DNA of 64,000 bases from Chitinophaga polysaccharea (GTDB lineage: Bacteria > Bacteroidota > Bacteroidia > Chitinophagales > Chitinophagaceae), in the NCBI RefSeq assembly GCF_902150045.1, contig NZ_CABFVU010000001.1, forward strand, positions 248,001-312,000, in the 5' to 3' direction. Shown piece after piece: positions 1-64,000 of the stretch; within the stretch, counting starts at the first letter, position 1, and the number at the start of each line of letters is the position of its first letter. The notes beneath the pieces were generated by a model. It ran no database searches. It saw nothing but the letters and a program-made list of their open reading frames with translations, and was not told the DNA's origin. The translations under genes were made by a program, and so were the position numbers.

Positions 1-1257
1 CTCATAGCCGATAATAGGGTTGAGCTGGGTAACAATGCCAATGCTGTGCATCACCATATCCCTGGTGCGGTCTGCATTGGCGGTGATACCAACCACGCAT
101 TTATCTTTCAGCGCCTTGCAGGCATTGTTCATATAGGTGATAGCTGTGAAAAGAGCAAAAGCGATGGTAGGCTCCATTACATTCAGCTGCAGCTGTCCTG
201 CTTCCGCGGCCATCGTCACCATCAGATCAGCGCCGATTACATAAAAGGCCGTTTGATTCACCACTTCGGGGATCACCGGGTTTACCTTCCCTGGCATGAT
301 GGAGGATCCGGGCTGCATAGGCGGCAGGTTAATTTCGTTTAGCCCTGTACGTGGGCCGGAGGAAAGCAGCCTGAGATCATTACATATTTTAGAGATCTTT
401 ACGGCAGTACGTTTCAACACACCAGACAATTGTACATATGCGCCGGTATCTACCGTGGCTTCAATAAGATCAGCCGCCAAAACCAGGTCCATCCCGGTGA
501 TAGCCGAAAGGTGTTTGGTAACCAGTTCAGAATAACCCCTGGGAGTATTCACACCGGTACCGATAGCGGTAGCGCCCATATTGATTTCAGAGATAAGCCG
601 TTTACTTTCTTCCACCCTCGACAATTCCTCATTGATATTAGTGGCAAAAGCTTTGAACTCATCGCCCATGCTCATGGGCACTGCGTCCTGCAGCTGGGTA
701 CGGCCCATTTTCAGTACATCCTTAAACTCTTCGCCTTTCGCATGGAATGCATCTGCCAGGTCGCCCAGGGTGGTTTTATAACCGGTGAGCTTATTGATCA
801 GTGCAATACGGAAGGCGGTAGGGTAAGCATCGTTGGTGGATTGTGAGCAGTTCACATGATTGTTGGGATGGCAGAATTCATACTGTCCTTTTTCTTTGCC
901 CATCATTTCCAGCGCCACATTGGCAATAACTTCATTGGCGTTCATGTTTACAGATGTGCCTGCGCCGCCCTGTATAAGGTCACTGAGGAACTGGTCGTTG
1001 AATTCACCGGCAATCACACGATCTGCTGCCTTGATAATGTATTCTGCTATATTTTTATCGAGTACGCCGAGGTCGCGGTTAGCCATGGCTGCGCCTTTTT
1101 TAACATAGCCCAGGGCCTGTACAAACATGGGCTCCACCTTCAGGGGAATACCGGTAATGTGAAAGTTTTCTATTGCACGAAGCGTTTGAATGCCGTAGTA
1201 TACATCATGAGGGATTTCTTTTTCCCCGAGGAAATCGTGCTCAATTCTCTTTGCCAT
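1..1257 (-). CDS. aspA: Aspartate ammonia-lyase (aspartase), 3' end cut by the window edge
   Basis: Reversibly deaminates L-aspartate to fumarate and ammonia in the cytoplasm. The protein starts MAKRIEHDFLGEKEIP and is open for 419 residues to base 1, so about 50 C-terminal residues are missing (family length is near 468). The fumarase/aspartase signature GSSIMPGKVNP is present about 100 residues before the cut, and upstream are GGAGTSVNMNANEVIAN and HPNNHVNCSQSTND, the substrate-binding blocks of the superfamily. The GSS...N signature and overall N-terminus fit aspartase better than fumarase C. The ATG at 1257 is the only sensible start. It is transcribed divergently from the lipase gene, with 136 bp between the two starts. 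Family assignment is firm; aspartase rather than fumarase is likely but not proven from motifs alone. Confidence 0.93.
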   Translation of the reverse strand, partial: MAKRIEHDFLGEKEIPHDVYYGIQTLRAIENFHITGIPLKVEPMFVQALGYVKKGAAMANRDLGVLDKNIAEYIIKAADRVIAGEFNDQFLSDLIQGGAGTSVNMNANEVIANVALEMMGKEKGQYEFCHPNNHVNCSQSTNDAYPTAFRIALINKLTGYKTTLGDLADAFHAKGEEFKDVLKMGRTQLQDAVPMSMGDEFKAFATNINEELSRVEESKRLISEINMGATAIGTGVNTPRGYSELVTKHLSAITGMDLVLAADLIEATVDTGAYVQLSGVLKRTAVKISKICNDLRLLSSGPRTGLNEINLPPMQPGSSIMPGKVNPVIPEVVNQTAFYVIGADLMVTMAAEAGQLQLNVMEPTIAFALFTAITYMNNACKALKDKCVVGITANADRTRDMVMHSIGIVTQLNPIIGYE

Positions 1258-1393
1258 ATTTAAAGTAATTTAGGCTGGAAAGTTAAACGCATTTAGAACA
1301 ACAGTATTATCTTAATTGTTTTGGTTTATTTTAAAGTGCGGCACTTTTGTTACTATTCGTTCGTCATTGGTCATTTATAATTTGTTATTTTCT

Positions 1394-2494
1394 ATGGGGT
1401 TTCGTGTTTCACTGTTCTGTTTTCTAATTTTATTTTCAATAAGATGTCATTGTTCTGCACAGCACCTGTCGCCCCACTTCAATGCAGCAGAATATGGTGA
1501 ATTACTGAAGCTGGCCGAGCGTTCCAGGGATACGCCATGGACCAAAGTAACCAGTACACCACCCCGTGACTGCGAGCTGGTATACCGCTCTGCCGAATCG
1601 GGACTGGTAAATCGCTGGGACCTGTGGAAAAGAAAAGATAATGTTGGTATTATCGTGATCCGCGGTACCAATGGCACCGCAGCTTCATGGCTGGAGAATT
1701 TCTATGCCGGCATGATACCTGCACAAGGCACCGTAAAGCTGAACGACAGCACCTCAGTGCCCTATAAAGTGGCGGAAGATCCCAGGGCTTATGTACACGC
1801 CGGCTGGATGCTGGCAGTAGCTTCCATGGGACCGGAAATGATCCGGAAAATTAATGACTACTACCGGGAAGGAGTACACGAATTTATCATTTTCGGGCAT
1901 AGCCAGGGTGGTGTTGTTTCTTTCCTAATGCGTTCTTATTTTCAATATGCTACCGGTTTACCTAAGGACATCATTTTTAAAACATATGCCAGTGCAGCGC
2001 CCAAACCGGGCAACCTGTATTATGCATACGACTTCGATTACATTTGCCGCGATGGATGGGGATTACGTGTGGTGAATACGCGCGACTGGGTACCGGAAAC
2101 ACCCTTTTCACTGCAAACAACCCGCGACTTCAACACGGTGAGCCCTTTTACCAACATCAAAGGCACATTAAAGAAGCAGAAATGGCCGGTGCGGAGCGCG
2201 CTGAGCTATATGTACGGCCGGCTGGACCGCCCCGCCAAAAGGGCTTCCAGGCGTATGCAGCGTATACTGGGCCGCCTGGCCTACAAGCGGGTAAAAAAGC
2301 TGCTGCCGGAGTATCAGCGACCGGATTTTGTGACCAGTCACAATTATACGCCGGCAGGCACACCTGTGATATTATACCCGGTGGAAGGCTACGATGAAAA
2401 GTTCCCGTTCGATGGAAAAAATATCTTTATCAATCATCTCCCCCAGGCATACCGGTGGGAGCTGGAACAGATCTATCATATAGACGCGCATTAA
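1394..2494 (+). CDS. Secreted class-3-type lipase (alpha/beta hydrolase)
   Basis: 366-residue protein with an N-terminal signal peptide (MGFRVSLFCFLILF, cleavage probably after CSAQ). The nucleophile elbow FGHSQGG places the putative catalytic serine near residue 170, matching the GxSxG motif of fungal-type class 3 lipases. GIIVIRGTNG upstream fits the oxyanion-hole strand of that fold. The likely substrate is an ester lipid outside the cytoplasm, but specificity cannot be read. An in-frame TTG at 1316 would add 26 residues ahead of the signal peptide; I chose the ATG at 1394 because it gives a clean signal sequence. The stop codon interlocks with that of the convergent gene at 2491 (shared TTAA), leaving no intergenic terminator. 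Confidence 0.8.
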   Translation: MGFRVSLFCFLILFSIRCHCSAQHLSPHFNAAEYGELLKLAERSRDTPWTKVTSTPPRDCELVYRSAESGLVNRWDLWKRKDNVGIIVIRGTNGTAASWLENFYAGMIPAQGTVKLNDSTSVPYKVAEDPRAYVHAGWMLAVASMGPEMIRKINDYYREGVHEFIIFGHSQGGVVSFLMRSYFQYATGLPKDIIFKTYASAAPKPGNLYYAYDFDYICRDGWGLRVVNTRDWVPETPFSLQTTRDFNTVSPFTNIKGTLKKQKWPVRSALSYMYGRLDRPAKRASRRMQRILGRLAYKRVKKLLPEYQRPDFVTSHNYTPAGTPVILYPVEGYDEKFPFDGKNIFINHLPQAYRWELEQIYHIDAH

Positions 2495-3033
2495 TCGTTG
2501 CCGCTTTTTTCACCCGTGAACCAATGTTCCTTATCCCTGAATAATACATTGAAAGTAGTAAGGGAACCATAGATACGGGTAATGTATTGCTGCATGTTCA
2601 CTTTCTCTTCATCTGTGAGCACCTTATGGCTGTTGATATTTTGTTCCAGCACACGGAGACGGTCGCGCAGCATTACTATTTTATGAAAGAAAGTATCAAT
2701 AGGCAGTTCCTTTGCTTTCAGAGAAGCATCCCCTGGTTGAAGAATAAGCTGACCGCCTCTCCATCGATCGCCCAGTGGCACCACTTCCGTAATACCTCCC
2801 CAAAGGCGCAGTATTTTCAGCAGCGATGTTTCCACATCAGAAGTGGTTTCCACTTCCGGGGTCGCATTTTCGGCAACCAGCACTTCAAATAAAGGATCTG
2901 TTTTATCAATCATTTTAATACCATGATCCATAAATGTAACGCGGTATTGGGCATATTTAACTGCCACAATAACCCCTGGACCAAAGTGTGCGTGCTGTAC
3001 CCGGGAGCCAACACCGAGAGTAAGTTCTTCCAT
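2491..3033 (-). CDS. Conserved protein with N-terminal CarD/UvrD-Tudor-like domain
   Basis: 180 residues, cytoplasmic by lack of signal or membrane segment. Residues 7-50 (GSRVQHAHFGPGVIVAV...YRVTFMDHGIKMID) have the VxHxxFGxGxV pattern of the small Tudor-like barrel found in CarD-type RNA polymerase interactors and at the C-terminus of UvrD/PcrA helicases. The rest is helical with no motif I recognise. Role is unknown; interaction with RNA polymerase is a possibility suggested only by the barrel. It is the downstream gene of a minus-strand pair with the gene at 3262-4467, separated by a large palindrome, and its stop codon overlaps that of the lipase. Confidence 0.75.
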   Translation of the reverse strand: MEELTLGVGSRVQHAHFGPGVIVAVKYAQYRVTFMDHGIKMIDKTDPLFEVLVAENATPEVETTSDVETSLLKILRLWGGITEVVPLGDRWRGGQLILQPGDASLKAKELPIDTFFHKIVMLRDRLRVLEQNINSHKVLTDEEKVNMQQYITRIYGSLTTFNVLFRDKEHWFTGEKSGND

Positions 3034-3066
3034 TGCTTCTTTTTATGTAAACATAAAAAATTCTGC

Positions 3067-3261
3067 GCGGATTTTGTCTGACTCAGGATTTTGATGATTA
3101 CGCTGATTACGCTGATTTTATTTTTTGGGATTTTATAACTGATTAAAAATGATTTGGGGAGATTTAAGCGAAAGTATCCGCTTAAATCTCCCCAAATCAT
3201 TTTTAATCCAAAGTAATAAAATCAGCGAAATCATCAAAATCCTGAGTCAGACAAAATCCGC
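3067..3261. repeat. 195-bp two-tier near-palindrome (REP/MITE-like)
   Basis: Outer arms 3067-3099 and 3229-3261 are perfect 33-nt inverted repeats containing TCTGACTCAGGATT and its complement. Inner arms 3141-3170 and 3179-3208 are perfect 30-nt inverted repeats closing on an 8-nt loop, AAAGTATC. The segments between the tiers are unequal (41 and 20 nt) but share CGCTGATTTTATT and its complement. The element starts one base after the stop codon of the 3262-4467 gene. A single diverged arm recurs at 15431-15481, so this is a dispersed element rather than a private terminator. No coding capacity of its own is seen. Confidence 0.85.
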
Positions 3262-4467
3262 CTACTCCTTTACTTTGTTAAGGAAGTAAGACAACTTAAA
3301 CAGCAGCTCGTCCTGTAAACCAGCACGCAGTTTGGCTTCCTCGTCTGTAATACCCAAACGGCGGAGGCGCTGATAGTATACATAGGAACCGCCAATAAGC
3401 TCCAGGCATTCCTGTATTTTACGTTTTACTTCCGCTTCTTTGGTACGTTTCTCAAATTCTTTCTTGGTAAGGATTTTATCCACAAAGTAGAAGTGATCTT
3501 TATCTTCCACCCATTTATTTCCTTCCCTGTGCTGCGGTTTATATACTTCCAGGTAGCAGTTGTCTAGCTTTAATACATCACCGAATTCAGCGCGTATATC
3601 TATCACCGTTGGTTTTTCCGCAGCAGGATTAGCCAGGCGTTTCTTAATATGGTTGCTGATCTCAACGCCCAGTTCATCGCTGCTCATAAGGATCTGGTTC
3701 AGCTCTGAAAACTCCAGGCTGATAGTGATCCGGGCATATCCCCTGCCGCTTTTTATTTTACCAAACAGGCTGGGAGTGGTTTGTTCATCAAAGATGATAT
3801 CCTCTACCTGTACTTTGGTAATGGTTTTATAGTTAGGCGTATAACCATCTTCCAGTGGTGTAGCGCGTTTATTCACCAGCCTGGATGGTTCCTGGCGGCG
3901 TGTGAACTGGATGAACTCATCAATAAAACGCAGCTCATGTTTTTTCAGTTTTGCATACAGCTCATGAGTGGTATGGTTATGTATCTTACTAAGCAGCATC
4001 AGGTCGTTCCAGCTGTCGAAATGCTGCATTTTCTTTAATTCGTCGAGGATATCGCCGGCGGCCATGTTCCTGCGGTAAAACAGCTCACCGATGAGGAATA
4101 AGGCATATTCCTGTGCCGGGTAACCCAGTTCAGGCAACACATCGTAAGCGCTGCGCTTCTGTTCGCGGGCGCTTTCCAGTAAGTCAATGTCCGACATAAC
4201 AGGCGCCAGCAGGTATTTTCGTGCAGCTGTGCGCAACTTCTTACTTACATAATCCAGCAACTGGTCGCTCACATGACCATGATGCACAAAATCATGCAGT
4301 ATCTGCACAAAGCGCCGGGATGCGGGCAATCCAAATTGTGAAAGAATATCATTTTCCATGTCCAGCACGTCCTCAAAACCAGGCTCCTCCTTTCCAGGCT
4401 TTACCCGTTGGTCCATTTGCTGGTAACGCTGATAGTACTCCTGTAACTTCAGTTTAAGCTGATCCAT
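3262..4467 (-). CDS. Conserved protein of unknown function, 401 aa
   Basis: Soluble, highly charged protein with no signal peptide or membrane segment. The N-terminal half is rich in predicted helices (MDQLKLKLQEYYQRYQQMD), the middle carries TPNYKTITKVQVEDIIFDE followed by a beta-rich stretch, and the C-terminal 80 residues are again helical and lysine/glutamate rich. I recognise no catalytic motif or named domain. ATG at 4467 gives a well-formed N-terminus, and no longer ATG start is evident. It is the upstream member of a minus-strand pair with the Tudor-like gene; the palindromic repeat at 3067-3261 occupies the gap. Real gene by length and codon pattern; function not assigned. Confidence 0.75.
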   Translation of the reverse strand: MDQLKLKLQEYYQRYQQMDQRVKPGKEEPGFEDVLDMENDILSQFGLPASRRFVQILHDFVHHGHVSDQLLDYVSKKLRTAARKYLLAPVMSDIDLLESAREQKRSAYDVLPELGYPAQEYALFLIGELFYRRNMAAGDILDELKKMQHFDSWNDLMLLSKIHNHTTHELYAKLKKHELRFIDEFIQFTRRQEPSRLVNKRATPLEDGYTPNYKTITKVQVEDIIFDEQTTPSLFGKIKSGRGYARITISLEFSELNQILMSSDELGVEISNHIKKRLANPAAEKPTVIDIRAEFGDVLKLDNCYLEVYKPQHREGNKWVEDKDHFYFVDKILTKKEFEKRTKEAEVKRKIQECLELIGGSYVYYQRLRRLGITDEEAKLRAGLQDELLFKLSYFLNKVKE

Positions 4468-4825
4468 AATGTATATACAATTAAATATTAAATACTTATT
4501 TACTAATTTATTGGCAAAGGAATTTTGTTAATTTTTCCCGTCTTGGTTAACTTATCCGGTCTAAAAGGCATTAAACCACCTGAAATCAGGGGTTTCTCTG
4601 ATGCCATAAAATAACATCCTACTGATTATTAATCACTTATAAAAATGGGAATGGAATGGGAAAGTGCGCAAAGATACATCTTTTCCGGAAGATCCAATAG
4701 AGGCGCTTGTTAATATTGCCACCGGTGATTATTAACAAATGAAAAGGATTTTAATACCGGGGAGATAATTCATCTGGAGAATATGATCTATATGTAATCC
4801 CTTGAATTTTTTTTATTCAAAGTAT
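4468..4825. other. Intergenic region, no gene seen
   Basis: AT-rich spacer between the divergent 401-aa gene and the tRNA-His unit. It contains no open frame of note and no tRNA-like fold. A short stem (CCTGAAATCAGG near 4580) is visible. The left end must hold the promoter of the minus-strand gene, but I see no clean TAnnTTTG there. Confidence 0.5.
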
Positions 4826-4857
4826 TTGGAATTTAAAAATAGTTTCACTTATCTTTG
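4826..4857 (+). promoter_or_regulatory. Bacteroidota-type promoter of tRNA-His copy 1
   Basis: TTG at 4826-4828, 21-nt spacer, TATCTTTG at 4850-4857. This matches the Bacteroidota housekeeping sigma consensus TTG-N19-21-TAnnTTTG. The mature tRNA 5' end lies about 31 nt downstream. Confidence 0.8.
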
Positions 4858-4888
4858 CACTCCCAACGAAGAAATAATACTAAAAAAT

Positions 4889-4963
4889 GGTGGTTGTAGC
4901 TCAGTTGGTTAGAGCATCAGATTGTGGTTCTGAGGGTCGAGGGTTCGAAACCCTTCAATCACC
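4889..4963 (+). tRNA. tRNA-His (GTG), copy 1
   Basis: Complete cloverleaf: acceptor GTGGTTG/CAATCAC, D arm GCTC/GAGC, anticodon stem TCAGA/TCTGA around loop TTGTGGT with anticodon GTG, and T arm GAGGG/CCCTT with TTCGAAA loop. The base at 4889 is the extra G(-1) typical of tRNA-His, pairing with C73 at 4963. CCA is not encoded. Sequence is identical to copy 2. Confidence 0.97.
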
Positions 4964-4971
4964 CAAAAAGC

Positions 4972-5003
4972 AAAAAAGGCTTCTGTAAAAAGAGGCCTTT
5001 TTT
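4972..5003 (+). terminator. Rho-independent terminator after tRNA-His copy 1
   Basis: Stem AAAAAAGGCTTC (4972-4983) pairs with GAGGCCTTTTTT (4992-5003) with one G-T wobble, ending in a T-run. Confidence 0.85.
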
Positions 5004-5028
5004 ATTTTTAAAAAGTATAAAAAAATTA

Positions 5029-5058
5029 TTGACCAGATAAAAGTTTCACTTATATTTG
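5029..5058 (+). promoter_or_regulatory. Bacteroidota-type promoter of tRNA-His copy 2
   Basis: TTG at 5029-5031, 19-nt spacer, TATATTTG at 5051-5058: a textbook TTG-N19-TAnnTTTG promoter. The GTTTCACTTAT...TTTGCACTCCCA context is shared with copy 1, so promoter and gene were duplicated together. Confidence 0.85.
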
Positions 5059-5089
5059 CACTCCCAAAAACGGGGTAACCGTTGAATAT

Positions 5090-5164
5090 GGTGGTTGTAG
5101 CTCAGTTGGTTAGAGCATCAGATTGTGGTTCTGAGGGTCGAGGGTTCGAAACCCTTCAATCACC
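5090..5164 (+). tRNA. tRNA-His (GTG), copy 2
   Basis: Identical to copy 1 over the whole tRNA, including G(-1) at 5090, anticodon GTG and discriminator C at 5164. Offset is exactly 201 bp from copy 1. Confidence 0.97.
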
Positions 5165-5172
5165 CGAAAGGG

Positions 5173-5202
5173 AAAAAGGCTTCTGTAAAAAGAAGCCTTT
5201 TT
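5173..5202 (+). terminator. Rho-independent terminator after tRNA-His copy 2
   Basis: Perfect 11-bp stem AAAAAGGCTTC (5173-5183) / GAAGCCTTTTT (5192-5202) with loop TGTAAAAA and trailing T residues. Confidence 0.9.
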
Positions 5203-5287
5203 TATTTTCAATCATCTTCATTTCCCTGTTTGTTTTATTCCTTTTTTGATCTCCGAATTTTTACATTTGTGAAAATCAATTCATTCA

Positions 5288-5875
5288 ATGATCTTTTTCC
5301 TCCCCCTCATCGCTGCTTTCATCGGTTGGTTCCTTAATAGCCTGGCTGTTACCCTGCTTTTCCGTCCATATAAACCCGTTAAATTCGGCTTTATCACCCT
5401 GCAGGGATTGTTTCCAAAAAAACAAACACAACTTGCAAATAGTATCGGGGCAATGGTAGCACAGCAGTTTTCCTTTGAAGACATTAAAAACAAAATGACC
5501 GACCCGGAGAAGATCAAAAAAATTATTCCACTGGTAGAAGCGCACCTGGACAGCTTCCTGAGGGAAAGATTACCAAAGGCGATGCCCGTGCTCTCCATGT
5601 TCATCGGCGACAGCATTGTAAACCAGATAAAAACACACCTGGTAGCAGAACTCGACACCCTGTTCCCCGTACTGATCAGCCAGTACCTCGATAACGTAGA
5701 ACAGGACCTCAACCTGGAGAAAATGATCTCAGGAAAAATAGCAGGTATTTCTGCCGCACAACTGGAAACCACTACCCATACCCTGCTCAGCAGGGAACTG
5801 AAAAACTTCAAACTCCTCGGCGCTATCAGCGGCCTCCTTACAGGGCTGATCACCATGGCCATCTCCCTGTTTTAA
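5288..5875 (+). CDS. DUF445 family membrane protein
   Basis: 195 residues. The N-terminal hydrophobic segment with IGWFLNSLAVTLLFRPYKPVK is the hallmark of DUF445 proteins (pattern IGWxTNxxA..LFxP), and a second hydrophobic segment closes the C-terminus (LLGAISGLLTGLITMAISLF). The middle, about residues 40-170, is a soluble helical region (QLANSIGAMVAQQFSFEDI). Membrane-anchored at both ends; molecular role unknown in the family. It is shorter than typical DUF445 proteins of about 400 aa, consistent with the short Bacteroidota form. A TACATTTG -7 element at 5262-5269 lies 19 nt before the ATG, with no clear -33 TTG at proper spacing. Confidence 0.8.
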   Translation: MIFFLPLIAAFIGWFLNSLAVTLLFRPYKPVKFGFITLQGLFPKKQTQLANSIGAMVAQQFSFEDIKNKMTDPEKIKKIIPLVEAHLDSFLRERLPKAMPVLSMFIGDSIVNQIKTHLVAELDTLFPVLISQYLDNVEQDLNLEKMISGKIAGISAAQLETTTHTLLSRELKNFKLLGAISGLLTGLITMAISLF

Positions 5876-5892
5876 TCCACCTGAAAACACTC

Positions 5893-5937
5893 TGTTAACT
5901 ACTGTTAAGAAGATAGCTTTGTTAACTACTGTTAAGA
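5893..5937 (+). promoter_or_regulatory. Tandem palindromic operator-like repeats upstream of the beta-barrel gene
   Basis: TGTTAACTACTGTTAAGA occurs at 5893-5910 and again at 5920-5937. Each copy is itself a palindrome, TTAAC-N4-GTTAA. Centre-to-centre spacing is 27 bp, about 2.5 helical turns. They lie immediately upstream of the -7 element at 5950-5957, where a repressor or activator would bind. The regulator is unknown. Confidence 0.65.
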
Positions 5938-5949
5938 CCTCTTAGCGCT

Positions 5950-5957
5950 TATATTTG
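5950..5957 (+). promoter_or_regulatory. Putative -7 element TATATTTG
   Basis: TATATTTG matches TAnnTTTG and sits about 110 nt before the ATG at 6068. No TTG at the expected -33 spacing, which fits a regulated promoter depending on the adjacent palindromes. Confidence 0.5.
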
Positions 5958-6067
5958 CGATTTCCTGCGCATAATAATTCCACTCATCACAATCTCAAAC
6001 CATTCATACCTGCACCCCGATACTTTTGTCCATATCTGAGAAGAAAGTCCGGATAAAAAATGACAAG

Positions 6068-8638
6068 ATGAAAAAATGCTACGCAATTCTTGCTGGTATA
6101 CTTTTGTGGCAGGCGCATGCTTTTGCACAGGCGCCCGGATCTACAGCTCCCCGGCAGGTACAAGGACAGGGACAACAGGGACGACCCAATATGCCTCAGA
6201 TTGGCCACTTATATGGCAAACTGGTGGATGCTAAAACAGGGAAGCCGATAGAATATGCTTCCGTTACGTTGTTAAGACAAAAAGATTCTTCACTGGTAAC
6301 AGGTATGCTTACCAAACCCAATGGCGACTTCAGCCTGGAGAATCTCCCATTCGGCCCCATGATACTACGTGTTAACTTCATGGGCTATACGAACGTACAA
6401 AAGAAAGTAAGTATCACACCACAGGCTACGGAACAGGATCTTGGCAATATCAAATTACAGCAGAATGTAAAAACACTGCAAAGCGTGGAGATCACCGGGC
6501 AGAAAAGCGCGTTTGCCATGGGTATCGATAAAAAAGTATTTAACGTAGACAGGAACCTGAGCAGCGTAGGCGGAACCGCCCAGGATGTACTGAAAAATGT
6601 GCCTTCTGTAAATATAGATCTCGATGGAAACGTTACAGTCCGCAATGCTTCTCCCAACATTTTTGTAGATGGTAAACCCTCTACCCTTACTCTTGATCAG
6701 ATCCCGGCCGATGCAATAGAAAGCGTTGAACTTGTTACAAACCCCTCTGCAAAATATGATGCGGAAGGAATGTCGGGTATACTGAACATTGTACTGAAGA
6801 AAAACCGCAAAGCAGGATTCAACGGCGCCGTGAACGCAGGTATAGGCACCGGCAACAAATACAACGGAGGTGGCAATATCAATATCCGCCAGGGCAAATT
6901 CAACGTATTTGCCAATTATAATATCAATGCCAACCGGAACTGGGCAGATGGCACCACCAACCGCAGCAACTACAGCAACGGGCAGAAATCAGATACCAAT
7001 TACCTTTTCCAGAACAGCAACAGCACCAGCAAACCATTGTTCCAGTTCGGAAGGTTCGGGCTGGATTATATGCTCGATAACAGGAACACTATTTCCATTT
7101 CACAAAATATTGTAGCGGGCGATTTTAAAAATAATGAAGACCTCAGAAGCACTTTTGCCGATAAAAATCATACAGTGACCGGTATCAGCGACCGGCTGAA
7201 CAATAATGATTTCAGCTTCCGCAACTACACCACTGCACTGAGTTTCAAGCATACCTTTGCACAGCCTAATAAAGAATGGACCGCCGACATTAACTATAAC
7301 ACCAGCAAAAATAACCGCAACGGCGACTATCTCACACAGGCGCAAAACGCTGCGGGATTGCCACTCGGCCAGGCATTGCTGCAAAACAATACCACCAACG
7401 GCAAAACCACATTCGTTACTTTCCAGACGGATTATACTAATCCCATCGGGAAGAATGGCAAGCTGGAACTAGGCGCCAAAGCCACTTTACGCGATTATAC
7501 CAGTATGTATAACGTGTACGATAAAGATACCATCAGCGGTGAATTTATCAACAACCCACAACTTTCCAACAATTATAAATACAACGAACAGATCTATGCA
7601 GGTTATGCCAACTTCGCCAATACCATCGGCAACTTTGGCTACCAGGCAGGCTTACGTGTGGAACAATATGTATACGCCGGCGAGAATGAGGGCACCAAAT
7701 ACAAGCCTACAAGGCCCGTACCGGGATTCTTTCCCAGTATCTTCCTCTCGGAAAAATTAAAGAACGACGAGGAACTGCAGCTGAACTATTCCCGCCGCGT
7801 GAACAGGCCCAACTTCTTCCAGCTGATTCCCTACCGCGATTACAGCGATCCGCAGAATCAACGAGAAGGTAATCCCAACCTGAAACCGGAGTATACCAAC
7901 AGCTTTGAGCTGTCGTATGTAAAGAACTGGGGGAATAATAACTTCCTGGGTAGCGTTTACTTCAGGAATACCAACGACATGATCTCTACTATCAGTACGC
8001 CCATTGGTGCAGATACGCTGCTCACACAGTATATCAATGCCAACAGGAGCAACTCCTACGGAGCTGAGCTTACCATGAAAAACCAGGTGCTGAAAGGGTG
8101 GGATCTCACCACTAACGTAAACCTGTATCAAACAGATATGAAGGTTAACGCAAATGGACAAAACTATGATAACAACGGTTTCAGCTGGTTCGCCAAAATA
8201 AACTCTGAAACAAAACTACCGGCCAACTTTACCCTGCAGGTAAACGCCACTTACCAGGCGCCCACCATTGCACTTCCTTCTTCAGGTGGCGGAGGAGGCC
8301 GCGGAGGCGGTGGCGGCGGGTTTAACCAGATCCCAAGCTCCGCACAGGGCACCATTAAAGGATTCAGCACTGTGGATATAGCCGTAAAAAAAGATTTCCT
8401 GAAAAACAAGGCCGCTTCTGTAACACTCAGCTTATCCGATATTTTCAATACCAGGCAGTATGAGCTGAACCAGGCCTCCCCTGAGTTTGCACAGGATTAC
8501 ATCCGCAAACGCGAATCCAGGATCCTTAAACTCAACTTCAGTTACCGCTTCGGAAAATTCGATGCCTCCCTGTTTAAGAAGAAAAAGAGAGACTCCGGAA
8601 ACGACACGCAAATGGGAGACCCTATGCAAAGTTTCTAA
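6068..8638 (+). CDS. Outer-membrane beta-barrel protein with carboxypeptidase-regulatory-like domain (paralog 1)
   Basis: 856 residues with signal peptide MKKCYAILAGILLWQAHAFA. Residues about 45-130 (LYGKLVDAKTGKPIEYASV...) form a carboxypeptidase-D regulatory-like domain, followed by a plug-like region (GGTAQDVLKNVPSVNIDLDG, NPSAKYDAEGMSGILNIVLK) and a long beta-barrel ending at SYRFGKFD. This is the Bacteroidota outer-membrane beta-barrel family related to TonB-dependent receptors. Ligand is unknown. Near residue 740 is a glycine tract (GGGGGRGGGGGG) that its neighbour lacks, probably an extracellular loop. An in-frame TTG at 6026 would add 14 residues before the signal peptide, so I used the ATG at 6068. 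Two palindromic repeats and a TATATTTG element precede it. It ends at a strong terminator. Confidence 0.88.
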   Translation: MKKCYAILAGILLWQAHAFAQAPGSTAPRQVQGQGQQGRPNMPQIGHLYGKLVDAKTGKPIEYASVTLLRQKDSSLVTGMLTKPNGDFSLENLPFGPMILRVNFMGYTNVQKKVSITPQATEQDLGNIKLQQNVKTLQSVEITGQKSAFAMGIDKKVFNVDRNLSSVGGTAQDVLKNVPSVNIDLDGNVTVRNASPNIFVDGKPSTLTLDQIPADAIESVELVTNPSAKYDAEGMSGILNIVLKKNRKAGFNGAVNAGIGTGNKYNGGGNINIRQGKFNVFANYNINANRNWADGTTNRSNYSNGQKSDTNYLFQNSNSTSKPLFQFGRFGLDYMLDNRNTISISQNIVAGDFKNNEDLRSTFADKNHTVTGISDRLNNNDFSFRNYTTALSFKHTFAQPNKEWTADINYNTSKNNRNGDYLTQAQNAAGLPLGQALLQNNTTNGKTTFVTFQTDYTNPIGKNGKLELGAKATLRDYTSMYNVYDKDTISGEFINNPQLSNNYKYNEQIYAGYANFANTIGNFGYQAGLRVEQYVYAGENEGTKYKPTRPVPGFFPSIFLSEKLKNDEELQLNYSRRVNRPNFFQLIPYRDYSDPQNQREGNPNLKPEYTNSFELSYVKNWGNNNFLGSVYFRNTNDMISTISTPIGADTLLTQYINANRSNSYGAELTMKNQVLKGWDLTTNVNLYQTDMKVNANGQNYDNNGFSWFAKINSETKLPANFTLQVNATYQAPTIALPSSGGGGGRGGGGGGFNQIPSSAQGTIKGFSTVDIAVKKDFLKNKAASVTLSLSDIFNTRQYELNQASPEFAQDYIRKRESRILKLNFSYRFGKFDASLFKKKKRDSGNDTQMGDPMQSF

Positions 8639-8669
8639 AACATAGTAAAGAAGGTGAATGCAAACCACA

Positions 8670-8713
8670 GGCCGGTTAGCAGTGCTGCAGCACTCTGCCG
8701 GCCATGTTTTTTT
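8670..8713 (+). terminator. Terminator after beta-barrel paralog 1
   Basis: Outer stem GGCCGG (8670-8675) / CCGGCC (8698-8703) encloses a second stem AGTGC/GCACT, followed by seven T residues at 8707-8713. Confidence 0.8.
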
Positions 8714-8806
8714 AGCTACCACTCATCATATTTCGTGGATGTTTAAACATACTCCTGTTACTTTTACGCTGTTGTTGTATCATTATTAAAGTTGCTAAAT
8801 CCACGC

Positions 8807-11275
8807 ATGCGAAATTTTTTCTCACTCATGGTCGTGCTGTTCGTTGCGTCATATAACGTTAACGCACAAACGCCAATTCCCACCGCCCTGAAAATAACGG
8901 GAAAAGTGGCTGATATCGTTACCGGGAAACCAATTGAATATGCTTCCGTAGTACTGCTGAAACAGGCAGACTCCTCTATGGTTACCGGCGCTTATACTTC
9001 GCCTGCAGGCACTTTTTCACTCAATAATATTACACCAGGCATTTATGTGGTGCGCATCACTTTCATGGGATATGAAAAACTGGAAAAAGCAGTACGGGTA
9101 ACGGAAGGGAAAAATACACTTGCCGGCACACTCCGTTTACAACCAGCAGGAAAAGTGCTGAATGCCGTGGAAATTAAAGCGGAAAAACCGGCCTTTTCCA
9201 TGCAGATAGACCGACAGGTATTTGACGCCGGAAATATGATCAATGCAGAAGGCGGCACTGGGACCGATATCTTAAAAAATATTCCCAGTGTGGATGTTGA
9301 CATCGATGATAACATTACACTACGCGGCAAAAGCGTGACGATCTATGTAGATGGCAAGCCCTCTCCTTTCGGGGATGCTAAAACTGCCCTGCAAATGATC
9401 CCTGCCGAAAGTATAGACCGGGTAGAAGTGATCAATAATCCCTCCGCAAAATTTGAAGCCAACGGCAGCGGCGGTATTATCAATATCGTACTGAAAAAGG
9501 ATAAAGCGATCGGCTATAACGTGATGTTCAACGTAGGCGGCGCCACCCGCGGGGAAGGCTTTGGAAGCGCCAATGCCAGCCTGCGTATAAAAAGATTCAA
9601 CTTCTTTGGCAACTACAACGGCCGCTATGAACAGGTGAACGGCAGCGGGAACAGCTTCCGCCAGAACCTGGTAGCAGACAGCAGCGATACCTGGTTCTTC
9701 TCCCAAAAAAGTAAAAATGAAAACAGCAATACCAATAACGGGACCCGTTTCGGATTTGATTTCTTCATGGACGACCACAATACATTCACCCTCTCCCAGG
9801 GGCTGAACTTTAACCACAGCGAGAATGAAGACAATATCCTCCTGAACTATATGGATCAGAAAATGGAATCGCTGCGCAACGGGGAACGCACCAATAACAG
9901 CTATAACCGCAGCAATAATAAAAATACCAATCTCAGTTACAAACATACTTTCGATAAGCCTAACCAGGAGCTCACCGCCTATATCAGCTACAGCGGCAAT
10001 AACAGCAGCAGCGGAAGCAGCTACAATACCCAATATCACATCGCTTCAGTAGATACCCTTCCCAATGCAGACCGACAGCTCAATAAAGGAAAAAACGGCA
10101 ACCGCTTCTGGAACCTGCAGTCGGACTACACCTCACCGCTAGGAAAAAAAGGCAAGCTGGAAGCAGGTGTGAAAGCCACCATGCGGCATATCGACAATGA
10201 TTACCTGGCTACCCTGTTCAACTGGGATGCAGACGATTACCTGGTAAGCCCAACCCTGTCTAATAAATATAATTACGAGGAAGACATATACGCCGGTTAT
10301 ATAAACTTTGCCAATGCCTTTGGTAACCTCGGCTACCAGGTGGGTGTGCGTGCAGAACAATCTCAGCTCAAAGGATATTCCTTTACCAAAGATACCACGG
10401 TGAATAACCGCTTCTTTAACCTGTTCCCAAGCGTATTCCTGAAATACAATATGCCGAAGAACCAGAACCAGAGCCTGGTGTTCAACTACTCCACCCGGAT
10501 AGACCGACCCAATTTTGATCAGCTGCTGCCGTATATCAACAATTCTGATCCCCAGAATATCCGTACCGGTAACCCTGAGCTACAGCCTGCCCTGTCGCAT
10601 AAATTTGAGATCAGCTATTCGGTGTATTACCCGAAAACCAATAATTACCTGAGCACCAGTACTTACTTTGCACAAACCAACGATAATATAGACCGCATCA
10701 GTACCCTGGATACCATTTCCGGCGTTACCACCACCAAACCCATGAACCTGGCTACCCAGCAGAATATGGGCGGGAATGTTTCCTACAGCTTAAACCTTAC
10801 CAAATGGTGGAAAGTATGGGCCAACCTGAACGTAGAGTACAGTAAACTGACCAGCATCTCTGTAAATAATGAAAACTTCAGCTACGGCTTAAATGGAAAT
10901 ACGCAATTTCGTTTACCCGGTAAGTTTAGTGTGGAACTGGGAGGGCATTTCCGCTCCCCCCGTATCCAGCCCCAGGGAACTTTCAAGGCTATGAACGGAA
11001 TAGATCTCGGAATCCGTAAGGAGCTGCTGGAAAGAAAGCTGGTGGTGGCGCTCAATATTTCCGACCTGCTGAACTCACAGCAGTTCAGCTCTCATTATGA
11101 AACCAATACCTTTATACAGGATTACGAGCGGAAGCGCGTTACCCGCTTTATCCGCCTGAACATACGTTACCGTTTCGGGAAAATGGATCCAAACCTGTTC
11201 AAGAAAAAGAAACCACAGGAAGAAGAAGAAAAACAGGAAGAAGAAAAGCCCAAAGAGGGCACAGGCCGGCTTTGA
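8807..11275 (+). CDS. Outer-membrane beta-barrel protein with carboxypeptidase-regulatory-like domain (paralog 2)
   Basis: 822 residues, the same architecture as the preceding gene: signal peptide (MRNFFSLMVVLFVASYNVNA), regulatory domain starting ITGKVADIVTGKPIEYASVV, plug-like region (GGTGTDILKNIPSVDVDIDD, NPSAKFEANGSGGIINIVLK) and a barrel ending IRYRFGKMDPN. Many segments align directly with paralog 1 (SRRVNRPNFFQLIPY versus STRIDRPNFDQLLPY), so the two arose by tandem duplication. It lacks the glycine tract and instead ends in a charged tail rich in E, K and P (KKPQEEEEKQEEEK). The ATG at 8807 is preferred over an in-frame TTG at 8792. A terminator separates it from paralog 1, so it likely has its own promoter, but I see no good TAnnTTTG upstream. 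Confidence 0.87.
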   Translation: MRNFFSLMVVLFVASYNVNAQTPIPTALKITGKVADIVTGKPIEYASVVLLKQADSSMVTGAYTSPAGTFSLNNITPGIYVVRITFMGYEKLEKAVRVTEGKNTLAGTLRLQPAGKVLNAVEIKAEKPAFSMQIDRQVFDAGNMINAEGGTGTDILKNIPSVDVDIDDNITLRGKSVTIYVDGKPSPFGDAKTALQMIPAESIDRVEVINNPSAKFEANGSGGIINIVLKKDKAIGYNVMFNVGGATRGEGFGSANASLRIKRFNFFGNYNGRYEQVNGSGNSFRQNLVADSSDTWFFSQKSKNENSNTNNGTRFGFDFFMDDHNTFTLSQGLNFNHSENEDNILLNYMDQKMESLRNGERTNNSYNRSNNKNTNLSYKHTFDKPNQELTAYISYSGNNSSSGSSYNTQYHIASVDTLPNADRQLNKGKNGNRFWNLQSDYTSPLGKKGKLEAGVKATMRHIDNDYLATLFNWDADDYLVSPTLSNKYNYEEDIYAGYINFANAFGNLGYQVGVRAEQSQLKGYSFTKDTTVNNRFFNLFPSVFLKYNMPKNQNQSLVFNYSTRIDRPNFDQLLPYINNSDPQNIRTGNPELQPALSHKFEISYSVYYPKTNNYLSTSTYFAQTNDNIDRISTLDTISGVTTTKPMNLATQQNMGGNVSYSLNLTKWWKVWANLNVEYSKLTSISVNNENFSYGLNGNTQFRLPGKFSVELGGHFRSPRIQPQGTFKAMNGIDLGIRKELLERKLVVALNISDLLNSQQFSSHYETNTFIQDYERKRVTRFIRLNIRYRFGKMDPNLFKKKKPQEEEEKQEEEKPKEGTGRL

Positions 11276-11286
11276 TCAGCATTCGG

Positions 11287-11318
11287 GGCAGGGGATCATA
11301 CCCCTGCCTTATTTTTTT
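11287..11318 (+). terminator. Terminator after beta-barrel paralog 2
   Basis: Stem GGCAGGGG (11287-11294) / CCCCTGCC (11301-11308), loop ATCATA, then TTATTTTTTT. It overlaps the last codons of the convergent methyltransferase gene. Confidence 0.85.
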
Positions 11319-11962
11319 CCCGCCAGCATGGGCACAAAAGAGAAGTTATCGAACAGTTCCTGCTCGTTCTCGGTTTCACTGATTTTTGTGATCCGCAGCA
11401 TACGCTGCACCTCCTGCCCGCCCACAGGAATTACCATCTTCCCTCCTATTTTCAGCTGCTGCAGTAATTTTTCAGGAATATGCGGCGCGGCGGCAGTAAC
11501 CAGCACTTTATCGAAAGGCGCATAGGTAGACAAGCCCTCATAACCATCTCCATAAAAAAACCGGAGATTGCGATATTGGGCTTTAAAAGGAAAATGCTTT
11601 ACCTGGTCAAACAGCTTGCGTTGCCGCTCTATTGTAAATACATTGGCTTTCAACTCAGCCAGCACACAGGCCTGGTAGGCGCTGCCGGTGCCTATTTCAA
11701 GCACCTTTTCGTAAGGTTTAACCTCCAGGAGCTGCGTTTGATAGGCTACTGTATATGGCTGTGAAATGGTTTGCCCCTCCCCGATAGGGAAGGCCCTGTC
11801 GTCGTAGGCTATACTTTCAAAAGCCGTATCAAGGAAAAAATGCCTGGGAATATTGCCAATAGCCGCCAGGACGCTTTCATCTGTAATACCTTTCTGACGG
11901 ATACTATCAACTAGCTGTTTACGTAATCCTTTTTGTTTATAAGTATCTTCATACCGCCTCAT
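11309..11962 (-). CDS. pcm: Protein-L-isoaspartate O-methyltransferase
   Basis: Uses S-adenosylmethionine to methylate isoaspartyl residues in damaged proteins, starting their repair. 217 residues, normal family length. SAM-binding motif I is VLEIGTGSAYQACVL; the family-specific block FPIGEGQTISQPYTVA, which shapes the isoaspartyl site, is intact, as are KVLVTAAAPHIPEKLLQQL and GGKMVIPVG. Start: ATG at 11962 (MRRYEDTYK); an upstream TTG would add six residues. A -7 element (TAATTTTG, 11968-11975 on the complement) lies only five bases before this ATG, with TTG 18 nt further up, so the message may be leaderless. Divergent from the phosphohexomutase gene. Confidence 0.92.
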   Translation of the reverse strand: MRRYEDTYKQKGLRKQLVDSIRQKGITDESVLAAIGNIPRHFFLDTAFESIAYDDRAFPIGEGQTISQPYTVAYQTQLLEVKPYEKVLEIGTGSAYQACVLAELKANVFTIERQRKLFDQVKHFPFKAQYRNLRFFYGDGYEGLSTYAPFDKVLVTAAAPHIPEKLLQQLKIGGKMVIPVGGQEVQRMLRITKISETENEQELFDNFSFVPMLAGKK

Positions 11963-11967
11963 GGCCG

Positions 11968-11996
11968 CAAAATTAACCAATACAAGGGATTTTCAA
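11968..11996 (-). promoter_or_regulatory. Promoter of pcm abutting its start codon
   Basis: On the minus strand TTG (11994-11996), 18-nt spacer, TAATTTTG (11968-11975). Five bases separate the -7 element from the ATG. Confidence 0.55.
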
Positions 11997-12086
11997 TGTA
12001 TTTTGAAATCGGTAATTTCACACATTCATTTTTTTATTTTTACTTTACAATCCATTTTAGCACTTACGGCTCACAAAAAAAAGACC

Positions 12087-13811
12087 ATGGATATAAATAT
12101 TCAAAGCAAAGTAGACCAATGGCTCAACGGTAATTACGACGCTGAAACCGTTGCCACACTGAAGAAAATGCAGGAGGGAAACCCCGATGAACTCAACGAC
12201 GCCTTTTACCGTAACCTCGAATTCGGCACCGGTGGCCTCAGGGGCATTATGGGCGTTGGTACCAACCGCATGAATAAATATACTCTTGGAATGGCCACCC
12301 AGGGCTTCGCCAATTATCTCAAAAAAACCTTTACCGGCGAAATCAAGGTAGCCATTGCACACGATAGCCGCAATAACGCCCGCTTTTTTGCCGAAACCGT
12401 TGCCAATGTTTTCGCTGCCAACGATATCAAAGTGTTTCTTTTTGAAAGCCTGCGCCCTACCCCGGAGCTTTCTTTCACCATCCGCCACCTGAAATGCCAG
12501 GGAGGTGTAGTGCTCACCGCCTCTCACAACCCTAAGGAATACAATGGATACAAGGCCTACTGGAACGATGGCGCCCAGCTGGTGCCACCGCACGATAACA
12601 ACGTGATCCGTGAAGTGGAAAACATCGTTTCCCCGGATGATGTGAAATGGACCGGCGGCGAAGCCAATATCACCCTCATCGGGAAAGAAGTGGACGAAGC
12701 CTACCGCAAAGAGCTGCTCAGCCTGTCCATCAACCCGGACATCAACAAACAACAGCACGATCTTAAAATAGTATATACGCCCATTCACGGTACCGGTATC
12801 ACCCAGGTACCCCAGCTGCTGGAACAATACGGTTTTACCAATGTAAACATTGTACAGGAGCAGGCTACCCCGGATGGTAACTTCCCTACCGTAGTGTATC
12901 CTAACCCTGAAGAATCCGAAGCCATGAACCTGGGCCTCAAAAAGGCCAAAGAACTGGATGCGGATATCCTCCTGGGCACCGACCCCGATGCAGATCGTGT
13001 AGGCATTGCCGTGAAAGACCTGAAAGGCGAATGGATCCTGCTCAATGGTAACCAGACCGGCGTACTGCTGTTTAACTACATCGTGGAAAACCGTAAAAGC
13101 AAAGGCCTCGCCAAAGCAAACGACTATATTGCCAAAACCGTGGTAACATCCGACCTGATCGATGTGTTTGCCGCTAAAAACAATATTACCTGCTATAATG
13201 TGCTCACCGGCTTCAAATGGATCGCTGACCTGATCCGCCGCAAAGAGCCAAAGGAAAACTTTATCTGCGGTGGTGAGGAATCTTACGGATATATGATTGG
13301 CCAGAATGTGCGCGATAAAGACGCTATTGCTTCTGTAGCCATGATCTGTGAAATGGCCGCCTATGCGCGCAGTCAGGGTAAAACCCTGTTTGAGCAGCTG
13401 ATCGGCATCTATGTACGTTATGGCTATTACATGGAAAGTTTGATCTCCATTACCAAGAAGGGCATGAGAGGCGCCGAGGAAATTGCCGAAATGATGCGCG
13501 GATACCGCGAAAATCCACCGGTTACCATCAACGGCTCACCGGTTGTAACCCTTTACGATTACCAGCTGCAGCAGATCAGGGACATCAAAACCGGCAACAT
13601 CAAAGCGCTGGACCTCCCTAAATCCAATGTGCTGCAGTTTATATTGGAAGATGGCAGCAAAATATCCGCCCGTCCATCCGGTACTGAACCAAAGATCAAA
13701 TTTTACTTCAGCGTAAACGCCCCGTTAGCCAACGCAGGTGAATACGACAAGGTGACCGCTGAACTGAATCAGAAGATAAACGGCATTATTCAAGATCTGA
13801 AACTGAAATAA
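12087..13811 (+). CDS. Phospho-sugar mutase (phosphoglucomutase/phosphomannomutase family)
   Basis: Interconverts hexose 1- and 6-phosphates, supplying sugar nucleotide synthesis for envelope glycans. 574 residues, typical of the long PgcA/PGM2-like branch. All four active-site loops are present in order: phosphoserine loop TASHNPKEYNG (Ser near residue 146), metal loop GTDPDADRVGIA, sugar-specificity loop GGEESYGY and phosphate-binding loop RPSGTEPKIKFY. GGEESYG is typical of enzymes acting on glucose phosphates. The open frame extends upstream to an ATG at 11961 that overlaps pcm; that N-terminal extension is not protein-like, so I start at MDINIQSKVDQWL, position 12087. Exact substrate (glucose, mannose or both) is not decidable here. 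Confidence 0.92.
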   Translation: MDINIQSKVDQWLNGNYDAETVATLKKMQEGNPDELNDAFYRNLEFGTGGLRGIMGVGTNRMNKYTLGMATQGFANYLKKTFTGEIKVAIAHDSRNNARFFAETVANVFAANDIKVFLFESLRPTPELSFTIRHLKCQGGVVLTASHNPKEYNGYKAYWNDGAQLVPPHDNNVIREVENIVSPDDVKWTGGEANITLIGKEVDEAYRKELLSLSINPDINKQQHDLKIVYTPIHGTGITQVPQLLEQYGFTNVNIVQEQATPDGNFPTVVYPNPEESEAMNLGLKKAKELDADILLGTDPDADRVGIAVKDLKGEWILLNGNQTGVLLFNYIVENRKSKGLAKANDYIAKTVVTSDLIDVFAAKNNITCYNVLTGFKWIADLIRRKEPKENFICGGEESYGYMIGQNVRDKDAIASVAMICEMAAYARSQGKTLFEQLIGIYVRYGYYMESLISITKKGMRGAEEIAEMMRGYRENPPVTINGSPVVTLYDYQLQQIRDIKTGNIKALDLPKSNVLQFILEDGSKISARPSGTEPKIKFYFSVNAPLANAGEYDKVTAELNQKINGIIQDLKLK

Positions 13812-13840
13812 GCCACCGTCATCTGGAATGATGATACAAC

Positions 13841-13885
13841 CCGGGAATGTTGAAAGAAGAACTCCGCCCTTTTCAGCATTCCCGG
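13841..13885 (+). other. Long hairpin between the mutase and DUF2279 genes
   Basis: CCGGGAATGTTGAAA (13841-13855) pairs with TTTCAGCATTCCCGG (13871-13885), 15 bp with one mismatch or wobble and a 15-nt loop. No T-run follows. It is 30 nt after the mutase stop and 18 nt before the DUF2279 start, so it is either a weak terminator or a leader structure. Confidence 0.6.
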
Positions 13886-13903
13886 TATTGTTTTGATACC
13901 CGA

Positions 13904-14842
13904 ATGAAAAAACCACTGCTTATCCTGATCCTGTTACTGCCTTTCATTGGCAGCATGGCACAAAAAAAAGTGCCTTTTTCCACTATACCCGATACTACCA
14001 TCACCTCACGCGTATGGATCCTGAGCGGTGCTACTGCAGCCCTTTATGGCGCTGGACTGGCAGCCCTCAATACCGCCTGGTATAAAGGATATCCTAGGGA
14101 AGGCTTCCATTTTTTTAATGATATGGGAGAATGGAACCAGGTAGATAAGGCCGGGCATATTTTCAGCGCTTACTTTATTGGTAAATACAGCAGGGAGATG
14201 TGGCGCTGGTCGGGGTTACCACGGAAAAAACAGATATGGATCGGTGGCCTGAGCGGGTTTGCCTATCAGTCGGTGGTGGAAGTACTGGACGGTTACTCTT
14301 CCGAGTGGGGATTTTCCTGGGGAGATATGGGCGCCAACGCCGTTGGCTCAGCCCTGCTCATCGGCCAGGAACTTGCCTGGAATGAACAACGCATCCAGCT
14401 TAAGTTTTCCGCGCATCCCCAGCATTACGACGATCCCGTGCTGCAGCACAAAGCAGATCAGCTGTTTGGCACTACTTTCTGGGAAAGGACCCTGAAGGAT
14501 TATAACGGGCAAACATACTGGTTATCTGTAAACCTGTATTCTTTCCGGAAAGAAAGCCGCCTCCCCAAATGGCTGAATATTGCGGTGGGATACGGTTCAC
14601 AGGGAATGCTGGGAGGCCGCGATAACACCTGGACAGATGAACATGGCATCCGCCACGATTACAGCCAGCTTCAGCGTGTGCGGCTGTTCTACCTTTCACC
14701 GGATGTGGATTTCACAAAAATACCCACCCGCAAAAAAGGCGTTAAAGTGATATTCCAGGTATTGAATATGCTGAAGTTCCCGGCGCCTGCCTTTGAAATC
14801 AATTCAAAAGGGAATGTAAGGCTGCACGCCGTTTATTTCTGA
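13904..14842 (+). CDS. DUF2279 family exported protein
   Basis: 312 residues with signal peptide MKKPLLILILLLPFIGSMAQ. A hydrophobic segment follows (VWILSGATAALYGAGLAAL), then the conserved block DMGEWNQVDKAGHIFSAYF and DGYSSEWGFSWGDMGANAVG, which I associate with DUF2279, a Bacteroidota family of predicted periplasmic or membrane proteins resembling VanZ-like hydrophobic helices. No enzymatic function is known. An in-frame ATG at 13847 would add 19 residues read through the hairpin; the ATG at 13904 gives a proper signal peptide. It converges with the phosphoribosyltransferase gene, with only 4 bp between stops. Confidence 0.75.
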   Translation: MKKPLLILILLLPFIGSMAQKKVPFSTIPDTTITSRVWILSGATAALYGAGLAALNTAWYKGYPREGFHFFNDMGEWNQVDKAGHIFSAYFIGKYSREMWRWSGLPRKKQIWIGGLSGFAYQSVVEVLDGYSSEWGFSWGDMGANAVGSALLIGQELAWNEQRIQLKFSAHPQHYDDPVLQHKADQLFGTTFWERTLKDYNGQTYWLSVNLYSFRKESRLPKWLNIAVGYGSQGMLGGRDNTWTDEHGIRHDYSQLQRVRLFYLSPDVDFTKIPTRKKGVKVIFQVLNMLKFPAPAFEINSKGNVRLHAVYF

Positions 14843-14846
14843 TCCC

Positions 14847-15344
14847 TTATTCAAAATAAGCGGATACGATCTCCTCCCCGTTCATCTCCACCAGCACCAT
14901 ATCCTGTAAAGTAGTGGCCAGTGAATACCCGACAAAATCAACGGATAAAGGGAAGGATTTATGCTTACGGTCTACCAGCACGGCTGTCTGGATCTTTTTA
15001 GGCAGGAATTCCAGCAACGGTTTCAACGCATACAGCATGGTACGGCCGGAGTTGGCCACATCATCTACCACTACCACTACTTTATTATTAAAGTCTATTC
15101 CCTCGGATACGATCACTTCACCTGGATGCTGCTTATCCAGGCGCAGTTCTATTATATGGATTTTCAGGGGAGATATCTGTTCCAGGATAGCGGCCAGCTT
15201 ATGGGCTATGATCACGCCACGGTCCCAGATACCGGCTAATATAATATCGGTACCATCGCTGTTGTGCTCATAAATTTCATAAGCGATACGCTCAATTTTC
15301 TTTTGAATGATATCCTGTGTTAGAATGATGTTCCTGCTTTCCAT
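14847..15344 (-). CDS. Phosphoribosyltransferase family protein (PyrR-like)
   Basis: 165-residue type I phosphoribosyltransferase. The PRPP-binding loop is VVVVVDDVANSGRTMLYAL, and the N-terminal half has the expected hydrophobic strands (ILAGIWDRGVIIAHKL). C-terminal DRKHKSFPLSVDFVGYSLAT resembles PyrR/uracil phosphoribosyltransferase-type proteins. It may act in pyrimidine salvage or regulation. No PyrR-type RNA attenuator and no pyr genes are nearby, so the PyrR name is not adopted. Start at the ATG 15344 (MESRNIILTQ) rather than six residues upstream. Confidence 0.8.
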   Translation of the reverse strand: MESRNIILTQDIIQKKIERIAYEIYEHNSDGTDIILAGIWDRGVIIAHKLAAILEQISPLKIHIIELRLDKQHPGEVIVSEGIDFNNKVVVVVDDVANSGRTMLYALKPLLEFLPKKIQTAVLVDRKHKSFPLSVDFVGYSLATTLQDMVLVEMNGEEIVSAYFE

Positions 15345-15430
15345 GAGTGCAAAAATAAGCAATTAGCATTAGCAGTCAGCACTTCGCAAAAAAATCAAAT
15401 ACCTTGTAGTAACAACTGACAAAAAATAAA

Positions 15431-15481
15431 AATCAGGCTAATCAGCATAATCATTCTAATCCTGAGTCAGACAAATTCCGC
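15431..15481. repeat. Single diverged arm of the 3-kb palindrome element
   Basis: Contains ATCCTGAGTCAGACAAA followed by TTCCGC, matching the right outer arm at 3229-3261 with small changes, preceded by AATCAGCATAATCATT-like sequence that also resembles it. It lies in the gap upstream of the Fe-S membrane subunit. No matching inverted partner is visible here. A small GC-rich palindrome (CGCCGGAGGCG) follows at about 15484. Confidence 0.75.
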
Positions 15482-15546
15482 ATCGCCGGAGGCGATCCAC
15501 GCGTTTAGCCAAAAAAGACATAAATTAGGGAGTCAAATCTGAGCTA

Positions 15547-16863
15547 ATGCGAATCGTACAAGAATTATTATTTGTGATCCTATTCGGAACCGCGGTATAT
15601 CTTTTTGCCCAAAAGGCAAGCCGGATAAGGAAAAACATATTACTGGGGCGTGATAAGGACCTTAGCGATCATCCGGATCTGCGGTGGAAAAATCTCCTGC
15701 TGCTGGCTTTTGGCCAGAAAAAGATGTTCCGTAACCCACTGGTAGCTGTACTCCACTTTTTCGTATATGCGGGGTTCCTGATCATTAACATTGAGATCCT
15801 GGAAATCATCCTCGACGGTATTCTTGGTACGCATCGTTTATTCGTTCCCGTATTAGACGCCGTTTACCCGGTGCTCATCGGTTTATTTGAAGTGCTCGCC
15901 ATATTGGTGATTGCCGGTTGCGCCATTTTCCTGGTGCGCAGGAACATATTAAAGCTGAAACGTTTCATGAGCCGGGACCTGAACGGGTGGCCCCGGTCGG
16001 ACGCCAACTATATCCTGATCACCGAAATAGTGCTGATGCTGCTGTTCCTCACCATGAACACGGCCGACCAGGCCCTGCAGGCAAAAGGCGCCACGCATTA
16101 TGTGGCAACCGGTAACTTCTGGATATCAGGTATGTTCGCCCCGCTGCTGAGCGGTATGTCTGAAAGTGCACTGGTAGCGCTGGAACGCGGCTGCTGGTGG
16201 CTGCACATTATAGGCGTGCTTGCTTTCCTTAACTATCTCCCCTACTCCAAGCACCTGCATATTATCCTCGCCTTCCCGAATGCATACTATGCCAGCCTGG
16301 AGCCCAAAGGCGAAATGGAGAATATGCCTGCTGTACAACATGAAGTTCAGCTGATGCTGCAACCGGAACTGGCTGCCAATGCGCCCGCCTCCGATACCAT
16401 GCCTAAATTCGGCGCCAAAGACGTAACAGACCTTACCTGGAAAAATCTTTTGGATGCATACAGCTGCACGGAATGCGGCCGCTGCACCGCTGCCTGCCCG
16501 GCTAATATTACAGGCAAGCTCCTGTCGCCCCGCAAAATAATGATGGATACCCGCGACCGCCTTGAAGAAGTAGGCCGCAACATCAAAGCCAATGGCGGTT
16601 CCTTTAAAGATGATGGCAAAGCCCTGCTGCGCGATTATATCCTGGAAGAAGAACTGCGCGCCTGCACCACCTGCAATGCCTGCGTACAGGAATGCCCGGT
16701 GAGCATCAACCCGCTTGATATTATCCTCCAGCTGCGCCGCCACCTGGTAATGGAAGAATCCAGCGCACCAGCGGAATGGACGGGCATGTTCAGCAATATT
16801 GAAAATAATATGGCTCCCTGGAAGTTCAGTATGGACGACCGGGATAAATGGACCGGGGAATAA
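15547..16863 (+). CDS. Membrane-anchored 4Fe-4S dicluster protein (HdrC/GlpC-like)
   Basis: 438 residues. The N-terminal 240 residues hold about five to six membrane segments (VQELLFVILFGTAVYLF, VAVLHFFVYAGFLIINIEI, VLIGLFEVLAILVIAGCAIF, WWLHIIGVLAFLNYL) resembling a NarI/DsrM-type quinone-linked subunit. The C-terminal part carries two ferredoxin clusters: CTECGRCTAACPA near residue 305 and CTTCNACVQECPV near residue 372. It should pass electrons between a membrane carrier and a soluble CCG-type Fe-S partner. In other Bacteroidota that partner is usually the next gene; here the only candidate is at 28930, 12 kb away on the same strand. The physiological donor or acceptor is unknown. Confidence 0.85.
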   Translation: MRIVQELLFVILFGTAVYLFAQKASRIRKNILLGRDKDLSDHPDLRWKNLLLLAFGQKKMFRNPLVAVLHFFVYAGFLIINIEILEIILDGILGTHRLFVPVLDAVYPVLIGLFEVLAILVIAGCAIFLVRRNILKLKRFMSRDLNGWPRSDANYILITEIVLMLLFLTMNTADQALQAKGATHYVATGNFWISGMFAPLLSGMSESALVALERGCWWLHIIGVLAFLNYLPYSKHLHIILAFPNAYYASLEPKGEMENMPAVQHEVQLMLQPELAANAPASDTMPKFGAKDVTDLTWKNLLDAYSCTECGRCTAACPANITGKLLSPRKIMMDTRDRLEEVGRNIKANGGSFKDDGKALLRDYILEEELRACTTCNACVQECPVSINPLDIILQLRRHLVMEESSAPAEWTGMFSNIENNMAPWKFSMDDRDKWTGE

Positions 16864-17293
16864 AGGATATAAAAAGTAATTCTTACCCACTTTCCATTGT
16901 TAGCTGATACCCAATGAAGAGGAAGTTTATGTGATCTTCATACCTCTAAAAATATCTTATTAGGAGCAATGTAACTTACAGCTATGATCACCATATGAAG
17001 TTTACACAGTTATCTTAATGCTCCCTTTGATTTTTATCACTGACACCGAGGTTATTCAACCTAACCATCGTGAAAACTTATCGGAATGTTATCTGCGAAT
17101 TCGCATACTATCGGGTACCATTTTACCTTCCGTTACACCAGAAGTAGTTAAAATCCAAACTGGTGATAACCAATATAAAGAATCCTTTTTGTTTAGCAAA
17201 TCGCCTTTCCCAAATTCAAACATGCAGGATTAAGGTCGTTTCCATTTGCAAATAATACAGATCCATCGGAGCGTTTGTTTAAATAAATGTATC
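16864..17293. other. Intergenic region, no convincing gene
   Basis: AT-rich sequence after the Fe-S subunit. A 71-codon frame (17018-17233) has no recognisable features. Short imperfect hairpins are visible around 16915-16950. This is the probable left edge of the accessory block. Confidence 0.5.
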
Positions 17294-17416
17294 CCCCGGC
17301 AAAGTGCATCTTCCCTAATGTCATCAAATGATCTAATTTGCCTTCTAAATATTAGTGATGACAAATTAGATCATTTGATGACACCAGGGAAGACGGGAAG
17401 ATGCACTTTGTCGGGG
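17294..17416. repeat. 123-bp two-tier palindrome
   Basis: Inner arms 17319-17340 and 17362-17383 are perfect 22-nt inverted repeats. Outer arms begin CCCCGGCAAAGTGCATC (17294) and end with its complement (17416) with one mismatch over 22 nt; the right side has about 11 extra bases. Sequence is unrelated to the 3-kb element. It provides the last codons and stop of the frameshifted gene at 17371-17966 and could serve as its terminator. Confidence 0.8.
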
Positions 17417-17966
17417 CGATATATATCATTAGTGTCTAGTCGTTGACTCTCATCTATTTTTTTATTCCAAGCACTCTTAATAAACGGGGGCACAAAAATG
17501 GTTGAGCTTAAGTTACAACTCGTGTCATTGAAATCATAAATATGTGCAAAGTAATCCGACGTATCAAGACCATTTTCAGGGGCTGCAAATCCAAAATAAA
17601 CTGCGTCTATTATTGTATAGATGGTAAGTAGCAAGTCATAACTTTTCCGTGGAGGTTGTCCACGCAGGAATGCAGACCATTAACGTTAGCCTGTTTCAAT
17701 TTTAACAGATTATCTTTAAACTCTTTTGGAGTATTCTCCGATAGCTTAATGGAAGTAACTGTTCCGCTCTGGTTAACTGTTACCAACACGGCAAAAAGAG
17801 CTGATTTTCCAGCCATTACAAAAGAGGGGGACATGGGCACTTGCGAAAAAAAGAACCTTGTCAGCGTGTCAATCTGATCATCTAATAACTTATTCTGCGC
17901 ATGCAATCCAGATGAAATAAACATAAAAAAGATGGAAACCAACACCACAAAATGCCTGGTCTTCAT
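17371..17966 (-). pseudogene. Exported protein of unknown function, split by a frameshift
   Basis: The first frame (17966 down to 17610) starts MKTRHFVVLVSIFFMF with a signal peptide ending near GLHAQ, followed by LFAVLVTVNQSGTVTSIKL, which loosely resembles a TonB C-terminal-like strand pattern, then stops at 118 residues. The next frame reads on at once as YDLLLTIYTIIDAVYFGFAAPENG down to 17371. Adding one A to the four-A run (T at 17643-17646 on the plus strand) joins them as HGKSYDLLLTIYTI, giving about 198 residues. The final residues (YRPDKVHLPVFPGVIK) are encoded by the palindrome arm. Either a true decay mutation or a homopolymer sequencing error. Function not recognised. Confidence 0.6.
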
Positions 17967-18026
17967 AAATCTAAATTTACTAATTGTTTAACTATTTACA
18001 ACCAGAAGGTGTTCCCTTTTGTCCGT

Positions 18027-19288
18027 TTAGTATGCTACAGCAATCTTCAATATATCCAAAGCTGTTCCAGTATAATTCTGGAAATCCTTCATCTGAAGAC
18101 TTGAGAACTGATACGTTTTAACCAAACCTATCCATCCCAAAGCATTAGCATCCCCGTCGCTCATAGCAGGGAACAGAGCCTTTAACCCTTCCGCTATCTT
18201 TTGACGATAGCTCTCAGCCATTGTTTCGTGCTGAAGAATTATTGGTACATTGTTGATAGCGAATACTCCGTGAATGATTTCGTGATAAATGGCAGTAGCA
18301 ATAACTTCTTTGGATTTGCCTGGCAAACTATCCTGATCTAAATTAAAATTCCCACCATTTCCACCCAACGAGTTAACAGTCTTAGCCACCCAGCTTTTCA
18401 GTTGCTTAGAGATCGCTGCATTAAGCATTGCCTGCAAACATGGATTTGAAAGATTATTCTTGATATCTTTTACCGTTACGTCACCAGAAGTAGCGGATGT
18501 GGAACTTCCACCACTTCCTCCGCTAGTAGGAATTGGATTATTAGGAGTTACCGGCCCTCCAGGCTTAGGCAGTACCGGCTCTGAAGGAAAAGGAATATTA
18601 GTACCAGGGGTGCTCGGAGTGCCAGGTCGGGGTGCGGTTATTTCCACTTCAGGAAGGTCAATTTCAAAGGCTGGACCATCGTCATCCACGCCTGCTGGTT
18701 TTTTCTTTGGCTTCGGCGGATCTATGGGATCATCCACCATCAAAGCTCGTGATTTGTATTTCAGGTCGCCAATCACAAGCCCGTCTTTAAAACGTCTGCC
18801 CCTAACAGGAACGTTCTCAAATGGATCAAAAATAATTATGTCACCGGTAAAATCCCGTTGGTCACAAATTGCCTCATGCCTTCATCTCCATCCCTGCTTT
18901 TTGCAGCCAGATATGCTTTACCCGGCCGTATTTCTTGAATAGCTCCTAAGATAATCCCATTTGAATCTTTCTGAAACAAAATGTCCCGGTAGCCGACCGG
19001 AAGATAATAATCGATTAATGGAACTTTTAGAATGCTCGATTTGTCTTGAAATTTAAAAAACTGAGCATTTCCCCAATCCGGAGTTCCAGGATTACAGTGT
19101 TGCAGCGTTATCGGCTGAATACCTGATGGCCCGAGTGAAAGCCAGTTCTTCGCCTCTTCAATCGAAATATCGGTTGGCCGATTTTGGGTTAATTCAGAAG
19201 TTTCTTTTTGGCAGCCGGACATAGCTAAAAGCAAAAGAACAAGCGCAGCCACGTACGACTTGAGGGGTTGCACAACAATCTTAATCAT
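18027..19288 (-). pseudogene. Lipoprotein with C-terminal HEIIH metalloprotease-like motif, split by a frameshift
   Basis: The N-terminal frame (19288-18836) starts with a lipoprotein signal (LVLLLLAMSGCQKE, lipobox at LAMSGC) and stops after TNGILPVT. The other frame continues as DFTGDIIIFDPFENVPVRG into a proline-rich linker (PPKPKKKPAG, TAPRPGTPSTPGT) and a C-terminal domain with NPCLQAMLNAAI, ATAIYHEIIHGVF and QHETMAESYRQKI. Adding one G to the GGG run (CCC at 18854-18856) restores a single frame of about 420 residues, NGDFTGD. HEIIH with a downstream QHE fits a zinc-peptidase-like helix. I recall similar lipoproteins in Bacteroidota but know no name or substrate. Downstream lies a second frameshifted gene, 60 bp away. 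Confidence 0.65.
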
Positions 19289-19601
19289 AATTAAGGTGGG
19301 GTGTGTTAATTAAAAAATTACTCTCAAACAATATTTGCATCAAAAACTTGTTTCGACTGATATGGACAAAATGGATCATACAAATTAACACACAAGATAA
19401 ATTTATTACATTTGAGACTATTGTCTATAGTAAATAGAGTTGGGGGCCAGCGGTGCCTTAAAAATGGATTATGTATACATACTGTGTTTTGACGGAAGCT
19501 TTACTCTTAACCAAGGATAGCAAGGATTATTAAGCAATGAAGTTTCTGAAATTGAATTATTGGCAACCGATCCGTTTTCGGTAATGCACAGCATACATTA
19601 T
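19289..19601. other. Intergenic region, no gene seen
   Basis: AT-rich gap between the start of the frameshifted lipoprotein and the terminator of the first SusCD operon. No frame, tRNA or clear TAnnTTTG element was found on either strand. Confidence 0.45.
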
Positions 19602-19641
19602 AAAAAAGAAGCCGTCCCCTTTGTTTATGAGACGGCTTCTT
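19602..19641 (-). terminator. Terminator of the first SusCD operon
   Basis: AAGAAGCCGTC (19606-19616) pairs with GACGGCTTCTT (19631-19641). On the minus strand the stem is followed by a run of T (A at 19602-19607). Confidence 0.85.
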
Positions 19642-19658
19642 TCTTATTGAACCTTTTT

Positions 19659-21065
19659 TTAATTCGCTCTTATAATCACATCCTTCGGCATCCCGGGAAT
19701 CCCATTTACCTGTTTGGTGGTTTCGCCGTTATGCCCTGTACCTACGTTCAGGTAATAAATACTGCCCTGTACTCCTACCAGCAACTGGTTGCCATTCTCC
19801 AGCAGTTTCAGCATTGTAATGGTTTTGCCCCCAAAGCCCGAAGCCAGTTCCTTCACATCTTTATTCAACGGATTATACCGGTATACTTTATCTGCCTGTG
19901 AAAAATAAAATACCCCAACGGGCGACTCTGCCCACAACGTGGCCGCACTGATCCTATCCGCAATAACGGGCTTCCTTTTTTCCAGCGCATGGAACACAGG
20001 GTCCTGGCCAGTCCTGAACTCTACGCCAAACCGCAGCTCCCTGATCTGCCCGGCGCTGTCGCAAAACGCATAACATTCGTTATCTGAAAAACGGCCCAGG
20101 TGCAGCATATCCATCTTCAGGTTCTTGGGCGTAAAAGCGGAATCCTTTACGATATAATTTGTATCAAGATAATTCCCCCAATCCATTCTCACCAGCTTTC
20201 TTTTTGTTTCTTCAAAGCCCAGGAAATAGCCCCGGTTATCAGGATCGCTGGCGATGATAGTGGGAGCCAGGCTATATGTGCCCGATAATGGTATCCCCAT
20301 ATAACCGTAGTAAGTGGCAAATGGAGCGGTTTCTGTAGCGCCGCGGTATAATTGTTTATTGATAATACCTGCGGGTACACCAAGACTGGTAGGTATAAAC
20401 GAAGATACCTGCAACGGGCCCGGATCTGAATAAAAGTTCTTTGCCAGTGTTCTTATCTTTTTTAGATTATTCGGATCAATATAAACACCCCCTGTTTTAT
20501 AGGTAGCCCAGTAACCGGTAATGAGATTACCATAGTTAACATTCTGCATCATGGTAAGCTGCAATGCGCCGGCAGGGAGGGTATCCTGGTTGATGTTCGT
20601 ATATACGTCGGACTGTACTGTTCCATCTTCCTTAATAAAAGATATTTTGGAAGAAGTAACATCGTCGCTCAGCACAATGGTACCACGGGTAAATGCAGCC
20701 GTTCCGTTGATCACGAATTTATAATAGTACTTCATCTCCGTAACGCTATCGTACACGATATACACCGCAGGATAACGCGATGCCCCCAAACCGAATACAA
20801 TACGCAGTTCCTGGCCGGTGTAATCCTGTGTGCCCATCTGGCCGGGAACGGAGATCTTCCATAATCCCTGGTAATTTTTATTACCGGAGGCCAGCAACAC
20901 TTTTGGCGATATAATAAAACTATCTCCCACCACAGCGGTATAGGCAGTATCCAGCTGCGTGATCACCGGCTCTGCCAGCGGATGGTAATCGTAATTGCCT
21001 TTGTCTTTGTAGCAGGCGGTGAACAATACCAGCATGCCAATGATATATAGAAATGTATGTTTCAT
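19659..21065 (-). CDS. PKD-like family surface lipoprotein
   Basis: 468 residues. Lipoprotein signal MKHTFLYIIGMLVLFTAC with Cys as acylation site. The N-terminal third (PVITQLDTAYTAVVGDSFIISP, YQGLWKISVPG) has the Ig/PKD-like beta pattern of Bacteroidota PKD-like lipoproteins. The remainder resembles repeated beta strands (GYFLGFEETKRKLVRMDWG, KVYRYNPLNKDVKELASGFG), possibly a propeller. Last gene of the operon sigma-FecR-SusC-SusD-DUF4843-PKD; probably a surface-exposed ligand-binding accessory. Substrate unknown. Confidence 0.75.
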   Translation of the reverse strand: MKHTFLYIIGMLVLFTACYKDKGNYDYHPLAEPVITQLDTAYTAVVGDSFIISPKVLLASGNKNYQGLWKISVPGQMGTQDYTGQELRIVFGLGASRYPAVYIVYDSVTEMKYYYKFVINGTAAFTRGTIVLSDDVTSSKISFIKEDGTVQSDVYTNINQDTLPAGALQLTMMQNVNYGNLITGYWATYKTGGVYIDPNNLKKIRTLAKNFYSDPGPLQVSSFIPTSLGVPAGIINKQLYRGATETAPFATYYGYMGIPLSGTYSLAPTIIASDPDNRGYFLGFEETKRKLVRMDWGNYLDTNYIVKDSAFTPKNLKMDMLHLGRFSDNECYAFCDSAGQIRELRFGVEFRTGQDPVFHALEKRKPVIADRISAATLWAESPVGVFYFSQADKVYRYNPLNKDVKELASGFGGKTITMLKLLENGNQLLVGVQGSIYYLNVGTGHNGETTKQVNGIPGMPKDVIIRAN

Positions 21066-21083
21066 ATGCGAATGCGATTTTGG

Positions 21084-21923
21084 TTATTGTGGTACTATCC
21101 GGTTACCATGTTCATCATGAAAGTAGTACCTGCCATCAGCGGCACTGTATTCCAGCGGATATTTTTTATTGAGATTACCGGTATTATAGAAATAATAGGT
21201 TCCATTGGGCTCCTGTCCTATCGCATAGCCTTTGTCTTTATAATCTGCGGTACGGGCGATGGGATCCATCATAAAGGCGCGGAACTGCCGCAGGTAAAAC
21301 AGGGTTTTGGGAGTCGATTGCCAGTCGCTGTTATCCAGCTGCAACTCCGTAGTGCCGGAGGTGCGGATAAACAGTTCGTGCTTCACGCGGGAATAAACCC
21401 CCAGCTCACTTTCCCATACTACCCACCACAGCGGCTGTTCCAGCCGGTTGGAAAAAGTAACCTTTGCCGTATCATAGGAAGGAAACTCGTTGCCAAAAGA
21501 AGAAGAAGCTACTATCTTCAGTTTAAGCACCACTGAAGTATCCAGCAGCAACGGATCGGTTCCGTAAAGAATGAGTGGCAGGTAAGCCTTGCCTGAATCC
21601 GCAGGGATCCTATACGCGGTATCCAGTGCCTTGAAATGCAGTCCTGCTACGGCGGTAGAGCCATTGGCCACGATGTTTGCCTTAAACCACCTGTCGTACG
21701 GCGTACGCTCCCCGGAAATCCTTACCGGGAGCAAAAGCGTATCTGTTGATATTTCAGGAAAAAGGGCAAAGGAATAAAAGAAGCTATCTACCCTGGTGCT
21801 CTTTTTATCATCTGTAAAATCGAAATAAACATTACTATTCTCACGGAACAGCAGCTCGTCCTGCTTTTTGCATGCCATCAGCAGGAGGCAGCTGAACATG
21901 CTTATCGCTGTTATCTTTTTCAT
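21084..21923 (-). CDS. DUF4843 family lipoprotein
   Basis: 279 residues with lipoprotein signal MKKITAISMFSCLLLMAC. The N-terminal region FRENSNVYFDFTDD and the beta-sandwich pattern LLPVRISGERTPYDRWFKA...GLHFKAL match DUF4843, which accompanies SusCD operons in Bacteroidota; LPLILYGTDPLLLDTSVVLKLKI is the Calx-beta-like core. Presumed surface lipoprotein assisting ligand capture. The frame is open upstream, but ATG 21923 gives the proper signal. It sits 18 bp from the PKD-like gene and 10 bp from SusD, so it is co-transcribed. Confidence 0.78.
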   Translation of the reverse strand: MKKITAISMFSCLLLMACKKQDELLFRENSNVYFDFTDDKKSTRVDSFFYSFALFPEISTDTLLLPVRISGERTPYDRWFKANIVANGSTAVAGLHFKALDTAYRIPADSGKAYLPLILYGTDPLLLDTSVVLKLKIVASSSFGNEFPSYDTAKVTFSNRLEQPLWWVVWESELGVYSRVKHELFIRTSGTTELQLDNSDWQSTPKTLFYLRQFRAFMMDPIARTADYKDKGYAIGQEPNGTYYFYNTGNLNKKYPLEYSAADGRYYFHDEHGNRIVPQ

Positions 21924-21933
21924 GTACAAAATT

Positions 21934-23388
21934 TTATCGGTTACCGTATGCGATTTCATCATCAGGAAGCGGCAGTACAAACACGCCATCTGAGGCTGCC
22001 ACCGGCTTTCCCCCTAATCCAAGTATGGGTCTGTTTAAGCGTTTGTACATATAGAACAGCTGTCCTTCTCCATACAGTTCCTTGCGGGCTTCTTTCAGCA
22101 GTTCCGTATAAAAGCTCTGGGCATCTTCCGGCCCGCTGTATGGCCCGATGCCGCGGTACAGGCGCACTTCATTGAAATAAGCCCATGCTTTGGCAGGATC
22201 ATTTGCAAAGGTGCATTCTGCCGCGATGTAATAAATTTCGCTCAGGCGTAATGCAGGCCCCATAAGATAATGCAGGTTATCATCTGTGCGTTTGTATTTT
22301 TCCAGTTGCAGGTAGGTGACCGAGCTGACCGATTGCTCACTGAACCATTGTTTAAAGCGGAAATCTTCCCCGCCCACTCCGGCTACTTCATAAATATTCT
22401 TTCCTTCTGTAGCAGATATAAACAACCCTTGTCCGTTGCCTTTCCTGAACAGATCGTTCATGGCGTCCTTTCGGTTAGGCATATAAAAACCAAATACCAG
22501 TTCCTTGTACAGTATCCTGTCTTTTTTTGCATCATTGCCGTTCATGAAATCTTCCTGCCGGGTCCATGGGAACTTTTTTGATGCAATGATTTCAAGCGCA
22601 TTCTGTAATGCGTTCACCTTGTCGTTCTTATACAGGTACACTCTTGCCAGTTCGCCACATACGGCATAGTAATTTAAACGGTGACGGCGCTGTTGTACAA
22701 ACATCTCTCCCTGGTCTTCCGTTGTAGAATCCCTGATCATGTAACCTACTTTATAACCCGGGTTAAGGATAGGATCTGTGCCACGCAGTATTGCTTTTGC
22801 AGTGGTGAGGTCTTTGATCACGGAATCCAGTAGCGCTGTTACGGTTTGCATAGCTGGGGCATTCTTTGAAAACTCCGTTGCATAGGGCACTCCGTTAGCA
22901 GCCGGTTTACTGGCAAATGATGGCGCGAATAACCGCAATGCATCAAAATGACACCAGGCGCGCATAGCCAGGGCTTCTCCTTTGATTAACCCGTAGTTAA
23001 CATTGGAAAGGATATTTTTTTTCTGATCTACGTTAGAAAGAATCAGGTTGCTGTTGGCAATCACCTCATACAATCTTTGCCAGATCCTGTCTTTCCTGCC
23101 TATCAGCTCTTTGTCTTTATAATTATACATAGCTGCCTGCCGGTAGCCGGCATTGTCGGTAACAGGAACGGAGTAGTTCTGTGCCAGTACATCCGGTAAT
23201 CCGCCCATCAGTTCCTTGCCATAGATATCTTCATTCAAACAAAGACTATAAAGGCCGTTCACGGCGTCTTTGAAGCCGTCTTCCGTTTGAAACAGCTCAT
23301 CTCCGGATACTTCCGAGATAGGTTTAATGTCCAGCCATTTACTGCAGGAAGTGGCGAATAATAAAATGAGGACTAAATATCTTTTCAT
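21934..23388 (-). CDS. RagB/SusD family nutrient-binding outer-membrane lipoprotein
   Basis: 484 residues. Lipoprotein signal MKRYLVLILLFATSC with Cys anchor, then the SusD N-terminal hallmark KWLDIKPISEVSGDELFQTEDGFKDAVNGLY. TPR-like helices follow, and the C-terminal SusD motif LRLSEIYYIAAECTF...AWAYFNEVRLYRG is present. It should form the lid over the adjacent SusC barrel and bind an extracellular oligomer, usually a glycan or peptide. It starts 10 bp after SusC ends. Frame is open upstream inside susC; ATG at 23388 is supported by the signal peptide. Confidence 0.9.
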   Translation of the reverse strand: MKRYLVLILLFATSCSKWLDIKPISEVSGDELFQTEDGFKDAVNGLYSLCLNEDIYGKELMGGLPDVLAQNYSVPVTDNAGYRQAAMYNYKDKELIGRKDRIWQRLYEVIANSNLILSNVDQKKNILSNVNYGLIKGEALAMRAWCHFDALRLFAPSFASKPAANGVPYATEFSKNAPAMQTVTALLDSVIKDLTTAKAILRGTDPILNPGYKVGYMIRDSTTEDQGEMFVQQRRHRLNYYAVCGELARVYLYKNDKVNALQNALEIIASKKFPWTRQEDFMNGNDAKKDRILYKELVFGFYMPNRKDAMNDLFRKGNGQGLFISATEGKNIYEVAGVGGEDFRFKQWFSEQSVSSVTYLQLEKYKRTDDNLHYLMGPALRLSEIYYIAAECTFANDPAKAWAYFNEVRLYRGIGPYSGPEDAQSFYTELLKEARKELYGEGQLFYMYKRLNRPILGLGGKPVAASDGVFVLPLPDDEIAYGNR

Positions 23389-23398
23389 ATATAATGAT

Positions 23399-26300
23399 TT
23401 AGAACCTTGTTTGAAGTGAAAAAGTGAAGCTCCTGGCAAACGGGTAGTCGATACCTCTTTCCGCTTCTACGGTAGACCAGTAGCCGATATCATTCATATT
23501 GAGCGACAGGCGCAGGCTCCGCATTTTCAGACGGTTGTAGAAAGTGGCAGGCGCCTCGTACGAGAGATAAAGCGATTTAAATTCCAGCCTGTTTTCCTTT
23601 TGCACAAAACGGGAAGAAGCCCTGGTAAGCGATTGGTCGGCAATATCTTTATAGAAGGTAACATCGCCTGGTTGCTTCCACCGGTCGGTTAATACGCGGG
23701 CATCCACATTAAACCGGGGGTCGGCATTTTCAACACGGTCCAGTAAGGTCTGGTTATAATAATCGCCGCCGAATTTAGTATAGAAGCTCACTTCCAGCAT
23801 CCAGTTCTTATACACCATGTTACCGCCGAAAAAGCCTTCCAGCTTTGGTGTTTGATCACCCACCGGTACGGTATTTTTCACGTCATAGATATAGGTTTTG
23901 GTGCCGTCGGGATTCAGGAAAATTTCCTTACCGTTCTCCGGGTCAATGCCAAGTGACCTTACTGCGTAGATGGTGTTCATAGACTGCCCTTCTTTATAAC
24001 GCAGGAGCGACAAGGATTTCAGCTCATCTTTTTCATTCTGTTGCTTGTCGATATCATCGTTGTATGCTTTCAGCGCGTTGGAAATTTTGGTGATTACGTT
24101 GGTGTTATGCACCATGTTGGCGTAAAGGTTTACCGACATATCACGGTTACGGTATACGTTGCCGCGGATGTTGAATTCATATCCTTTGTTTACCATTTCC
24201 CCCAGGTTTTCCTTATACTGGTAAAAGCCGGTGGAAGGCGCTACGTTGATGTCTGCCAGCAGATCTTTTGTGAGCTTATAATAATAGCGGGGTGCTATAT
24301 ACAGCCGATCGTGGAACAGGCCCAGTTCAGCGCCGAGATCGTAGTTTTGTGTGCGCTGCCATTTCAGGTTGGAGTTACCATATGCTTTAAAATGCGCACC
24401 TACGCCGGTGGAGTACCAGTCGCCGGTATAATACTCATACGTAGTATTGGAAAGATAGGCAGGGAAAGATACCTCTCCTGTTAAACCGGTGGTAGCCCTC
24501 AGTTTCAGCTGGGATATAATCGTGTTGCGCAAAAACTTTTCATTGTGAAGGTTCCATCCCAGTCCATATGACCAGAAAGGCGCCATACGTGCATCTGCCC
24601 CGAATTTTGAAGATCCGTCCACACGCAGGGTGGCGTCCATCAGCAGGCGGTTCTGGTAGGAATAGTTAATGCTTCCGAATGCGCCGGCCAGGCGTTCTTC
24701 GTAGGTTTCACCGGTTGGCGCTTTATCTTTTTCATAAGTCCGCGCGAAGGTGATATCTGTAAAGCGGTCGTTGGTAAAGCCCTGTGCTTTAAAGACCTTC
24801 AGCGAGCTTTTCGATTCCTGCATATTGAAGCCCAATGATGAGTTAAAGAAATGATCGCCTATTCCTTTGTTATAGTTCAGCACCACGTTACCATTGTACT
24901 GGATCTCATCGCGATCGCTGAATGTATAGGTACCGCGATCTTTCAGGTCATCGCCGGTTTTATCGAAGAAGTCGTTGCTATAGGGAGAAATAAACTGATC
25001 CCCTGTAGAGCGCCGCTTTGTTAAACTGAAATCGCCACGGAGCCTTAAGGTGCTGGTGATATTATACTCTGCTGAAAATGCGTCTGTAAACTCCAGGTAT
25101 TCCGATTTATTGAAACTGGCCAGTGTAGCTTCATACATAGGGTTCAATACAGTATTGAGCTTCATGCCGTTGGTCTGGTAATCGGGCACATTCCATCTAT
25201 CCAGTTCACGCAGCAGTTTGCCTGTGGAATCCGTTTTAGGGAAATAAGGGTTCATGCGGGCATAGGTGGAAAATTCGCGGTAAGGGGATTCGCGCCCATT
25301 TACCTGCGAAATGGTGAACTGGTTGCGGAACAGCACTTTGTTATCTTTCAGGCTGTATTGCAGGTTGGTGGCCAGGCTGTAACGATCGCGCCCTGAGCCT
25401 TTCATAACACCGGCATTGGTCTGATAACGGCCATCGATGATGTATTTAAGCGCCTGCGATCCTCCTTCCAGGGTTACAGAATGCTTATGTCCAAAATCCG
25501 TGGCCAGTGGTTGCGACAGCCAGTAGGTGTTTACCCCCGCCAGCACATTCCTGCGTTTGGCGTAGTATTGCATCTGCAGATCGTCCTGCGATTGCCCCAG
25601 CGCATTTTCGTATACGCCTGACAGTTTCTCGTACTCCAGTTTCTGTTCCCCGTTGAGCAGGTGGTAGGCAGTAAGGTCTGGCGTAGTAACGTTCAGTTCA
25701 TAGCCGTAGGTGAGCGACAACTTCCCTTCTTTCGGCGGGCGTGTGGTGATCACCAGCACGCCATTGGCTGCGCGGGAACCATATACTGCTGTAGCAGCGG
25801 CATCTTTCAGCAATGTTACTGCTGCGATCCTGTTGGGATCAAGGTCATATACTGATTGTACAGGCACCGGGTAGCCATCAATCACGAACAATGGCAGGTT
25901 GGGCGTACTGTTGATCTGGTTGCGTGTAAGCTCTGTTGTTTTCCCGGTTGGTAACGCCGTGGTGCCTCTTACATTGATATTTGGCAGGGCATTGGGATTA
26001 GAGCCGGAGAAGTTGTTCTCCACCAGTTTAAAAGAAGGGTCGAACGACTGGATGCTGGCCAGGATGTTCTGGGGATTAAACCGTTTTAGCTCTTCTCCCG
26101 TAATAGTAACTGCCGAGCCGGTAAAGTTATCTTTCTTGATATTCTGGTAACCGTTTACTACCACATCTTTCAGCGACTGCATATCCGTAAGCAGTGTAAC
26201 GGCAAAGGATGTACGTTTTCCGGCTTTTATCTCCTGCGTTTTAAAACCGATGTAACTGAATACCAGTATGGCATTATCGGGTACATCCCTCAGTTCAAAG

Positions 26301-26878
26301 CGCCCGTCGGCATTGGTTTGTACGCCAATGCGGGTACCTTTTACCATTACGGTTACACCGGGAATGGGCATACCGTCTTCCTGTGTTACCTGGCCTTTCA
26401 GCGGTGGTTGTACAGGCGCTTCCGGCATGCGCGTTACAGCTTCCGTTACTGCCGCAGCGGCCGGTACAGCGGTTGTTTCCTGTTGCCTGGGAGCGGTAGC
26501 AGTCTGCCTGGCCGGTTCTTTCCGGAAAACGATATAATTGTTTGCGCCTGCCTCTTCCACTTCCAGGTTTAAGGGCAACAATAAGCGGTGCAGGTAATCC
26601 TCCATTTTAACCGCAGCTGTTTTAGGCGCAGGAACAGTTGCTTTCAGGTCCTTAATGGTGTTGCCGGTGTAGTTGATGCGTATCTTGTAGCGGTTTTCCA
26701 GTATGGCAAATACTTCCTTCAGGGGAAGTGGCTGTTGCTGGGTAACCGGGTGGGCGGCGGCATACAATTTATCGTGCTGACGATGCAGGGGCGCCGTTGT
26801 AGCCGGCAACACACAAAGCTGTAGCAGCAGGGTCATAGCCATGCTTCCGCCAGCACGCCTGGCGTAAAATTCTATCAT
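23399..26878 (-). CDS. SusC/RagA family TonB-linked outer-membrane transporter with STN signalling domain
   Basis: 1159 residues. After a signal region come a short STN domain (about residues 50-120: LPLKEVFAILENRYKIRINY...MEDYLHRLL), a Q/A/P/T-rich linker, a carboxypeptidase-regulatory-like domain (LKGQVTQEDGMPIPGVTVMV, near 160-245), a SusC plug (VVVNGYQNIKKDNFTGSAV, VITTRPPKEGKLSLTY) and a TonB barrel to the C-terminal F. The STN domain is the part that signals to a FecR anti-sigma factor, and both FecR and an ECF sigma gene lie directly upstream in the same orientation. It imports a SusD-delivered ligand into the periplasm using TonB energy, and binding likely induces its own operon. Confidence 0.92.
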   Translation of the reverse strand: MIEFYARRAGGSMAMTLLLQLCVLPATTAPLHRQHDKLYAAAHPVTQQQPLPLKEVFAILENRYKIRINYTGNTIKDLKATVPAPKTAAVKMEDYLHRLLLPLNLEVEEAGANNYIVFRKEPARQTATAPRQQETTAVPAAAAVTEAVTRMPEAPVQPPLKGQVTQEDGMPIPGVTVMVKGTRIGVQTNADGRFELRDVPDNAILVFSYIGFKTQEIKAGKRTSFAVTLLTDMQSLKDVVVNGYQNIKKDNFTGSAVTITGEELKRFNPQNILASIQSFDPSFKLVENNFSGSNPNALPNINVRGTTALPTGKTTELTRNQINSTPNLPLFVIDGYPVPVQSVYDLDPNRIAAVTLLKDAAATAVYGSRAANGVLVITTRPPKEGKLSLTYGYELNVTTPDLTAYHLLNGEQKLEYEKLSGVYENALGQSQDDLQMQYYAKRRNVLAGVNTYWLSQPLATDFGHKHSVTLEGGSQALKYIIDGRYQTNAGVMKGSGRDRYSLATNLQYSLKDNKVLFRNQFTISQVNGRESPYREFSTYARMNPYFPKTDSTGKLLRELDRWNVPDYQTNGMKLNTVLNPMYEATLASFNKSEYLEFTDAFSAEYNITSTLRLRGDFSLTKRRSTGDQFISPYSNDFFDKTGDDLKDRGTYTFSDRDEIQYNGNVVLNYNKGIGDHFFNSSLGFNMQESKSSLKVFKAQGFTNDRFTDITFARTYEKDKAPTGETYEERLAGAFGSINYSYQNRLLMDATLRVDGSSKFGADARMAPFWSYGLGWNLHNEKFLRNTIISQLKLRATTGLTGEVSFPAYLSNTTYEYYTGDWYSTGVGAHFKAYGNSNLKWQRTQNYDLGAELGLFHDRLYIAPRYYYKLTKDLLADINVAPSTGFYQYKENLGEMVNKGYEFNIRGNVYRNRDMSVNLYANMVHNTNVITKISNALKAYNDDIDKQQNEKDELKSLSLLRYKEGQSMNTIYAVRSLGIDPENGKEIFLNPDGTKTYIYDVKNTVPVGDQTPKLEGFFGGNMVYKNWMLEVSFYTKFGGDYYNQTLLDRVENADPRFNVDARVLTDRWKQPGDVTFYKDIADQSLTRASSRFVQKENRLEFKSLYLSYEAPATFYNRLKMRSLRLSLNMNDIGYWSTVEAERGIDYPFARSFTFSLQTRF

Positions 26879-27004
26879 AGCAATAGATTAGGTTGGTTGA
26901 ATAATTCTTACCTCGTTTATTATGGCTGATTATAATTCCATTGGTACATAAGTTCCCCCTCCCCATTTGTCGGGCAAGGCATTGTTTATGGCATCATTTA
27001 AATA

Positions 27005-28048
27005 CTACTCCTGGTTGATCCTGTAAGTATGGGCGCCCGTTTTTGTAACGGTTACCTGTAACGACCTGGATAATGTTTTGAAAAATACTTCCACATTATC
27101 TGTAGGTACTGTTCCTGTAAATGTTTGCCGGCCCAGGCTTTCTTCCTGCAGCTCAATAGTGATGCCCAGGTTGTCCTGCAGGGATTTAATTACCTCCGTA
27201 ATTGGCGTATCTGTAAACAAAAGCTTTTTACTTTGCCAGGAAGAATAAACTTCCGGGTCTACTTTTTTATTGGTCAGCTCATTGGTGGCGGCTGAATAAG
27301 TGATCATATCTCCCGGCTTCATGATAATAGGCGCTACCGTATCACGCCCGTGCGGGCGCAGCGCCAGTTTCACTATACCGTTGTTTAATACCACCTGGGT
27401 TTGTACCCTTCTGGTATTTACATTAAAAGCGGTGCCTGTTACCTGCACGTCCATATCGCGTGTATGTACTACAAAGCGCTGATGATTTCGTTTATGCGTT
27501 ACCGTAAAAAACGCTTCTCCTTCAATCCATACTTCCCGGGCCTCTTCCTCATTCCATTTATCCGCATATCTCACGGAAGAATTTACATTCAGCCGCACTT
27601 CCGAGCTATCGGGCAGCAGTATGGTTTTCAGTTCTCCCATGGCAGTGGCCTGGTGTATTTCCCCGCCGGAGAACAGGAAAAAGGCTGCTGCATACAACAC
27701 GGCGATCCCGGCCAGCACAGCCGCATAAGGCAGCCATCGCCTGCTTTTGATAGTATCCACTACCGGTTGCAGGGCAAAAATACCCCGTTTGCCTGATCGT
27801 TCTGTTTTATCGATCGTTTGCTCAATGCGGTTCCAGGTATCTGCTGCTGCGGTTTCGCCGGGTACGCAGTCGGGCGCCCCGATTACCTGCAGCCATTGCC
27901 TGGCCTGTGTCACTTCTTCACGCTTATCCGGATTACTGTGCATCCATTCTTCCCAGAAAGCGGCGGCACCGGCATCGTTGTCCAGTACCCAGCTCCGGAA
28001 AGAAGGCTCCTGCATAAAATCTGAAATAGTGAATTCCCTGAATCTCAT
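27005..28048 (-). CDS. FecR family anti-sigma factor (DUF4974 C-terminus)
   Basis: 347 residues. Cytoplasmic N-terminal part (FREFTISDFMQEPSFRSWVLDN), one membrane segment around residue 95-110 (LPYAAVLAGIAVLYAAAFFLF), periplasmic FecR domain (GELKTILLPDSSEVRLNVNSSVRY, GEAFFTVTHKRNHQRFVVHT, VTGTAFNVNTR) and a C-terminal DUF4974/STN-like region (TDTPITEVIKSLQDNLGITIEL). It should bind the STN domain of the SusC partner outside and hold or release the ECF sigma inside. ATG 28048 is preferred to a TTG two codons upstream. It lies 101 bp after the sigma gene and 126 bp before susC. Confidence 0.92.
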   Translation of the reverse strand: MRFREFTISDFMQEPSFRSWVLDNDAGAAAFWEEWMHSNPDKREEVTQARQWLQVIGAPDCVPGETAAADTWNRIEQTIDKTERSGKRGIFALQPVVDTIKSRRWLPYAAVLAGIAVLYAAAFFLFSGGEIHQATAMGELKTILLPDSSEVRLNVNSSVRYADKWNEEEAREVWIEGEAFFTVTHKRNHQRFVVHTRDMDVQVTGTAFNVNTRRVQTQVVLNNGIVKLALRPHGRDTVAPIIMKPGDMITYSAATNELTNKKVDPEVYSSWQSKKLLFTDTPITEVIKSLQDNLGITIELQEESLGRQTFTGTVPTDNVEVFFKTLSRSLQVTVTKTGAHTYRINQE

Positions 28049-28155
28049 CTTCAATACTTATAATGTAAAGCAAACCGGTGTTAAAATCTTAGCGTTCTGT
28101 TGCTACTTTTTTTTCATTTTTTTCCTGGCCTCTTCAATTGTCTGTTCAACACTCA

Positions 28156-28734
28156 TTAAAACGGCCATAATAAAAAGAGGGTGACCAGTTTATCACTATG
28201 CTTTTTCAGGAAGCGCAGCGCCTGCGATAACAGTACATAGGTGGCATTTACGCTGAGCGACATCAGCGCGGCGGCTTCCTTTGTATCCAGCCCCTGGAAA
28301 TAGCGCAGGTGCAATACCTCCTGCTGCCGCCGGGGCAGCTGGTTGATCACCTTTACCAGTTTCTGCTGCTGTTCCTTTTCCGATTCCCTGTCCATGATAA
28401 TGCGCTCCGGGTTGGTGCTGAAGTCGGCTTTGTCCATCGACTGGTCAAACATCCTGGGCACGTAAAGGGGTTTCAGGCTGCGGAGAATATTTCTTTTAAG
28501 ACTGGCCAGCAGGTAAAAACGGATAGTATCAGTAATGGATAAACGTTCCCGGCTGAACCACAGCGTTACAAAAAGATCGTGGATGCAATCTTTTACGATG
28601 GTTTCATCTGGGTGAACTTTCATGCCATAGTTGAACAGTGCAGGGAAATGCTGTGTATAAATGAAAGACAATGCATGCTTATCGCCTTCCATTACCTTGA
28701 TCCATAGCTCCTTATCATTCAGGCTGGCGTACAA
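28156..28734 (-). CDS. ECF RNA polymerase sigma factor (Bacteroidota FecI-like expansion)
   Basis: 192 residues. Region 2 (ALSFIYTQHFPALFNYGMKV...IHDLFVTLWFSRERLSI) and region 4 (LPRRQQEVLHLRYFQGLDTKEAAALMSLSVNATYVLLSQAL) are both clear. It directs transcription of the following FecR-SusCD genes when released from the anti-sigma. The start is a TTG at 28734 (reading MYASLNDKELW): no ATG or GTG lies between the upstream in-frame stop and this point. The first two genes of the operon, sigma then FecR, follow the usual FecIR order. Confidence 0.9.
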   Translation of the reverse strand: MYASLNDKELWIKVMEGDKHALSFIYTQHFPALFNYGMKVHPDETIVKDCIHDLFVTLWFSRERLSITDTIRFYLLASLKRNILRSLKPLYVPRMFDQSMDKADFSTNPERIIMDRESEKEQQQKLVKVINQLPRRQQEVLHLRYFQGLDTKEAAALMSLSVNATYVLLSQALRFLKKHSDKLVTLFLLWPF

Positions 28735-28882
28735 CTCAGTAGATTTAAAATTTGTGCGGTTCTATTTTTTATCTTTATATTCAATTCGTCTTAAAGATAT
28801 AAACAGTAATATTAGTAAGCAAGTGTCGGAATTTAAAGGATACACCGGAATTTTAGACAGTTGCATGACTTTTAGGCTTTTC

Positions 28883-28904
28883 ATTTGATTGCATGCAATC
28901 AAAT
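28883..28904. promoter_or_regulatory. 22-bp perfect palindrome upstream of the CCG-domain gene
   Basis: Half-site ATTTGATTGCA followed by its exact complement, centre between 28893 and 28894. The right end overlaps CAAATTTG (28900-28907), one mismatch from the -7 consensus. It ends 25 bp before the ATG at 28930, so it is well placed as a repressor operator. It is also near the right edge of the accessory block. Confidence 0.65.
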
Positions 28905-28929
28905 TTGGTATTAATTTAAAAAAACTAGC

Positions 28930-29709
28930 ATGCATATTAAGACAATGGCAGAATATGCCGCAAACGGAGAAACCCCGGAAGTACTGTTCTGGGTGGGATG
29001 TGCAGGGAGTTTTGATCAGCGTGCCCAGAAAATTACCCGGGCATTTGCTACCATCCTTGATAAAGTAGGTATCCGTTTTGCCATTTTAGGAAAAGAAGAA
29101 AGCTGCACCGGCGATCCGGCAAGAAGAGCGGGTAACGAGTTTATTTTCCAGATGATGGCACAGAATAATATCCAGTTGCTGAATATGTATGAAGTGAAGA
29201 AGATTGTTACTGCCTGCCCTCATTGTTTTAATACACTGAAAAATGAGTATCCTGCATTGGGTGGTAACTATGAAGTTATACATCATACCACCTTCCTCCA
29301 GTCGCTCATTGATGAAGGAAAAATAAAGATGCAGGAAGGCGGCACTTTCAAAGGAAAGAAAATCACCTATCACGATTCCTGCTATCTGGGCCGGGCCAAC
29401 AATATATATGAAGCGCCCCGTAAAGTACTGGAAACACTGGATGCCGACCTGGTGGAAATGAAACGCTGCAGAAGCAAGGGGCTTTGCTGCGGTGCAGGCG
29501 GCGCACAAATGTTCAAGGAAGAAGAAAAGGGCAATACCCGTATAAATTTTGAGCGCGGGCATGAAGCCGTAGCTACCGGCGCCACTGTAATAGCCTCCAA
29601 CTGTCCTTTTTGTATGACCATGCTGACAGACGGTGTGAAAGATGCCGGTAAGGAAGACTCCGTAAAGGTGATGGACATTGCAGAGCTGATAGCCGGGAGC
29701 ATGAAATGA
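28930..29709 (+). CDS. CCG-domain Fe-S protein (HdrB/LutA/GlpC-like)
   Basis: 259 residues, soluble. Two cysteine-rich CCG-type modules: ESCTGDPARRAG...TACPHCFNTL and HDSCYLGR...CRSKGLCCGAGGAQMF...ASNCPFCMTML. These modules bind unusual Fe-S clusters in heterodisulfide reductase B and in lactate or glycerol-3-phosphate oxidation complexes. In other Bacteroidota this protein is normally encoded next to the membrane ferredoxin subunit seen here at 15547-16863. Likely forms a membrane-associated electron transfer complex with it; the substrate is unknown. The 22-bp palindrome upstream suggests it now has its own control. Confidence 0.85.
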   Translation: MHIKTMAEYAANGETPEVLFWVGCAGSFDQRAQKITRAFATILDKVGIRFAILGKEESCTGDPARRAGNEFIFQMMAQNNIQLLNMYEVKKIVTACPHCFNTLKNEYPALGGNYEVIHHTTFLQSLIDEGKIKMQEGGTFKGKKITYHDSCYLGRANNIYEAPRKVLETLDADLVEMKRCRSKGLCCGAGGAQMFKEEEKGNTRINFERGHEAVATGATVIASNCPFCMTMLTDGVKDAGKEDSVKVMDIAELIAGSMK

Positions 29710-29732
29710 ATACATTTACCTAAATTTGTGCC

Positions 29733-30239
29733 ATGAATACCAGCAACATCTTCCCTGCAGGCTTTTCTCCCGCCTCCAGGGTTTGGATATACCAGAGCAA
29801 CAGACCATTCAATGAACAGGAGATACTGGAAATTAACGAACAGCTGCACCAGTTCACCAGCCAATGGAACGCACACGGCGCTCCGGTAAAGGGCTGGGGG
29901 CAGGTAGTGCTGAACCAGGTGATCGTATTGATGGCAGATGAATCGCAGACCACGGTAAGTGGCTGCAGTACAGATAGTTCCGTTCGTATTATCAAAAGTA
30001 TAGAGCAACAGTACGGGGTAAATTTGTTTGACCGCCTCCTGCTGGGCTTTATTGTAAAAGATAAAATAGAGCTTCTGCCTATGGCCCAGGTGGCTTATGC
30101 CCTGGAAAAAGGCTATATCAATGAAAATACGATCTATCTTAATAATACTGTACTTACCCGGCAGGAACTGGATACCAACTGGTTACAGCCGTTGAAAGAC
30201 AGCTGGGTGGCGAAAAAGCTAAAGGTTAAAACCGCGTAA
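29733..30239 (+). CDS. Conserved Bacteroidota protein of unknown function, 168 aa
   Basis: No signal or membrane segment. The sequence SRVWIYQSNRPFNEQEILEINEQL, FTSQWNAHGAPVKGWGQVV and SGCSTDSSVRIIKSIEQQYG recalls a small Bacteroidota family sometimes labelled ABC transporter ATPase in databases, although it has no Walker motifs; that label should not be trusted. Function unknown. It starts 23 bp after the Fe-S gene; a TAAATTTG element at 29721-29728 ends four bases before the ATG, so it may be transcribed separately as a nearly leaderless message. Its last 14 bp overlap the small minus-strand gene at 30226. Confidence 0.78.
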   Translation: MNTSNIFPAGFSPASRVWIYQSNRPFNEQEILEINEQLHQFTSQWNAHGAPVKGWGQVVLNQVIVLMADESQTTVSGCSTDSSVRIIKSIEQQYGVNLFDRLLLGFIVKDKIELLPMAQVAYALEKGYINENTIYLNNTVLTRQELDTNWLQPLKDSWVAKKLKVKTA

Positions 30240-30393
30240 AGGACGCATCAGGTCCTCCTTTACTCTGCGCACCGTGCCTGGCCTGTTCGTGTTCTAATCG
30301 TAATCTGCTCATATACAAGCCTGTTTCCGGGTCATTGGTATTCATTACAGGGGTACTAAAGATCCGGAAATCTATTTTCTGCCATTCTGTCAT
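30226..30393 (-). CDS. Possible small protein, 55 aa, antisense to its neighbours
   Basis: Reads [20 protein letters not shown] to a stop after SFTRF. It fills the only gap on the plus strand between the 168-aa gene and miaB, overlapping the former by 14 bp. Composition is protein-like (balanced charges, [14 protein letters not shown] helix), with no membrane segment or known domain. It starts 24 bp from the -7 element of miaB, so the two promoters would be divergent and close. Reality as a gene is plausible, not proven. Confidence 0.45.
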
Positions 30394-30411
30394 TTTGTTA
30401 TTTTTATTACC

Positions 30412-30419
30412 TATTTTTG
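30412..30419 (+). promoter_or_regulatory. -7 element of miaB
   Basis: TATTTTTG matches TAnnTTTG, 21 nt before the ATG at 30441. This rules out the in-frame TTG at 30417 as start because it lies inside the promoter. Confidence 0.6.
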
Positions 30420-30440
30420 CCTTCCAAAATTTTTGTCAGG

Positions 30441-31853
30441 ATGCTTGATCTGGATACCAAAGTGCATGATGAAAGTCGCCAGGGAGAAGCTTTTGCTCCT
30501 GCAACGACTGGCACCCAAACATATACTAAAAAATTCTACATTGAAAGTTATGGATGCGCAATGAATTTCAACGATAGTGAAATTGTTGCTTCCATCCTTG
30601 GCGAAGAAGGCTATGGCCCTACCCGCAACGCCGAAGAAGCGAGCCTGATATTGCTGAATACCTGTTCTATCCGCGAGAAAGCAGAACAGACCGTACGTAA
30701 ACGTCTTACCGAATTCAAAAAAATAAAACAGCAAACCCCGGGTATGCTGGTAGGTGTGTTAGGTTGTATGGCTGAGCGCATCAAAGGCAAACTGCTGGAA
30801 GAAGAAAAACTGGTAGACCTGGTGGTGGGACCCGATGCATACCGCAGTTTACCTGCCCTGATCGCAGAAGCAGGTACCGGCCAGAAATCAGTGAATGTGC
30901 TGCTGAGCCGGGAAGAAACATACGGGGATATCAGCCCGGTGCGACTGGACAACAACGGGGTTACCTCCTTTGTATCCATTATGCGGGGATGTAATAATAT
31001 GTGCTCTTTCTGCGTGGTGCCGTTTACCCGGGGCCGTGAGCGCAGCCGCGACGCCTATTCTATTGTCAGGGAAGCAGAAGAGCTTTTTGCCAACGGCTAC
31101 CGGGAAGTAACGCTCCTGGGGCAGAACGTTGATTCCTATTACTGGACCAGCAACGACGGCAGCGAAACCATCACCTTTGCCATGCTGCTGGAAAAAGTAG
31201 CGCTCATCAATCCTTTGCTGCGCGTACGTTTCAGCACATCCCATCCTAAAGATATTACAGATGAGGTACTTTTCACTATGCAGAAGTACGACAACATCTG
31301 CAACTATATCCACCTGCCGGTACAAAGCGGCAGCTCACGCATTTTGCAGCTGATGAACCGCACGTATACCCGCGAATGGTATATCAAAAAGGTAAACCGT
31401 ATCCGTGAACTGCTCCCCGACTGTGGCCTTTCTACCGATGTAATTACGGGTTTCTGCACGGAAACGGAAGAAGACCACCAGGAAACCCTGAGCCTGATGC
31501 GTTATGTTGGCTACGACCTGGCCTATATGTACTTCTACTCCGAACGCCCCGGTACACTGGCAGAGCGCCGGTATAAGGATGATGTTCCGGAAGAAGTAAA
31601 GAAAAGACGGCTGGCAGAAATAGTGGCATTGCACCGCGATTGCTCACAGGAAAATATGCTCAAAGAAGTTGGCAAAACCTTCAAGGTATTAGTGGAAGGC
31701 ACTTCCAAACGTTCCGATGAACAGTTGTTCGGGCGGAATGATCAGAATAAGGTAATCGTGTTTCCAAAGGAAAACTTTAAGAAAGGCGATTATGTGATGG
31801 TGAAAGTGGAAAGCTGCACATCGGGTACTTTGATAGGGAAAGCTGTACAATAG
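30441..31853 (+). CDS. miaB: tRNA-2-methylthio-N6-dimethylallyladenosine synthase
   Basis: Radical-SAM methylthiotransferase that adds the 2-methylthio group to i6A37 of tRNAs reading UNN codons. 470 residues. N-terminal UPF0004 domain with cluster cysteines ([40 protein letters not shown]), radical-SAM CNNMCSFC inside [20 protein letters not shown], and a C-terminal TRAM domain ([19 protein letters not shown]...[10 protein letters not shown]). Start ATG 30441, downstream of the promoter. It ends in a terminator. Confidence 0.95.
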
Positions 31854-31881
31854 CAGACAGCATTATTATACTGTCTGTATT
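31854..31881 (+). terminator. Terminator after miaB
   Basis: Stem CAGACAG (31854-31860) / CTGTCTG (31871-31877), loop CATTATTATA, followed by TATTTT. It directly follows the stop codon. Confidence 0.75.
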
Positions 31882-31911
31882 TTAAACCATCAAACATATG
31901 AATAACCGCTT

Positions 31912-33150
31912 ATGGACATACAGGCTATAAAAAACAGGTTTGGCATTATTGGTAGTAGTCCTGCACTCAATTATGCATTGCAGGTGGCTGTTCAGGTAGC
32001 CAATACCGATCTCACAGTACTTATTAACGGGGAAAGCGGTGTTGGTAAAGAGGTTTTTTCACAGATTATCCATGCCCTGAGCGCCCGCAAACATAATCCG
32101 TTTATTGCCGTGAACTGCGGCGCTATCCCCGAAGGCACCATCGATTCCGAGCTTTTCGGACATGAAAAGGGATCCTTTACCGGTGCGGTCGACAGCCGCA
32201 AGGGGTATTTTGAAACCGTTAACGGCGGCACTATTTTCCTCGATGAAATCGGGGAAATGCCAATGGGAACACAGGCCCGGCTGCTCCGCGTGCTGGAAAC
32301 CGGCGAATATATCCGCGTAGGTTCCTCCAAAGTACAGAAAACTGATGTGCGCGTAGTAGCGGCCACCAACCGCGATCTGCTGGAGCGCACCCAGCAGGGA
32401 AAATTCCGCGAGGATCTTTACTACAGGCTCAACACCGTCCCCATCCGGGTACCGGCGCTCCGCGACCGTAAAGAAGATATCCCGCTGCTGTTCAGAAAAT
32501 TCTCGGTCGATTTCTCCGAAAAATATAAAACCCCTTCCATACAGCTGGATGAAGAAGCCAGGAACATCCTGGTAAATTATCCCTGGAGAGGTAATATCCG
32601 TGAACTGAAAAATATTGCAGAACAGATCTCCGTGCTGTCTTCAGACAAACTGGTAACCGCCAACGACCTGAAACGGTTCCTGCCCGATCAGCCGGAGGTA
32701 AACCGCCTGCCGATGCTGGCGGCGCCTCAGCAGACCAGCGATTTCAACAGCGAAAGGGATATCCTCTACAAGCTGTTCTTCGATATGAAGAAAGATGTGA
32801 CAGAGGTGAAGAAAATGTTCTTCGATATCCTCCAGAACCCCAATATGGCCCATGCAGCAGAATATCATCCGGATAATCATGTGATGCACAACTACCCCGG
32901 CGTGGCCGAAATGAATACACCTCCGGGCGCCGGCCTCGGACCAGCTCAACAGCCCATTATCCTGTCGGATAATAAGATTGACCATCACGAAGAAGTAGAA
33001 GAAACACTGTCGATTGCCGATAAAGAAAAAGAGCTCATTGTGAAAGCGCTGAAAAAACACAAAGGTAAACGCAAGGATGCCGCGCTGGACCTGGGAATTT
33101 CTGAAAGAACGCTTTACCGCAAACTCAAGGAATATAACATCGCTGAATAA
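31912..33150 (+). CDS. Sigma-54-type AAA+ transcriptional activator without receiver domain
   Basis: 412 residues. AAA+ core from residue about 12: Walker A GESGVGKE (40-47), the sigma-54 contact loop as GSFTGA (87-92; the usual form is GAFTGA), Walker [12 protein letters not shown], arginine region [23 protein letters not shown] long linker (270-360) precedes a Fis-type helix-turn-helix ([31 protein letters not shown]). It lacks an N-terminal receiver or sensor domain, so control must come from another input. It heads the run lptE, TPR-like, secG; this order is common in Chitinophagaceae, but no target promoter is identified. Confidence 0.9.
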
Positions 33151-33174
33151 ACGAATTTTAATATTAGCACCACA

Positions 33175-33696
33175 ATGATCAGCAATATCAAAGCATTTAT
33201 AGCCATCGGTATGATGGCAATACTGGCAGGTTGCAGCGTAAAATACTCTACCACCGGCGCCAGTATAGACCAGGGAGCCACTACCGTGAACGTTCGCTTT
33301 ATTGAAAACAGGGCGCCCATCAATAACCCCACCCTGAGCCAGAAGCTGACCATGAAGCTGCGCGACAAGATCACTTCCCAAACCCGTCTTACACAGGTGA
33401 ACGAAACAGAGCCCCGCGCCGATTATGAGTTCAAGGCAACCATTACCGGATACTCCTTTTCCAATGCGGCAGTGACCAATGTAGATCAGGCAGCCACTTC
33501 CAGGCTGAATGTTACCGTAAACGTTACTTTTATTAAACGCATAGGCGATAAAAAAGGCTTTACCCAATCCTTTTCCCGCTCCGCAGAGTTCCCCGCCACC
33601 CAATTGCCCAGCAGCGTTGAAAATCGCCTGCTGGACGAAAATATCATCCCGGGTATCACAGATGATATCTTCAACAGGGCTTTTGCAAACTGGTAG
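33175..33696 (+). CDS. lptE: LptE-like LPS-assembly lipoprotein
   Basis: 173 residues. Lipoprotein signal MISNIKAFIAIGMMAILAGC with Cys anchor. SVKYSTTGASIDQGATTVNVRFIENRAP...TLSQKLTMKLRDKI is the Bacteroidota LptE pattern; the beta-strand pairs EFKATITGYSF and RLNVTVNVTFI follow. It plugs the LptD barrel in the outer membrane for lipopolysaccharide export. It follows the activator gene by 24 bp, so likely the same transcript. Family assignment is from recognised sequence and position; LptE sequences are weakly conserved. Confidence 0.8.
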   Translation: MISNIKAFIAIGMMAILAGCSVKYSTTGASIDQGATTVNVRFIENRAPINNPTLSQKLTMKLRDKITSQTRLTQVNETEPRADYEFKATITGYSFSNAAVTNVDQAATSRLNVTVNVTFIKRIGDKKGFTQSFSRSAEFPATQLPSSVENRLLDENIIPGITDDIFNRAFANW

Positions 33697-33729
33697 TGTG
33701 TAATCATTAATTTATTACATTAGCAACCT

Positions 33730-34938
33730 ATGACGGCAAACAGGATTATAGCACATGTGTTTCAACAAACCTCTCTTCAGTTGGTAAACGAAGCGGCAAT
33801 GGAGCAACTGGTCGCGGATCATCCGTATTTTTCCGCAGCCCGCCTCCTGCTGGCAAGGAAAACTTACCAGCAAACCGGCAACCTCCATCATCCTGCTGTT
33901 AAAAAAGCGCTGCTGTATTCCGATCAGCATCACTATGCTTATCAGCTGATCACACAGGAACAGGTGCTGCAGGAAGTGGAAGATCGTATAGCCGCCGTTA
34001 TCCCGGAAGACACGCTGCCGGAGGAAAACACACTCCAACAGCAGCCGGATGTAAACGGGGAAGAGGAAGAAACATTCCTGCAACCTGCTGAAGATCAGGC
34101 TATAATCCCTGAACCGGAAGAAGAAACACTTCCTGAAATTGCTGAAGAACAGACCATAACTTCTGAAGAAGAAGTACAGCCACAGGCATCACCGGAAACA
34201 AACACTTTTACATCGGAATTTGAAACAACAGCTTCGGAAAAAGAAAATACAGCATTGGCAGCAGCCCCGACAACTACACCCGGGTACCATACAACAGCAC
34301 CGGAAACAGCCGCCCCCATTGCGGTGGCTGATTTTGAACCCGGAGACGCCGGTCACACAGTGGAAACACTACCCCCACCGGTAACAGTGCCATCCCCTAC
34401 CAACGGGCAGGATGCTACAGAAGAGATCAAAGCCGCTGATGGAGAAGAATCATCTACCGGCCCGCTTAGGATATTCCCGCTGGCTACGGCAAAAGAAGAA
34501 ACAGAACTGGTATTTCAACCTTTATACACTGATGATTACTTTGCTTACAAAAGGCTTAAAAACCCGGAAGAAGCAGATGATTTAAATGAACAGGGCGTGG
34601 CAGAAATGAGAAGTTTTACCTCCTGGTTACGGCAAATGAAAGACAACTTTGCCGGCAAAACCAATAAGGATTGGTATCACCAGCAATTACACCGGTTATA
34701 TGATGAAGATGAAGAACCGGAAGTTTCCGAAACAGTGGAAAAAATGGCAATGGACTCTATTGTTTTCAACAACGACATCGTTTCCGAGACCCTGGCTGAG
34801 ATCTGGGTACGGCAGCAGCAATATGGCAATGCGATTAAGATATATCAAAAATTAAGTTTGCTTAATCCCGACAAAAACGCTTATTTTGCGCAAAAGATAT
34901 TAGACTTAAAGTCAAAAACAGATAAAAATAAACAGTAA
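33730..34938 (+). CDS. Conserved protein with acidic linker and C-terminal TPR-like end
   Basis: 402 residues. N-terminal helical part (IIAHVFQQTSLQLVNEAAMEQLV...LLLARKTYQQTG) resembles a TPR-like start. Residues about 95-240 are low complexity, rich in E, T, P and A (EEEETFLQPAEDQ, TTTPGYHTTAPETAAP). The C-terminal end (SETLAEIWVRQQQYGNAIKIYQKLSLLNP) is a clear single TPR. No signal peptide. Between lptE and secG; gap to secG is 5 bp. Role unknown, a scaffold is possible. Confidence 0.72.
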   Translation: MTANRIIAHVFQQTSLQLVNEAAMEQLVADHPYFSAARLLLARKTYQQTGNLHHPAVKKALLYSDQHHYAYQLITQEQVLQEVEDRIAAVIPEDTLPEENTLQQQPDVNGEEEETFLQPAEDQAIIPEPEEETLPEIAEEQTITSEEEVQPQASPETNTFTSEFETTASEKENTALAAAPTTTPGYHTTAPETAAPIAVADFEPGDAGHTVETLPPPVTVPSPTNGQDATEEIKAADGEESSTGPLRIFPLATAKEETELVFQPLYTDDYFAYKRLKNPEEADDLNEQGVAEMRSFTSWLRQMKDNFAGKTNKDWYHQQLHRLYDEDEEPEVSETVEKMAMDSIVFNNDIVSETLAEIWVRQQQYGNAIKIYQKLSLLNPDKNAYFAQKILDLKSKTDKNKQ

Positions 34939-34943
34939 TTTCT

Positions 34944-35303
34944 ATGTTGATAATTTTCGGTATCCTGATCATATTAGCTTGTGTGTTGCTCGGCTTCTTC
35001 GTGCTGATCCAGAACCCCAAAGGTGGCGGGCTCTCCGGCAGCTTCGGTGGTGTGGGCAATCAGGTGATCGGGGTGCGTCAGACAACTGACGTATTGGAAA
35101 AAGGTACCTGGATACTGGCTACAATTATTGCCATACTGTGCCTGACCTCTCCTTTCTTTATTGGTAAAAGCAGCAAAGTGCAGCAGGTAGCGCCAAGTGC
35201 GGTTGAAAGAGCATCCGCCGGCCAGCCAATTACGCCCCAGGCTCCGTCTACTCCATTACCAGGCACTCCTGCTCCGGCACCTGCGCCTGCTCCCGGCAAG
35301 TAA
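34944..35303 (+). CDS. secG: Preprotein translocase subunit SecG
   Basis: Inner-membrane auxiliary subunit of the SecYEG channel. 119 residues. First membrane segment LIIFGILIILACVLLGFFVLIQ, then the conserved NPKGGGLSGSFGG loop, a second membrane segment WILATIIAILCLTSPFFI and a proline/alanine-rich tail (PLPGTPAPAPAPAPGK) that extends the C-terminus beyond the core family. Ends in a strong terminator. Confidence 0.93.
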   Translation: MLIIFGILIILACVLLGFFVLIQNPKGGGLSGSFGGVGNQVIGVRQTTDVLEKGTWILATIIAILCLTSPFFIGKSSKVQQVAPSAVERASAGQPITPQAPSTPLPGTPAPAPAPAPGK

Positions 35304-35330
35304 TTAATTTTATCAGAATAATAATATTTG

Positions 35331-35361
35331 AAACCTCGCCGTTAAAAGCGAGGTTTTTTTT
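35331..35361 (+). terminator. Terminator after secG
   Basis: Perfect 9-bp stem AAACCTCGC (35331-35339) / GCGAGGTTT (35348-35356), loop CGTTAAAA, with T-run to about 35361. Confidence 0.9.
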
Positions 35362-35437
35362 AATGGCAACCGGCGGAGCACATTGAAAAACCTGGCTGAT
35401 CACCGCTTTTGCCTCCTTATAACTCCCAACTCTATCT

Positions 35438-36493
35438 ATGGCGAAGAAGAAAAGCAAACAATCCGGCGCTAAATCTGTATGGATAAGACGGATACTGGTC
35501 ATTGCCGGCTGTTTGGCGGCAGGCGCCCTGGTATATACCTCTTACCGCGTATTTGGGCCCAATACCAAAGCTTTTGGCGACAGCAAATACTTTTATGTGC
35601 GCACCAACAGCACTTACTCCGCGGTACTCGACGGACTGGAAGAACAGGGCATCATCCGCAACCGCAACAGCTTTAACTGGGTAGCAGAACGGCTGGACTA
35701 TCCCAACCGCGTAAAAGCAGGCCGCTATAAAATTACCCGCGGTATGAGCAACTTTGAGATCGCCCGCCTGCTCCGCTCAGGGAAGCAATCACCAGTGGTA
35801 CTCATTATCAATAAGCTGCGCACCAAAAACGATTTCGTCCGGAAGATCTCCAATAACCTGGAGGCAGATTCCAATGTAATGCGCTCCCTGATGAACGACC
35901 CGGTATACCTCCGCCAGTTTGGCCTGGATACCAATACCGTGATGTGCGCTATTATACCCAACACTTTTGAGTTCTACTGGAACACCGGCGCTGAAGCCGT
36001 GTTCAAAAAACTGGAAAAAGAAAGGGAAGAATTCTGGACACCGGAGAGAAAAGATAAAGCCGCCAAACTGGGCCTTTCTATGAACGAGGTAACCGTGCTT
36101 AGCTCCATCGTGGAAGAAGAAACCAATAAAAACGACGAAAAGCCCATCATTGCCAGCGTGTATCTTAACCGCTACCGCAAAGGCATGCGCCTGCAGGCAG
36201 ATCCTACAGTGAAATTTGCCCTGCAGGATTTCGGCCTGAAAAGGATCCGGGAAAATCATACCCTTTTCGATTCTCCGTATAACACTTACCGTTATGCCGG
36301 GCTCCCACCGGGGCCGATTTGCACGCCCTCCGAAAAAACTTTGAATGCCGTGTTGAATACTCCGGAAACAGATTACCTTTATTTTTGCGCCAGGGCCGAT
36401 TTCTCCGGCTACCATGCTTTTGCAGCCACCTATGCCGAGCACCTGGTAAACGCAAAAAAATACCAGACAGAACTGAATAAAAGAGGTTTCTAA
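35438..36493 (+). CDS. mltG: Endolytic murein transglycosylase MltG (YceG-like)
   Basis: Cleaves nascent peptidoglycan glycan strands to end their growth. 351 residues. Cytoplasmic lysine-rich N-terminus, one membrane anchor (RRILVIAGCLAAGALVYTSY), a LysM-like/YceG N-terminal domain and the catalytic domain with SSIVEEET (catalytic Glu near residue 226), LQADPTVKFAL and SPYNTYRYAGLPPGPICTP, all signature blocks. Start ATG at 35438. The next gene follows by 13 bp and is probably co-transcribed. Confidence 0.94.
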   Translation: MAKKKSKQSGAKSVWIRRILVIAGCLAAGALVYTSYRVFGPNTKAFGDSKYFYVRTNSTYSAVLDGLEEQGIIRNRNSFNWVAERLDYPNRVKAGRYKITRGMSNFEIARLLRSGKQSPVVLIINKLRTKNDFVRKISNNLEADSNVMRSLMNDPVYLRQFGLDTNTVMCAIIPNTFEFYWNTGAEAVFKKLEKEREEFWTPERKDKAAKLGLSMNEVTVLSSIVEEETNKNDEKPIIASVYLNRYRKGMRLQADPTVKFALQDFGLKRIRENHTLFDSPYNTYRYAGLPPGPICTPSEKTLNAVLNTPETDYLYFCARADFSGYHAFAATYAEHLVNAKKYQTELNKRGF

Positions 36494-36506
36494 ATAAAAC
36501 AACAAA

Positions 36507-37466
36507 TTGGCCTTCAGACCCGAAAACATCATCTTTCGTTCAAAACCCTACCGCCGTTTGGTGGAAAGGACTAAAACCCTGATCCTGCCCGGGTTTGAAG
36601 GCATCCCGTTATACGACGTATTAAAACACTTCAGCCAGGAAACCAAAAGCCGCGGACTTGGCGACCGGGCAAGGGCCATCTCCTTTAACTTCCTCCTGGC
36701 CATTCCGCCGTTCTTTATCTTCCTGTTCACATTAGTGCCATACATTCCCGTGCACAATATAGAGCCTACCCTCTATGACCTGGCCGAGGACCTTACCCCT
36801 AACTATAATACTTATATGATTGTACGGGGAATGATCCACGACTTCCTCTACACACACCGCAACGGACTGCTCTCCATCGCATTCGTAATGGGATATTTCT
36901 ATTCTTCCAACGGCGTAATGGGCATACTCCGGTCATTTGGTAAAATACAGGGCGCCGGGTTCCGGAAAAGAAAATGGTGGCAAAACAGGCTCATTGCCCT
37001 GCAGCTCACTGCTATCCTGGTATTGCTGCTGCTTATCACTGTTGCCCTGATCATTGCCCAGGGCGCCACGCTCCGCTGGCTGTTTAACATCATCGGCATC
37101 CACAGTACATTACTGAGGAACGTGATCGACATTGCCCGGTGGCTGCTCATCATCATGCTCTTCTATTCCGTTAATGCAGTGCTGTACCGCATTGGCGCCG
37201 CCACTACCAAACGCTGGAAGTTCATCACCGCCGGCGCCGCCGTAGCCACTATATGTATGATCCTCGTTACCATCGGGTTCTCCTGGTTTGTCAATAACTT
37301 CGGCAACTACAACAAAATCTACGGATCTATCGGCACCATCCTGGTGCTCATGCTCTGGATCTTCTTCAACTCCTTTATCCTCCTTGTAGGCTTTGAACTG
37401 AACGCCAGTATCAGAACCGTCAGCGATGCAAAACAGGAAGAAAAAAAACATTCACTCTCTGCATAA
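36507..37466 (+). CDS. YihY/BrkB family inner-membrane protein
   Basis: 319 residues with six membrane segments (AISFNFLLAIPPFFIFLFTL, LLSIAFVMGYFYSSNGVMGI, LIALQLTAILVLLLLITVAL, VIDIARWLLIIMLFYSVNAV, FITAGAAVATICMILVTIGF, IYGSIGTILVLMLWIFFNSF). SRGLGDRARAISFNF and the ending LVGFELNASI are YihY/BrkB hallmarks. Older databases call it ribonuclease BN, which is wrong for this family; role is unsettled. The start is a TTG at 36507, 13 bp after mltG; the first in-frame ATG would remove two membrane segments. Confidence 0.85.
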   Translation: MAFRPENIIFRSKPYRRLVERTKTLILPGFEGIPLYDVLKHFSQETKSRGLGDRARAISFNFLLAIPPFFIFLFTLVPYIPVHNIEPTLYDLAEDLTPNYNTYMIVRGMIHDFLYTHRNGLLSIAFVMGYFYSSNGVMGILRSFGKIQGAGFRKRKWWQNRLIALQLTAILVLLLLITVALIIAQGATLRWLFNIIGIHSTLLRNVIDIARWLLIIMLFYSVNAVLYRIGAATTKRWKFITAGAAVATICMILVTIGFSWFVNNFGNYNKIYGSIGTILVLMLWIFFNSFILLVGFELNASIRTVSDAKQEEKKHSLSA

Positions 37467-37472
37467 TCCATA

Positions 37473-37505
37473 TTATCAGCCCCCTCTCCCTGATAAATAT
37501 TTTTA
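37473..37505 (+). terminator. Terminator after the YihY-like gene
   Basis: Stem TTATCAG (37473-37479) / CTGATAA (37490-37496), pyrimidine loop, then ATATTTTTAT. Confidence 0.7.
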
Positions 37506-37611
37506 TCTTATTACTATTTATCATAACTTGAACGGCTATTTATCTTGAAAAAAGACAGAAATATACTGTTGCATTTTACTATATTTAGTCAGGACCTGAA
37601 AACCATACGCT

Positions 37612-38220
37612 ATGATTAAGGCCACCTTTTATTTATCCTGCTGTACTATTTTATTTTCTTCCTTTCAGCCAACCCGGGAAGTACCACTGGAACCAGGATC
37701 TCCCTTACCAAAATCAGAAATAACCTGTACAGATATTTCCGGGAAAGAAATCTCTTTAGGCGCTGCAAAGGGAAATAACGGGCTGCTGGTGATCTTTGGA
37801 AGTAATCAATGCCCTTATATGCTGCGTAACCAGGAGCGGCTGCGCAATATCTGCCAGTATGCATCAAAAAACAGCATCGGTGTAATTATGATCAACTCCA
37901 ATGAAGCCGCACGCACCGGCAATGAATCTTTTGCCGCTATGAAACAGTATGCTGCTGCACAACAATTCAAATGGTATTATGTGGTAGACAGAAATGCAGT
38001 ACTGGCCAACGCTTTCGACGCCAACCATACCCCGGAATGCTTCCTGTTCGACAAAAACAGCCGGCTCGCCTATAAGGGAGGAATTGATGACAGTCCCGGT
38101 AATGCGGCAGCGGTAAAAACGCGTTTATTACAGAACGCCATCAATGAAATGCTGGCGGGCAAACCCGTTAGCGTAAACACTTCTCACAGCATGGGATGCA
38201 ACATAAAAAGGAATCTTTAA
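37612..38220 (+). CDS. Exported thioredoxin-fold peroxiredoxin-like protein
   Basis: 202 residues. Hydrophobic N-terminus (ATFYLSCCTILFSSFQ) suggests export. LEPGSPLPKSEITCTDISGKEISL and LLVIFGSNQCPYMLRNQERL are the redoxin-type fold with a single active-site Cys in QCPYM, the position of the CPxx motif. The C-terminal SMGCNIKRN matches the conserved GCSIK ending of the PRX-like group. It may reduce peroxides or thiols in the periplasm. Stand-alone gene between two terminators. Confidence 0.78.
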   Translation: MIKATFYLSCCTILFSSFQPTREVPLEPGSPLPKSEITCTDISGKEISLGAAKGNNGLLVIFGSNQCPYMLRNQERLRNICQYASKNSIGVIMINSNEAARTGNESFAAMKQYAAAQQFKWYYVVDRNAVLANAFDANHTPECFLFDKNSRLAYKGGIDDSPGNAAAVKTRLLQNAINEMLAGKPVSVNTSHSMGCNIKRNL

Positions 38221-38225
38221 AATTC

Positions 38226-38271
38226 TTTTTCAGGGAGATGGTATACGGCAGTATCTCATCTCCCTGAAAAA
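38226..38271. terminator. Bidirectional terminator
   Basis: Perfect 15-bp stem TTTTTCAGGGAGATG (38226-38240) / CATCTCCCTGAAAAA (38257-38271). It sits between convergent genes, and both arms end in A/T runs, so it serves both strands. Confidence 0.9.
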
Positions 38272-38282
38272 TCACCGGCATA

Positions 38283-40814
38283 TTACTGACCTACCAGGAA
38301 AACTGCATTACTGAACAACAGTTTGCCGTTTTCCCAGAAACTTCTGAATAAAGGATTATCTGCCAGTATGATGACGGAACCGCTGCCTATTTCCTTTACA
38401 CCAAACAACAGCCCGTCTTTCAACTGTTGCCGGGTGGATGCGCCTACAAAGCCCGCGAGGTAGCTGTCTTTCTTCAACACGCCTACATTCCAGCCCCCAT
38501 TCTCAATAAACTCATACAAATGGGCATCCTGCTTCAGCGTATAATAAAATGCAGGATAACCAAATGCCAGCGGGTGAGTAGTATCCAATTGCACTTTATA
38601 GATAGCGCCGGGAATAAACTGTTTAATGCTTTCCCGTTCTCTGTTGGCATATGGTTTCAGGGCTTCATACGGACGCGCAGCAGCCGCTTTCTCTTTTGCT
38701 TCTTTATCCTTTTCTTCTTCTTTCTTCAGCTTAATGCCCCAGTCGGCCCCGGCCACCTGCACCGCTGCTGATTCCAGTGCAATCAGCTTCCCTCCGTTAT
38801 TCACCCACTCTTTCAGTTTATCAGTAGCTGCTTTATCTTCAAATATTTTATAATCCCCGTCGGCTAAAATCAGCACATCTGTCTGATCCCAGTTGATATC
38901 TTCCACATTTCGTTCATCCACTACCGTTATGGGGAAATCCAGCTGCTGTTCAAAGAAATGCCATATTTCTCCCATACCCAGGGAAGAGATGCCTCTTCCG
39001 GCCAGCAGCGTAACTTCCGGCTTACGGATAAAGCGGATCTTATCGGAGCCAAAGTCCATCCCTTTATCTACAAAACCAGTGGTGACTGCATCCAGTGAAA
39101 TCTTGAAATGATTGGCCTGCATGGTAATAAAACGATCGAACTGGTCGCCTTTTGCAGTGTTTCCCGAACGGGTAATCACAAGCGTTCCCGCCGGGTAATC
39201 CTTACCCCCGGCGGTGAAGGGCGTTTCCGTAAATCTTACTTTAATATCATTTTGCAGTAGTGACGATAAGAATTTCACGTCGCGTAAACTGTTCCATTTA
39301 GCGAGATAAGCATATGGTTTCTGTGCCGACAAAGGCGTGTTATTACGCGCTGCCGGTGCATCTGTCACCGGTGTTAACGGTTGTTTTACCGCATAGGAAG
39401 TTAACCCGTATGCATAAGGCAAAGCCCATGCGGTGATATCATAAGTAACAGAATCAGTTAAGCGGGACACCGGTTCAAACAGCACGCGCAGCATATTGGA
39501 ATGCGGCTGATAGGCATTGATCACCAGGTCTTCTTTGTCAATCGTAAACGTTTCCGTTTTACCTGTAAAATAATTGAACCCACTGGCGCTGCCGGTACTG
39601 GCGCCGAAGCCAACGCTGATATTATTTTTACGCAGCAGCTCCGCCAGCGTATTGAGCTTCTCTGTATTGCCCCCGGCTTTCACCACATACGATTTATACC
39701 CACCCTGCGGCGTTTTCTGCGCGGCTTCAAAATACTGTGCATACTCGCTGAGGATCTTTGCCGCCTGCTGTGATGCCACTTCAACGGTAGACATGCTGGT
39801 AGCAAAATGATGCGCGATCCGGTCGGTCAGAGTAAGCGTATCACCATCCCTTTTCAGTACGGCTACGCCGGCTCTTCCGCTTCCGCCCTGCTCGTACGTC
39901 ATACCAATAGCGCCGTTGTACATAGGATAGGTATCACCATAACTGGGATAGAAAAGATCAAAACGTTCCTTGGTAAAATACAGCCAGCCCTGTTCATCAA
40001 AATACTTCGCATTATTTTTCCCGATGAGCACCTGCAGCTGCCGCTGCCAGGGAGTAATGGCATCATGAAAAGGTTCCGCCGCAGGCGCAAAATAATAAGG
40101 CGCCTCTATTTCCTGCTCATGGAAATCCACGTGCAGCTGCGGCATCCACTCGTTGTATTTTGCCACCCGCTGCTGCGATTCCTTTTGTGTTTGCCAGGCC
40201 CAGTCGCGGTTCAGGTCAAAGTAATAATGATTGGCCCTGCCGCCCGGCCAGGGCTCATTATGCTCTCTCGACCAGCGGTTTACATTGGGCGTAACGCTGC
40301 GGGTATTGTTATAAAAGCTCACGTATCTTTCACGGCCGTCGGGATTAAGACAGGGATCAATGATCACTACAGTGTTCTTCAGCCATTGCTGCGTTTGTGC
40401 GTTCCCGTTATTTACCAGCTCATACAGCGCTTTCATGGAAGCCTCCGTGGAAACCGCCTCATTACCATGTACATTATAGCTTAGCCATACAATTACCGGT
40501 TGGTTACCGGCGCTGTTGCCTTTTGCGTTAGACATATCCAGGCTGTGCTGCCGGATCTCCTCCAGCCGGCCGGCATTTTCAGGAGATGCTACAATAGCCA
40601 TCAGCAGCGGCCTGCCTTCATAGGTGGTCCCATACTGCTCCAGCTTTACATTCTTTGCTGTAGCTGCTACCTGCTTAAAATAATCCACCACCTTGTAATG
40701 TGGCGTAAACTGGGTGCCCAGGGGATAGCCGAGAAACTGGTCAGGTGTTGGCACCTGGGCCTCAGCAAAAAGAACGCCCAGCATAACAAAAGCCATTAAT
40801 AAAAATCTACGCAT
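38283..40814 (-). CDS. M14 family zinc metallocarboxypeptidase, secreted
   Basis: 843 residues with signal peptide MRRFLLMAFVMLGVLFAEA. Peptidase M14 domain about residues 40-350: zinc ligands in VHGNEAVST (HxxE) and HVDFHEQE, substrate-binding region CLNPDGRERYV and DLNRDWAWQT, catalytic Glu probably in MTYEQGGSG. The C-terminal half (about 600-843) has a glutamine-amidotransferase-like flavodoxin fold without obvious catalytic residues (TDVLILADGDYKIFEDKA, GGKLIALESA). It likely degrades peptides in the periplasm or outside. Divergent from the gamma-glutamyltransferase, 126 bp apart. Confidence 0.88.
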   Translation of the reverse strand: MRRFLLMAFVMLGVLFAEAQVPTPDQFLGYPLGTQFTPHYKVVDYFKQVAATAKNVKLEQYGTTYEGRPLLMAIVASPENAGRLEEIRQHSLDMSNAKGNSAGNQPVIVWLSYNVHGNEAVSTEASMKALYELVNNGNAQTQQWLKNTVVIIDPCLNPDGRERYVSFYNNTRSVTPNVNRWSREHNEPWPGGRANHYYFDLNRDWAWQTQKESQQRVAKYNEWMPQLHVDFHEQEIEAPYYFAPAAEPFHDAITPWQRQLQVLIGKNNAKYFDEQGWLYFTKERFDLFYPSYGDTYPMYNGAIGMTYEQGGSGRAGVAVLKRDGDTLTLTDRIAHHFATSMSTVEVASQQAAKILSEYAQYFEAAQKTPQGGYKSYVVKAGGNTEKLNTLAELLRKNNISVGFGASTGSASGFNYFTGKTETFTIDKEDLVINAYQPHSNMLRVLFEPVSRLTDSVTYDITAWALPYAYGLTSYAVKQPLTPVTDAPAARNNTPLSAQKPYAYLAKWNSLRDVKFLSSLLQNDIKVRFTETPFTAGGKDYPAGTLVITRSGNTAKGDQFDRFITMQANHFKISLDAVTTGFVDKGMDFGSDKIRFIRKPEVTLLAGRGISSLGMGEIWHFFEQQLDFPITVVDERNVEDINWDQTDVLILADGDYKIFEDKAATDKLKEWVNNGGKLIALESAAVQVAGADWGIKLKKEEEKDKEAKEKAAAARPYEALKPYANRERESIKQFIPGAIYKVQLDTTHPLAFGYPAFYYTLKQDAHLYEFIENGGWNVGVLKKDSYLAGFVGASTRQQLKDGLLFGVKEIGSGSVIILADNPLFRSFWENGKLLFSNAVFLVGQ

Positions 40815-40940
40815 ATAAAGCCTGCAATTGGATACTGTAAGTTAGGAATTGTTTTCCGGTGATAATTTATTAACCCGCTTAAATTATTAAATTTCCCGTA
40901 ATTCAGCGCATATCGTTAATTTCGATGCCAAAAGACCACC

Positions 40941-42647
40941 ATGCGTTTCCTTATCATGCTGGGAATGACGGTATGCACATTACACACCGCCTGTGCCCAG
41001 CAAACAACGGATAAACTACATCCTTACGACTATAGTATTGAGAAAGATATTAAGGTATTACACGGCGCAGTTGTATCTGCACATCCGCTGGCAAGCCGCG
41101 TAGGCGCTATTGTACTGCAACAGGGCGGCAATGCTGTAGATGCTGCCATTGCCACCCAGCTGGCGCTGGCCGTGGTATATCCCGGCGCCGGTAATATCGG
41201 CGGCGGCGGCTTTCTTGTGGGCCATTTGAAAAACGGGCGCAATATCGCTATCGACTACCGGGAAACCGCGCCGGCAAAGGCACACAGGGATATGTACCTG
41301 GACTCTCTCGGTAATCCCATCACCCAGTTAAGCCTGGACGGGCACCTCGCTGCAGGCGTACCGGGCACCGTGGCCGGTTTATTCGCCTCCATGAAATATG
41401 CTAAACTGCCTTTTTCCAAACTGATAGATCCCGCCATACGCCTGGCAGAAAAAGGCTTTGTGATCACCGCCTTGGAGGCTGCAGGGCTTAATAGCGCCAG
41501 GGCCGATTTCGAGAGACTTAATACCACTAAAACCGTCTTTGTAAGGGAACAACCCTGGAAAGCCGGCGACACCCTGGTGCAGAAAGAACTGGCTCATACG
41601 CTCACGCTTATACGAAATAAAGGAGCCGCAGGATTTTACCAGGGAGAAACCGCTGCCAGCATAGTAGCAGAAATGAAACGTGGCAACGGCATCATAACAC
41701 TGCAGGATCTCAAAAATTATAAATCAAAAGAAAGGACCGCCGTAACCTTTAACTATAAAGGCTATACGATTGTAACCATGCCCCCGCCATCCAGTGGCGG
41801 CATTTGCCTGCAACAGCTGATGGGTATGGTGGAAAACTACCCCATCTCTCAATGGGGCTTCCAGTCGCCACAGGCCGTTCAGCTGATGGTGGAAGCAGAA
41901 AGACGCGCCTATGCCGACCGGGCCCGGTTTCTCGGCGACCCCGATTTCGTGAAAGTACCTTTCTCCCAGCTCACAAGCAAAAAATACCTCGCTGCCCGCA
42001 TGCAGGATTTTACACCAGGCAAGGCCGGCTCCAGCGAACAAACAAAAGCAGGGGTACTTCCTGAAAGCGAAGAAACCACCCACCTCAGCATCATAGATGC
42101 CGACGGTAATGCCGTAGCGGTAACCACTACCCTCAACGGCCACTTCGGCAGCAGAACAGTAGCAGGTAAAGCGGGCTTCCTGCTGAATAATGAAATGGAC
42201 GACTTCAGCGCTAAGCCAGGCGTGCCTAATATGTACGGACTGGTAGGCACGGAAGCCAATGCCATTGCTCCTGCCAAACGCATGCTCAGTTCCATGACGC
42301 CAACCCTGGTACTGCAAAAAAATGAAGTGCTGTACTCCCTGGGTACACCCGGTGGCTCCACTATCATTACCTCTGTTTTCCAAACGTTGATGAATACACT
42401 GGAATTTGGCCTCACGCCATCAGAAGCCATCAACAAACCCAAGTTCCATCACCAGTGGCTGCCCGATGAAATTGCCGTGGAAAACGGGTTCCCCGACAGC
42501 ACCATCCAGGCGCTGGAAGGAATGGGCTACAAGGTGGTAAAACGCGGCCCCATAGGCCGTACAGAAATTATTAAAAGAGCGCCTGAAAGCCGCTACCTGG
42601 AAGCTTCCGGTGATAAGCGCGGCGACGACAGCGCTGCAGGATATTAA
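40941..42647 (+). CDS. ggt: Gamma-glutamyltransferase
   Basis: Periplasmic N-terminal-nucleophile hydrolase that transfers or hydrolyses the gamma-glutamyl group of glutathione-like compounds. 568 residues, signal peptide MRFLIMLGMTVCTLHTACAQ. Autoprocessing site TTHLSIIDADGNAVAV, with the catalytic Thr near residue 379 becoming the new N-terminus of the small subunit. GGNAVDAAIATQLAL, GNIGGGGFLV, PPPSSGGICLQQLM and SSMTPTLVLQ are conserved blocks. First gene of a four-gene plus-strand cluster; the next gene begins 15 bp later. Confidence 0.94.
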   Translation: MRFLIMLGMTVCTLHTACAQQTTDKLHPYDYSIEKDIKVLHGAVVSAHPLASRVGAIVLQQGGNAVDAAIATQLALAVVYPGAGNIGGGGFLVGHLKNGRNIAIDYRETAPAKAHRDMYLDSLGNPITQLSLDGHLAAGVPGTVAGLFASMKYAKLPFSKLIDPAIRLAEKGFVITALEAAGLNSARADFERLNTTKTVFVREQPWKAGDTLVQKELAHTLTLIRNKGAAGFYQGETAASIVAEMKRGNGIITLQDLKNYKSKERTAVTFNYKGYTIVTMPPPSSGGICLQQLMGMVENYPISQWGFQSPQAVQLMVEAERRAYADRARFLGDPDFVKVPFSQLTSKKYLAARMQDFTPGKAGSSEQTKAGVLPESEETTHLSIIDADGNAVAVTTTLNGHFGSRTVAGKAGFLLNNEMDDFSAKPGVPNMYGLVGTEANAIAPAKRMLSSMTPTLVLQKNEVLYSLGTPGGSTIITSVFQTLMNTLEFGLTPSEAINKPKFHHQWLPDEIAVENGFPDSTIQALEGMGYKVVKRGPIGRTEIIKRAPESRYLEASGDKRGDDSAAGY

Positions 42648-42662
42648 TCTAAAAAGACTGAC

Positions 42663-43190
42663 ATGTCTATTCAATCTATTTATCTGCAAAGCGTGCTAAA
42701 ACGTTTTGAAATACACCGGGAGCTGGGTTTTAAAACCATACAGCGACTGAACAAAGACCAGCTCAACTGGCAACCGGAGGGAGCGCCCAACAGCATTACC
42801 ATGATCATTAAACACCTGCATGGTAATATGCTGTCGCGCTGGACTGATTTCCTTACCACAGACGGGGAAAAGCCGGGCCGTAACCGCGACCAGGAATTTG
42901 AGGAAGACAACTACAGTTATGAACAGATCCTGCAACTGTGGAATGAGGGCTGGGATTGCATGCTTACCGCCATTCGCGCCCTGCAGGACACGGATCTCGA
43001 CAGGACCGTATTTATCCGCAATGAACCTCATATTGTAATAGATGCTATCAACCGGCAGCTGGCACATGTGCCCTACCACGTTGGCCAGATTGTATACATC
43101 GGGAAAATGATCCTGAAAGATAAATGGGAAAGCCTGTCCATCCCCAAAGGCGGATCGGCAGCTTTCAATAAAGCAAAAACAGGGAACTGA
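42663..43190 (+). CDS. DinB/YfiT superfamily protein (DUF1572-like)
   Basis: 175 residues. Four-helix DinB-like fold with three-His-type metal site: IKHLHGNMLSRWTDFL supplies the first His region and AHVPYHVGQIVYIGKM the last. DUF1572-type ending DKWESLSIPKG. Relatives include thiol S-transferases that use bacillithiol or mycothiol; whether this one does is inference. It sits between gamma-glutamyltransferase and a small lipoprotein in a tight cluster (gaps 15 and 6 bp). Confidence 0.8.
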   Translation: MSIQSIYLQSVLKRFEIHRELGFKTIQRLNKDQLNWQPEGAPNSITMIIKHLHGNMLSRWTDFLTTDGEKPGRNRDQEFEEDNYSYEQILQLWNEGWDCMLTAIRALQDTDLDRTVFIRNEPHIVIDAINRQLAHVPYHVGQIVYIGKMILKDKWESLSIPKGGSAAFNKAKTGN

Positions 43191-43196
43191 TCATTC

Positions 43197-43619
43197 ATGA
43201 AAATATGTCACCTATTTGCCGTTATTACGGTATTCCTCCTGTTCGCCGCCTGCCAGGGGAAAAAGAACAATGAGCTGCTGATGAATAAAAAGTGGCGGGT
43301 ATACGATGTGAAAATTCCACCGGAATCGCCCATCAGCAATACGCAGTACATACAGGCACAGGACCTGAAGAAAGGTTATTACCGGGATGCTTATTACCAG
43401 TTCCTGGATAATAATGTATTTGTGGCCACCATTGCCGGCAGGTCCGACACCGGTAAATACTTTATTCTAAGCAACGGCGCCATGATCTCCGTTACTGCAA
43501 AAAACGGCGACCGCAAAGTGGAAAACCTCGTTACAGTTACCAGGCTTACGGAAGATTATTTCGATATGCAGGTAACCTCTACCGACTTCCAGTTTATTTT
43601 ATGTACGAAGAAAGAATAA
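43197..43619 (+). CDS. Small lipoprotein of unknown function
   Basis: 140 residues. Lipoprotein signal MKICHLFAVITVFLLFAAC with Cys anchor, then a lipocalin-like-sized beta-rich domain (LLMNKKWRVYDVKI, DAYYQFLDNNVFVATI, FDMQVTSTDFQFIL). The pattern MNKKWRVY...F..N resembles small Bacteroidota lipocalin-like stress lipoproteins, but this is weak. Located third in the ggt cluster. It ends five bases before the aminotransferase start used here. Confidence 0.7.
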   Translation: MKICHLFAVITVFLLFAACQGKKNNELLMNKKWRVYDVKIPPESPISNTQYIQAQDLKKGYYRDAYYQFLDNNVFVATIAGRSDTGKYFILSNGAMISVTAKNGDRKVENLVTVTRLTEDYFDMQVTSTDFQFILCTKKE

Positions 43620-43624
43620 CGGCT

Positions 43625-44677
43625 ATGTTGTATACGGATCATACACCCGGAAGAACAGTTTTACAGGAAGGCCGCAGCTGTCTTTTCTTTTCAGGGTTTG
43701 CCTACCTCGGGCTGCACCAGCTGCCTGCCTTCAAACAACTGCTGGCAGAAGGTATTGAAAAGTATGGCACCCTGTTTCCTTCTTCCAGGTCCGGCAACTT
43801 ACGGTTATCTATATACGAAGAAACAGAACATGCCCTTTGCACACATTTGAAGCAGCAATCAGCAGCCGTTTTTTCTTCCGGCTACCTGGCATCCCAGGCC
43901 GCCGTACAATACGCAGTGAGCAACAGGCAGCCACTGTATGCACCGGATGCGCACCCTTCGCTGTGGTACCAGCAGCCGGTGCTGCCGGATATGAGCCGGG
44001 AAGAATGGATCATCCATACAATAGAACAGGTGAATGCACACCCGGATCATCATTTTGTGATCATCACTGATACCGTAAATCCGCTTACAGGCGCCATCCA
44101 TCCTTTCCACTGGCTGCAGGAGCTGCAGCGCAAGGTACTGGTACTGGCAGATGATTCACACGGCATCGGCATATTAGGTCCCGACGGGCAGGGCGCTATT
44201 CATTTTTTACCGGAAACCCCGTGTGTAAGATACCTGCTCTCCGCCTCACTGGCAAAGGCCTACAGCGTTGCCGGCGGGATTGTTGCCGGTCATGCTGCAG
44301 ATATCACGGCAGTGAAAAAACTGCCCGTCTTTTCAGGCAGTACTCCCATGATACCGATGCATGCCCATGCCTGGTTGCATTCAGGAGATCTCGCTGCAAA
44401 AATGCGCAGGTCATTACAACAAAACATCGCTTACTTCCTTCATCTTACCGCCAATACCGTGGTGCATAACCCGCATGGCCTCCCCATGTTCATCCTGCCT
44501 CCGGACGACGCGCTGGTGCATTACCTGCACGACCGGGACGTTATTATTTCCAGCTTTCCCTATCCGCAGCCACACAGCCCGGTGATTAACAGGGCAGTGG
44601 TTTCTGCACTGCACCTGCAGGAAGATATAGCAACACTGCACCAGTTCCTGCAGGAGTTCGGGATCACCAAAGTATAG
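43625..44677 (+). CDS. Class II PLP-dependent enzyme, alpha-oxoamine-synthase-like
   Basis: 350 residues, fold-type I. Matches the 8-amino-7-oxononanoate synthase / 2-amino-3-ketobutyrate ligase family: PSSRSGNLRLSIYEETEHAL, LADDSHGIGILGPDGQG (usually DEAHGTG), and the Schiff-base Lys in SASLAKAYSVAGGIV near residue 211. These changes from the standard motifs mean the acyl-CoA specificity is not assured, and no bio genes are present. The ATG at 43601 (eight residues earlier) overlaps the preceding gene; either start is possible. Last gene of the cluster. Confidence 0.8.
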   Translation: MLYTDHTPGRTVLQEGRSCLFFSGFAYLGLHQLPAFKQLLAEGIEKYGTLFPSSRSGNLRLSIYEETEHALCTHLKQQSAAVFSSGYLASQAAVQYAVSNRQPLYAPDAHPSLWYQQPVLPDMSREEWIIHTIEQVNAHPDHHFVIITDTVNPLTGAIHPFHWLQELQRKVLVLADDSHGIGILGPDGQGAIHFLPETPCVRYLLSASLAKAYSVAGGIVAGHAADITAVKKLPVFSGSTPMIPMHAHAWLHSGDLAAKMRRSLQQNIAYFLHLTANTVVHNPHGLPMFILPPDDALVHYLHDRDVIISSFPYPQPHSPVINRAVVSALHLQEDIATLHQFLQEFGITKV

Positions 44678-44680
44678 GCC

Positions 44681-44708
44681 TAAAAAAACGGGAAGTTGCC
44701 CTCCCGTT
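44681..44708. terminator. Bidirectional terminator between convergent genes
   Basis: Stem AACGGGA (44687-44693) / TCCCGTT (44702-44708). On the minus strand a T-run follows (A at 44682-44688), and on the plus strand CTCTTCTG, so it is stronger for the minus-strand SusCD operon. Confidence 0.75.
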
Positions 44709-44730
44709 CTCTTCTGTTTATCGTCACCTG

Positions 44731-45720
44731 TTAAGGCGTTACTTTTACTGTTTTAGGCATCCTCAGCTCCACCACATAGGTACCGGCTTTCATCAACCGG
44801 AAGGCAAACAACGGGTTTACGCTACCTACTTTGGCCGATATATTTTTATCTACCGATACATAAGCAGAAGGAATACGGTAATACATCAGGTAATTCCAGT
44901 TGGTACCGCCGCTGGAGTAACGGCTCAGCGGGAACGGCGCAATCTCGAAATTACAGATCATAGCCGTATCTGTATATTCAATCGGATGGAACTTGGTATA
45001 GTTTTCAAAAATGGGGCGGTCGCCACGCTTAATGATCTCTCCCTTTTTCGGGTTGAATGGCTTACCATCTTTATCCGTTATTTTCAGGATCACGGAAGCC
45101 CCGCTTTCATTGACCCTGGTAATTGTCATTACCGGCGCGCCCATTGGCACAGTAGCAGAACCATCATCCGGGAAGAAATTACAGTTGGCGGTGGTTTCAG
45201 TAACCAGTGGCGGATCAACGGTAGTGAGCATACCAATGTTCTTATACACTTTTGAGCCCGCCACATTGGATACCTCCACGTCATACTCATAGGTAACATC
45301 CAGCGGTAAGCTATCCGTAGCGCCGTTGAACACAAACTGGCCGCTGGACAGGAATACATATGGCTGCATTTTTTTCAGCTCCCGTTTTTTATTCACCAGC
45401 TCAATGGTAGTATCCTTTGCAGGATCTACCGCTGCCGTATATACGTAAACAGGATATTCTTTATAAAATTCATCTGCATGCTTTTTATTATCCGCTCTCC
45501 TGATGTCCAGCAGCTTCACGGTCATGGGCTGGGTAGTGCCATCTGCAAGGATAGCGCTTGTTTTCTGGAATGCGTTACCACGTTGTACCTTAATCGGGGT
45601 ATCCGGTACATACAGGCCATCGCTCAGAAAGCCTTCTTCTATCTTTTTACATCCCGCTATCAGCAGCCCAAGCAGCATGGCGGAGGTGAGCCATTTCTTT
45701 CCTTTATATTGATGCAACAT
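44731..45720 (-). CDS. SusCD-associated lipoprotein (DUF5007-like)
   Basis: 329 residues. Lipoprotein signal MLHQYKGKKWLTSAMLLGLLIAGC. Beta-rich, with DGLYVPDTPIKVQRGNAFQK near the N-terminus, SSGQFVFNGATDSLPLDVTYEYDV and a C-terminal YVVELRMPK. The domain set and position after SusC-SusD-fasciclin fit the DUF5007 group, but I am not certain. Surface ligand-binding lipoprotein by inference. ATG at 45720 is used rather than a TTG three codons upstream. Last gene of the operon. Confidence 0.65.
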   Translation of the reverse strand: MLHQYKGKKWLTSAMLLGLLIAGCKKIEEGFLSDGLYVPDTPIKVQRGNAFQKTSAILADGTTQPMTVKLLDIRRADNKKHADEFYKEYPVYVYTAAVDPAKDTTIELVNKKRELKKMQPYVFLSSGQFVFNGATDSLPLDVTYEYDVEVSNVAGSKVYKNIGMLTTVDPPLVTETTANCNFFPDDGSATVPMGAPVMTITRVNESGASVILKITDKDGKPFNPKKGEIIKRGDRPIFENYTKFHPIEYTDTAMICNFEIAPFPLSRYSSGGTNWNYLMYYRIPSAYVSVDKNISAKVGSVNPLFAFRLMKAGTYVVELRMPKTVKVTP

Positions 45721-45743
45721 AGTTTTCAATTTAATGATGATGA

Positions 45744-46418
45744 CTATTTCCAGTAGAACACATGGTTGTTTTGCAATACATGCAATACGCCTGTTTTTGT
45801 AATGATACCGGTGGTTTGCAGGGTATACTGGATATCCCTGTCTTCTTCAGGATAATCATCCGGGCGGGGATCAGGGTCCAGGCCGTTGATCACTTTGGTG
45901 AGCGCCATATACTTTACACCGGCAGAAAAAATATCATCATAACCGCCTGCTTTGATCAGCTTGAAAGCAAAGTCCTCATTCACTTTATTTTTATACACCT
46001 GCGATTCCAGTGAAAGATCAGCACGTACAATTTTCCCGTTAAAAACGTAAGCCAGCAGGGAGTCGCGCAGTTCAGGCGCCTTCAGGCTGTCGATGGTGTA
46101 CTTCACGTTCTCATCATTCAACTCCTTTTGCAGCTGCGTGGTCCGCACGCCCAGGAACTGTTTGATCGAGTAATCCGTAGGCGCTACAAAAGTGACATCG
46201 CTGTTGATGGTTTCTTTAAGCCCTGCTTTGTCGATCAGCAGGATCAGCGTATCAAAATTTGAATTTGCTTTGAGATAATCGTAAGTAGTAAGATCTGTAT
46301 GATCATTGGTAGGACTACCGCCCAGGAAATGATCGTCTTTTTTACAGGCGGCAAATAAGAGGGAGATCAGTAAGAAGCCCCAGCCAGCCTTCGCAGTAAA
46401 TATTTTCAGTTTGTTCAT
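45744..46418 (-). CDS. Fasciclin-domain lipoprotein
   Basis: 224 residues. Lipoprotein signal ending LLISLLFAAC. FAS1 domain: YLKANSNFDTLILLIDKAGL, VTFVAPTDYSIKQFL (the TVFAPTNxAF-type motif), LAYVFNGKIV and C-terminal TGIITKTGVLHVLQNNHVF. FAS1 domains mediate adhesion or ligand contact at the cell surface. Encoded between SusD and the DUF5007-like gene, 25 bp from SusD, so part of the same operon. Confidence 0.85.
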   Translation of the reverse strand: MNKLKIFTAKAGWGFLLISLLFAACKKDDHFLGGSPTNDHTDLTTYDYLKANSNFDTLILLIDKAGLKETINSDVTFVAPTDYSIKQFLGVRTTQLQKELNDENVKYTIDSLKAPELRDSLLAYVFNGKIVRADLSLESQVYKNKVNEDFAFKLIKAGGYDDIFSAGVKYMALTKVINGLDPDPRPDDYPEEDRDIQYTLQTTGIITKTGVLHVLQNNHVFYWK

Positions 46419-46443
46419 GTCAGTTCATTTAAGTGTCAGGATG

Positions 46444-48003
46444 CTATTTCACTTTACCGAGCCAGTAATCATTTTGTTTGAGCACACTGTTGTTGAGGAA
46501 CAACACGCGCCCTACCGGCCATTTCCAGCCACCGGCATCAAAGCGGTCCTGCGGGAAACCTGCCGCTGCATTCACGTCGCCATTCATCAGCATACGTGTA
46601 CGCACCAGGTCGTACCAGCGCTGGCCTTCTGCATATAGTTCGCGGGAGCGTTCCAGGAATGCTTCCACTTTAATATCGGTTACGTCTTCGGGTAAAATGG
46701 GGCTGGCCTGGGAGCGGGCTCTCACACGGTTAATATCCTGTAAGGCGGCGCCTGTATTTCCCTGGTCGGCATAGGCCTCAGCGCGCAGCAGCAGCAGGTC
46801 GGCATAACGCATCAGGATGATATTGGCGTCTACAGCAGCATCCGTGAAATTACCCGGATTGCGGTAGTTGATATTTTCCCGGTTGGGGCCTGCAAATTTG
46901 CAGATCAGTACATCATATTGCCCCGCTGCGTCGAGGTTGGTAAAGTAATAGTGACGGCGTAAATCGGTGCCATCTTCATCATACAGCAAATTGATCAGGT
47001 CAATATTCGGCGCATCTATTTTACTGTCCTTGTTGTTGATAAAAGGCGTTTTCAGGATGTTATAATAAAATCCCTTCTCCACCTGTTGCTCTCCGTTAGC
47101 CACCTGCATATTGATTTCAAATATGCCTTCCATTGATTTTCCGTGGAAGATCTTCGGGTACATCTCTGCCGGCAGCAACTGGTACTGACCGCTGTTCTCT
47201 ACGGAATCAATAGCGGCAATCGCATTGGTTACATCAGATACTACCTGTCCTTTGTTCAGGAAGTTTCTCCACATGTAAGCGTGTGCCAGTAACCCAAAAG
47301 CAGCGCCCCTGTTAGCTCTTACGGCTCTTTCAGTGCCGTTCTTATATTCCCAGGGCAAGAGGCTGATGGCCTTTTTAAGATCGGCAATACAGGTATCGAG
47401 GATGATCTTTTCATTGCTTCTCGGGATATTTTCCGATGTTACCGGGTTAGGATCATACTTCGTCACCAATGGCACATCGCCCCAGATACGCACCATATAG
47501 AAGTAGCTGAAAGCCCGCAGGAAATAGGCTTCTCCCAGGAAGCGGTTACGGGTGCGGGTGGGCTGATCAGTGAACTGTGCATCCGGGATATTGGGAATAT
47601 TATGCATCATAATATTCGCCTGGGTAATCACTTTGTAGTAGGGCGACCAGTCGTGATACTTCTCCAAATAAGAGCCCAGGAAATCAGCCGTATTCATACC
47701 ATCTCCACCTTTTACCAGGAACCTTACATCATACTGGTTATAGTCCGAGAACTCATATGCCGGCAATGAACCATACGCAAAATGCGACATGTTCTGATTA
47801 TAGTCCGTATTGGAAGTTAACGCCCTGCGCAGTAAGGCATAACCGCCTGCCACACCTTGCTCCGCATCCCGCTGGTTAGTCCAGAAAACAGAATTATAGG
47901 GAGAATTGATCGGCTCCTGGTCCAGCAGCTTCTTACAGGAAACAAACGGCGACAACAGCAGTCCTGCAGCTATTACCGTGAATATATTTTTCAGACAGTT
48001 CAT
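46444..48003 (-). CDS. RagB/SusD family outer-membrane lipoprotein (second operon)
   Basis: 519 residues. Lipoprotein signal ending LLLSPFVSC. SusD pattern KKLLDQEPINSPYNSVFWTN...AEQGVAGGYALLRRAL at the N-terminus; C-terminal RYADLLLLRAEAYADQGNTG and INRVRARSQ...LERSRELYAEGQRWYDLVRTR are SusD hallmarks. It forms a pair with the SusC gene 19 bp upstream. Ligand not predictable; no glycosidase is in the operon. Confidence 0.92.
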   Translation of the reverse strand: MNCLKNIFTVIAAGLLLSPFVSCKKLLDQEPINSPYNSVFWTNQRDAEQGVAGGYALLRRALTSNTDYNQNMSHFAYGSLPAYEFSDYNQYDVRFLVKGGDGMNTADFLGSYLEKYHDWSPYYKVITQANIMMHNIPNIPDAQFTDQPTRTRNRFLGEAYFLRAFSYFYMVRIWGDVPLVTKYDPNPVTSENIPRSNEKIILDTCIADLKKAISLLPWEYKNGTERAVRANRGAAFGLLAHAYMWRNFLNKGQVVSDVTNAIAAIDSVENSGQYQLLPAEMYPKIFHGKSMEGIFEINMQVANGEQQVEKGFYYNILKTPFINNKDSKIDAPNIDLINLLYDEDGTDLRRHYYFTNLDAAGQYDVLICKFAGPNRENINYRNPGNFTDAAVDANIILMRYADLLLLRAEAYADQGNTGAALQDINRVRARSQASPILPEDVTDIKVEAFLERSRELYAEGQRWYDLVRTRMLMNGDVNAAAGFPQDRFDAGGWKWPVGRVLFLNNSVLKQNDYWLGKVK

Positions 48004-48022
48004 ATCTTCTTCTTTTTAAAAA

Positions 48023-51000
48023 TTAAAAACCAACATTTACACCCAGGGTGAACTTACGTGGTATAGGATAACCTCCACCGGTGTAAGTACCTTTTTCGTC
48101 CACTGCTTCCGCATCGGGAACACTTGATTTCTGGAACATCTTTACATTGTCTACCACGCCATAGATCTGCAGCTTGCTGAGCTTAGCACGTTCCAGGAAC
48201 TTGGGACTGAACTGGTAAGCAAGGTTCAGGTATTTGATACGCAGGTAAGAACCATTTTCCACAAAGGCAGATGAAAAAGGAAGGAACTGGTAGTAATAAT
48301 GCTCGCTGTAAGGGATCACTTCCGCATACTTGCTGTTATCTCCTTCTTTGTGCCAGCTGTCGATAGAAGAAGGATCTATAGCAGCAATATTTGCGTAGTT
48401 ATTGGTTAGGCCGATAAGCCTGTCGGACATATACTTGTTGTAGATATCACGTTTAAGGGTAAACGTCATGTATACCTGCAGGCTCCAGGGACCATAGGAA
48501 AATGCGTTGGTAAAACCGCCGGTGCAGGCGGGGTTAGGATTACCGCTGCGTACTTTATCGTTCCAGTCCCACACATCATAGTCGCCGTTCTGGTCTTCCC
48601 AGATAAAGTCGCCCGCCTGCACAGTATGATTACCATTCCAGTAGGTAAGCTTTTCACCGGTGTAAGGGTTAAACGGAATATCTTTTTCGCTGGCGTATAC
48701 GCCTTTGTTCTTAATCAGGTAAAATTCGTTGATAGCGCGGCCTTTGGTAAGCACGTAGGTCATACTGGTGATGTTATCCGGCACCATCAGGTCGCGGTTA
48801 CCGTTGGGTAATTTAACGATCTGGTTTTTGATGAAAGATAAGATCAGGGTAGAATTCCACTGGAACTTGCTGGTAGGCGGCGTGATCCGGCCCTGTATGG
48901 TAAATTCCACACCAGTGTTGCGCACATCCACCGCATTGGTATTCACTTTATCATACCCGGAAGTAGATGGCAGCAGCAGGTTAAACAGCAGTTTGGAAGT
49001 TCCCCTGTTAAACGCGTCGGCGGTAACGTTCAGTCTTCCGCCAAAGAAGCTTGCATCCACACCAATATTGGATTGAATAGCCTGTTCCCAGGTAAGCCCG
49101 TCCTGTGCCACACCATCAGAGAAGTTAGGCGTTACGGCATTCACACCGTTGTAGGTGCCGCCGGTAGATCCGCCATAGGTACCCTGGTTGATGCTGTAGT
49201 TATTATACTGGAGATAATATTGTTTTGGTAAGCTTCCTGTTACGCCATAGCTGCCGCGGATCTTGAAGTATTCCACCCAGCTTTTGAAAGGCGCCATAAA
49301 TGGTTCGTCTGAAAGGTTCCAGCCGGCAGATACGGAGGGGAAATAACCCCAGCGGCTGTTACGGCCAAAGCGGGAAGAGGCATCTGCACGGTAGGCAAAT
49401 GACAGCAGGTATTTCTCTTTATAGTTGTAGTTCACGCGGGAGAAAAAGGACAACATACCGGACGACTGGTAATCAGACCCGGAAACGAGGTTGTCATACA
49501 CATCCCTGTACATCATATAGCTGAGATTATATCCCTGCACTACTTTCACATTGTCGTTGCTCAATGCGCCGCTGCCAATGCCGGTAAATTCATTCCTGAT
49601 ATTGTTGATGGTATTACCCAGCAGCACATTCAGATGATGATCCTTATTCACCACATCAGTGGAATAGCTCAGGGTGTTATCGAGGTTCAGGTTCTCATAA
49701 CGCGATTTACCGCTTTGTGCATAAGATAATCCTGCAGTGTTCAGCTCTCCCGGTCTGAAAATATCGCGGGTATTGATGCTGGACTGAACGGAGCCTATTG
49801 AGGAGAAGCGCAGCTTTTTTGAAATATCATAGTTCACGGTAAGACTGGCAGTGATATCATCGTTGATGTTCTTATCACGGCCGGATTCCAGGTCGCCGGT
49901 GAAGTTTTTGCGGTCAATATCTGAGATATTAAAGAGAGAGGAAAGATACTGGCCGTTTACCAGCGGGATCACATTCTCTCCCGGGAATACGCCACGGCCG
50001 CGGGATCTGTCGCCACGGCTCAAACGGAACAGGGAAGAAACATTCAAACGGGACGACATTTTCACGCCCATGGCAGCGGAAATGGTATAGCGTTTAAAGC
50101 CGGTTCCGCGAATGGTTCCATCTTCATTATAATAGTTGCCACTGATACGGTAGTTGGTAGTTTCTGATGCGCCGGAAACAGACAGGTCGTAGTTCTGGAT
50201 GATACCGTTCTGGTAAAAAAGATCCTGCCAGTCGACCGCCCCGCTGAAAGCGGGATTGAGGCTGTCTGTCAGCATCATGGGAATATTATTCACTTTCTGC
50301 TGGTCGGAAAGATACTTTTGCAGGTAGTCCATTTTGAACCATCTTTCTTCCGCGCCGCCGTATACCGTTTCAAATTTTGGTTGCTGGGTGAGCCCTGCAT
50401 AGGTGGAGAAGTTCACCTGCGGCTTGCCTTGTTTACCGCGTTTGGTTTTTACGATCACTACGCCGTTGGCGCCGCGGGAGCCATAAATAGCTGCAGCCGA
50501 CGCGTCTTTCAGGATGTCGATGGATTCAATATCATTGGGGTTCAGGCCGGCGATATAGTTGGTACCGGTGTTGTCAAATGCTGCGGCGTCATCCAGTGAT
50601 ACGGGGATATCGTCTATCACAAACAGCGGGGAGCTCAAAGTACGGGCGGCGCTGGCATCGCGGCTGATGGAGGTATTTCCCCTTACCACGAAGGAGCCTC
50701 TTACTCCCGGTTCGCCTGTAAAATTCTGTACGTTCAAACCGGCGGCACGGCCCTGCAGCAGTTGGTCGAAGCTGGGGGAAGGAAGGTTTTCGATGTCCTT
50801 GCCTTTTACGCTGGAAACCGCTGCCGTTACCGTTTTACGCCGTACCTCCTGGTACCCGATCACCACCACATCTTTCAGGCTTTTGGCATCCGGTTTCAGG
50901 GAAATAGTGTAAGATGCTTTCCCCGACAACACTAACGTTTGCGTTTCAAAACCTATAAATGAAATAGACAGTTTGTTGGAATTGCCTTTCAAGGTAAGCG

Positions 51001-51178
51001 TAAATTCGCCGCTGGGACTGGTGGCTGCACCGTTATTGGTACCTACTTCTTTTACAGATACGCCGGGTAAAGGCCCGCCTTTATCATCTGTAACTGTACC
51101 TGAAATTTTTCGCTCCTGGGCCCATGCCTGCAGGCATAGGAATCCCATCAGCACTAATAGTAGCAACTTTTTGTGCAT
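48023..51178 (-). CDS. SusC/RagA family TonB-linked outer-membrane transporter (second operon)
   Basis: 1051 residues. Signal peptide MHKKLLLLVLMGFLCLQAWA. Carboxypeptidase-regulatory domain RKISGTVTDDKGGPLPGVSV (about 22-105), SusC plug (VVVIGYQEVRRKTVTAAVSS, DASAAAIYGSRGANGVVIV) and a barrel ending KFTLGVNVGF. Unlike the SusC at 23399 it lacks an STN domain and has no adjacent FecR or sigma gene, so it must be controlled another way. Operon order: SusC, SusD, fasciclin, DUF5007-like. Confidence 0.93.
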   Translation of the reverse strand: MHKKLLLLVLMGFLCLQAWAQERKISGTVTDDKGGPLPGVSVKEVGTNNGAATSPSGEFTLTLKGNSNKLSISFIGFETQTLVLSGKASYTISLKPDAKSLKDVVVIGYQEVRRKTVTAAVSSVKGKDIENLPSPSFDQLLQGRAAGLNVQNFTGEPGVRGSFVVRGNTSISRDASAARTLSSPLFVIDDIPVSLDDAAAFDNTGTNYIAGLNPNDIESIDILKDASAAAIYGSRGANGVVIVKTKRGKQGKPQVNFSTYAGLTQQPKFETVYGGAEERWFKMDYLQKYLSDQQKVNNIPMMLTDSLNPAFSGAVDWQDLFYQNGIIQNYDLSVSGASETTNYRISGNYYNEDGTIRGTGFKRYTISAAMGVKMSSRLNVSSLFRLSRGDRSRGRGVFPGENVIPLVNGQYLSSLFNISDIDRKNFTGDLESGRDKNINDDITASLTVNYDISKKLRFSSIGSVQSSINTRDIFRPGELNTAGLSYAQSGKSRYENLNLDNTLSYSTDVVNKDHHLNVLLGNTINNIRNEFTGIGSGALSNDNVKVVQGYNLSYMMYRDVYDNLVSGSDYQSSGMLSFFSRVNYNYKEKYLLSFAYRADASSRFGRNSRWGYFPSVSAGWNLSDEPFMAPFKSWVEYFKIRGSYGVTGSLPKQYYLQYNNYSINQGTYGGSTGGTYNGVNAVTPNFSDGVAQDGLTWEQAIQSNIGVDASFFGGRLNVTADAFNRGTSKLLFNLLLPSTSGYDKVNTNAVDVRNTGVEFTIQGRITPPTSKFQWNSTLILSFIKNQIVKLPNGNRDLMVPDNITSMTYVLTKGRAINEFYLIKNKGVYASEKDIPFNPYTGEKLTYWNGNHTVQAGDFIWEDQNGDYDVWDWNDKVRSGNPNPACTGGFTNAFSYGPWSLQVYMTFTLKRDIYNKYMSDRLIGLTNNYANIAAIDPSSIDSWHKEGDNSKYAEVIPYSEHYYYQFLPFSSAFVENGSYLRIKYLNLAYQFSPKFLERAKLSKLQIYGVVDNVKMFQKSSVPDAEAVDEKGTYTGGGYPIPRKFTLGVNVGF

Positions 51179-51700
51179 AGATTCTGGTTTATTGAATTAT
51201 TCTGGAATTATCAGACTGGTCTACTGAATGTTTAAGATAATTTGTTCACTGGTGAAATAATCGTTGTTGCTGTGTTACAGGAACGGGTGAATTACAATTG
51301 TGTGCTGGTACGTTATAAATTTGATTGAATAAATCCGGTTGCTAAAAATGTTTGTCCACTGAAATGCTACATTGTTATTGCTCACTCGTACTTCATTGTT
51401 CTGGGAGGAAATTTAGAAATGTTAAAGTTTTCCTAATAGGGGTACGGGGAATTAGTGACATTAGGATGACGGAAATTTTCACACTATAAAAAATAAACAT
51501 ATCTCCTATTAAATGCTTGAGAATTAGACGATATGAATTTATTTACTGATCTTATAAAGATAAAATAGCATTATTAAATAATAATATAATATTATTTAAA
51601 AACAAGGAGCCCGACAATTTCGTGATAAACCTGGCAGTGCATCTTCACATGCCATTGCTCCGGCGAACAGCAAGAGCAAACATGATCACGTACTGGAATA
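51179..51700. other. Intergenic region upstream of the second SusC operon
   Basis: About 520 bp with no gene. It must contain the susC promoter on the minus strand, but I see no clean TAnnTTTG there. The stretch 51480-51600 is strongly AT-rich (TTATTAAATAATAATATAAT), as expected near an upstream regulatory region. Confidence 0.5.
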
Positions 51701-51732
51701 AAAAAGAAAGGGACTCCCTTCCGGGCAGCCCC
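51701..51732 (-). terminator. Terminator of the Crp/MBL pair
   Basis: Minus-strand stem GGGGCT/AGTCCC (51710-51715 and 51727-51732, with one G-T pair) followed by a T-rich run (A at 51701-51705 on the plus strand). Confidence 0.65.
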
Positions 51733-51765
51733 TGAAACAACCAGGCAAAATTAGCGCGTGGTTAG

Positions 51766-52947
51766 TCACTCTAATACTTTTATCGTTCCGTTCAGGTGTA
51801 CAAAACTACCATCTTTGCCGGCGATATTGGTCCACACCTGATGGGTATTATAATTCTGTACATGGGTCACGTTGGTAGTTGTTTTGGGTTCCTGCCAGTA
51901 CACCATGAACACATTTTTTGCAACTTCTACCGCTGTATACTCCACATCGTCTGTAGCCCCTTTGAAAGCTCCATCCAACCCGATGAAGGACATTTTCCTG
52001 TTGTCCCGGAAGGTGAGCTCAAACACATTGCCCTCAAAATTTACAATAACTTTGTGTCCGATTGGAGGATAAGGCGATTTAACCGCCCAGGCCATTTCTC
52101 CTGTAAAAACCTTTGCGCCCATTTCCAAAGCGTCTTTGCCAGGCAAACCGGGATATTTCTTTTCCATGAAGGACACAATTCCTGCCGAAGTATGATTTTC
52201 TGTAACCGCTTCTTTGTAATTATTAAGATACTGGTACATAAAATCCAATGACTTTGGCGAAAAATCACTGGTCACAAAATGTGACGGGATTACCTTTAGC
52301 GGTGTCAGGCTTTTCATCTTGTTTATTTGCCCAATCCAATTATTCAGCGCCTGCATATTCTGCGTGTCAGCCATCCATAGATGACTGCCTTCAGCAACCG
52401 AAACTCCGCCCAAAACTGTTTTCAGTGAAGGTATATAAAGAAAGCTATGGGCAGGATCATCCGCAGTTTGTATAATCTCGATCTTATTACCTTCCAAATC
52501 GGGAATACTGTTAACTGCAGTAGGAACTATCAGTTCGCCCGGTGCATCGCCTTTCATTTGGGGGGCCCATACCTTTAACTTTTCATCCTTGGATGCTCCA
52601 ATAAGGTAAGCTGTTTGTGCTGTTGAAATAATCCGGGCATCAGGGAAAGCTTTTTTAATTACATCCAGGCCAAAGTAATAATCAGGGTCGCTGTGTGAAA
52701 TATAGATGGCTTTCAGATTTTTTTTAGTCGCGGTAATTTCCTGAACCAGTTGCAGCGCAAATTGCTTCTGGAATTGCGCATCTACCAGTATAGCATCTTT
52801 ATCGCCATAGATGATAGTTGACGTTACCGGAAAAATAGCTTTTGCTCCCGGATTGTACACCTTTAAATGGAGGCCGCTGGCTTGTGCTGATGCACCCAAA
52901 CTTATTGTAGTAGTCATAGTAAGAAAGAATTTTCGTATTGTTTTCAT
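51766..52947 (-). CDS. Exported metallo-beta-lactamase-fold protein with MoaF-like C-terminus and degenerate metal site
   Basis: 393 residues. Signal peptide MKTIRKFFLTMTTTISLGAS. The N-terminal two thirds have the MBL fold (TSTIIYGDKDAILVDAQF, KAIYISHSDPDYYFGLDVI). The canonical metal motif HxHxDH reads H85-S-D87-P-D89-Y90, so two of its His ligands are Asp and Tyr, and the usual later Asp is absent (GGVSVAEGSHLWMAD). Residues about 280-393 (KVIVNFEGNVFELTFRDNRKMSF...VYWQEPKTTTNVTHVQ) resemble MoaF-type domains. It may bind metal differently or be non-catalytic. Follows the Crp-like gene by 75 bp in the same direction. A longer frame upstream lacks a signal peptide, so ATG 52947 is used. Confidence 0.78.
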   Translation of the reverse strand: MKTIRKFFLTMTTTISLGASAQASGLHLKVYNPGAKAIFPVTSTIIYGDKDAILVDAQFQKQFALQLVQEITATKKNLKAIYISHSDPDYYFGLDVIKKAFPDARIISTAQTAYLIGASKDEKLKVWAPQMKGDAPGELIVPTAVNSIPDLEGNKIEIIQTADDPAHSFLYIPSLKTVLGGVSVAEGSHLWMADTQNMQALNNWIGQINKMKSLTPLKVIPSHFVTSDFSPKSLDFMYQYLNNYKEAVTENHTSAGIVSFMEKKYPGLPGKDALEMGAKVFTGEMAWAVKSPYPPIGHKVIVNFEGNVFELTFRDNRKMSFIGLDGAFKGATDDVEYTAVEVAKNVFMVYWQEPKTTTNVTHVQNYNTHQVWTNIAGKDGSFVHLNGTIKVLE

Positions 52948-53022
52948 TGTTTCTAAATTAATTACAACACAAAATTGAAAATTCTGTCTCAGATAAAAAT
53001 TGAACAAGTTCAATAATCCCGG

Positions 53023-53604
53023 TTATTTTTTGGAAACCATTTTTTTTCTGATCTTGCTAAGAAATTCATGGCTGATGCCGAGATAAGCTGAAATTTGCAG
53101 GTTGTTCAACCGAACTGCCAGATCCGGATATCTTTTAATGAAATCCTGGTATCTGTGATCTGCAGTTTTGCTGAGATTGCGGATCATCCGGCGTTGAAGA
53201 TTTACATAGGCTTTTTGCGTCATTATCCTGAAAAGCTTTTCTATGGATGGCAATGTTTGGTTAGCAAATTCCTTATCTGATTGAGAAATGACCAAAATTT
53301 CGCAGTCCTCGATGGCTTCAATGTATAGCATAGACGGCACATTGTTATGGAAACTATCGATATCAACCAACCACCAGTTTTCCGGGGCAAAATAAAGAAT
53401 ATGCTCTGTGCCTTTCTCATCCAGATGGTATACCTTGAAAAGCCCTTTCTTTACAAATGCCTCATACCGGCTTATGTCTCCTTCGCGTAGAAAAAATTCC
53501 TTCTTCTTTAATGTTTTAAGGCAAAACAGATTACAGAATGCCTCCATCTCGGCATCCGGGATTGAAATCTTATCTATAATACTTTGCTTTAATAATGTAT
53601 ACAT
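53023..53604 (-). CDS. Crp/Fnr family transcriptional regulator
   Basis: 193 residues. Cyclic-nucleotide-binding-type beta-barrel (KKKEFFLREGDISRYEAFVKKGLFKVYH...EHILYFAPENWWLVD), dimer helix and a short C-terminal helix-turn-helix (LNNLQISAYLGISHEFLSKIRKKM), as in the Bacteroidota Crp-like group that lacks full nucleotide-binding residues. It probably regulates the MBL gene just downstream. The frame runs upstream to 53727, but ATG 53604 (MYTLLKQSII) gives the usual start for this family. Confidence 0.88.
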   Translation of the reverse strand: MYTLLKQSIIDKISIPDAEMEAFCNLFCLKTLKKKEFFLREGDISRYEAFVKKGLFKVYHLDEKGTEHILYFAPENWWLVDIDSFHNNVPSMLYIEAIEDCEILVISQSDKEFANQTLPSIEKLFRIMTQKAYVNLQRRMIRNLSKTADHRYQDFIKRYPDLAVRLNNLQISAYLGISHEFLSKIRKKMVSKK

Positions 53605-54177
53605 ATACAGATGTAATGGGACTACCAACCAAAATTTAACTGCTCTCCTGCAATTTCCAGATCCTGTAAGAGGCTTGTTAGGGTTAACAAAATCAGCAGG
53701 ATCTAAAGGCAACAATTTAATTTCCAATTTTCATAATTGGTCATTTGCCGAAAACAATTTAGTTAAACTTCCAATTTGTTCCAAATTCTTCTTTTTTAGC
53801 ATTGAAAATGGCGGACCCGATATCAATATAGAGGAAATAAGGGCGGAAAAAACTTTTGCATGGAAGGGTAAAAATCCTGCCTTACCGTATCCTTATGGTA
53901 GACTGATTCCCGTGAAATTATGAATAACCTAATATCAATAGCCTTGCGCTCATTTATGTATACTTAAAAATTAATATATCAGGGCTATTCCAAACGCTGG
54001 TAATAAGTATCACCTCCGTGATAGATTCATTGGGGCCGCAGCAAAAATAACGGCAGGTACCACAATCGCATACTCACTTACACCTATATACGAAATCGTT
54101 CATCTGCGCCGTTTACCAGTTAAACCGGAAATATATCTTATTTATCGCCTAAATGGCTTTCACTGCCAACTATTAAT
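53605..54177. other. Intergenic region, no supported gene
   Basis: 570 bp between the Crp-like start and tamB. A plus-strand frame ending at 53923 runs antisense through the Crp gene for its first 200 bp. Its last 65 residues (NGGPDINIEEIRAEKTFAW, GRLIPVKL) look protein-like but match nothing I know, so a remnant cannot be excluded. The rest is AT-rich with no obvious signal. Confidence 0.4.
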
Positions 54178-54185
54178 TATTTTTG
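54178..54185 (+). promoter_or_regulatory. -7 element upstream of tamB
   Basis: TATTTTTG matches TAnnTTTG. Transcription would begin about 54191, so a TTG start at 54183 would lie inside the promoter. Confidence 0.5.
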
Positions 54186-57100
54186 CCGGATAAACTTTGC
54201 CGCCTGAAAAAAGTACGGAAAATATTGTCTGTCGTGTTACTGTGTTTGTTAGGCCTTGTCATCCTGATAGGAATACTGGTGAACATCCCCGTGGTGCAGA
54301 ATTTCCTGGTGCATGAAGTGACCAGCCGTTTATCGCAGCAGCTCAAAACACGCGTGGAAATAGACCGCGTGAGCTTCCGGCTGTTCAACAGCATGCAACT
54401 GGAAGGCGCATTGATCGAAGATCAGCATAAAGACACTCTTTTGTACGCAGGCAAGCTACAGGTGCGCATTACAGACTGGTTCTTTTTCCAGGAAAAACCC
54501 ATCATCAAATTCATAGGGCTTGAAAATGCTGAGTTGAACCTGCTGCGCTCCCGCCAGGACTCAGTATGGAACTATCATTTCCTGGAGGAAGCATTCGGCT
54601 CCTCCAAACCGGATACCAGCAGCAAATCTTCCGGCGGCCTTTCCCTTGACCTGAAGAAAATTGATCTTAAAAATATCCGGCTGAACCAGGTGGATGCCTG
54701 GGTAGGTGAAGATATGCGAGCATCTGTCAAACGCATTTACCTCGATGCCAAAAACCTGGATCTGCAGAAACACAACATCGACATTCAGGAGCTCACACTT
54801 ACTGAGCCTAATTTTATTATCAGCAGTTATGCCGCTTCCCCCCTGCGCCGCCGGCGAAAACCAGCCCCGGACCATCCCGTGCCGGATACCGGGCAGCTGC
54901 AGCAGCTGCGCTGGAACAATGCCAACTGGAAACTGATCGTAAAGGAGCTCAATATTACAAACGGCATCTTTGGTGTGGATAACCCCGACGACAGCACGAA
55001 AATAGAGCCCGGCTATTTTGCCCCGCATCATATCCGGTTCAACGAAATAAATCTCTCCCTTACCAATACCAGCCTGGTAAAAGACAGTGTGATCGGCGAC
55101 CTTACCCTGCGCACAAAGGAACGCAGCGGCTTTGAAGTAAAAAAGCTGACCAGCCGGTTTAAAATGTCGCCCGTGGAAATGGAATTTTCACAGCTCGACC
55201 TGGAAACCAACCGCAGTCACATTGGCGACTACTACACCATGCAGTACAGCGATATCAGTGATATGAGCGATTATATCAATGATGTGTTCATGCAGGCCCG
55301 GTTTAAAAACTGTAAGCTGTCGTCAGATGATATTGCTTTTTTTGCACCGCCCCTTTCCACCTGGAAAAAGGAAATTACCCTGAGCGGTAAAGCCAGGGGA
55401 CCAGTCAGCAACCTGAAAGCATCGGAAATAGACCTCACCGCCGGCGCCACTACCCGTCTTAAAGGAAGCCTTGAAATGCGTGGACTGCCTGATATCTTCG
55501 AAACATTCATCGATTTTCATACAGAGGAACTGGTGACTACCGGTAATGATGTGATGCAGATCATGCCAGTGGTGAAAGATATTGTGAATACCGTGCGCAT
55601 TGACCGCCTTTCGAATATCCGCTTCCAGGGAAGCTATACCGGGTTCATCAACGACTTTGTGGCCTATGGCCAGTTCCAGACCAATCTTGGTAAACTGAAC
55701 TCCGATCTTAACTTTAAAACCAGCCGGGATATTCCCGTTTACTCCGGGAGCCTGAAAGCCGTGAACTTTGATATCGGCAGTCTCTTTAACAATACCAATC
55801 TTTCCACTATCTCCCTGGATGCTAAAGTAGATGGCGCAGGCTTTAACTTTAAAACGCTGAAAGCTACCGTGGATGCTGATGTTCAGGAGATATCCCTGTT
55901 TGGTTACAATTATAAGAATATCAAAACCAAGGGAGAAATGAGCCGCAAATTCTTTAACGGTTCCCTCACGGCCAATGATCCCAACCTGGATATGGATTTT
56001 GCGGGGACCATTGATTTTAATGCAGCCCTTCCCGAATTCAAATTTAATTCAGAGATCCGCAAAAGCGATTTGAAAGCCCTGCATATCACGGAAGATTCGG
56101 TAACCTTACAAGCCAAACTGGAACTGAATTTTGTGGGTAGCAATATCGATAACTTCAATGGTACCGCAAGGATGTACGAGGTATCTGCCTTTAAAGACAA
56201 CCGCCGCCTTGAATTCGATTCGCTTTATGTATCGTCGCATATGGCCGGTAACGAGAAGCTGCTTGAATTTTCCGGCAGTGAGATCGGCGGCTTTGTAAAA
56301 GGGCAATACAACTTCCTCCAGCTGCCTGACGCTTTTAAACTGCTCCTCAACAAATATTATCCCAGCTACTTCAGTGCGCCGCAAACTACCGTTATCAACC
56401 AGGATTTCACCTACGCTATTAACTTCGGCGAAGTGGATAAACTGCTGAGTGGGTTTACCAAACAGTTTTCCGGTTTTGACCACGCCACTGTAACCGGCGC
56501 CCTCAATACCATGAACGGCGGCAACCTGGCATTGAACATCCAGATACCGGAGGCCGGTTATCAGGGATATCATGTACAGGACCTGCAGATCAGGGGAGAT
56601 GGCAACTTCAATAAGGTCAATATCAGTACAAGCATTGGCAAGGTACTGTCAGGCAAAAACGTGATCCTCGAAAACCCGTTGATACTGGCCAGTTCAGGGC
56701 ACGACACCTCCTTTGTGAAAGTAGACCTGGCAGCAGAAGATACTTCTTCCCTGGATGGTTTCTATGCACGTATCATTACCGTGGCCGACGGACTGAAGAT
56801 CAATTTCCTCAACAGCGCCTTCACCGTGAACGAGCGGCAATGGAATGTTACCCCCGGCAATGAAATATACTGGAGCAAACATTTCCTCACCGTAAAAAAC
56901 CTGCGGGTAACCAGGAATGATCAAAGCATTACAGTGGAAACCAATGAATATAATCCCGATGAGTCGAAGTTCATTGTTACCCTGAAGAACCTGAACCTGG
57001 CTGATGTAATTCCCTCCCAGCTGATAGCTACACGGGTGGAAGGGATCACTGATGGTACTATCAATATTGCAGATCCCACCGCAAACCTCGATATCAATAC

Positions 57101-59030
57101 CGCGCTCAGAACACGGGAGCTGCGTATAGACAATGATTCCATCGGCCTGTTGAATATAGATGGCACCTATCATCACCTCACCGGTAATGCTACATTTAAC
57201 ATTCAATCTGATAATGCCGGGATGGCTTTCCTGGCACAGGGTAAAATAGGGCTATCGGCCACCAACAACGGTATAGACGCCAGTGTTAAATTCAACGGCG
57301 CCTCTGTCAGCTTACTGAACAAATACCTCGCAGGCTATGTATCCAATCTTACCGGTGCAGTGACCGGGACCTTAAATGTAGAGGGCACCACGCAGCTGCC
57401 TTCCGTTAAGGGCGCGCTTACACTGGATACCGTAGGGGTTACGGTAGACTATCTGGGCACTCATTACCGCATTCCCAAACTGAATGTGAATGTGGACGAC
57501 AACCTGATTGAATTCGGCAACTTCCTGCTGGTAGATAAATACAATACGAAAGGTACCGCCAGCGGTTATATCAGCCACGATCATTTCGACAAGCTCAATT
57601 TTGATTTTGATGTTACCGGCCGCGGTTTCCTGTTCCTGAATACCAGCGCCACCGACAACGACCTGTTCTACGGGGATGTGCTGGCCGATGGTAAAGTATA
57701 TTTCTCCGGCCCGCTGAATGACATGCAGATGCGTATCCTGGCGCGCCCGATCAAAGGCACCCACTTCTATCTTCCTATGTCCGACAGTAAGGATATCGGG
57801 AAGTACGACTACATCACCTTCAAAACCTATGGCACAGAGATCGTTGAGAAGAAGAAGAAAAAAGACAACACCAAACTGACCGTAAAGCTGGATATTGCCG
57901 CCAATCCTGATGCGCAGATCGATGTGATCCTGGACGCCACCACCGGCGATATTATTTCCGCCAACGGTACAGGTAACCTGCAGATCACCGTGAATACGGA
58001 AGGCGATTTCACTATGTTTGGTAACTACGAGATCAACAACGGGTCCTATAACTTCACTTTCCAGCGGCTCACCAGCTGGAAGTTCGATATAGAAAAGAAC
58101 AGTACCATTACCTGGAACGGCGATCCTTCAGAGGCCAGGGTAAACATTATGGCCAAATATTCGCTGCCAAAGGTAAGCCTGTACAACCTGGTAGGCCAGG
58201 GTACCAATATCAGCACAGACAAGCTGGCTACGCGCACGGAAAAAGTGGATGTGCTGATCAACCTCCGCGGCGCCCTGCTGAAACCCGACATCACTTACTC
58301 CATTGAATTGCCCGAGGTAGGCAGCCTGGCGTATGAAAGCGGTGTAGCTGCGCACCTGAAAGAGATCAATAACGACCAGAACAAAGCACTGTTCCAGGTG
58401 TGGGGATTACTGTTCTCCAACCAGTTCCTCCCGGATGATGCCACCACTACAGCAGCCGCGAATGTGGGCATTACCGGTAAAAACAGTGTGGGCCAGGCAT
58501 TGTCGGCACAGGCGCAGGCTATTCTGAACAACATTACCGGCACATTGCTGAAAGGAAGCGGCATTGGAGTGAATGTGAATTACCGTGCCTATAACGTGGG
58601 CGGGCCGCAGGATAACTCCTCAGTAGACCGTAACCAGGTGAGCGCAGGTATTACCAGTAACTTATTCAACAACCGTTTCCGTTTATACGCCGGCGGCGAT
58701 TACGATTGGGGTAAAACGGCTACTTCCGCCAATACCAACCGGTTTGCCGGCGATTTCCGTATTGAATACCTTCTGACGCAGGATGGCCGGTTCCGTATCA
58801 ATGCTTTCAGTAAAACGGATTATGACGTGTATAACCTCAATAACCGTACGAAATCCGGTGTGGGTATTTCCTATATCAGGGAGTACAACCGCTTCAACGA
58901 GCTGTTCAACGACAGGCGGCGCAGGCGTACGCCACTGCTGGATTCCCTTCGCCGGGCAGCCATGCTGAAACAAGAGCAACAGGATTCATTGCGGGCAAAA
59001 ACAGATTCCACTAATATTGAACAGCCCTGA
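54183..59030 (+). CDS. tamB: Translocation and assembly module TamB (DUF490)
   Basis: Very large inner-membrane-anchored protein spanning the periplasm, moving lipids or beta-barrel proteins to the outer membrane. About 1615 residues. N-terminal membrane anchor (VVLLCLLGLVILIGILVNIPVVQNFL), AsmA-like start (VTSRLSQQLKTRVEIDRVSF), long repeated beta-strand region and C-terminal TamB domain (PDITYSIELPEVGS, VWGLLFSNQFLPD, YLLTQDGRFRINAFSKTDYD). The start is uncertain: no ATG precedes the anchor. TTG 54183 lies in the -7 box. CTG 54204 would give the expected KKVRKIL start. Ends at a hairpin before the convergent ribBA. Confidence 0.9.
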   Translation: MPDKLCRLKKVRKILSVVLLCLLGLVILIGILVNIPVVQNFLVHEVTSRLSQQLKTRVEIDRVSFRLFNSMQLEGALIEDQHKDTLLYAGKLQVRITDWFFFQEKPIIKFIGLENAELNLLRSRQDSVWNYHFLEEAFGSSKPDTSSKSSGGLSLDLKKIDLKNIRLNQVDAWVGEDMRASVKRIYLDAKNLDLQKHNIDIQELTLTEPNFIISSYAASPLRRRRKPAPDHPVPDTGQLQQLRWNNANWKLIVKELNITNGIFGVDNPDDSTKIEPGYFAPHHIRFNEINLSLTNTSLVKDSVIGDLTLRTKERSGFEVKKLTSRFKMSPVEMEFSQLDLETNRSHIGDYYTMQYSDISDMSDYINDVFMQARFKNCKLSSDDIAFFAPPLSTWKKEITLSGKARGPVSNLKASEIDLTAGATTRLKGSLEMRGLPDIFETFIDFHTEELVTTGNDVMQIMPVVKDIVNTVRIDRLSNIRFQGSYTGFINDFVAYGQFQTNLGKLNSDLNFKTSRDIPVYSGSLKAVNFDIGSLFNNTNLSTISLDAKVDGAGFNFKTLKATVDADVQEISLFGYNYKNIKTKGEMSRKFFNGSLTANDPNLDMDFAGTIDFNAALPEFKFNSEIRKSDLKALHITEDSVTLQAKLELNFVGSNIDNFNGTARMYEVSAFKDNRRLEFDSLYVSSHMAGNEKLLEFSGSEIGGFVKGQYNFLQLPDAFKLLLNKYYPSYFSAPQTTVINQDFTYAINFGEVDKLLSGFTKQFSGFDHATVTGALNTMNGGNLALNIQIPEAGYQGYHVQDLQIRGDGNFNKVNISTSIGKVLSGKNVILENPLILASSGHDTSFVKVDLAAEDTSSLDGFYARIITVADGLKINFLNSAFTVNERQWNVTPGNEIYWSKHFLTVKNLRVTRNDQSITVETNEYNPDESKFIVTLKNLNLADVIPSQLIATRVEGITDGTINIADPTANLDINTALRTRELRIDNDSIGLLNIDGTYHHLTGNATFNIQSDNAGMAFLAQGKIGLSATNNGIDASVKFNGASVSLLNKYLAGYVSNLTGAVTGTLNVEGTTQLPSVKGALTLDTVGVTVDYLGTHYRIPKLNVNVDDNLIEFGNFLLVDKYNTKGTASGYISHDHFDKLNFDFDVTGRGFLFLNTSATDNDLFYGDVLADGKVYFSGPLNDMQMRILARPIKGTHFYLPMSDSKDIGKYDYITFKTYGTEIVEKKKKKDNTKLTVKLDIAANPDAQIDVILDATTGDIISANGTGNLQITVNTEGDFTMFGNYEINNGSYNFTFQRLTSWKFDIEKNSTITWNGDPSEARVNIMAKYSLPKVSLYNLVGQGTNISTDKLATRTEKVDVLINLRGALLKPDITYSIELPEVGSLAYESGVAAHLKEINNDQNKALFQVWGLLFSNQFLPDDATTTAAANVGITGKNSVGQALSAQAQAILNNITGTLLKGSGIGVNVNYRAYNVGGPQDNSSVDRNQVSAGITSNLFNNRFRLYAGGDYDWGKTATSANTNRFAGDFRIEYLLTQDGRFRINAFSKTDYDVYNLNNRTKSGVGISYIREYNRFNELFNDRRRRRTPLLDSLRRAAMLKQEQQDSLRAKTDSTNIEQP

Positions 59031-59039
59031 AACAACAAA

Positions 59040-59065
59040 GGAGCAACAACTGCTGTTGTTACTCC
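59040..59065. terminator. Hairpin between tamB and ribBA
   Basis: GGAGCAACAAC (59040-59050) pairs with GTTGTTACTCC (59055-59065), one mismatch, loop TGCT. No T-run on either side, but the position between convergent genes fits a terminator. Confidence 0.55.
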
Positions 59066-59133
59066 CTGATGTGGTTTACTTTGCAGGAATATAATCATTC
59101 CTTACTTACGCGTTCCCATTAACGGTCACCGGT

Positions 59134-60336
59134 TTATCCTTTAAGAATGTCGTGCCCTAATTTGTCGCGCTTGGTCCTGAGATAATTCTCATTGTGCGGG
59201 TTGGGATGGATTTCGATGGGTACGTTTTCCACCACTTCCAGGCCATAACCGCTTAACCCGGCGCGTTTGCGGGGGTTGTTGGTAATGAGGCGGAGTTTGC
59301 AGATACCAAGGTGGCGCAGGATCTGTGCACCTACCCCATAATCGCGTTCATCCATTTTAAAGCCCAGTTCCAGGTTGGCTTCCACGGTGTCCATGCCTTC
59401 TTCCTGCAGCTTGTAGGCTTTCAGTTTATTCATCAGGCCAATACCTCTTCCTTCCTGGTTCATATATAATATAAGGCCTTTCCCTTCTTTTTCCACCATT
59501 TGCATGGCTGCGTGCAGTTGTTCGCCACAGTCGCAGCGCAGGGAGTGAAGGATATCCCCTGTTACACAGGAGGAATGCACCCTTACCAGTACCGGTTCGT
59601 CTTTTTTCCAATCGCCTTTCTTCAACGCCATGTGAATTTCACCTGAGTTGATCTGTTTGAAAGCGATCAGTTCAAAGTTGCCGTATTTGGTAGGCATTTG
59701 TACTTTCACACCTTCTTCTATCAGCGTTTCTGTGCTGAGGAGGTAAGCGATCAGGTCTTTTATGGAGATGAGTTTAAGGTCGAATTTGGTGGCGATTTCG
59801 CGGAGTTCCGGGAGGCGGGCCATGGAGCCGTCTTCATTCATGATTTCCACGAGTACACCGGCAGGTTCAAATCCTGCGAGGCGGGCCAGGTCTATAGTGG
59901 CTTCCGTATGTCCTGAACGGCGTAAAACGCCGCCGGTTTTTGCTTTCAGCGGAAATATATGGCCGGGTTTACCCAAATGTTCCGGTTTGGTATTGGGATC
60001 GATGAGTGCCTGAACGGTTTTAGCCCTGTCGTGCGCAGAAATACCAGTGGTGCATCCATGGCCGAGCAGGTCTACAGAAACGGTGAAAGGGGTTTGGTGC
60101 AGGGCGGTGTTATCACGAACCATGAGGTCCAGTCCCAGTTCTTCGCAGCGCTCTTCCACCAGCGGTGCGCAGATGAGCCCACGGCCGTGGGTGCTCATAA
60201 AGTTGATAATTTCGGGTGTTACATTGCGTGCTGCCGTGATAAAATCACCTTCATTTTCACGGTCCTCGTCATCTACCACGATCACCAGTTTACCGTTTTT
60301 TATATCTTCTATTGCTGCTTCTATTGTATCTAACAT
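59134..60336 (-). CDS. ribBA: Bifunctional DHBP synthase / GTP cyclohydrolase II
   Basis: Makes both riboflavin precursors: 3,4-dihydroxy-2-butanone 4-phosphate from ribulose 5-phosphate, and the pyrimidine intermediate from GTP. 400 residues. RibB domain 1-200 with [21 protein letters not shown] and [13 protein letters not shown]; RibA domain 205-400 with zinc ligands [20 protein letters not shown] and [13 protein letters not shown], and ending [14 protein letters not shown]. Start ATG 60336, 36 bp downstream of a TAACTTTG -7 element. No FMN riboswitch fold is evident in the short leader. Confidence 0.95.
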
Positions 60337-60372
60337 ATAATATTCCCTCCGGGTCAGTAATGTTGAATTGCG

Positions 60373-60380
60373 CAAAGTTA
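60373..60380 (-). promoter_or_regulatory. -7 element of ribBA
   Basis: TAACTTTG on the minus strand (CAAAGTTA on plus), an exact TAnnTTTG match, 36 bp before the ATG. No -33 TTG at expected spacing. Confidence 0.5.
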
Positions 60381-60707
60381 CAACTTATACATGTGAAAAG
60401 TTGCTGGCAGAAGCAAGTGCTATACTATAGGAAACCCGTTGCAGGTATGTTAATTATACAGAAGAATTTTAACATATAACAGCGGGTTTACATTTAATAG
60501 CGGTTTATACACCTGAAACCCGATAAAGTTCAATGTGGGCGTATATATTTCTCATTATTAATATCTCATATTTGAGAAATCGTAATTATTGAGGAAATTC
60601 TTGAATAATCCTTTTACTAATATAGATATAGCTAGATGCCATTTAAATTTTGATATGCCGCTTGAGATATCCACAGTGTACTTAACAATTTGTTAATTCG
60701 GCGTTAA
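60381..60707. other. Intergenic region, no gene seen
   Basis: AT-rich stretch between the ribBA promoter and the operator-like palindrome of the Oar-like receptor. No frame or RNA fold could be supported. Confidence 0.45.
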
Positions 60708-60736
60708 AATTTTCCCAGGAAAATTGTTCAACTTTG
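60708..60736 (+). promoter_or_regulatory. Palindrome overlapping the promoter of the Oar-like receptor
   Basis: AATTTTCC (60708-60715), CA, GGAAAATT (60718-60725): a perfect inverted repeat. A near-consensus -7 box, CAACTTTG, follows at 60729-60736, 27 nt before the ATG. The palindrome thus occupies the promoter spacer, as an operator would. Confidence 0.5.
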
Positions 60737-60763
60737 CGTCTGAATCAACAATTTCTTTGCTTT

Positions 60764-63700
60764 ATGGGGTTTAAAAAACTACTCTTAACAACACTATTAC
60801 TTTTGTTTGTTTCCATCATCACTTTTGGTCAGGTTACTACCGGTAGTATGACCGGTTACGTAAAAGACGACAAAGGAGAAGGATTGATTGGCGCAACTGT
60901 AAAAGCAGTACACCTGCCATCCGGTACCATCTATGGTACTACCACGCAGGATGGCGGCCGTTACAACATTCCTAACATGAGGGTAGGTGGACCGTACACG
61001 ATTACAGTATCATTTATCAGCTACCAGGAACAAAAGGAGGAGAATGTGAGCCTGCCTTTGGGCCAGACATTCAAAATCGACTTTAAACTGCAGTCCTCTT
61101 CTACCGATCTGAAAGAGCTGGTAGTAACAGGTAAGCAAAGCAACACATTTAACAGTTCCCGTACCGGTGCGGCTACTTACATTTCGAGAGAGCAGTTACA
61201 GAACCTGCCTTCTCTGAACAGAGGTATCGCAGACTTCACCAAACTGACGCCACAATCAGGTAAAGGACTCACTTTTGCCGGCAGAAACAACCTCTACAAC
61301 TCCTTTACCGTAGATGGTTCCCTGTTCAGTAATGCCTTTGGTTTATCCGATTTACCAGGTGGCGCTACTAACTCCCAGCCTATCAGCCTGGATGCTATCG
61401 ATCAGATCCAGGTGAACCTTGCACCATATGATGTAAAGTTGAGCGGTTTTACCGGCGCTAACATCAACGCGGTAACTAAATCCGGTACCAACGAATTCTC
61501 CGCTTCCATTTATACCTTCATCAGAAGCAACGACCTTACAGGAGGTAAAGTAAAAGGTACAGATGTTAGTAAAGATCAGTATAATCTTAAGCAATACGGC
61601 TTCCGTGTAGGTGGCCCTATCATTAAGAATAAATTATTCTTCTTCGTAAACGGGGAACTGGAGAGACAAATCAATCCGGGAAGCACTTACCGGGCTAACC
61701 GCGGAACTAATGGTCCCGGTATCTCCAATGTACTGGCCTCCGATATGGACAAGGTAAAAGACGCACTGGTAAAATTAGGCTATGACCCTGGAGCTTACGA
61801 AAACTACGACTTTAACCAGAATAACGAAAAGGTAACGGCACGTATTGACTGGAATATCAATACAAAGAACAAGTTTAACTTCCGGTATTCCTACATGAAT
61901 GCCTTTAAAGATCTTAATGCCAGTGCCTCGAACTCAAACAGCGGACGTGGCCCAAGCCAAACCAGCTTGCTGTTCCAGAATACCAGCTATCGTCAGTATA
62001 ATAAGATCAACTCATACGTAGCGGAACTGAACAGCTCCATCTCCAACAAAATGTCTAACAACCTGTCCGTTACCTATAGCAGGTTCCGCGACTACCGTAC
62101 CACTCCAGGTGGTGCATTTCCATTGATTGACATCGAGGATGGCAATGGCAGGAACTATATCTCTGCCGGTTCAGAACCTTTCAGTGCTGTGAATAAACTG
62201 AACCAGGACCTGGTACAATTTGCCAATAACTTCAACCTGTACTCAGGTAAACATACCTGGACATTTGGTATAGCAGGTGAATACTTCAAGTTCAGTAACG
62301 CCTTTGCACAATTCTATCTCGGCCAGTTCCGTTACAAAGATATGGCCTCTGCACTGGCTGCACTGGGTGGCGACAAATCTGTGCAACCTACTTTGTACCA
62401 ATTGTCTTATTCTGCGATCAAAGGAAACGCTGCTCCTGCTGCTGAGCTGAATGCTGCTACTGCTTCCGCTTATGCCCAGGATGAATTCCAGATCAGGGAT
62501 AACTTCAAACTGACTTACGGCGTAAGGTTTGATGTTCCATTTTATCCAAAAAAACTGGCACACAACCCAACTATTGATTCCGTATCATTCCGTAATGGTG
62601 AACATCTGGACGTAAGCGTACTGCCTAAAGCCAAATTGATGATTTCACCCCGTGTTGGTTTCAACTGGGATGTGAAAAATGACCAGACCTTACAGATCCG
62701 TGGTGGATCCGGTATTTTTACCGGTCGTATTCCTTATGTATGGGCTGTTAACCAGGCGGGCCAAAATGGACTGTTGTATGGTAATGACAGAATCAGCAAC
62801 TTCACTACCAATCCACGTCCATTTAATACTGATCCCAAAGCATACATACCAGCTAATCCTGCAGCGCCGAGCAGTGTGTTGATCAACGTAATGTCTCCTG
62901 ATTTCAAATATCCGCAGATATGGCGTACCAACCTGGCTGTAGACGTTGTTTTACCTGGTAAAATATTAGGTACTTTCGAAGGTATCTATACCAAAGATAT
63001 CAACGCGGTATTCCACAGAGATGCCAACCTGGTAAACCCAAGCGGTAAATCAGTAGGTCCGGGTGCACGCGATACCTTCCCTTCACCTAACCGTGTAAGC
63101 TCAAAAGCTACCAACGCTATTGTATTGGATAATACCTCCAAAGGCTGGTCGTATTCATTATCTGCACAGTTCTCCAAAACATTTGATTTCGGTTTGTCCG
63201 CTTCCGCGGCCTACGCCTATCAAAATGCGAAGGATATCACTTCCAGCCCTGGATCACAAGCCGCCAGTGCTTTCAACGGTAACCAAATCGTAAATGATCC
63301 CAATAGCCCGGTATTATCTTACACTGGATTTCTGGTACAGCACAGAGTAGTGGCTACCTTATCTTACAAAATCCAGTATGCAAAAGTGTTGGCTACAACA
63401 GTATCTGTCATCTATGAAGGTTCTCCCTTCTCTGATGCGTTTAACAATACCCGTATCAGCTATGTATATGCTGGCGACATGAACAAAGATGGTGCTACCA
63501 CCAACAATGACCTGATCTACGTTCCAAAAAGTAAAGATGAGATCATTCTGATTCCGAGCAGAGTAGCTGCCGGTGCTCCTGCTGATACCCGTACACCTGA
63601 CCAGATCTGGAATGACCTTGATCAATTTATCTCCAAAGATAAATACCTGAACAGTCGCAGAGGACAGTTCGCAGAAAGAAACGGCGGTCAGTACCCCTGG

Positions 63701-63997
63701 TGGAATCACTTTGATGTTAAATTCATCCAGGACATCGATTTCGCGAAAATTGCTCCCAAAAGCAAGAGCAAATTGCAGGCGACCCTCGATATCATCAACT
63801 TCGGTAATCTGCTTAACAGCAACTGGGGCGTAGCAAAAACAATAAACACCCCTGCTTTCCTGACCTACCGCGATAGCAATGGTCCGGGCGGGCAGGCACG
63901 TTACTCATTCAATAACCTCAACAGTCCATTTATTGACTACACTGCTATTCTGTCCAGATGGCAAATGCAGGTTGGTATAAGATATATCTTCAACTAA
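60764..63997 (+). CDS. Oar-like TonB-dependent receptor
   Basis: 1077 residues, complete. Signal peptide MGFKKLLLTTLLLLFVSIIT, cleaved near TFGQ. Carboxypeptidase-regulatory domain MTGYVKDDKGEGLIGATVKA (to about 105), plug-like region (GNxx-type TLTPQSGKGLTFAGRNNLY and DAIDQIQVNLAPYDVKLSGF) and a long barrel ending QVGIRYIFN. GGPIIKNKLFFFVNGELERQ is typical of Oar/TonB proteins related to adhesion or peptide uptake. Arg and Gly codons favour CGT and GGT more than in neighbours, hinting at high expression. A TTG at 60734 lies inside the promoter, so the ATG at 60764 is used. Substrate unknown. Confidence 0.88.
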   Translation: MGFKKLLLTTLLLLFVSIITFGQVTTGSMTGYVKDDKGEGLIGATVKAVHLPSGTIYGTTTQDGGRYNIPNMRVGGPYTITVSFISYQEQKEENVSLPLGQTFKIDFKLQSSSTDLKELVVTGKQSNTFNSSRTGAATYISREQLQNLPSLNRGIADFTKLTPQSGKGLTFAGRNNLYNSFTVDGSLFSNAFGLSDLPGGATNSQPISLDAIDQIQVNLAPYDVKLSGFTGANINAVTKSGTNEFSASIYTFIRSNDLTGGKVKGTDVSKDQYNLKQYGFRVGGPIIKNKLFFFVNGELERQINPGSTYRANRGTNGPGISNVLASDMDKVKDALVKLGYDPGAYENYDFNQNNEKVTARIDWNINTKNKFNFRYSYMNAFKDLNASASNSNSGRGPSQTSLLFQNTSYRQYNKINSYVAELNSSISNKMSNNLSVTYSRFRDYRTTPGGAFPLIDIEDGNGRNYISAGSEPFSAVNKLNQDLVQFANNFNLYSGKHTWTFGIAGEYFKFSNAFAQFYLGQFRYKDMASALAALGGDKSVQPTLYQLSYSAIKGNAAPAAELNAATASAYAQDEFQIRDNFKLTYGVRFDVPFYPKKLAHNPTIDSVSFRNGEHLDVSVLPKAKLMISPRVGFNWDVKNDQTLQIRGGSGIFTGRIPYVWAVNQAGQNGLLYGNDRISNFTTNPRPFNTDPKAYIPANPAAPSSVLINVMSPDFKYPQIWRTNLAVDVVLPGKILGTFEGIYTKDINAVFHRDANLVNPSGKSVGPGARDTFPSPNRVSSKATNAIVLDNTSKGWSYSLSAQFSKTFDFGLSASAAYAYQNAKDITSSPGSQAASAFNGNQIVNDPNSPVLSYTGFLVQHRVVATLSYKIQYAKVLATTVSVIYEGSPFSDAFNNTRISYVYAGDMNKDGATTNNDLIYVPKSKDEIILIPSRVAAGAPADTRTPDQIWNDLDQFISKDKYLNSRRGQFAERNGGQYPWWNHFDVKFIQDIDFAKIAPKSKSKLQATLDIINFGNLLNSNWGVAKTINTPAFLTYRDSNGPGGQARYSFNNLNSPFIDYTAILSRWQMQVGIRYIFN

Positions 63998-64000
63998 TCA

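Follow-up and report, generated by a model that had tools for sequence, protein, structure and literature searches.

What does a BioF-like PLP enzyme do at the end of a gene cluster that opens with a gamma-glutamyltransferase (GGT)? This question is raised by four plus-strand genes at 40941-44677 of the window, by which we mean the whole 64,000-nucleotide stretch of Chitinophaga polysaccharea DNA that was analysed. The genes encode, in order, GGT, a DUF1572 protein, a lipoprotein and the PLP enzyme (Table 1). The open reading frame list has the first three at their tabulated coordinates and lengths and the last at 43601-44677 (358 aa), all on the plus strand. Starting the PLP gene at its second ATG, at 43625, gives 350 aa and gaps of 15, 6 and 5 bp, confirming the compact same-strand cluster described in the initial annotation; with the upstream start, the PLP gene would share 19 bp with the lipoprotein gene. 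A promoter and terminator scan gave nothing beyond chance, with 7 terminator-like sites found against 4.8 ± 2.0 expected.

Table 1. Features of the GGT-PLP enzyme cluster, in window coordinates.
Feature	Position	Strand	Length	Basis or remark
Gamma-glutamyltransferase (GGT)	40941..42647	+	568 aa	PF01019, TIGR00066; 72/72 Chitinophaga loci
DUF1572 protein, DinB/YfiT-like fold	42663..43190	+	175 aa	PF07609, PF12867; 71/72 Chitinophaga loci
Small lipoprotein	43197..43619	+	140 aa	Cys19 in 70/70 rows
BioF-like alpha-oxoamine-synthase-fold PLP enzyme	43625..44677 (alternative start 43601)	+	350 aa	Profile, alignment, tree
Terminator-like hairpin	44687..44708	+		Weak; directly 3' of the PLP gene, where two genes converge

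The cluster is conserved within the genus. GGT, lipoprotein and PLP genes occur in the same order and on one strand in all 69 Chitinophaga neighbourhoods fetched, and 68 of these also contain the DUF1572 gene; the GGT frame is broken in one locus, L094, which comes from a 530-contig assembly. Three more congeners, each with the lipoprotein gene, bring the loci in which GGT adjoins the PLP gene to 72/72 and those with DUF1572 to 71/72, so that the conservation check proposed in the initial annotation found the unit kept within the genus. The PLP gene is absent from two further congeners. The flanks vary: within the ~6 kb upstream and ~3 kb downstream that were fetched, an M14 gene lies upstream in 47/69 loci and a DUF5007 gene downstream in 17/69. 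The four genes very probably form one Chitinophaga operon and would then be co-transcribed. Beyond the genus they are no ancient unit, the PLP gene being found without GGT in 67 of the 77 loci outside Chitinophaga.

GGT scores 549 bits against PF01019 (cut-off 27) and 546 bits against TIGR00066 (cut-off 358), and a Sec-type signal peptide, recognised by eye, predicts a periplasmic location. In these respects it resembles the E. coli-type periplasmic Ggt, from which it differs in having a DUF1572 protein, a lipoprotein and a PLP enzyme as operon partners. A TTH motif occupies residues 379-381, and Thr379, which we take to be equivalent to E. coli Thr391, is the putative self-processing and catalytic residue. 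GGTs can accept gamma-D-glutamyl donors, D-glutamine serving as a donor and gamma-D-Glu-Trp being hydrolysed according to PMC8062742.

The DUF1572 protein matches PF07609 (225.5 bits) and PF12867 (DinB_2, 48.2 bits), both over cut-off, and its metal-binding His triad, H51, H135 and H139, is identical in 7/7 rows of the DUF1572 alignment. It shares the DinB clan, the three conserved His and the HxxxH spacing with the bacillithiol S-transferases BstA-H; in B. subtilis BstA the metal-binding triad is H67, H160 and H164, as given in PMC5815605. The earlier proposal of a DinB-like fold is thereby borne out, and the protein is a putative metal-dependent S-transferase-like enzyme or hydrolase. It nevertheless differs from BstA-H in lying in the DUF1572 branch, and its best solved relative appears only at E 0.004. 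The lipoprotein, predicted by eye to be lipid-modified at Cys19, matched no Pfam family at E 0.001, and with a more permissive limit no match exceeded its cut-off. The window lipoprotein is possibly lipocalin-like: its weak homologue in L159 matches Lipocalin_4 at 16.7 bits, under the cut-off of 22.4. Outside Chitinophaga it was found at 1 of 49 loci of the order.

The PLP protein had no Pfam match at E 0.001. Its nearest named family is BioF, with 99.4 bits against TIGR00858 (cut-off 426.45), a cut-off that the genome's BioF candidate (351.7 bits) and Kbl (368.3 bits) also miss. Among solved structures, E. coli BioF (1bs0) matches best, at 152 bits over a near full-length alignment, and SPT, cysteate-C-fatty acyltransferase and CqsA structures are also matched. 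The oxoamine-synthase site comprises a PLP-binding Lys, an Asp, two His and a carboxylate-binding Arg. Residues H110, D176, H179, K211 and R323 align with H133, D204, H207, K236 and R361 of E. coli BioF and are identical in 27/27 clade rows, consistent with the oxoamine-synthase fold. The window enzyme differs from E. coli BioF in length (350 aa vs 384) and in several residues. Asn47 is replaced by Phe (Thr, Tyr or Phe in the clade alignment rows read) and Ser179 by Pro, as in most clade rows; Glu175 corresponds to Asp149 in the window enzyme and in 22/22 Chitinophaga rows, and commonly to Asn elsewhere in the clade; Arg349 is also replaced. The replaced equivalents of Asn47 and Ser179 count against settling on one particular reaction. 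Two AlphaFold predictions, from 5-sequence alignments each, had low mean pLDDT (37.3 and 39.7). In the tree, all 36 rows of the PLP clade group together (SH-aLRT 100), to the exclusion of Kbl, SPT and the 12 BioF rows. Judged by profile, alignment and tree, the PLP enzyme belongs to a clade of Bacteroidota proteins with the alpha-oxoamine synthase fold that has no name and includes neither BioF nor the genome's Kbl and SPT-like proteins.

A first protein search had placed the PLP gene in Chitinophaga only, a restriction overturned by profile search. Of 396 genomes sampled from the class, at least 31, from several families, carry the clade; as a rule five candidates were scored per genome in the order and class searches, so the clade's genome counts are lower bounds. 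Members in the class search scored at least 289.8 bits (one split in two pieces), against at most 155.4 bits for the other listed matches. The order search gave 63 genomes, of which one (G096; 115.8 bits, 405 aa) was taken as a paralogue, leaving 13 Chitinophaga, our own included, and 49 others. Two repeat genomes (L211, L212) were left out of the neighbour count, and so was the split member (G159), which the order set counts as L186. We defined neighbours as genes within 1.5 kb and named their families from one to three representatives each. Family f1 was taken as Chitinophagaceae; the other families carry codes. BioF matches occurred in 62 genomes, and as a control we examined 30 of the BioF loci, 6 of them in f1 and none in f18 or f73.

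In the other genera of f1, the PLP gene is accompanied by DUF1572 at 13/21 loci and by both GGT and DUF1572 at 10/21. Outside the family, its most frequent named neighbour is a dipeptide epimerase gene, found on the same strand at 31/56 loci from 22 genera (16/28 in f18, 11/11 in f73, 3/4 in f86 and 1/5 in f36). The epimerase gene is upstream in 30 of the 31; the exception, L207, has it downstream, and its product is more divergent (368 vs 473-576 bits). A beta-lactamase-like gene (PF13354, 52 bits) adjoins the PLP gene at 12/56 loci (7/28 in f18, 4/5 in f36, 1/4 in f86), an S66 LD-carboxypeptidase gene (PF02016, 139 bits) at 9/56, all among the 28 f18 loci, and a PBP4 gene (PF02113, 132 bits) at 4/56, all among the seven f59 loci; each identity is that of one representative. 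None of these four families was found beside the control BioF genes (0/30 each). No named neighbour was found within 1.5 kb at 7/21 f1, 9/28 f18, 3/7 f59, 1/4 f86 and 1/1 f68 loci. The best solved match of an epimerase representative is 3iji/3ijl/3ijq (251 bits), and the three representatives scanned fall under all NCBIfam equivalog cut-offs; the epimerase's substrate is therefore itself one that we infer. At four f36 loci the PLP gene has a glyoxalase-family gene in front of it; one of these was scanned, and the rest are at least 87% identical to it or to each other. At two f73 loci an OsmC gene comes after the PLP gene; again one was scanned, and the second is 70% identical. Both families include thiol-related enzymes.

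Murein-peptide recycling units of the Bacillus ykfABC type have an LD-carboxypeptidase and an Ala-Glu epimerase, and 9/28 f18 loci resemble them, with an S66 LD-carboxypeptidase and an epimerase gene before the PLP gene. To our knowledge, however, the known ykfABC-type unit includes no PLP enzyme, and the four window genes differ from it in encoding neither the carboxypeptidase nor the epimerase. A literature search, mostly of papers outside subscription, returned nothing on the PLP clade or on its pairing with a dipeptide epimerase. The idea that GGT substitutes for an absent epimerase was rejected: an epimerase match was obtained in 15/15 genomes tested (E 1e-15), Chitinophaga included, and GGT does not replace the enzyme because Chitinophaga has its own, at C1:612322, far from the window cluster.

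We tentatively favour a function of the PLP enzyme in the salvage of gamma-glutamyl or murein peptides, within an operon based on GGT and DUF1572. Because its relatives in other bacteria often adjoin cell-wall peptide recycling genes, the enzyme probably serves to reuse peptides and not to make biotin. GGT and DUF1572 would be the core pair, kept more widely in f1; the PLP enzyme would have been joined to it in part of that family, with the nearly genus-confined lipoprotein in between. Periplasmic GGT would cut gamma-glutamyl, and possibly gamma-D-glutamyl, bonds, and the amino acid or dipeptide freed would be imported. In the cytoplasm, Lys211 of the PLP enzyme would give way to an external aldimine with this substrate, the PLP ring being held by His110 and Asp176/His179 and the substrate carboxylate by Arg323, and a C-C bond reaction or an exchange of the alpha-carbon proton would come next. 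In other families, the same clade partners with the dipeptide epimerase and murein carboxypeptidases. The substrate, like the roles of the DUF1572 protein and the lipoprotein, is one that we infer, and the glyoxalase-family and OsmC neighbours do not fit a peptide theme. A more specific proposal, which we regard as rather unlikely, is that the clade has a new oxoamine-synthase-fold activity in several Bacteroidota families. It might, for instance, racemise or cleave an amino acid or dipeptide from murein (L-Ala-gamma-D-Glu) or gamma-glutamyl recycling, acting after GGT in Chitinophagaceae and after the epimerase in certain other families. Should the clade's proteins serve peptide recycling, Bacteroidota cell-wall turnover would include an unrecognised PLP-dependent step.

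It is quite conceivable, on the other hand, that the neighbours have no common pathway, and that the PLP gene merely settled, co-transcribed, after a stable GGT-DUF1572 pair beside envelope genes. Among the best 30 DUF1572 loci of the order (from 132 genomes with DUF1572; 27 of the 30 in f1), 21 have GGT within 1.5 kb, 12 a TamB gene (PF04357, 155 bits, one representative) and seven the PLP gene. GGT is present and the PLP gene absent in 16 of the 30, and the pair and the PLP gene may therefore share no pathway; the variation of PLP neighbours between families points the same way. Against this, all four genes stay together in 71/72 Chitinophaga loci while their flanks change, and the clade's neighbours elsewhere share a theme that is missing from the BioF control.

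The initial annotation had GGT and a DinB-type S-transferase processing thiol conjugates, with the PLP enzyme using the freed amino acid, and this we now consider improbable. The DUF1572 protein does carry the His triad of bacillithiol transferases, and the glyoxalase-family and OsmC genes would suit a thiol theme, but at those loci neither GGT nor DUF1572 was found in the sequence examined. The annotation was right that no bacillithiol synthesis gene lies here; BshC, however, is encoded in the genome, and PMC6282198 has bacillithiol genes in Bacteroidetes and bacillithiol made from GlcN-malate and Cys. The route is weak because bacillithiol offers GGT no gamma-glutamyl bond. Moreover, the only GCS2 (PF04107) gene found, from the sole gshA family searched, encodes a carboxylate-amine ligase of the YbdK type (289.9 bits against a cut-off of 176) and adjoins ATP-grasp and amidotransferase genes, and the clade's commonest annotated neighbours outside the family are the epimerase, beta-lactamase-like, LD-carboxypeptidase and PBP4 genes.

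Synthesis of an aminoketone lipid or signal, as by SPT, cysteate acyltransferase or CqsA, would suit the shared fold and the matches to those structures. We regard it as very improbable, since an SPT-like gene is present separately, at C2:627027 of the genome, E. coli BioF ranks first among the solved matches, and no lipid or acyl-carrier gene is among the annotated recurrent neighbour families, most single neighbours being unannotated.

Finally, the PLP enzyme can hardly be BioF or a second BioF, which we rejected despite BioF being its nearest named family: its score is far under the cut-off, its clade is separate, bioA or bioB is found at 0/149 PLP-clade loci, and the genome's own bioA and bioB lie ~54 kb and ~263 kb from the cluster. 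The initial annotation would have given way had this been the genome's sole BioF. It is not, because the window enzyme belongs to a separate clade and another BioF candidate exists at C4:391203-392318, from a group with bioB adjoining at 16/30 loci and bioA at 14/30; the non-biotin role first suggested from the motif changes thus holds in so far as the enzyme is not BioF. By profile the clade's proteins are nearest BioF and could be mistaken for it, although their lineage is distinct and their active site altered; if they do serve peptide recycling, biotin genes in these genomes should be annotated with caution.

Chitinophaga carries a conserved gene unit of gamma-glutamyltransferase (GGT), DUF1572, lipoprotein and a BioF-like PLP enzyme. 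The initial annotation had placed four ORFs at 40941-44677, and the ORF listing bore out these positions, all on the + strand, and, given 43625 as the start of the last gene, the gaps of 15, 6 and 5 bp. The GGT and DinB-fold (DUF1572) proteins were clearly identified by curated profiles. The lipoprotein has a lipobox-like Cys19, the same residue in 70/70 alignment rows, and was assigned no family by Pfam or a laxer profile scan. The PLP protein was 72-84% identical to four named Chitinophaga relatives, and its orthologue was found in 70 of the 72 genomes of the genus (counting that of the window), G004 and G008 being the two without it. GGT, lipoprotein and PLP gene were present in 69/69 fetched congeneric neighbourhoods and DUF1572 in 68/69. 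The exception (L089, genome G040) keeps the other three genes, and no DUF1572 match was found elsewhere in that genome at E 1e-35. Within the fetched stretches, M14 lay upstream in 47/69 congeners and a DUF5007 gene downstream in 17/69; the four-gene unit is thus tighter than its surroundings.

Coordinates of the features (window, C1:248001-312000, in a 7.6 Mb genome of 8 contigs; positions without C1, the first contig, are those of the window)
Feature	Position	Remarks
Four-gene unit	40941-44677	+ strand
M14 zinc carboxypeptidase	38283-40814	843 aa; divergent, upstream of GGT
SusC/SusD-type genes, fasciclin-like protein (named by eye); weakly DUF5007-like protein	44731-51178	SusC/SusD-type genes convergent with the unit
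YbdK-type carboxylate-amine ligase (L311)	C1:317271-318107	~5 kb past window end
Second GGT gene	C1:654787-656601	single 665-aa frame
bioA (L012)	C1:236800	
bioB (L126)	C1:554677	
BioF candidate (L014)	contig 4	

To place the PLP enzyme, we took L014, another BioF-like protein encoded in this genome (TIGR00858, 351.7 bits), as a control and searched 149 genomes from the order with it. It matched in 62 at E 1e-70, and 30 loci of these genomes formed the control. Within 1.5 kb, bioB was present in 16/30 and bioA in 14/30, and epimerase, S66 LD-carboxypeptidase, PBP4, beta-lactamase-like, GGT and DUF1572 genes in 0/30, a set that includes no locus of families f18 or f73. At one control locus (L245) a protein of the AAA_26 family, which includes BioD, sits between BioF and BioA. 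Conversely, bioA or bioB was found in 0/149 PLP-clade loci. On these neighbourhoods L014 is taken as the BioF candidate, and the window enzyme is not BioF. Inside family f1, bioB was alongside in only 1/6 control loci, and L014 has neither bioA nor bioB adjoining, so its naming as BioF rests on kinship with the other control loci. The biotin genes of this genome lie apart from one another. In a 50-row tree, built by a quick method with no bootstrap and with the SPT row on a long branch, 36 PLP rows formed one group and 12 BioF rows another (SH-aLRT 100 each). BioF was thus rejected for the window enzyme on its score (99 bits, far under the cut-off of 426), its separate tree group and the lack of bio genes alongside, and the non-biotin role suggested in the initial annotation is supported. 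By sequence, the enzyme belongs to a separate oxoamine-synthase clade. The best solved-structure match of the clade profile was E. coli BioF (1bs0, 152 bits), whose His133, Asp204, His207, Lys236 and Arg361 positions are kept in 27/27 rows of a broad alignment, whereas Asn47, Ser179 and Arg349 are replaced; at the Glu175 position Chitinophaga has Asp, and other members of the clade often have Asn. Given the functional roles of these positions, the residues argue for a working PLP enzyme that would still bind an amino-acid carboxylate in a changed pocket.

Function is inferred here throughout from neighbouring genes and from residues. A profile built on 22 Chitinophaga PLP proteins matched 63 of the order's 396 genomes at E 1e-30; one match was set aside as a probable paralogue, and 49 of the other 62 genomes lie outside Chitinophaga. 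In f18, a same-strand gene for an enolase-superfamily dipeptide epimerase lay within 1.5 kb in 16/28 loci (upstream in 15; in one, a more divergent copy downstream), S66 in 9/28, a beta-lactamase-like gene in 7/28 and none of the named neighbours in 9/28, families being named from representatives. A class-wide search, as a rule scoring five candidates per genome, found the clade in at least 31 of 396 genomes; members scored at least 289.8 bits (G159 is a member broken into two pieces), against at most 155.4 for the remaining matches listed. Among 28 loci of this set not counted before, the epimerase was upstream in 15 (11/11 in f73, 3/4 in f86, 1/5 in f36), a beta-lactamase-like gene was present in five and PBP4 in four (f59, 4/7). 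Pooled outside f1, the epimerase was near the PLP gene in 31/56 loci, spread over 22 genera and four families. These commonest neighbours point to a role in peptide recycling. Off this theme, and each with one protein scanned, were a glyoxalase-family gene preceding the PLP gene (four f36 loci: L224, L229, L231, L234), OsmC (two f73 loci: L228, L233) or DUF1456 (five f73 loci) after it, and an esterase-family gene between PBP4 and the PLP gene (two f59 loci).

A serious rival is that the PLP gene is only a chance companion of GGT-DUF1572. The initial annotation had proposed checking whether the four genes stay together in other genomes; with three congeners added they do so in Chitinophaga (GGT 72/72, DUF1572 71/72 loci), but not as a rule beyond it. 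In f1, taken as Chitinophagaceae, GGT and DUF1572 adjoin the PLP gene in 10/21 loci, DUF1572 without GGT in three more, TamB as sole named neighbour in one, and none of the named neighbours in seven. Outside the genus the lipoprotein was found in 1/49 loci, weakly (L159, 95 bits), and M14 in 8/49. Of 30 DUF1572 loci examined in the order, 27 of which belong to f1, 21 had GGT within 1.5 kb, 12 had TamB and seven the PLP gene. GGT was present without the PLP gene in 16/30, suggesting that GGT-DUF1572 is the older pair in f1, which the PLP gene appears to have joined in some cases later. In other f1 genera the pair is often followed by TamB (L283-L305), in the place that the lipoprotein and PLP genes take in Chitinophaga.

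Apart from the peptide recycling role suggested for the PLP clade, GGT itself could act on gamma-D-glutamyl murein fragments, since PMC8062742 describes D-glutamine as a donor for bacterial GGTs, which can also hydrolyse gamma-D-glutamyl-tryptophan. The second GGT gene was matched in two pieces and so probably holds an insertion. The DUF1572 protein, of a DinB-clan family, has the His triad in the alignment (compare PMC4520260 and PMC5815605). The earlier idea that the cluster processes thiol conjugates is weak because bacillithiol has no gamma-glutamyl bond, although BshC is encoded in the genome and PMC6282198 predicts that Bacteroidetes make bacillithiol. The genes on either side of the YbdK-type ligase encode an ATP-grasp (RimK-like) protein and a class I amidotransferase-like protein, an arrangement that resembles a peptide-ligase cluster.
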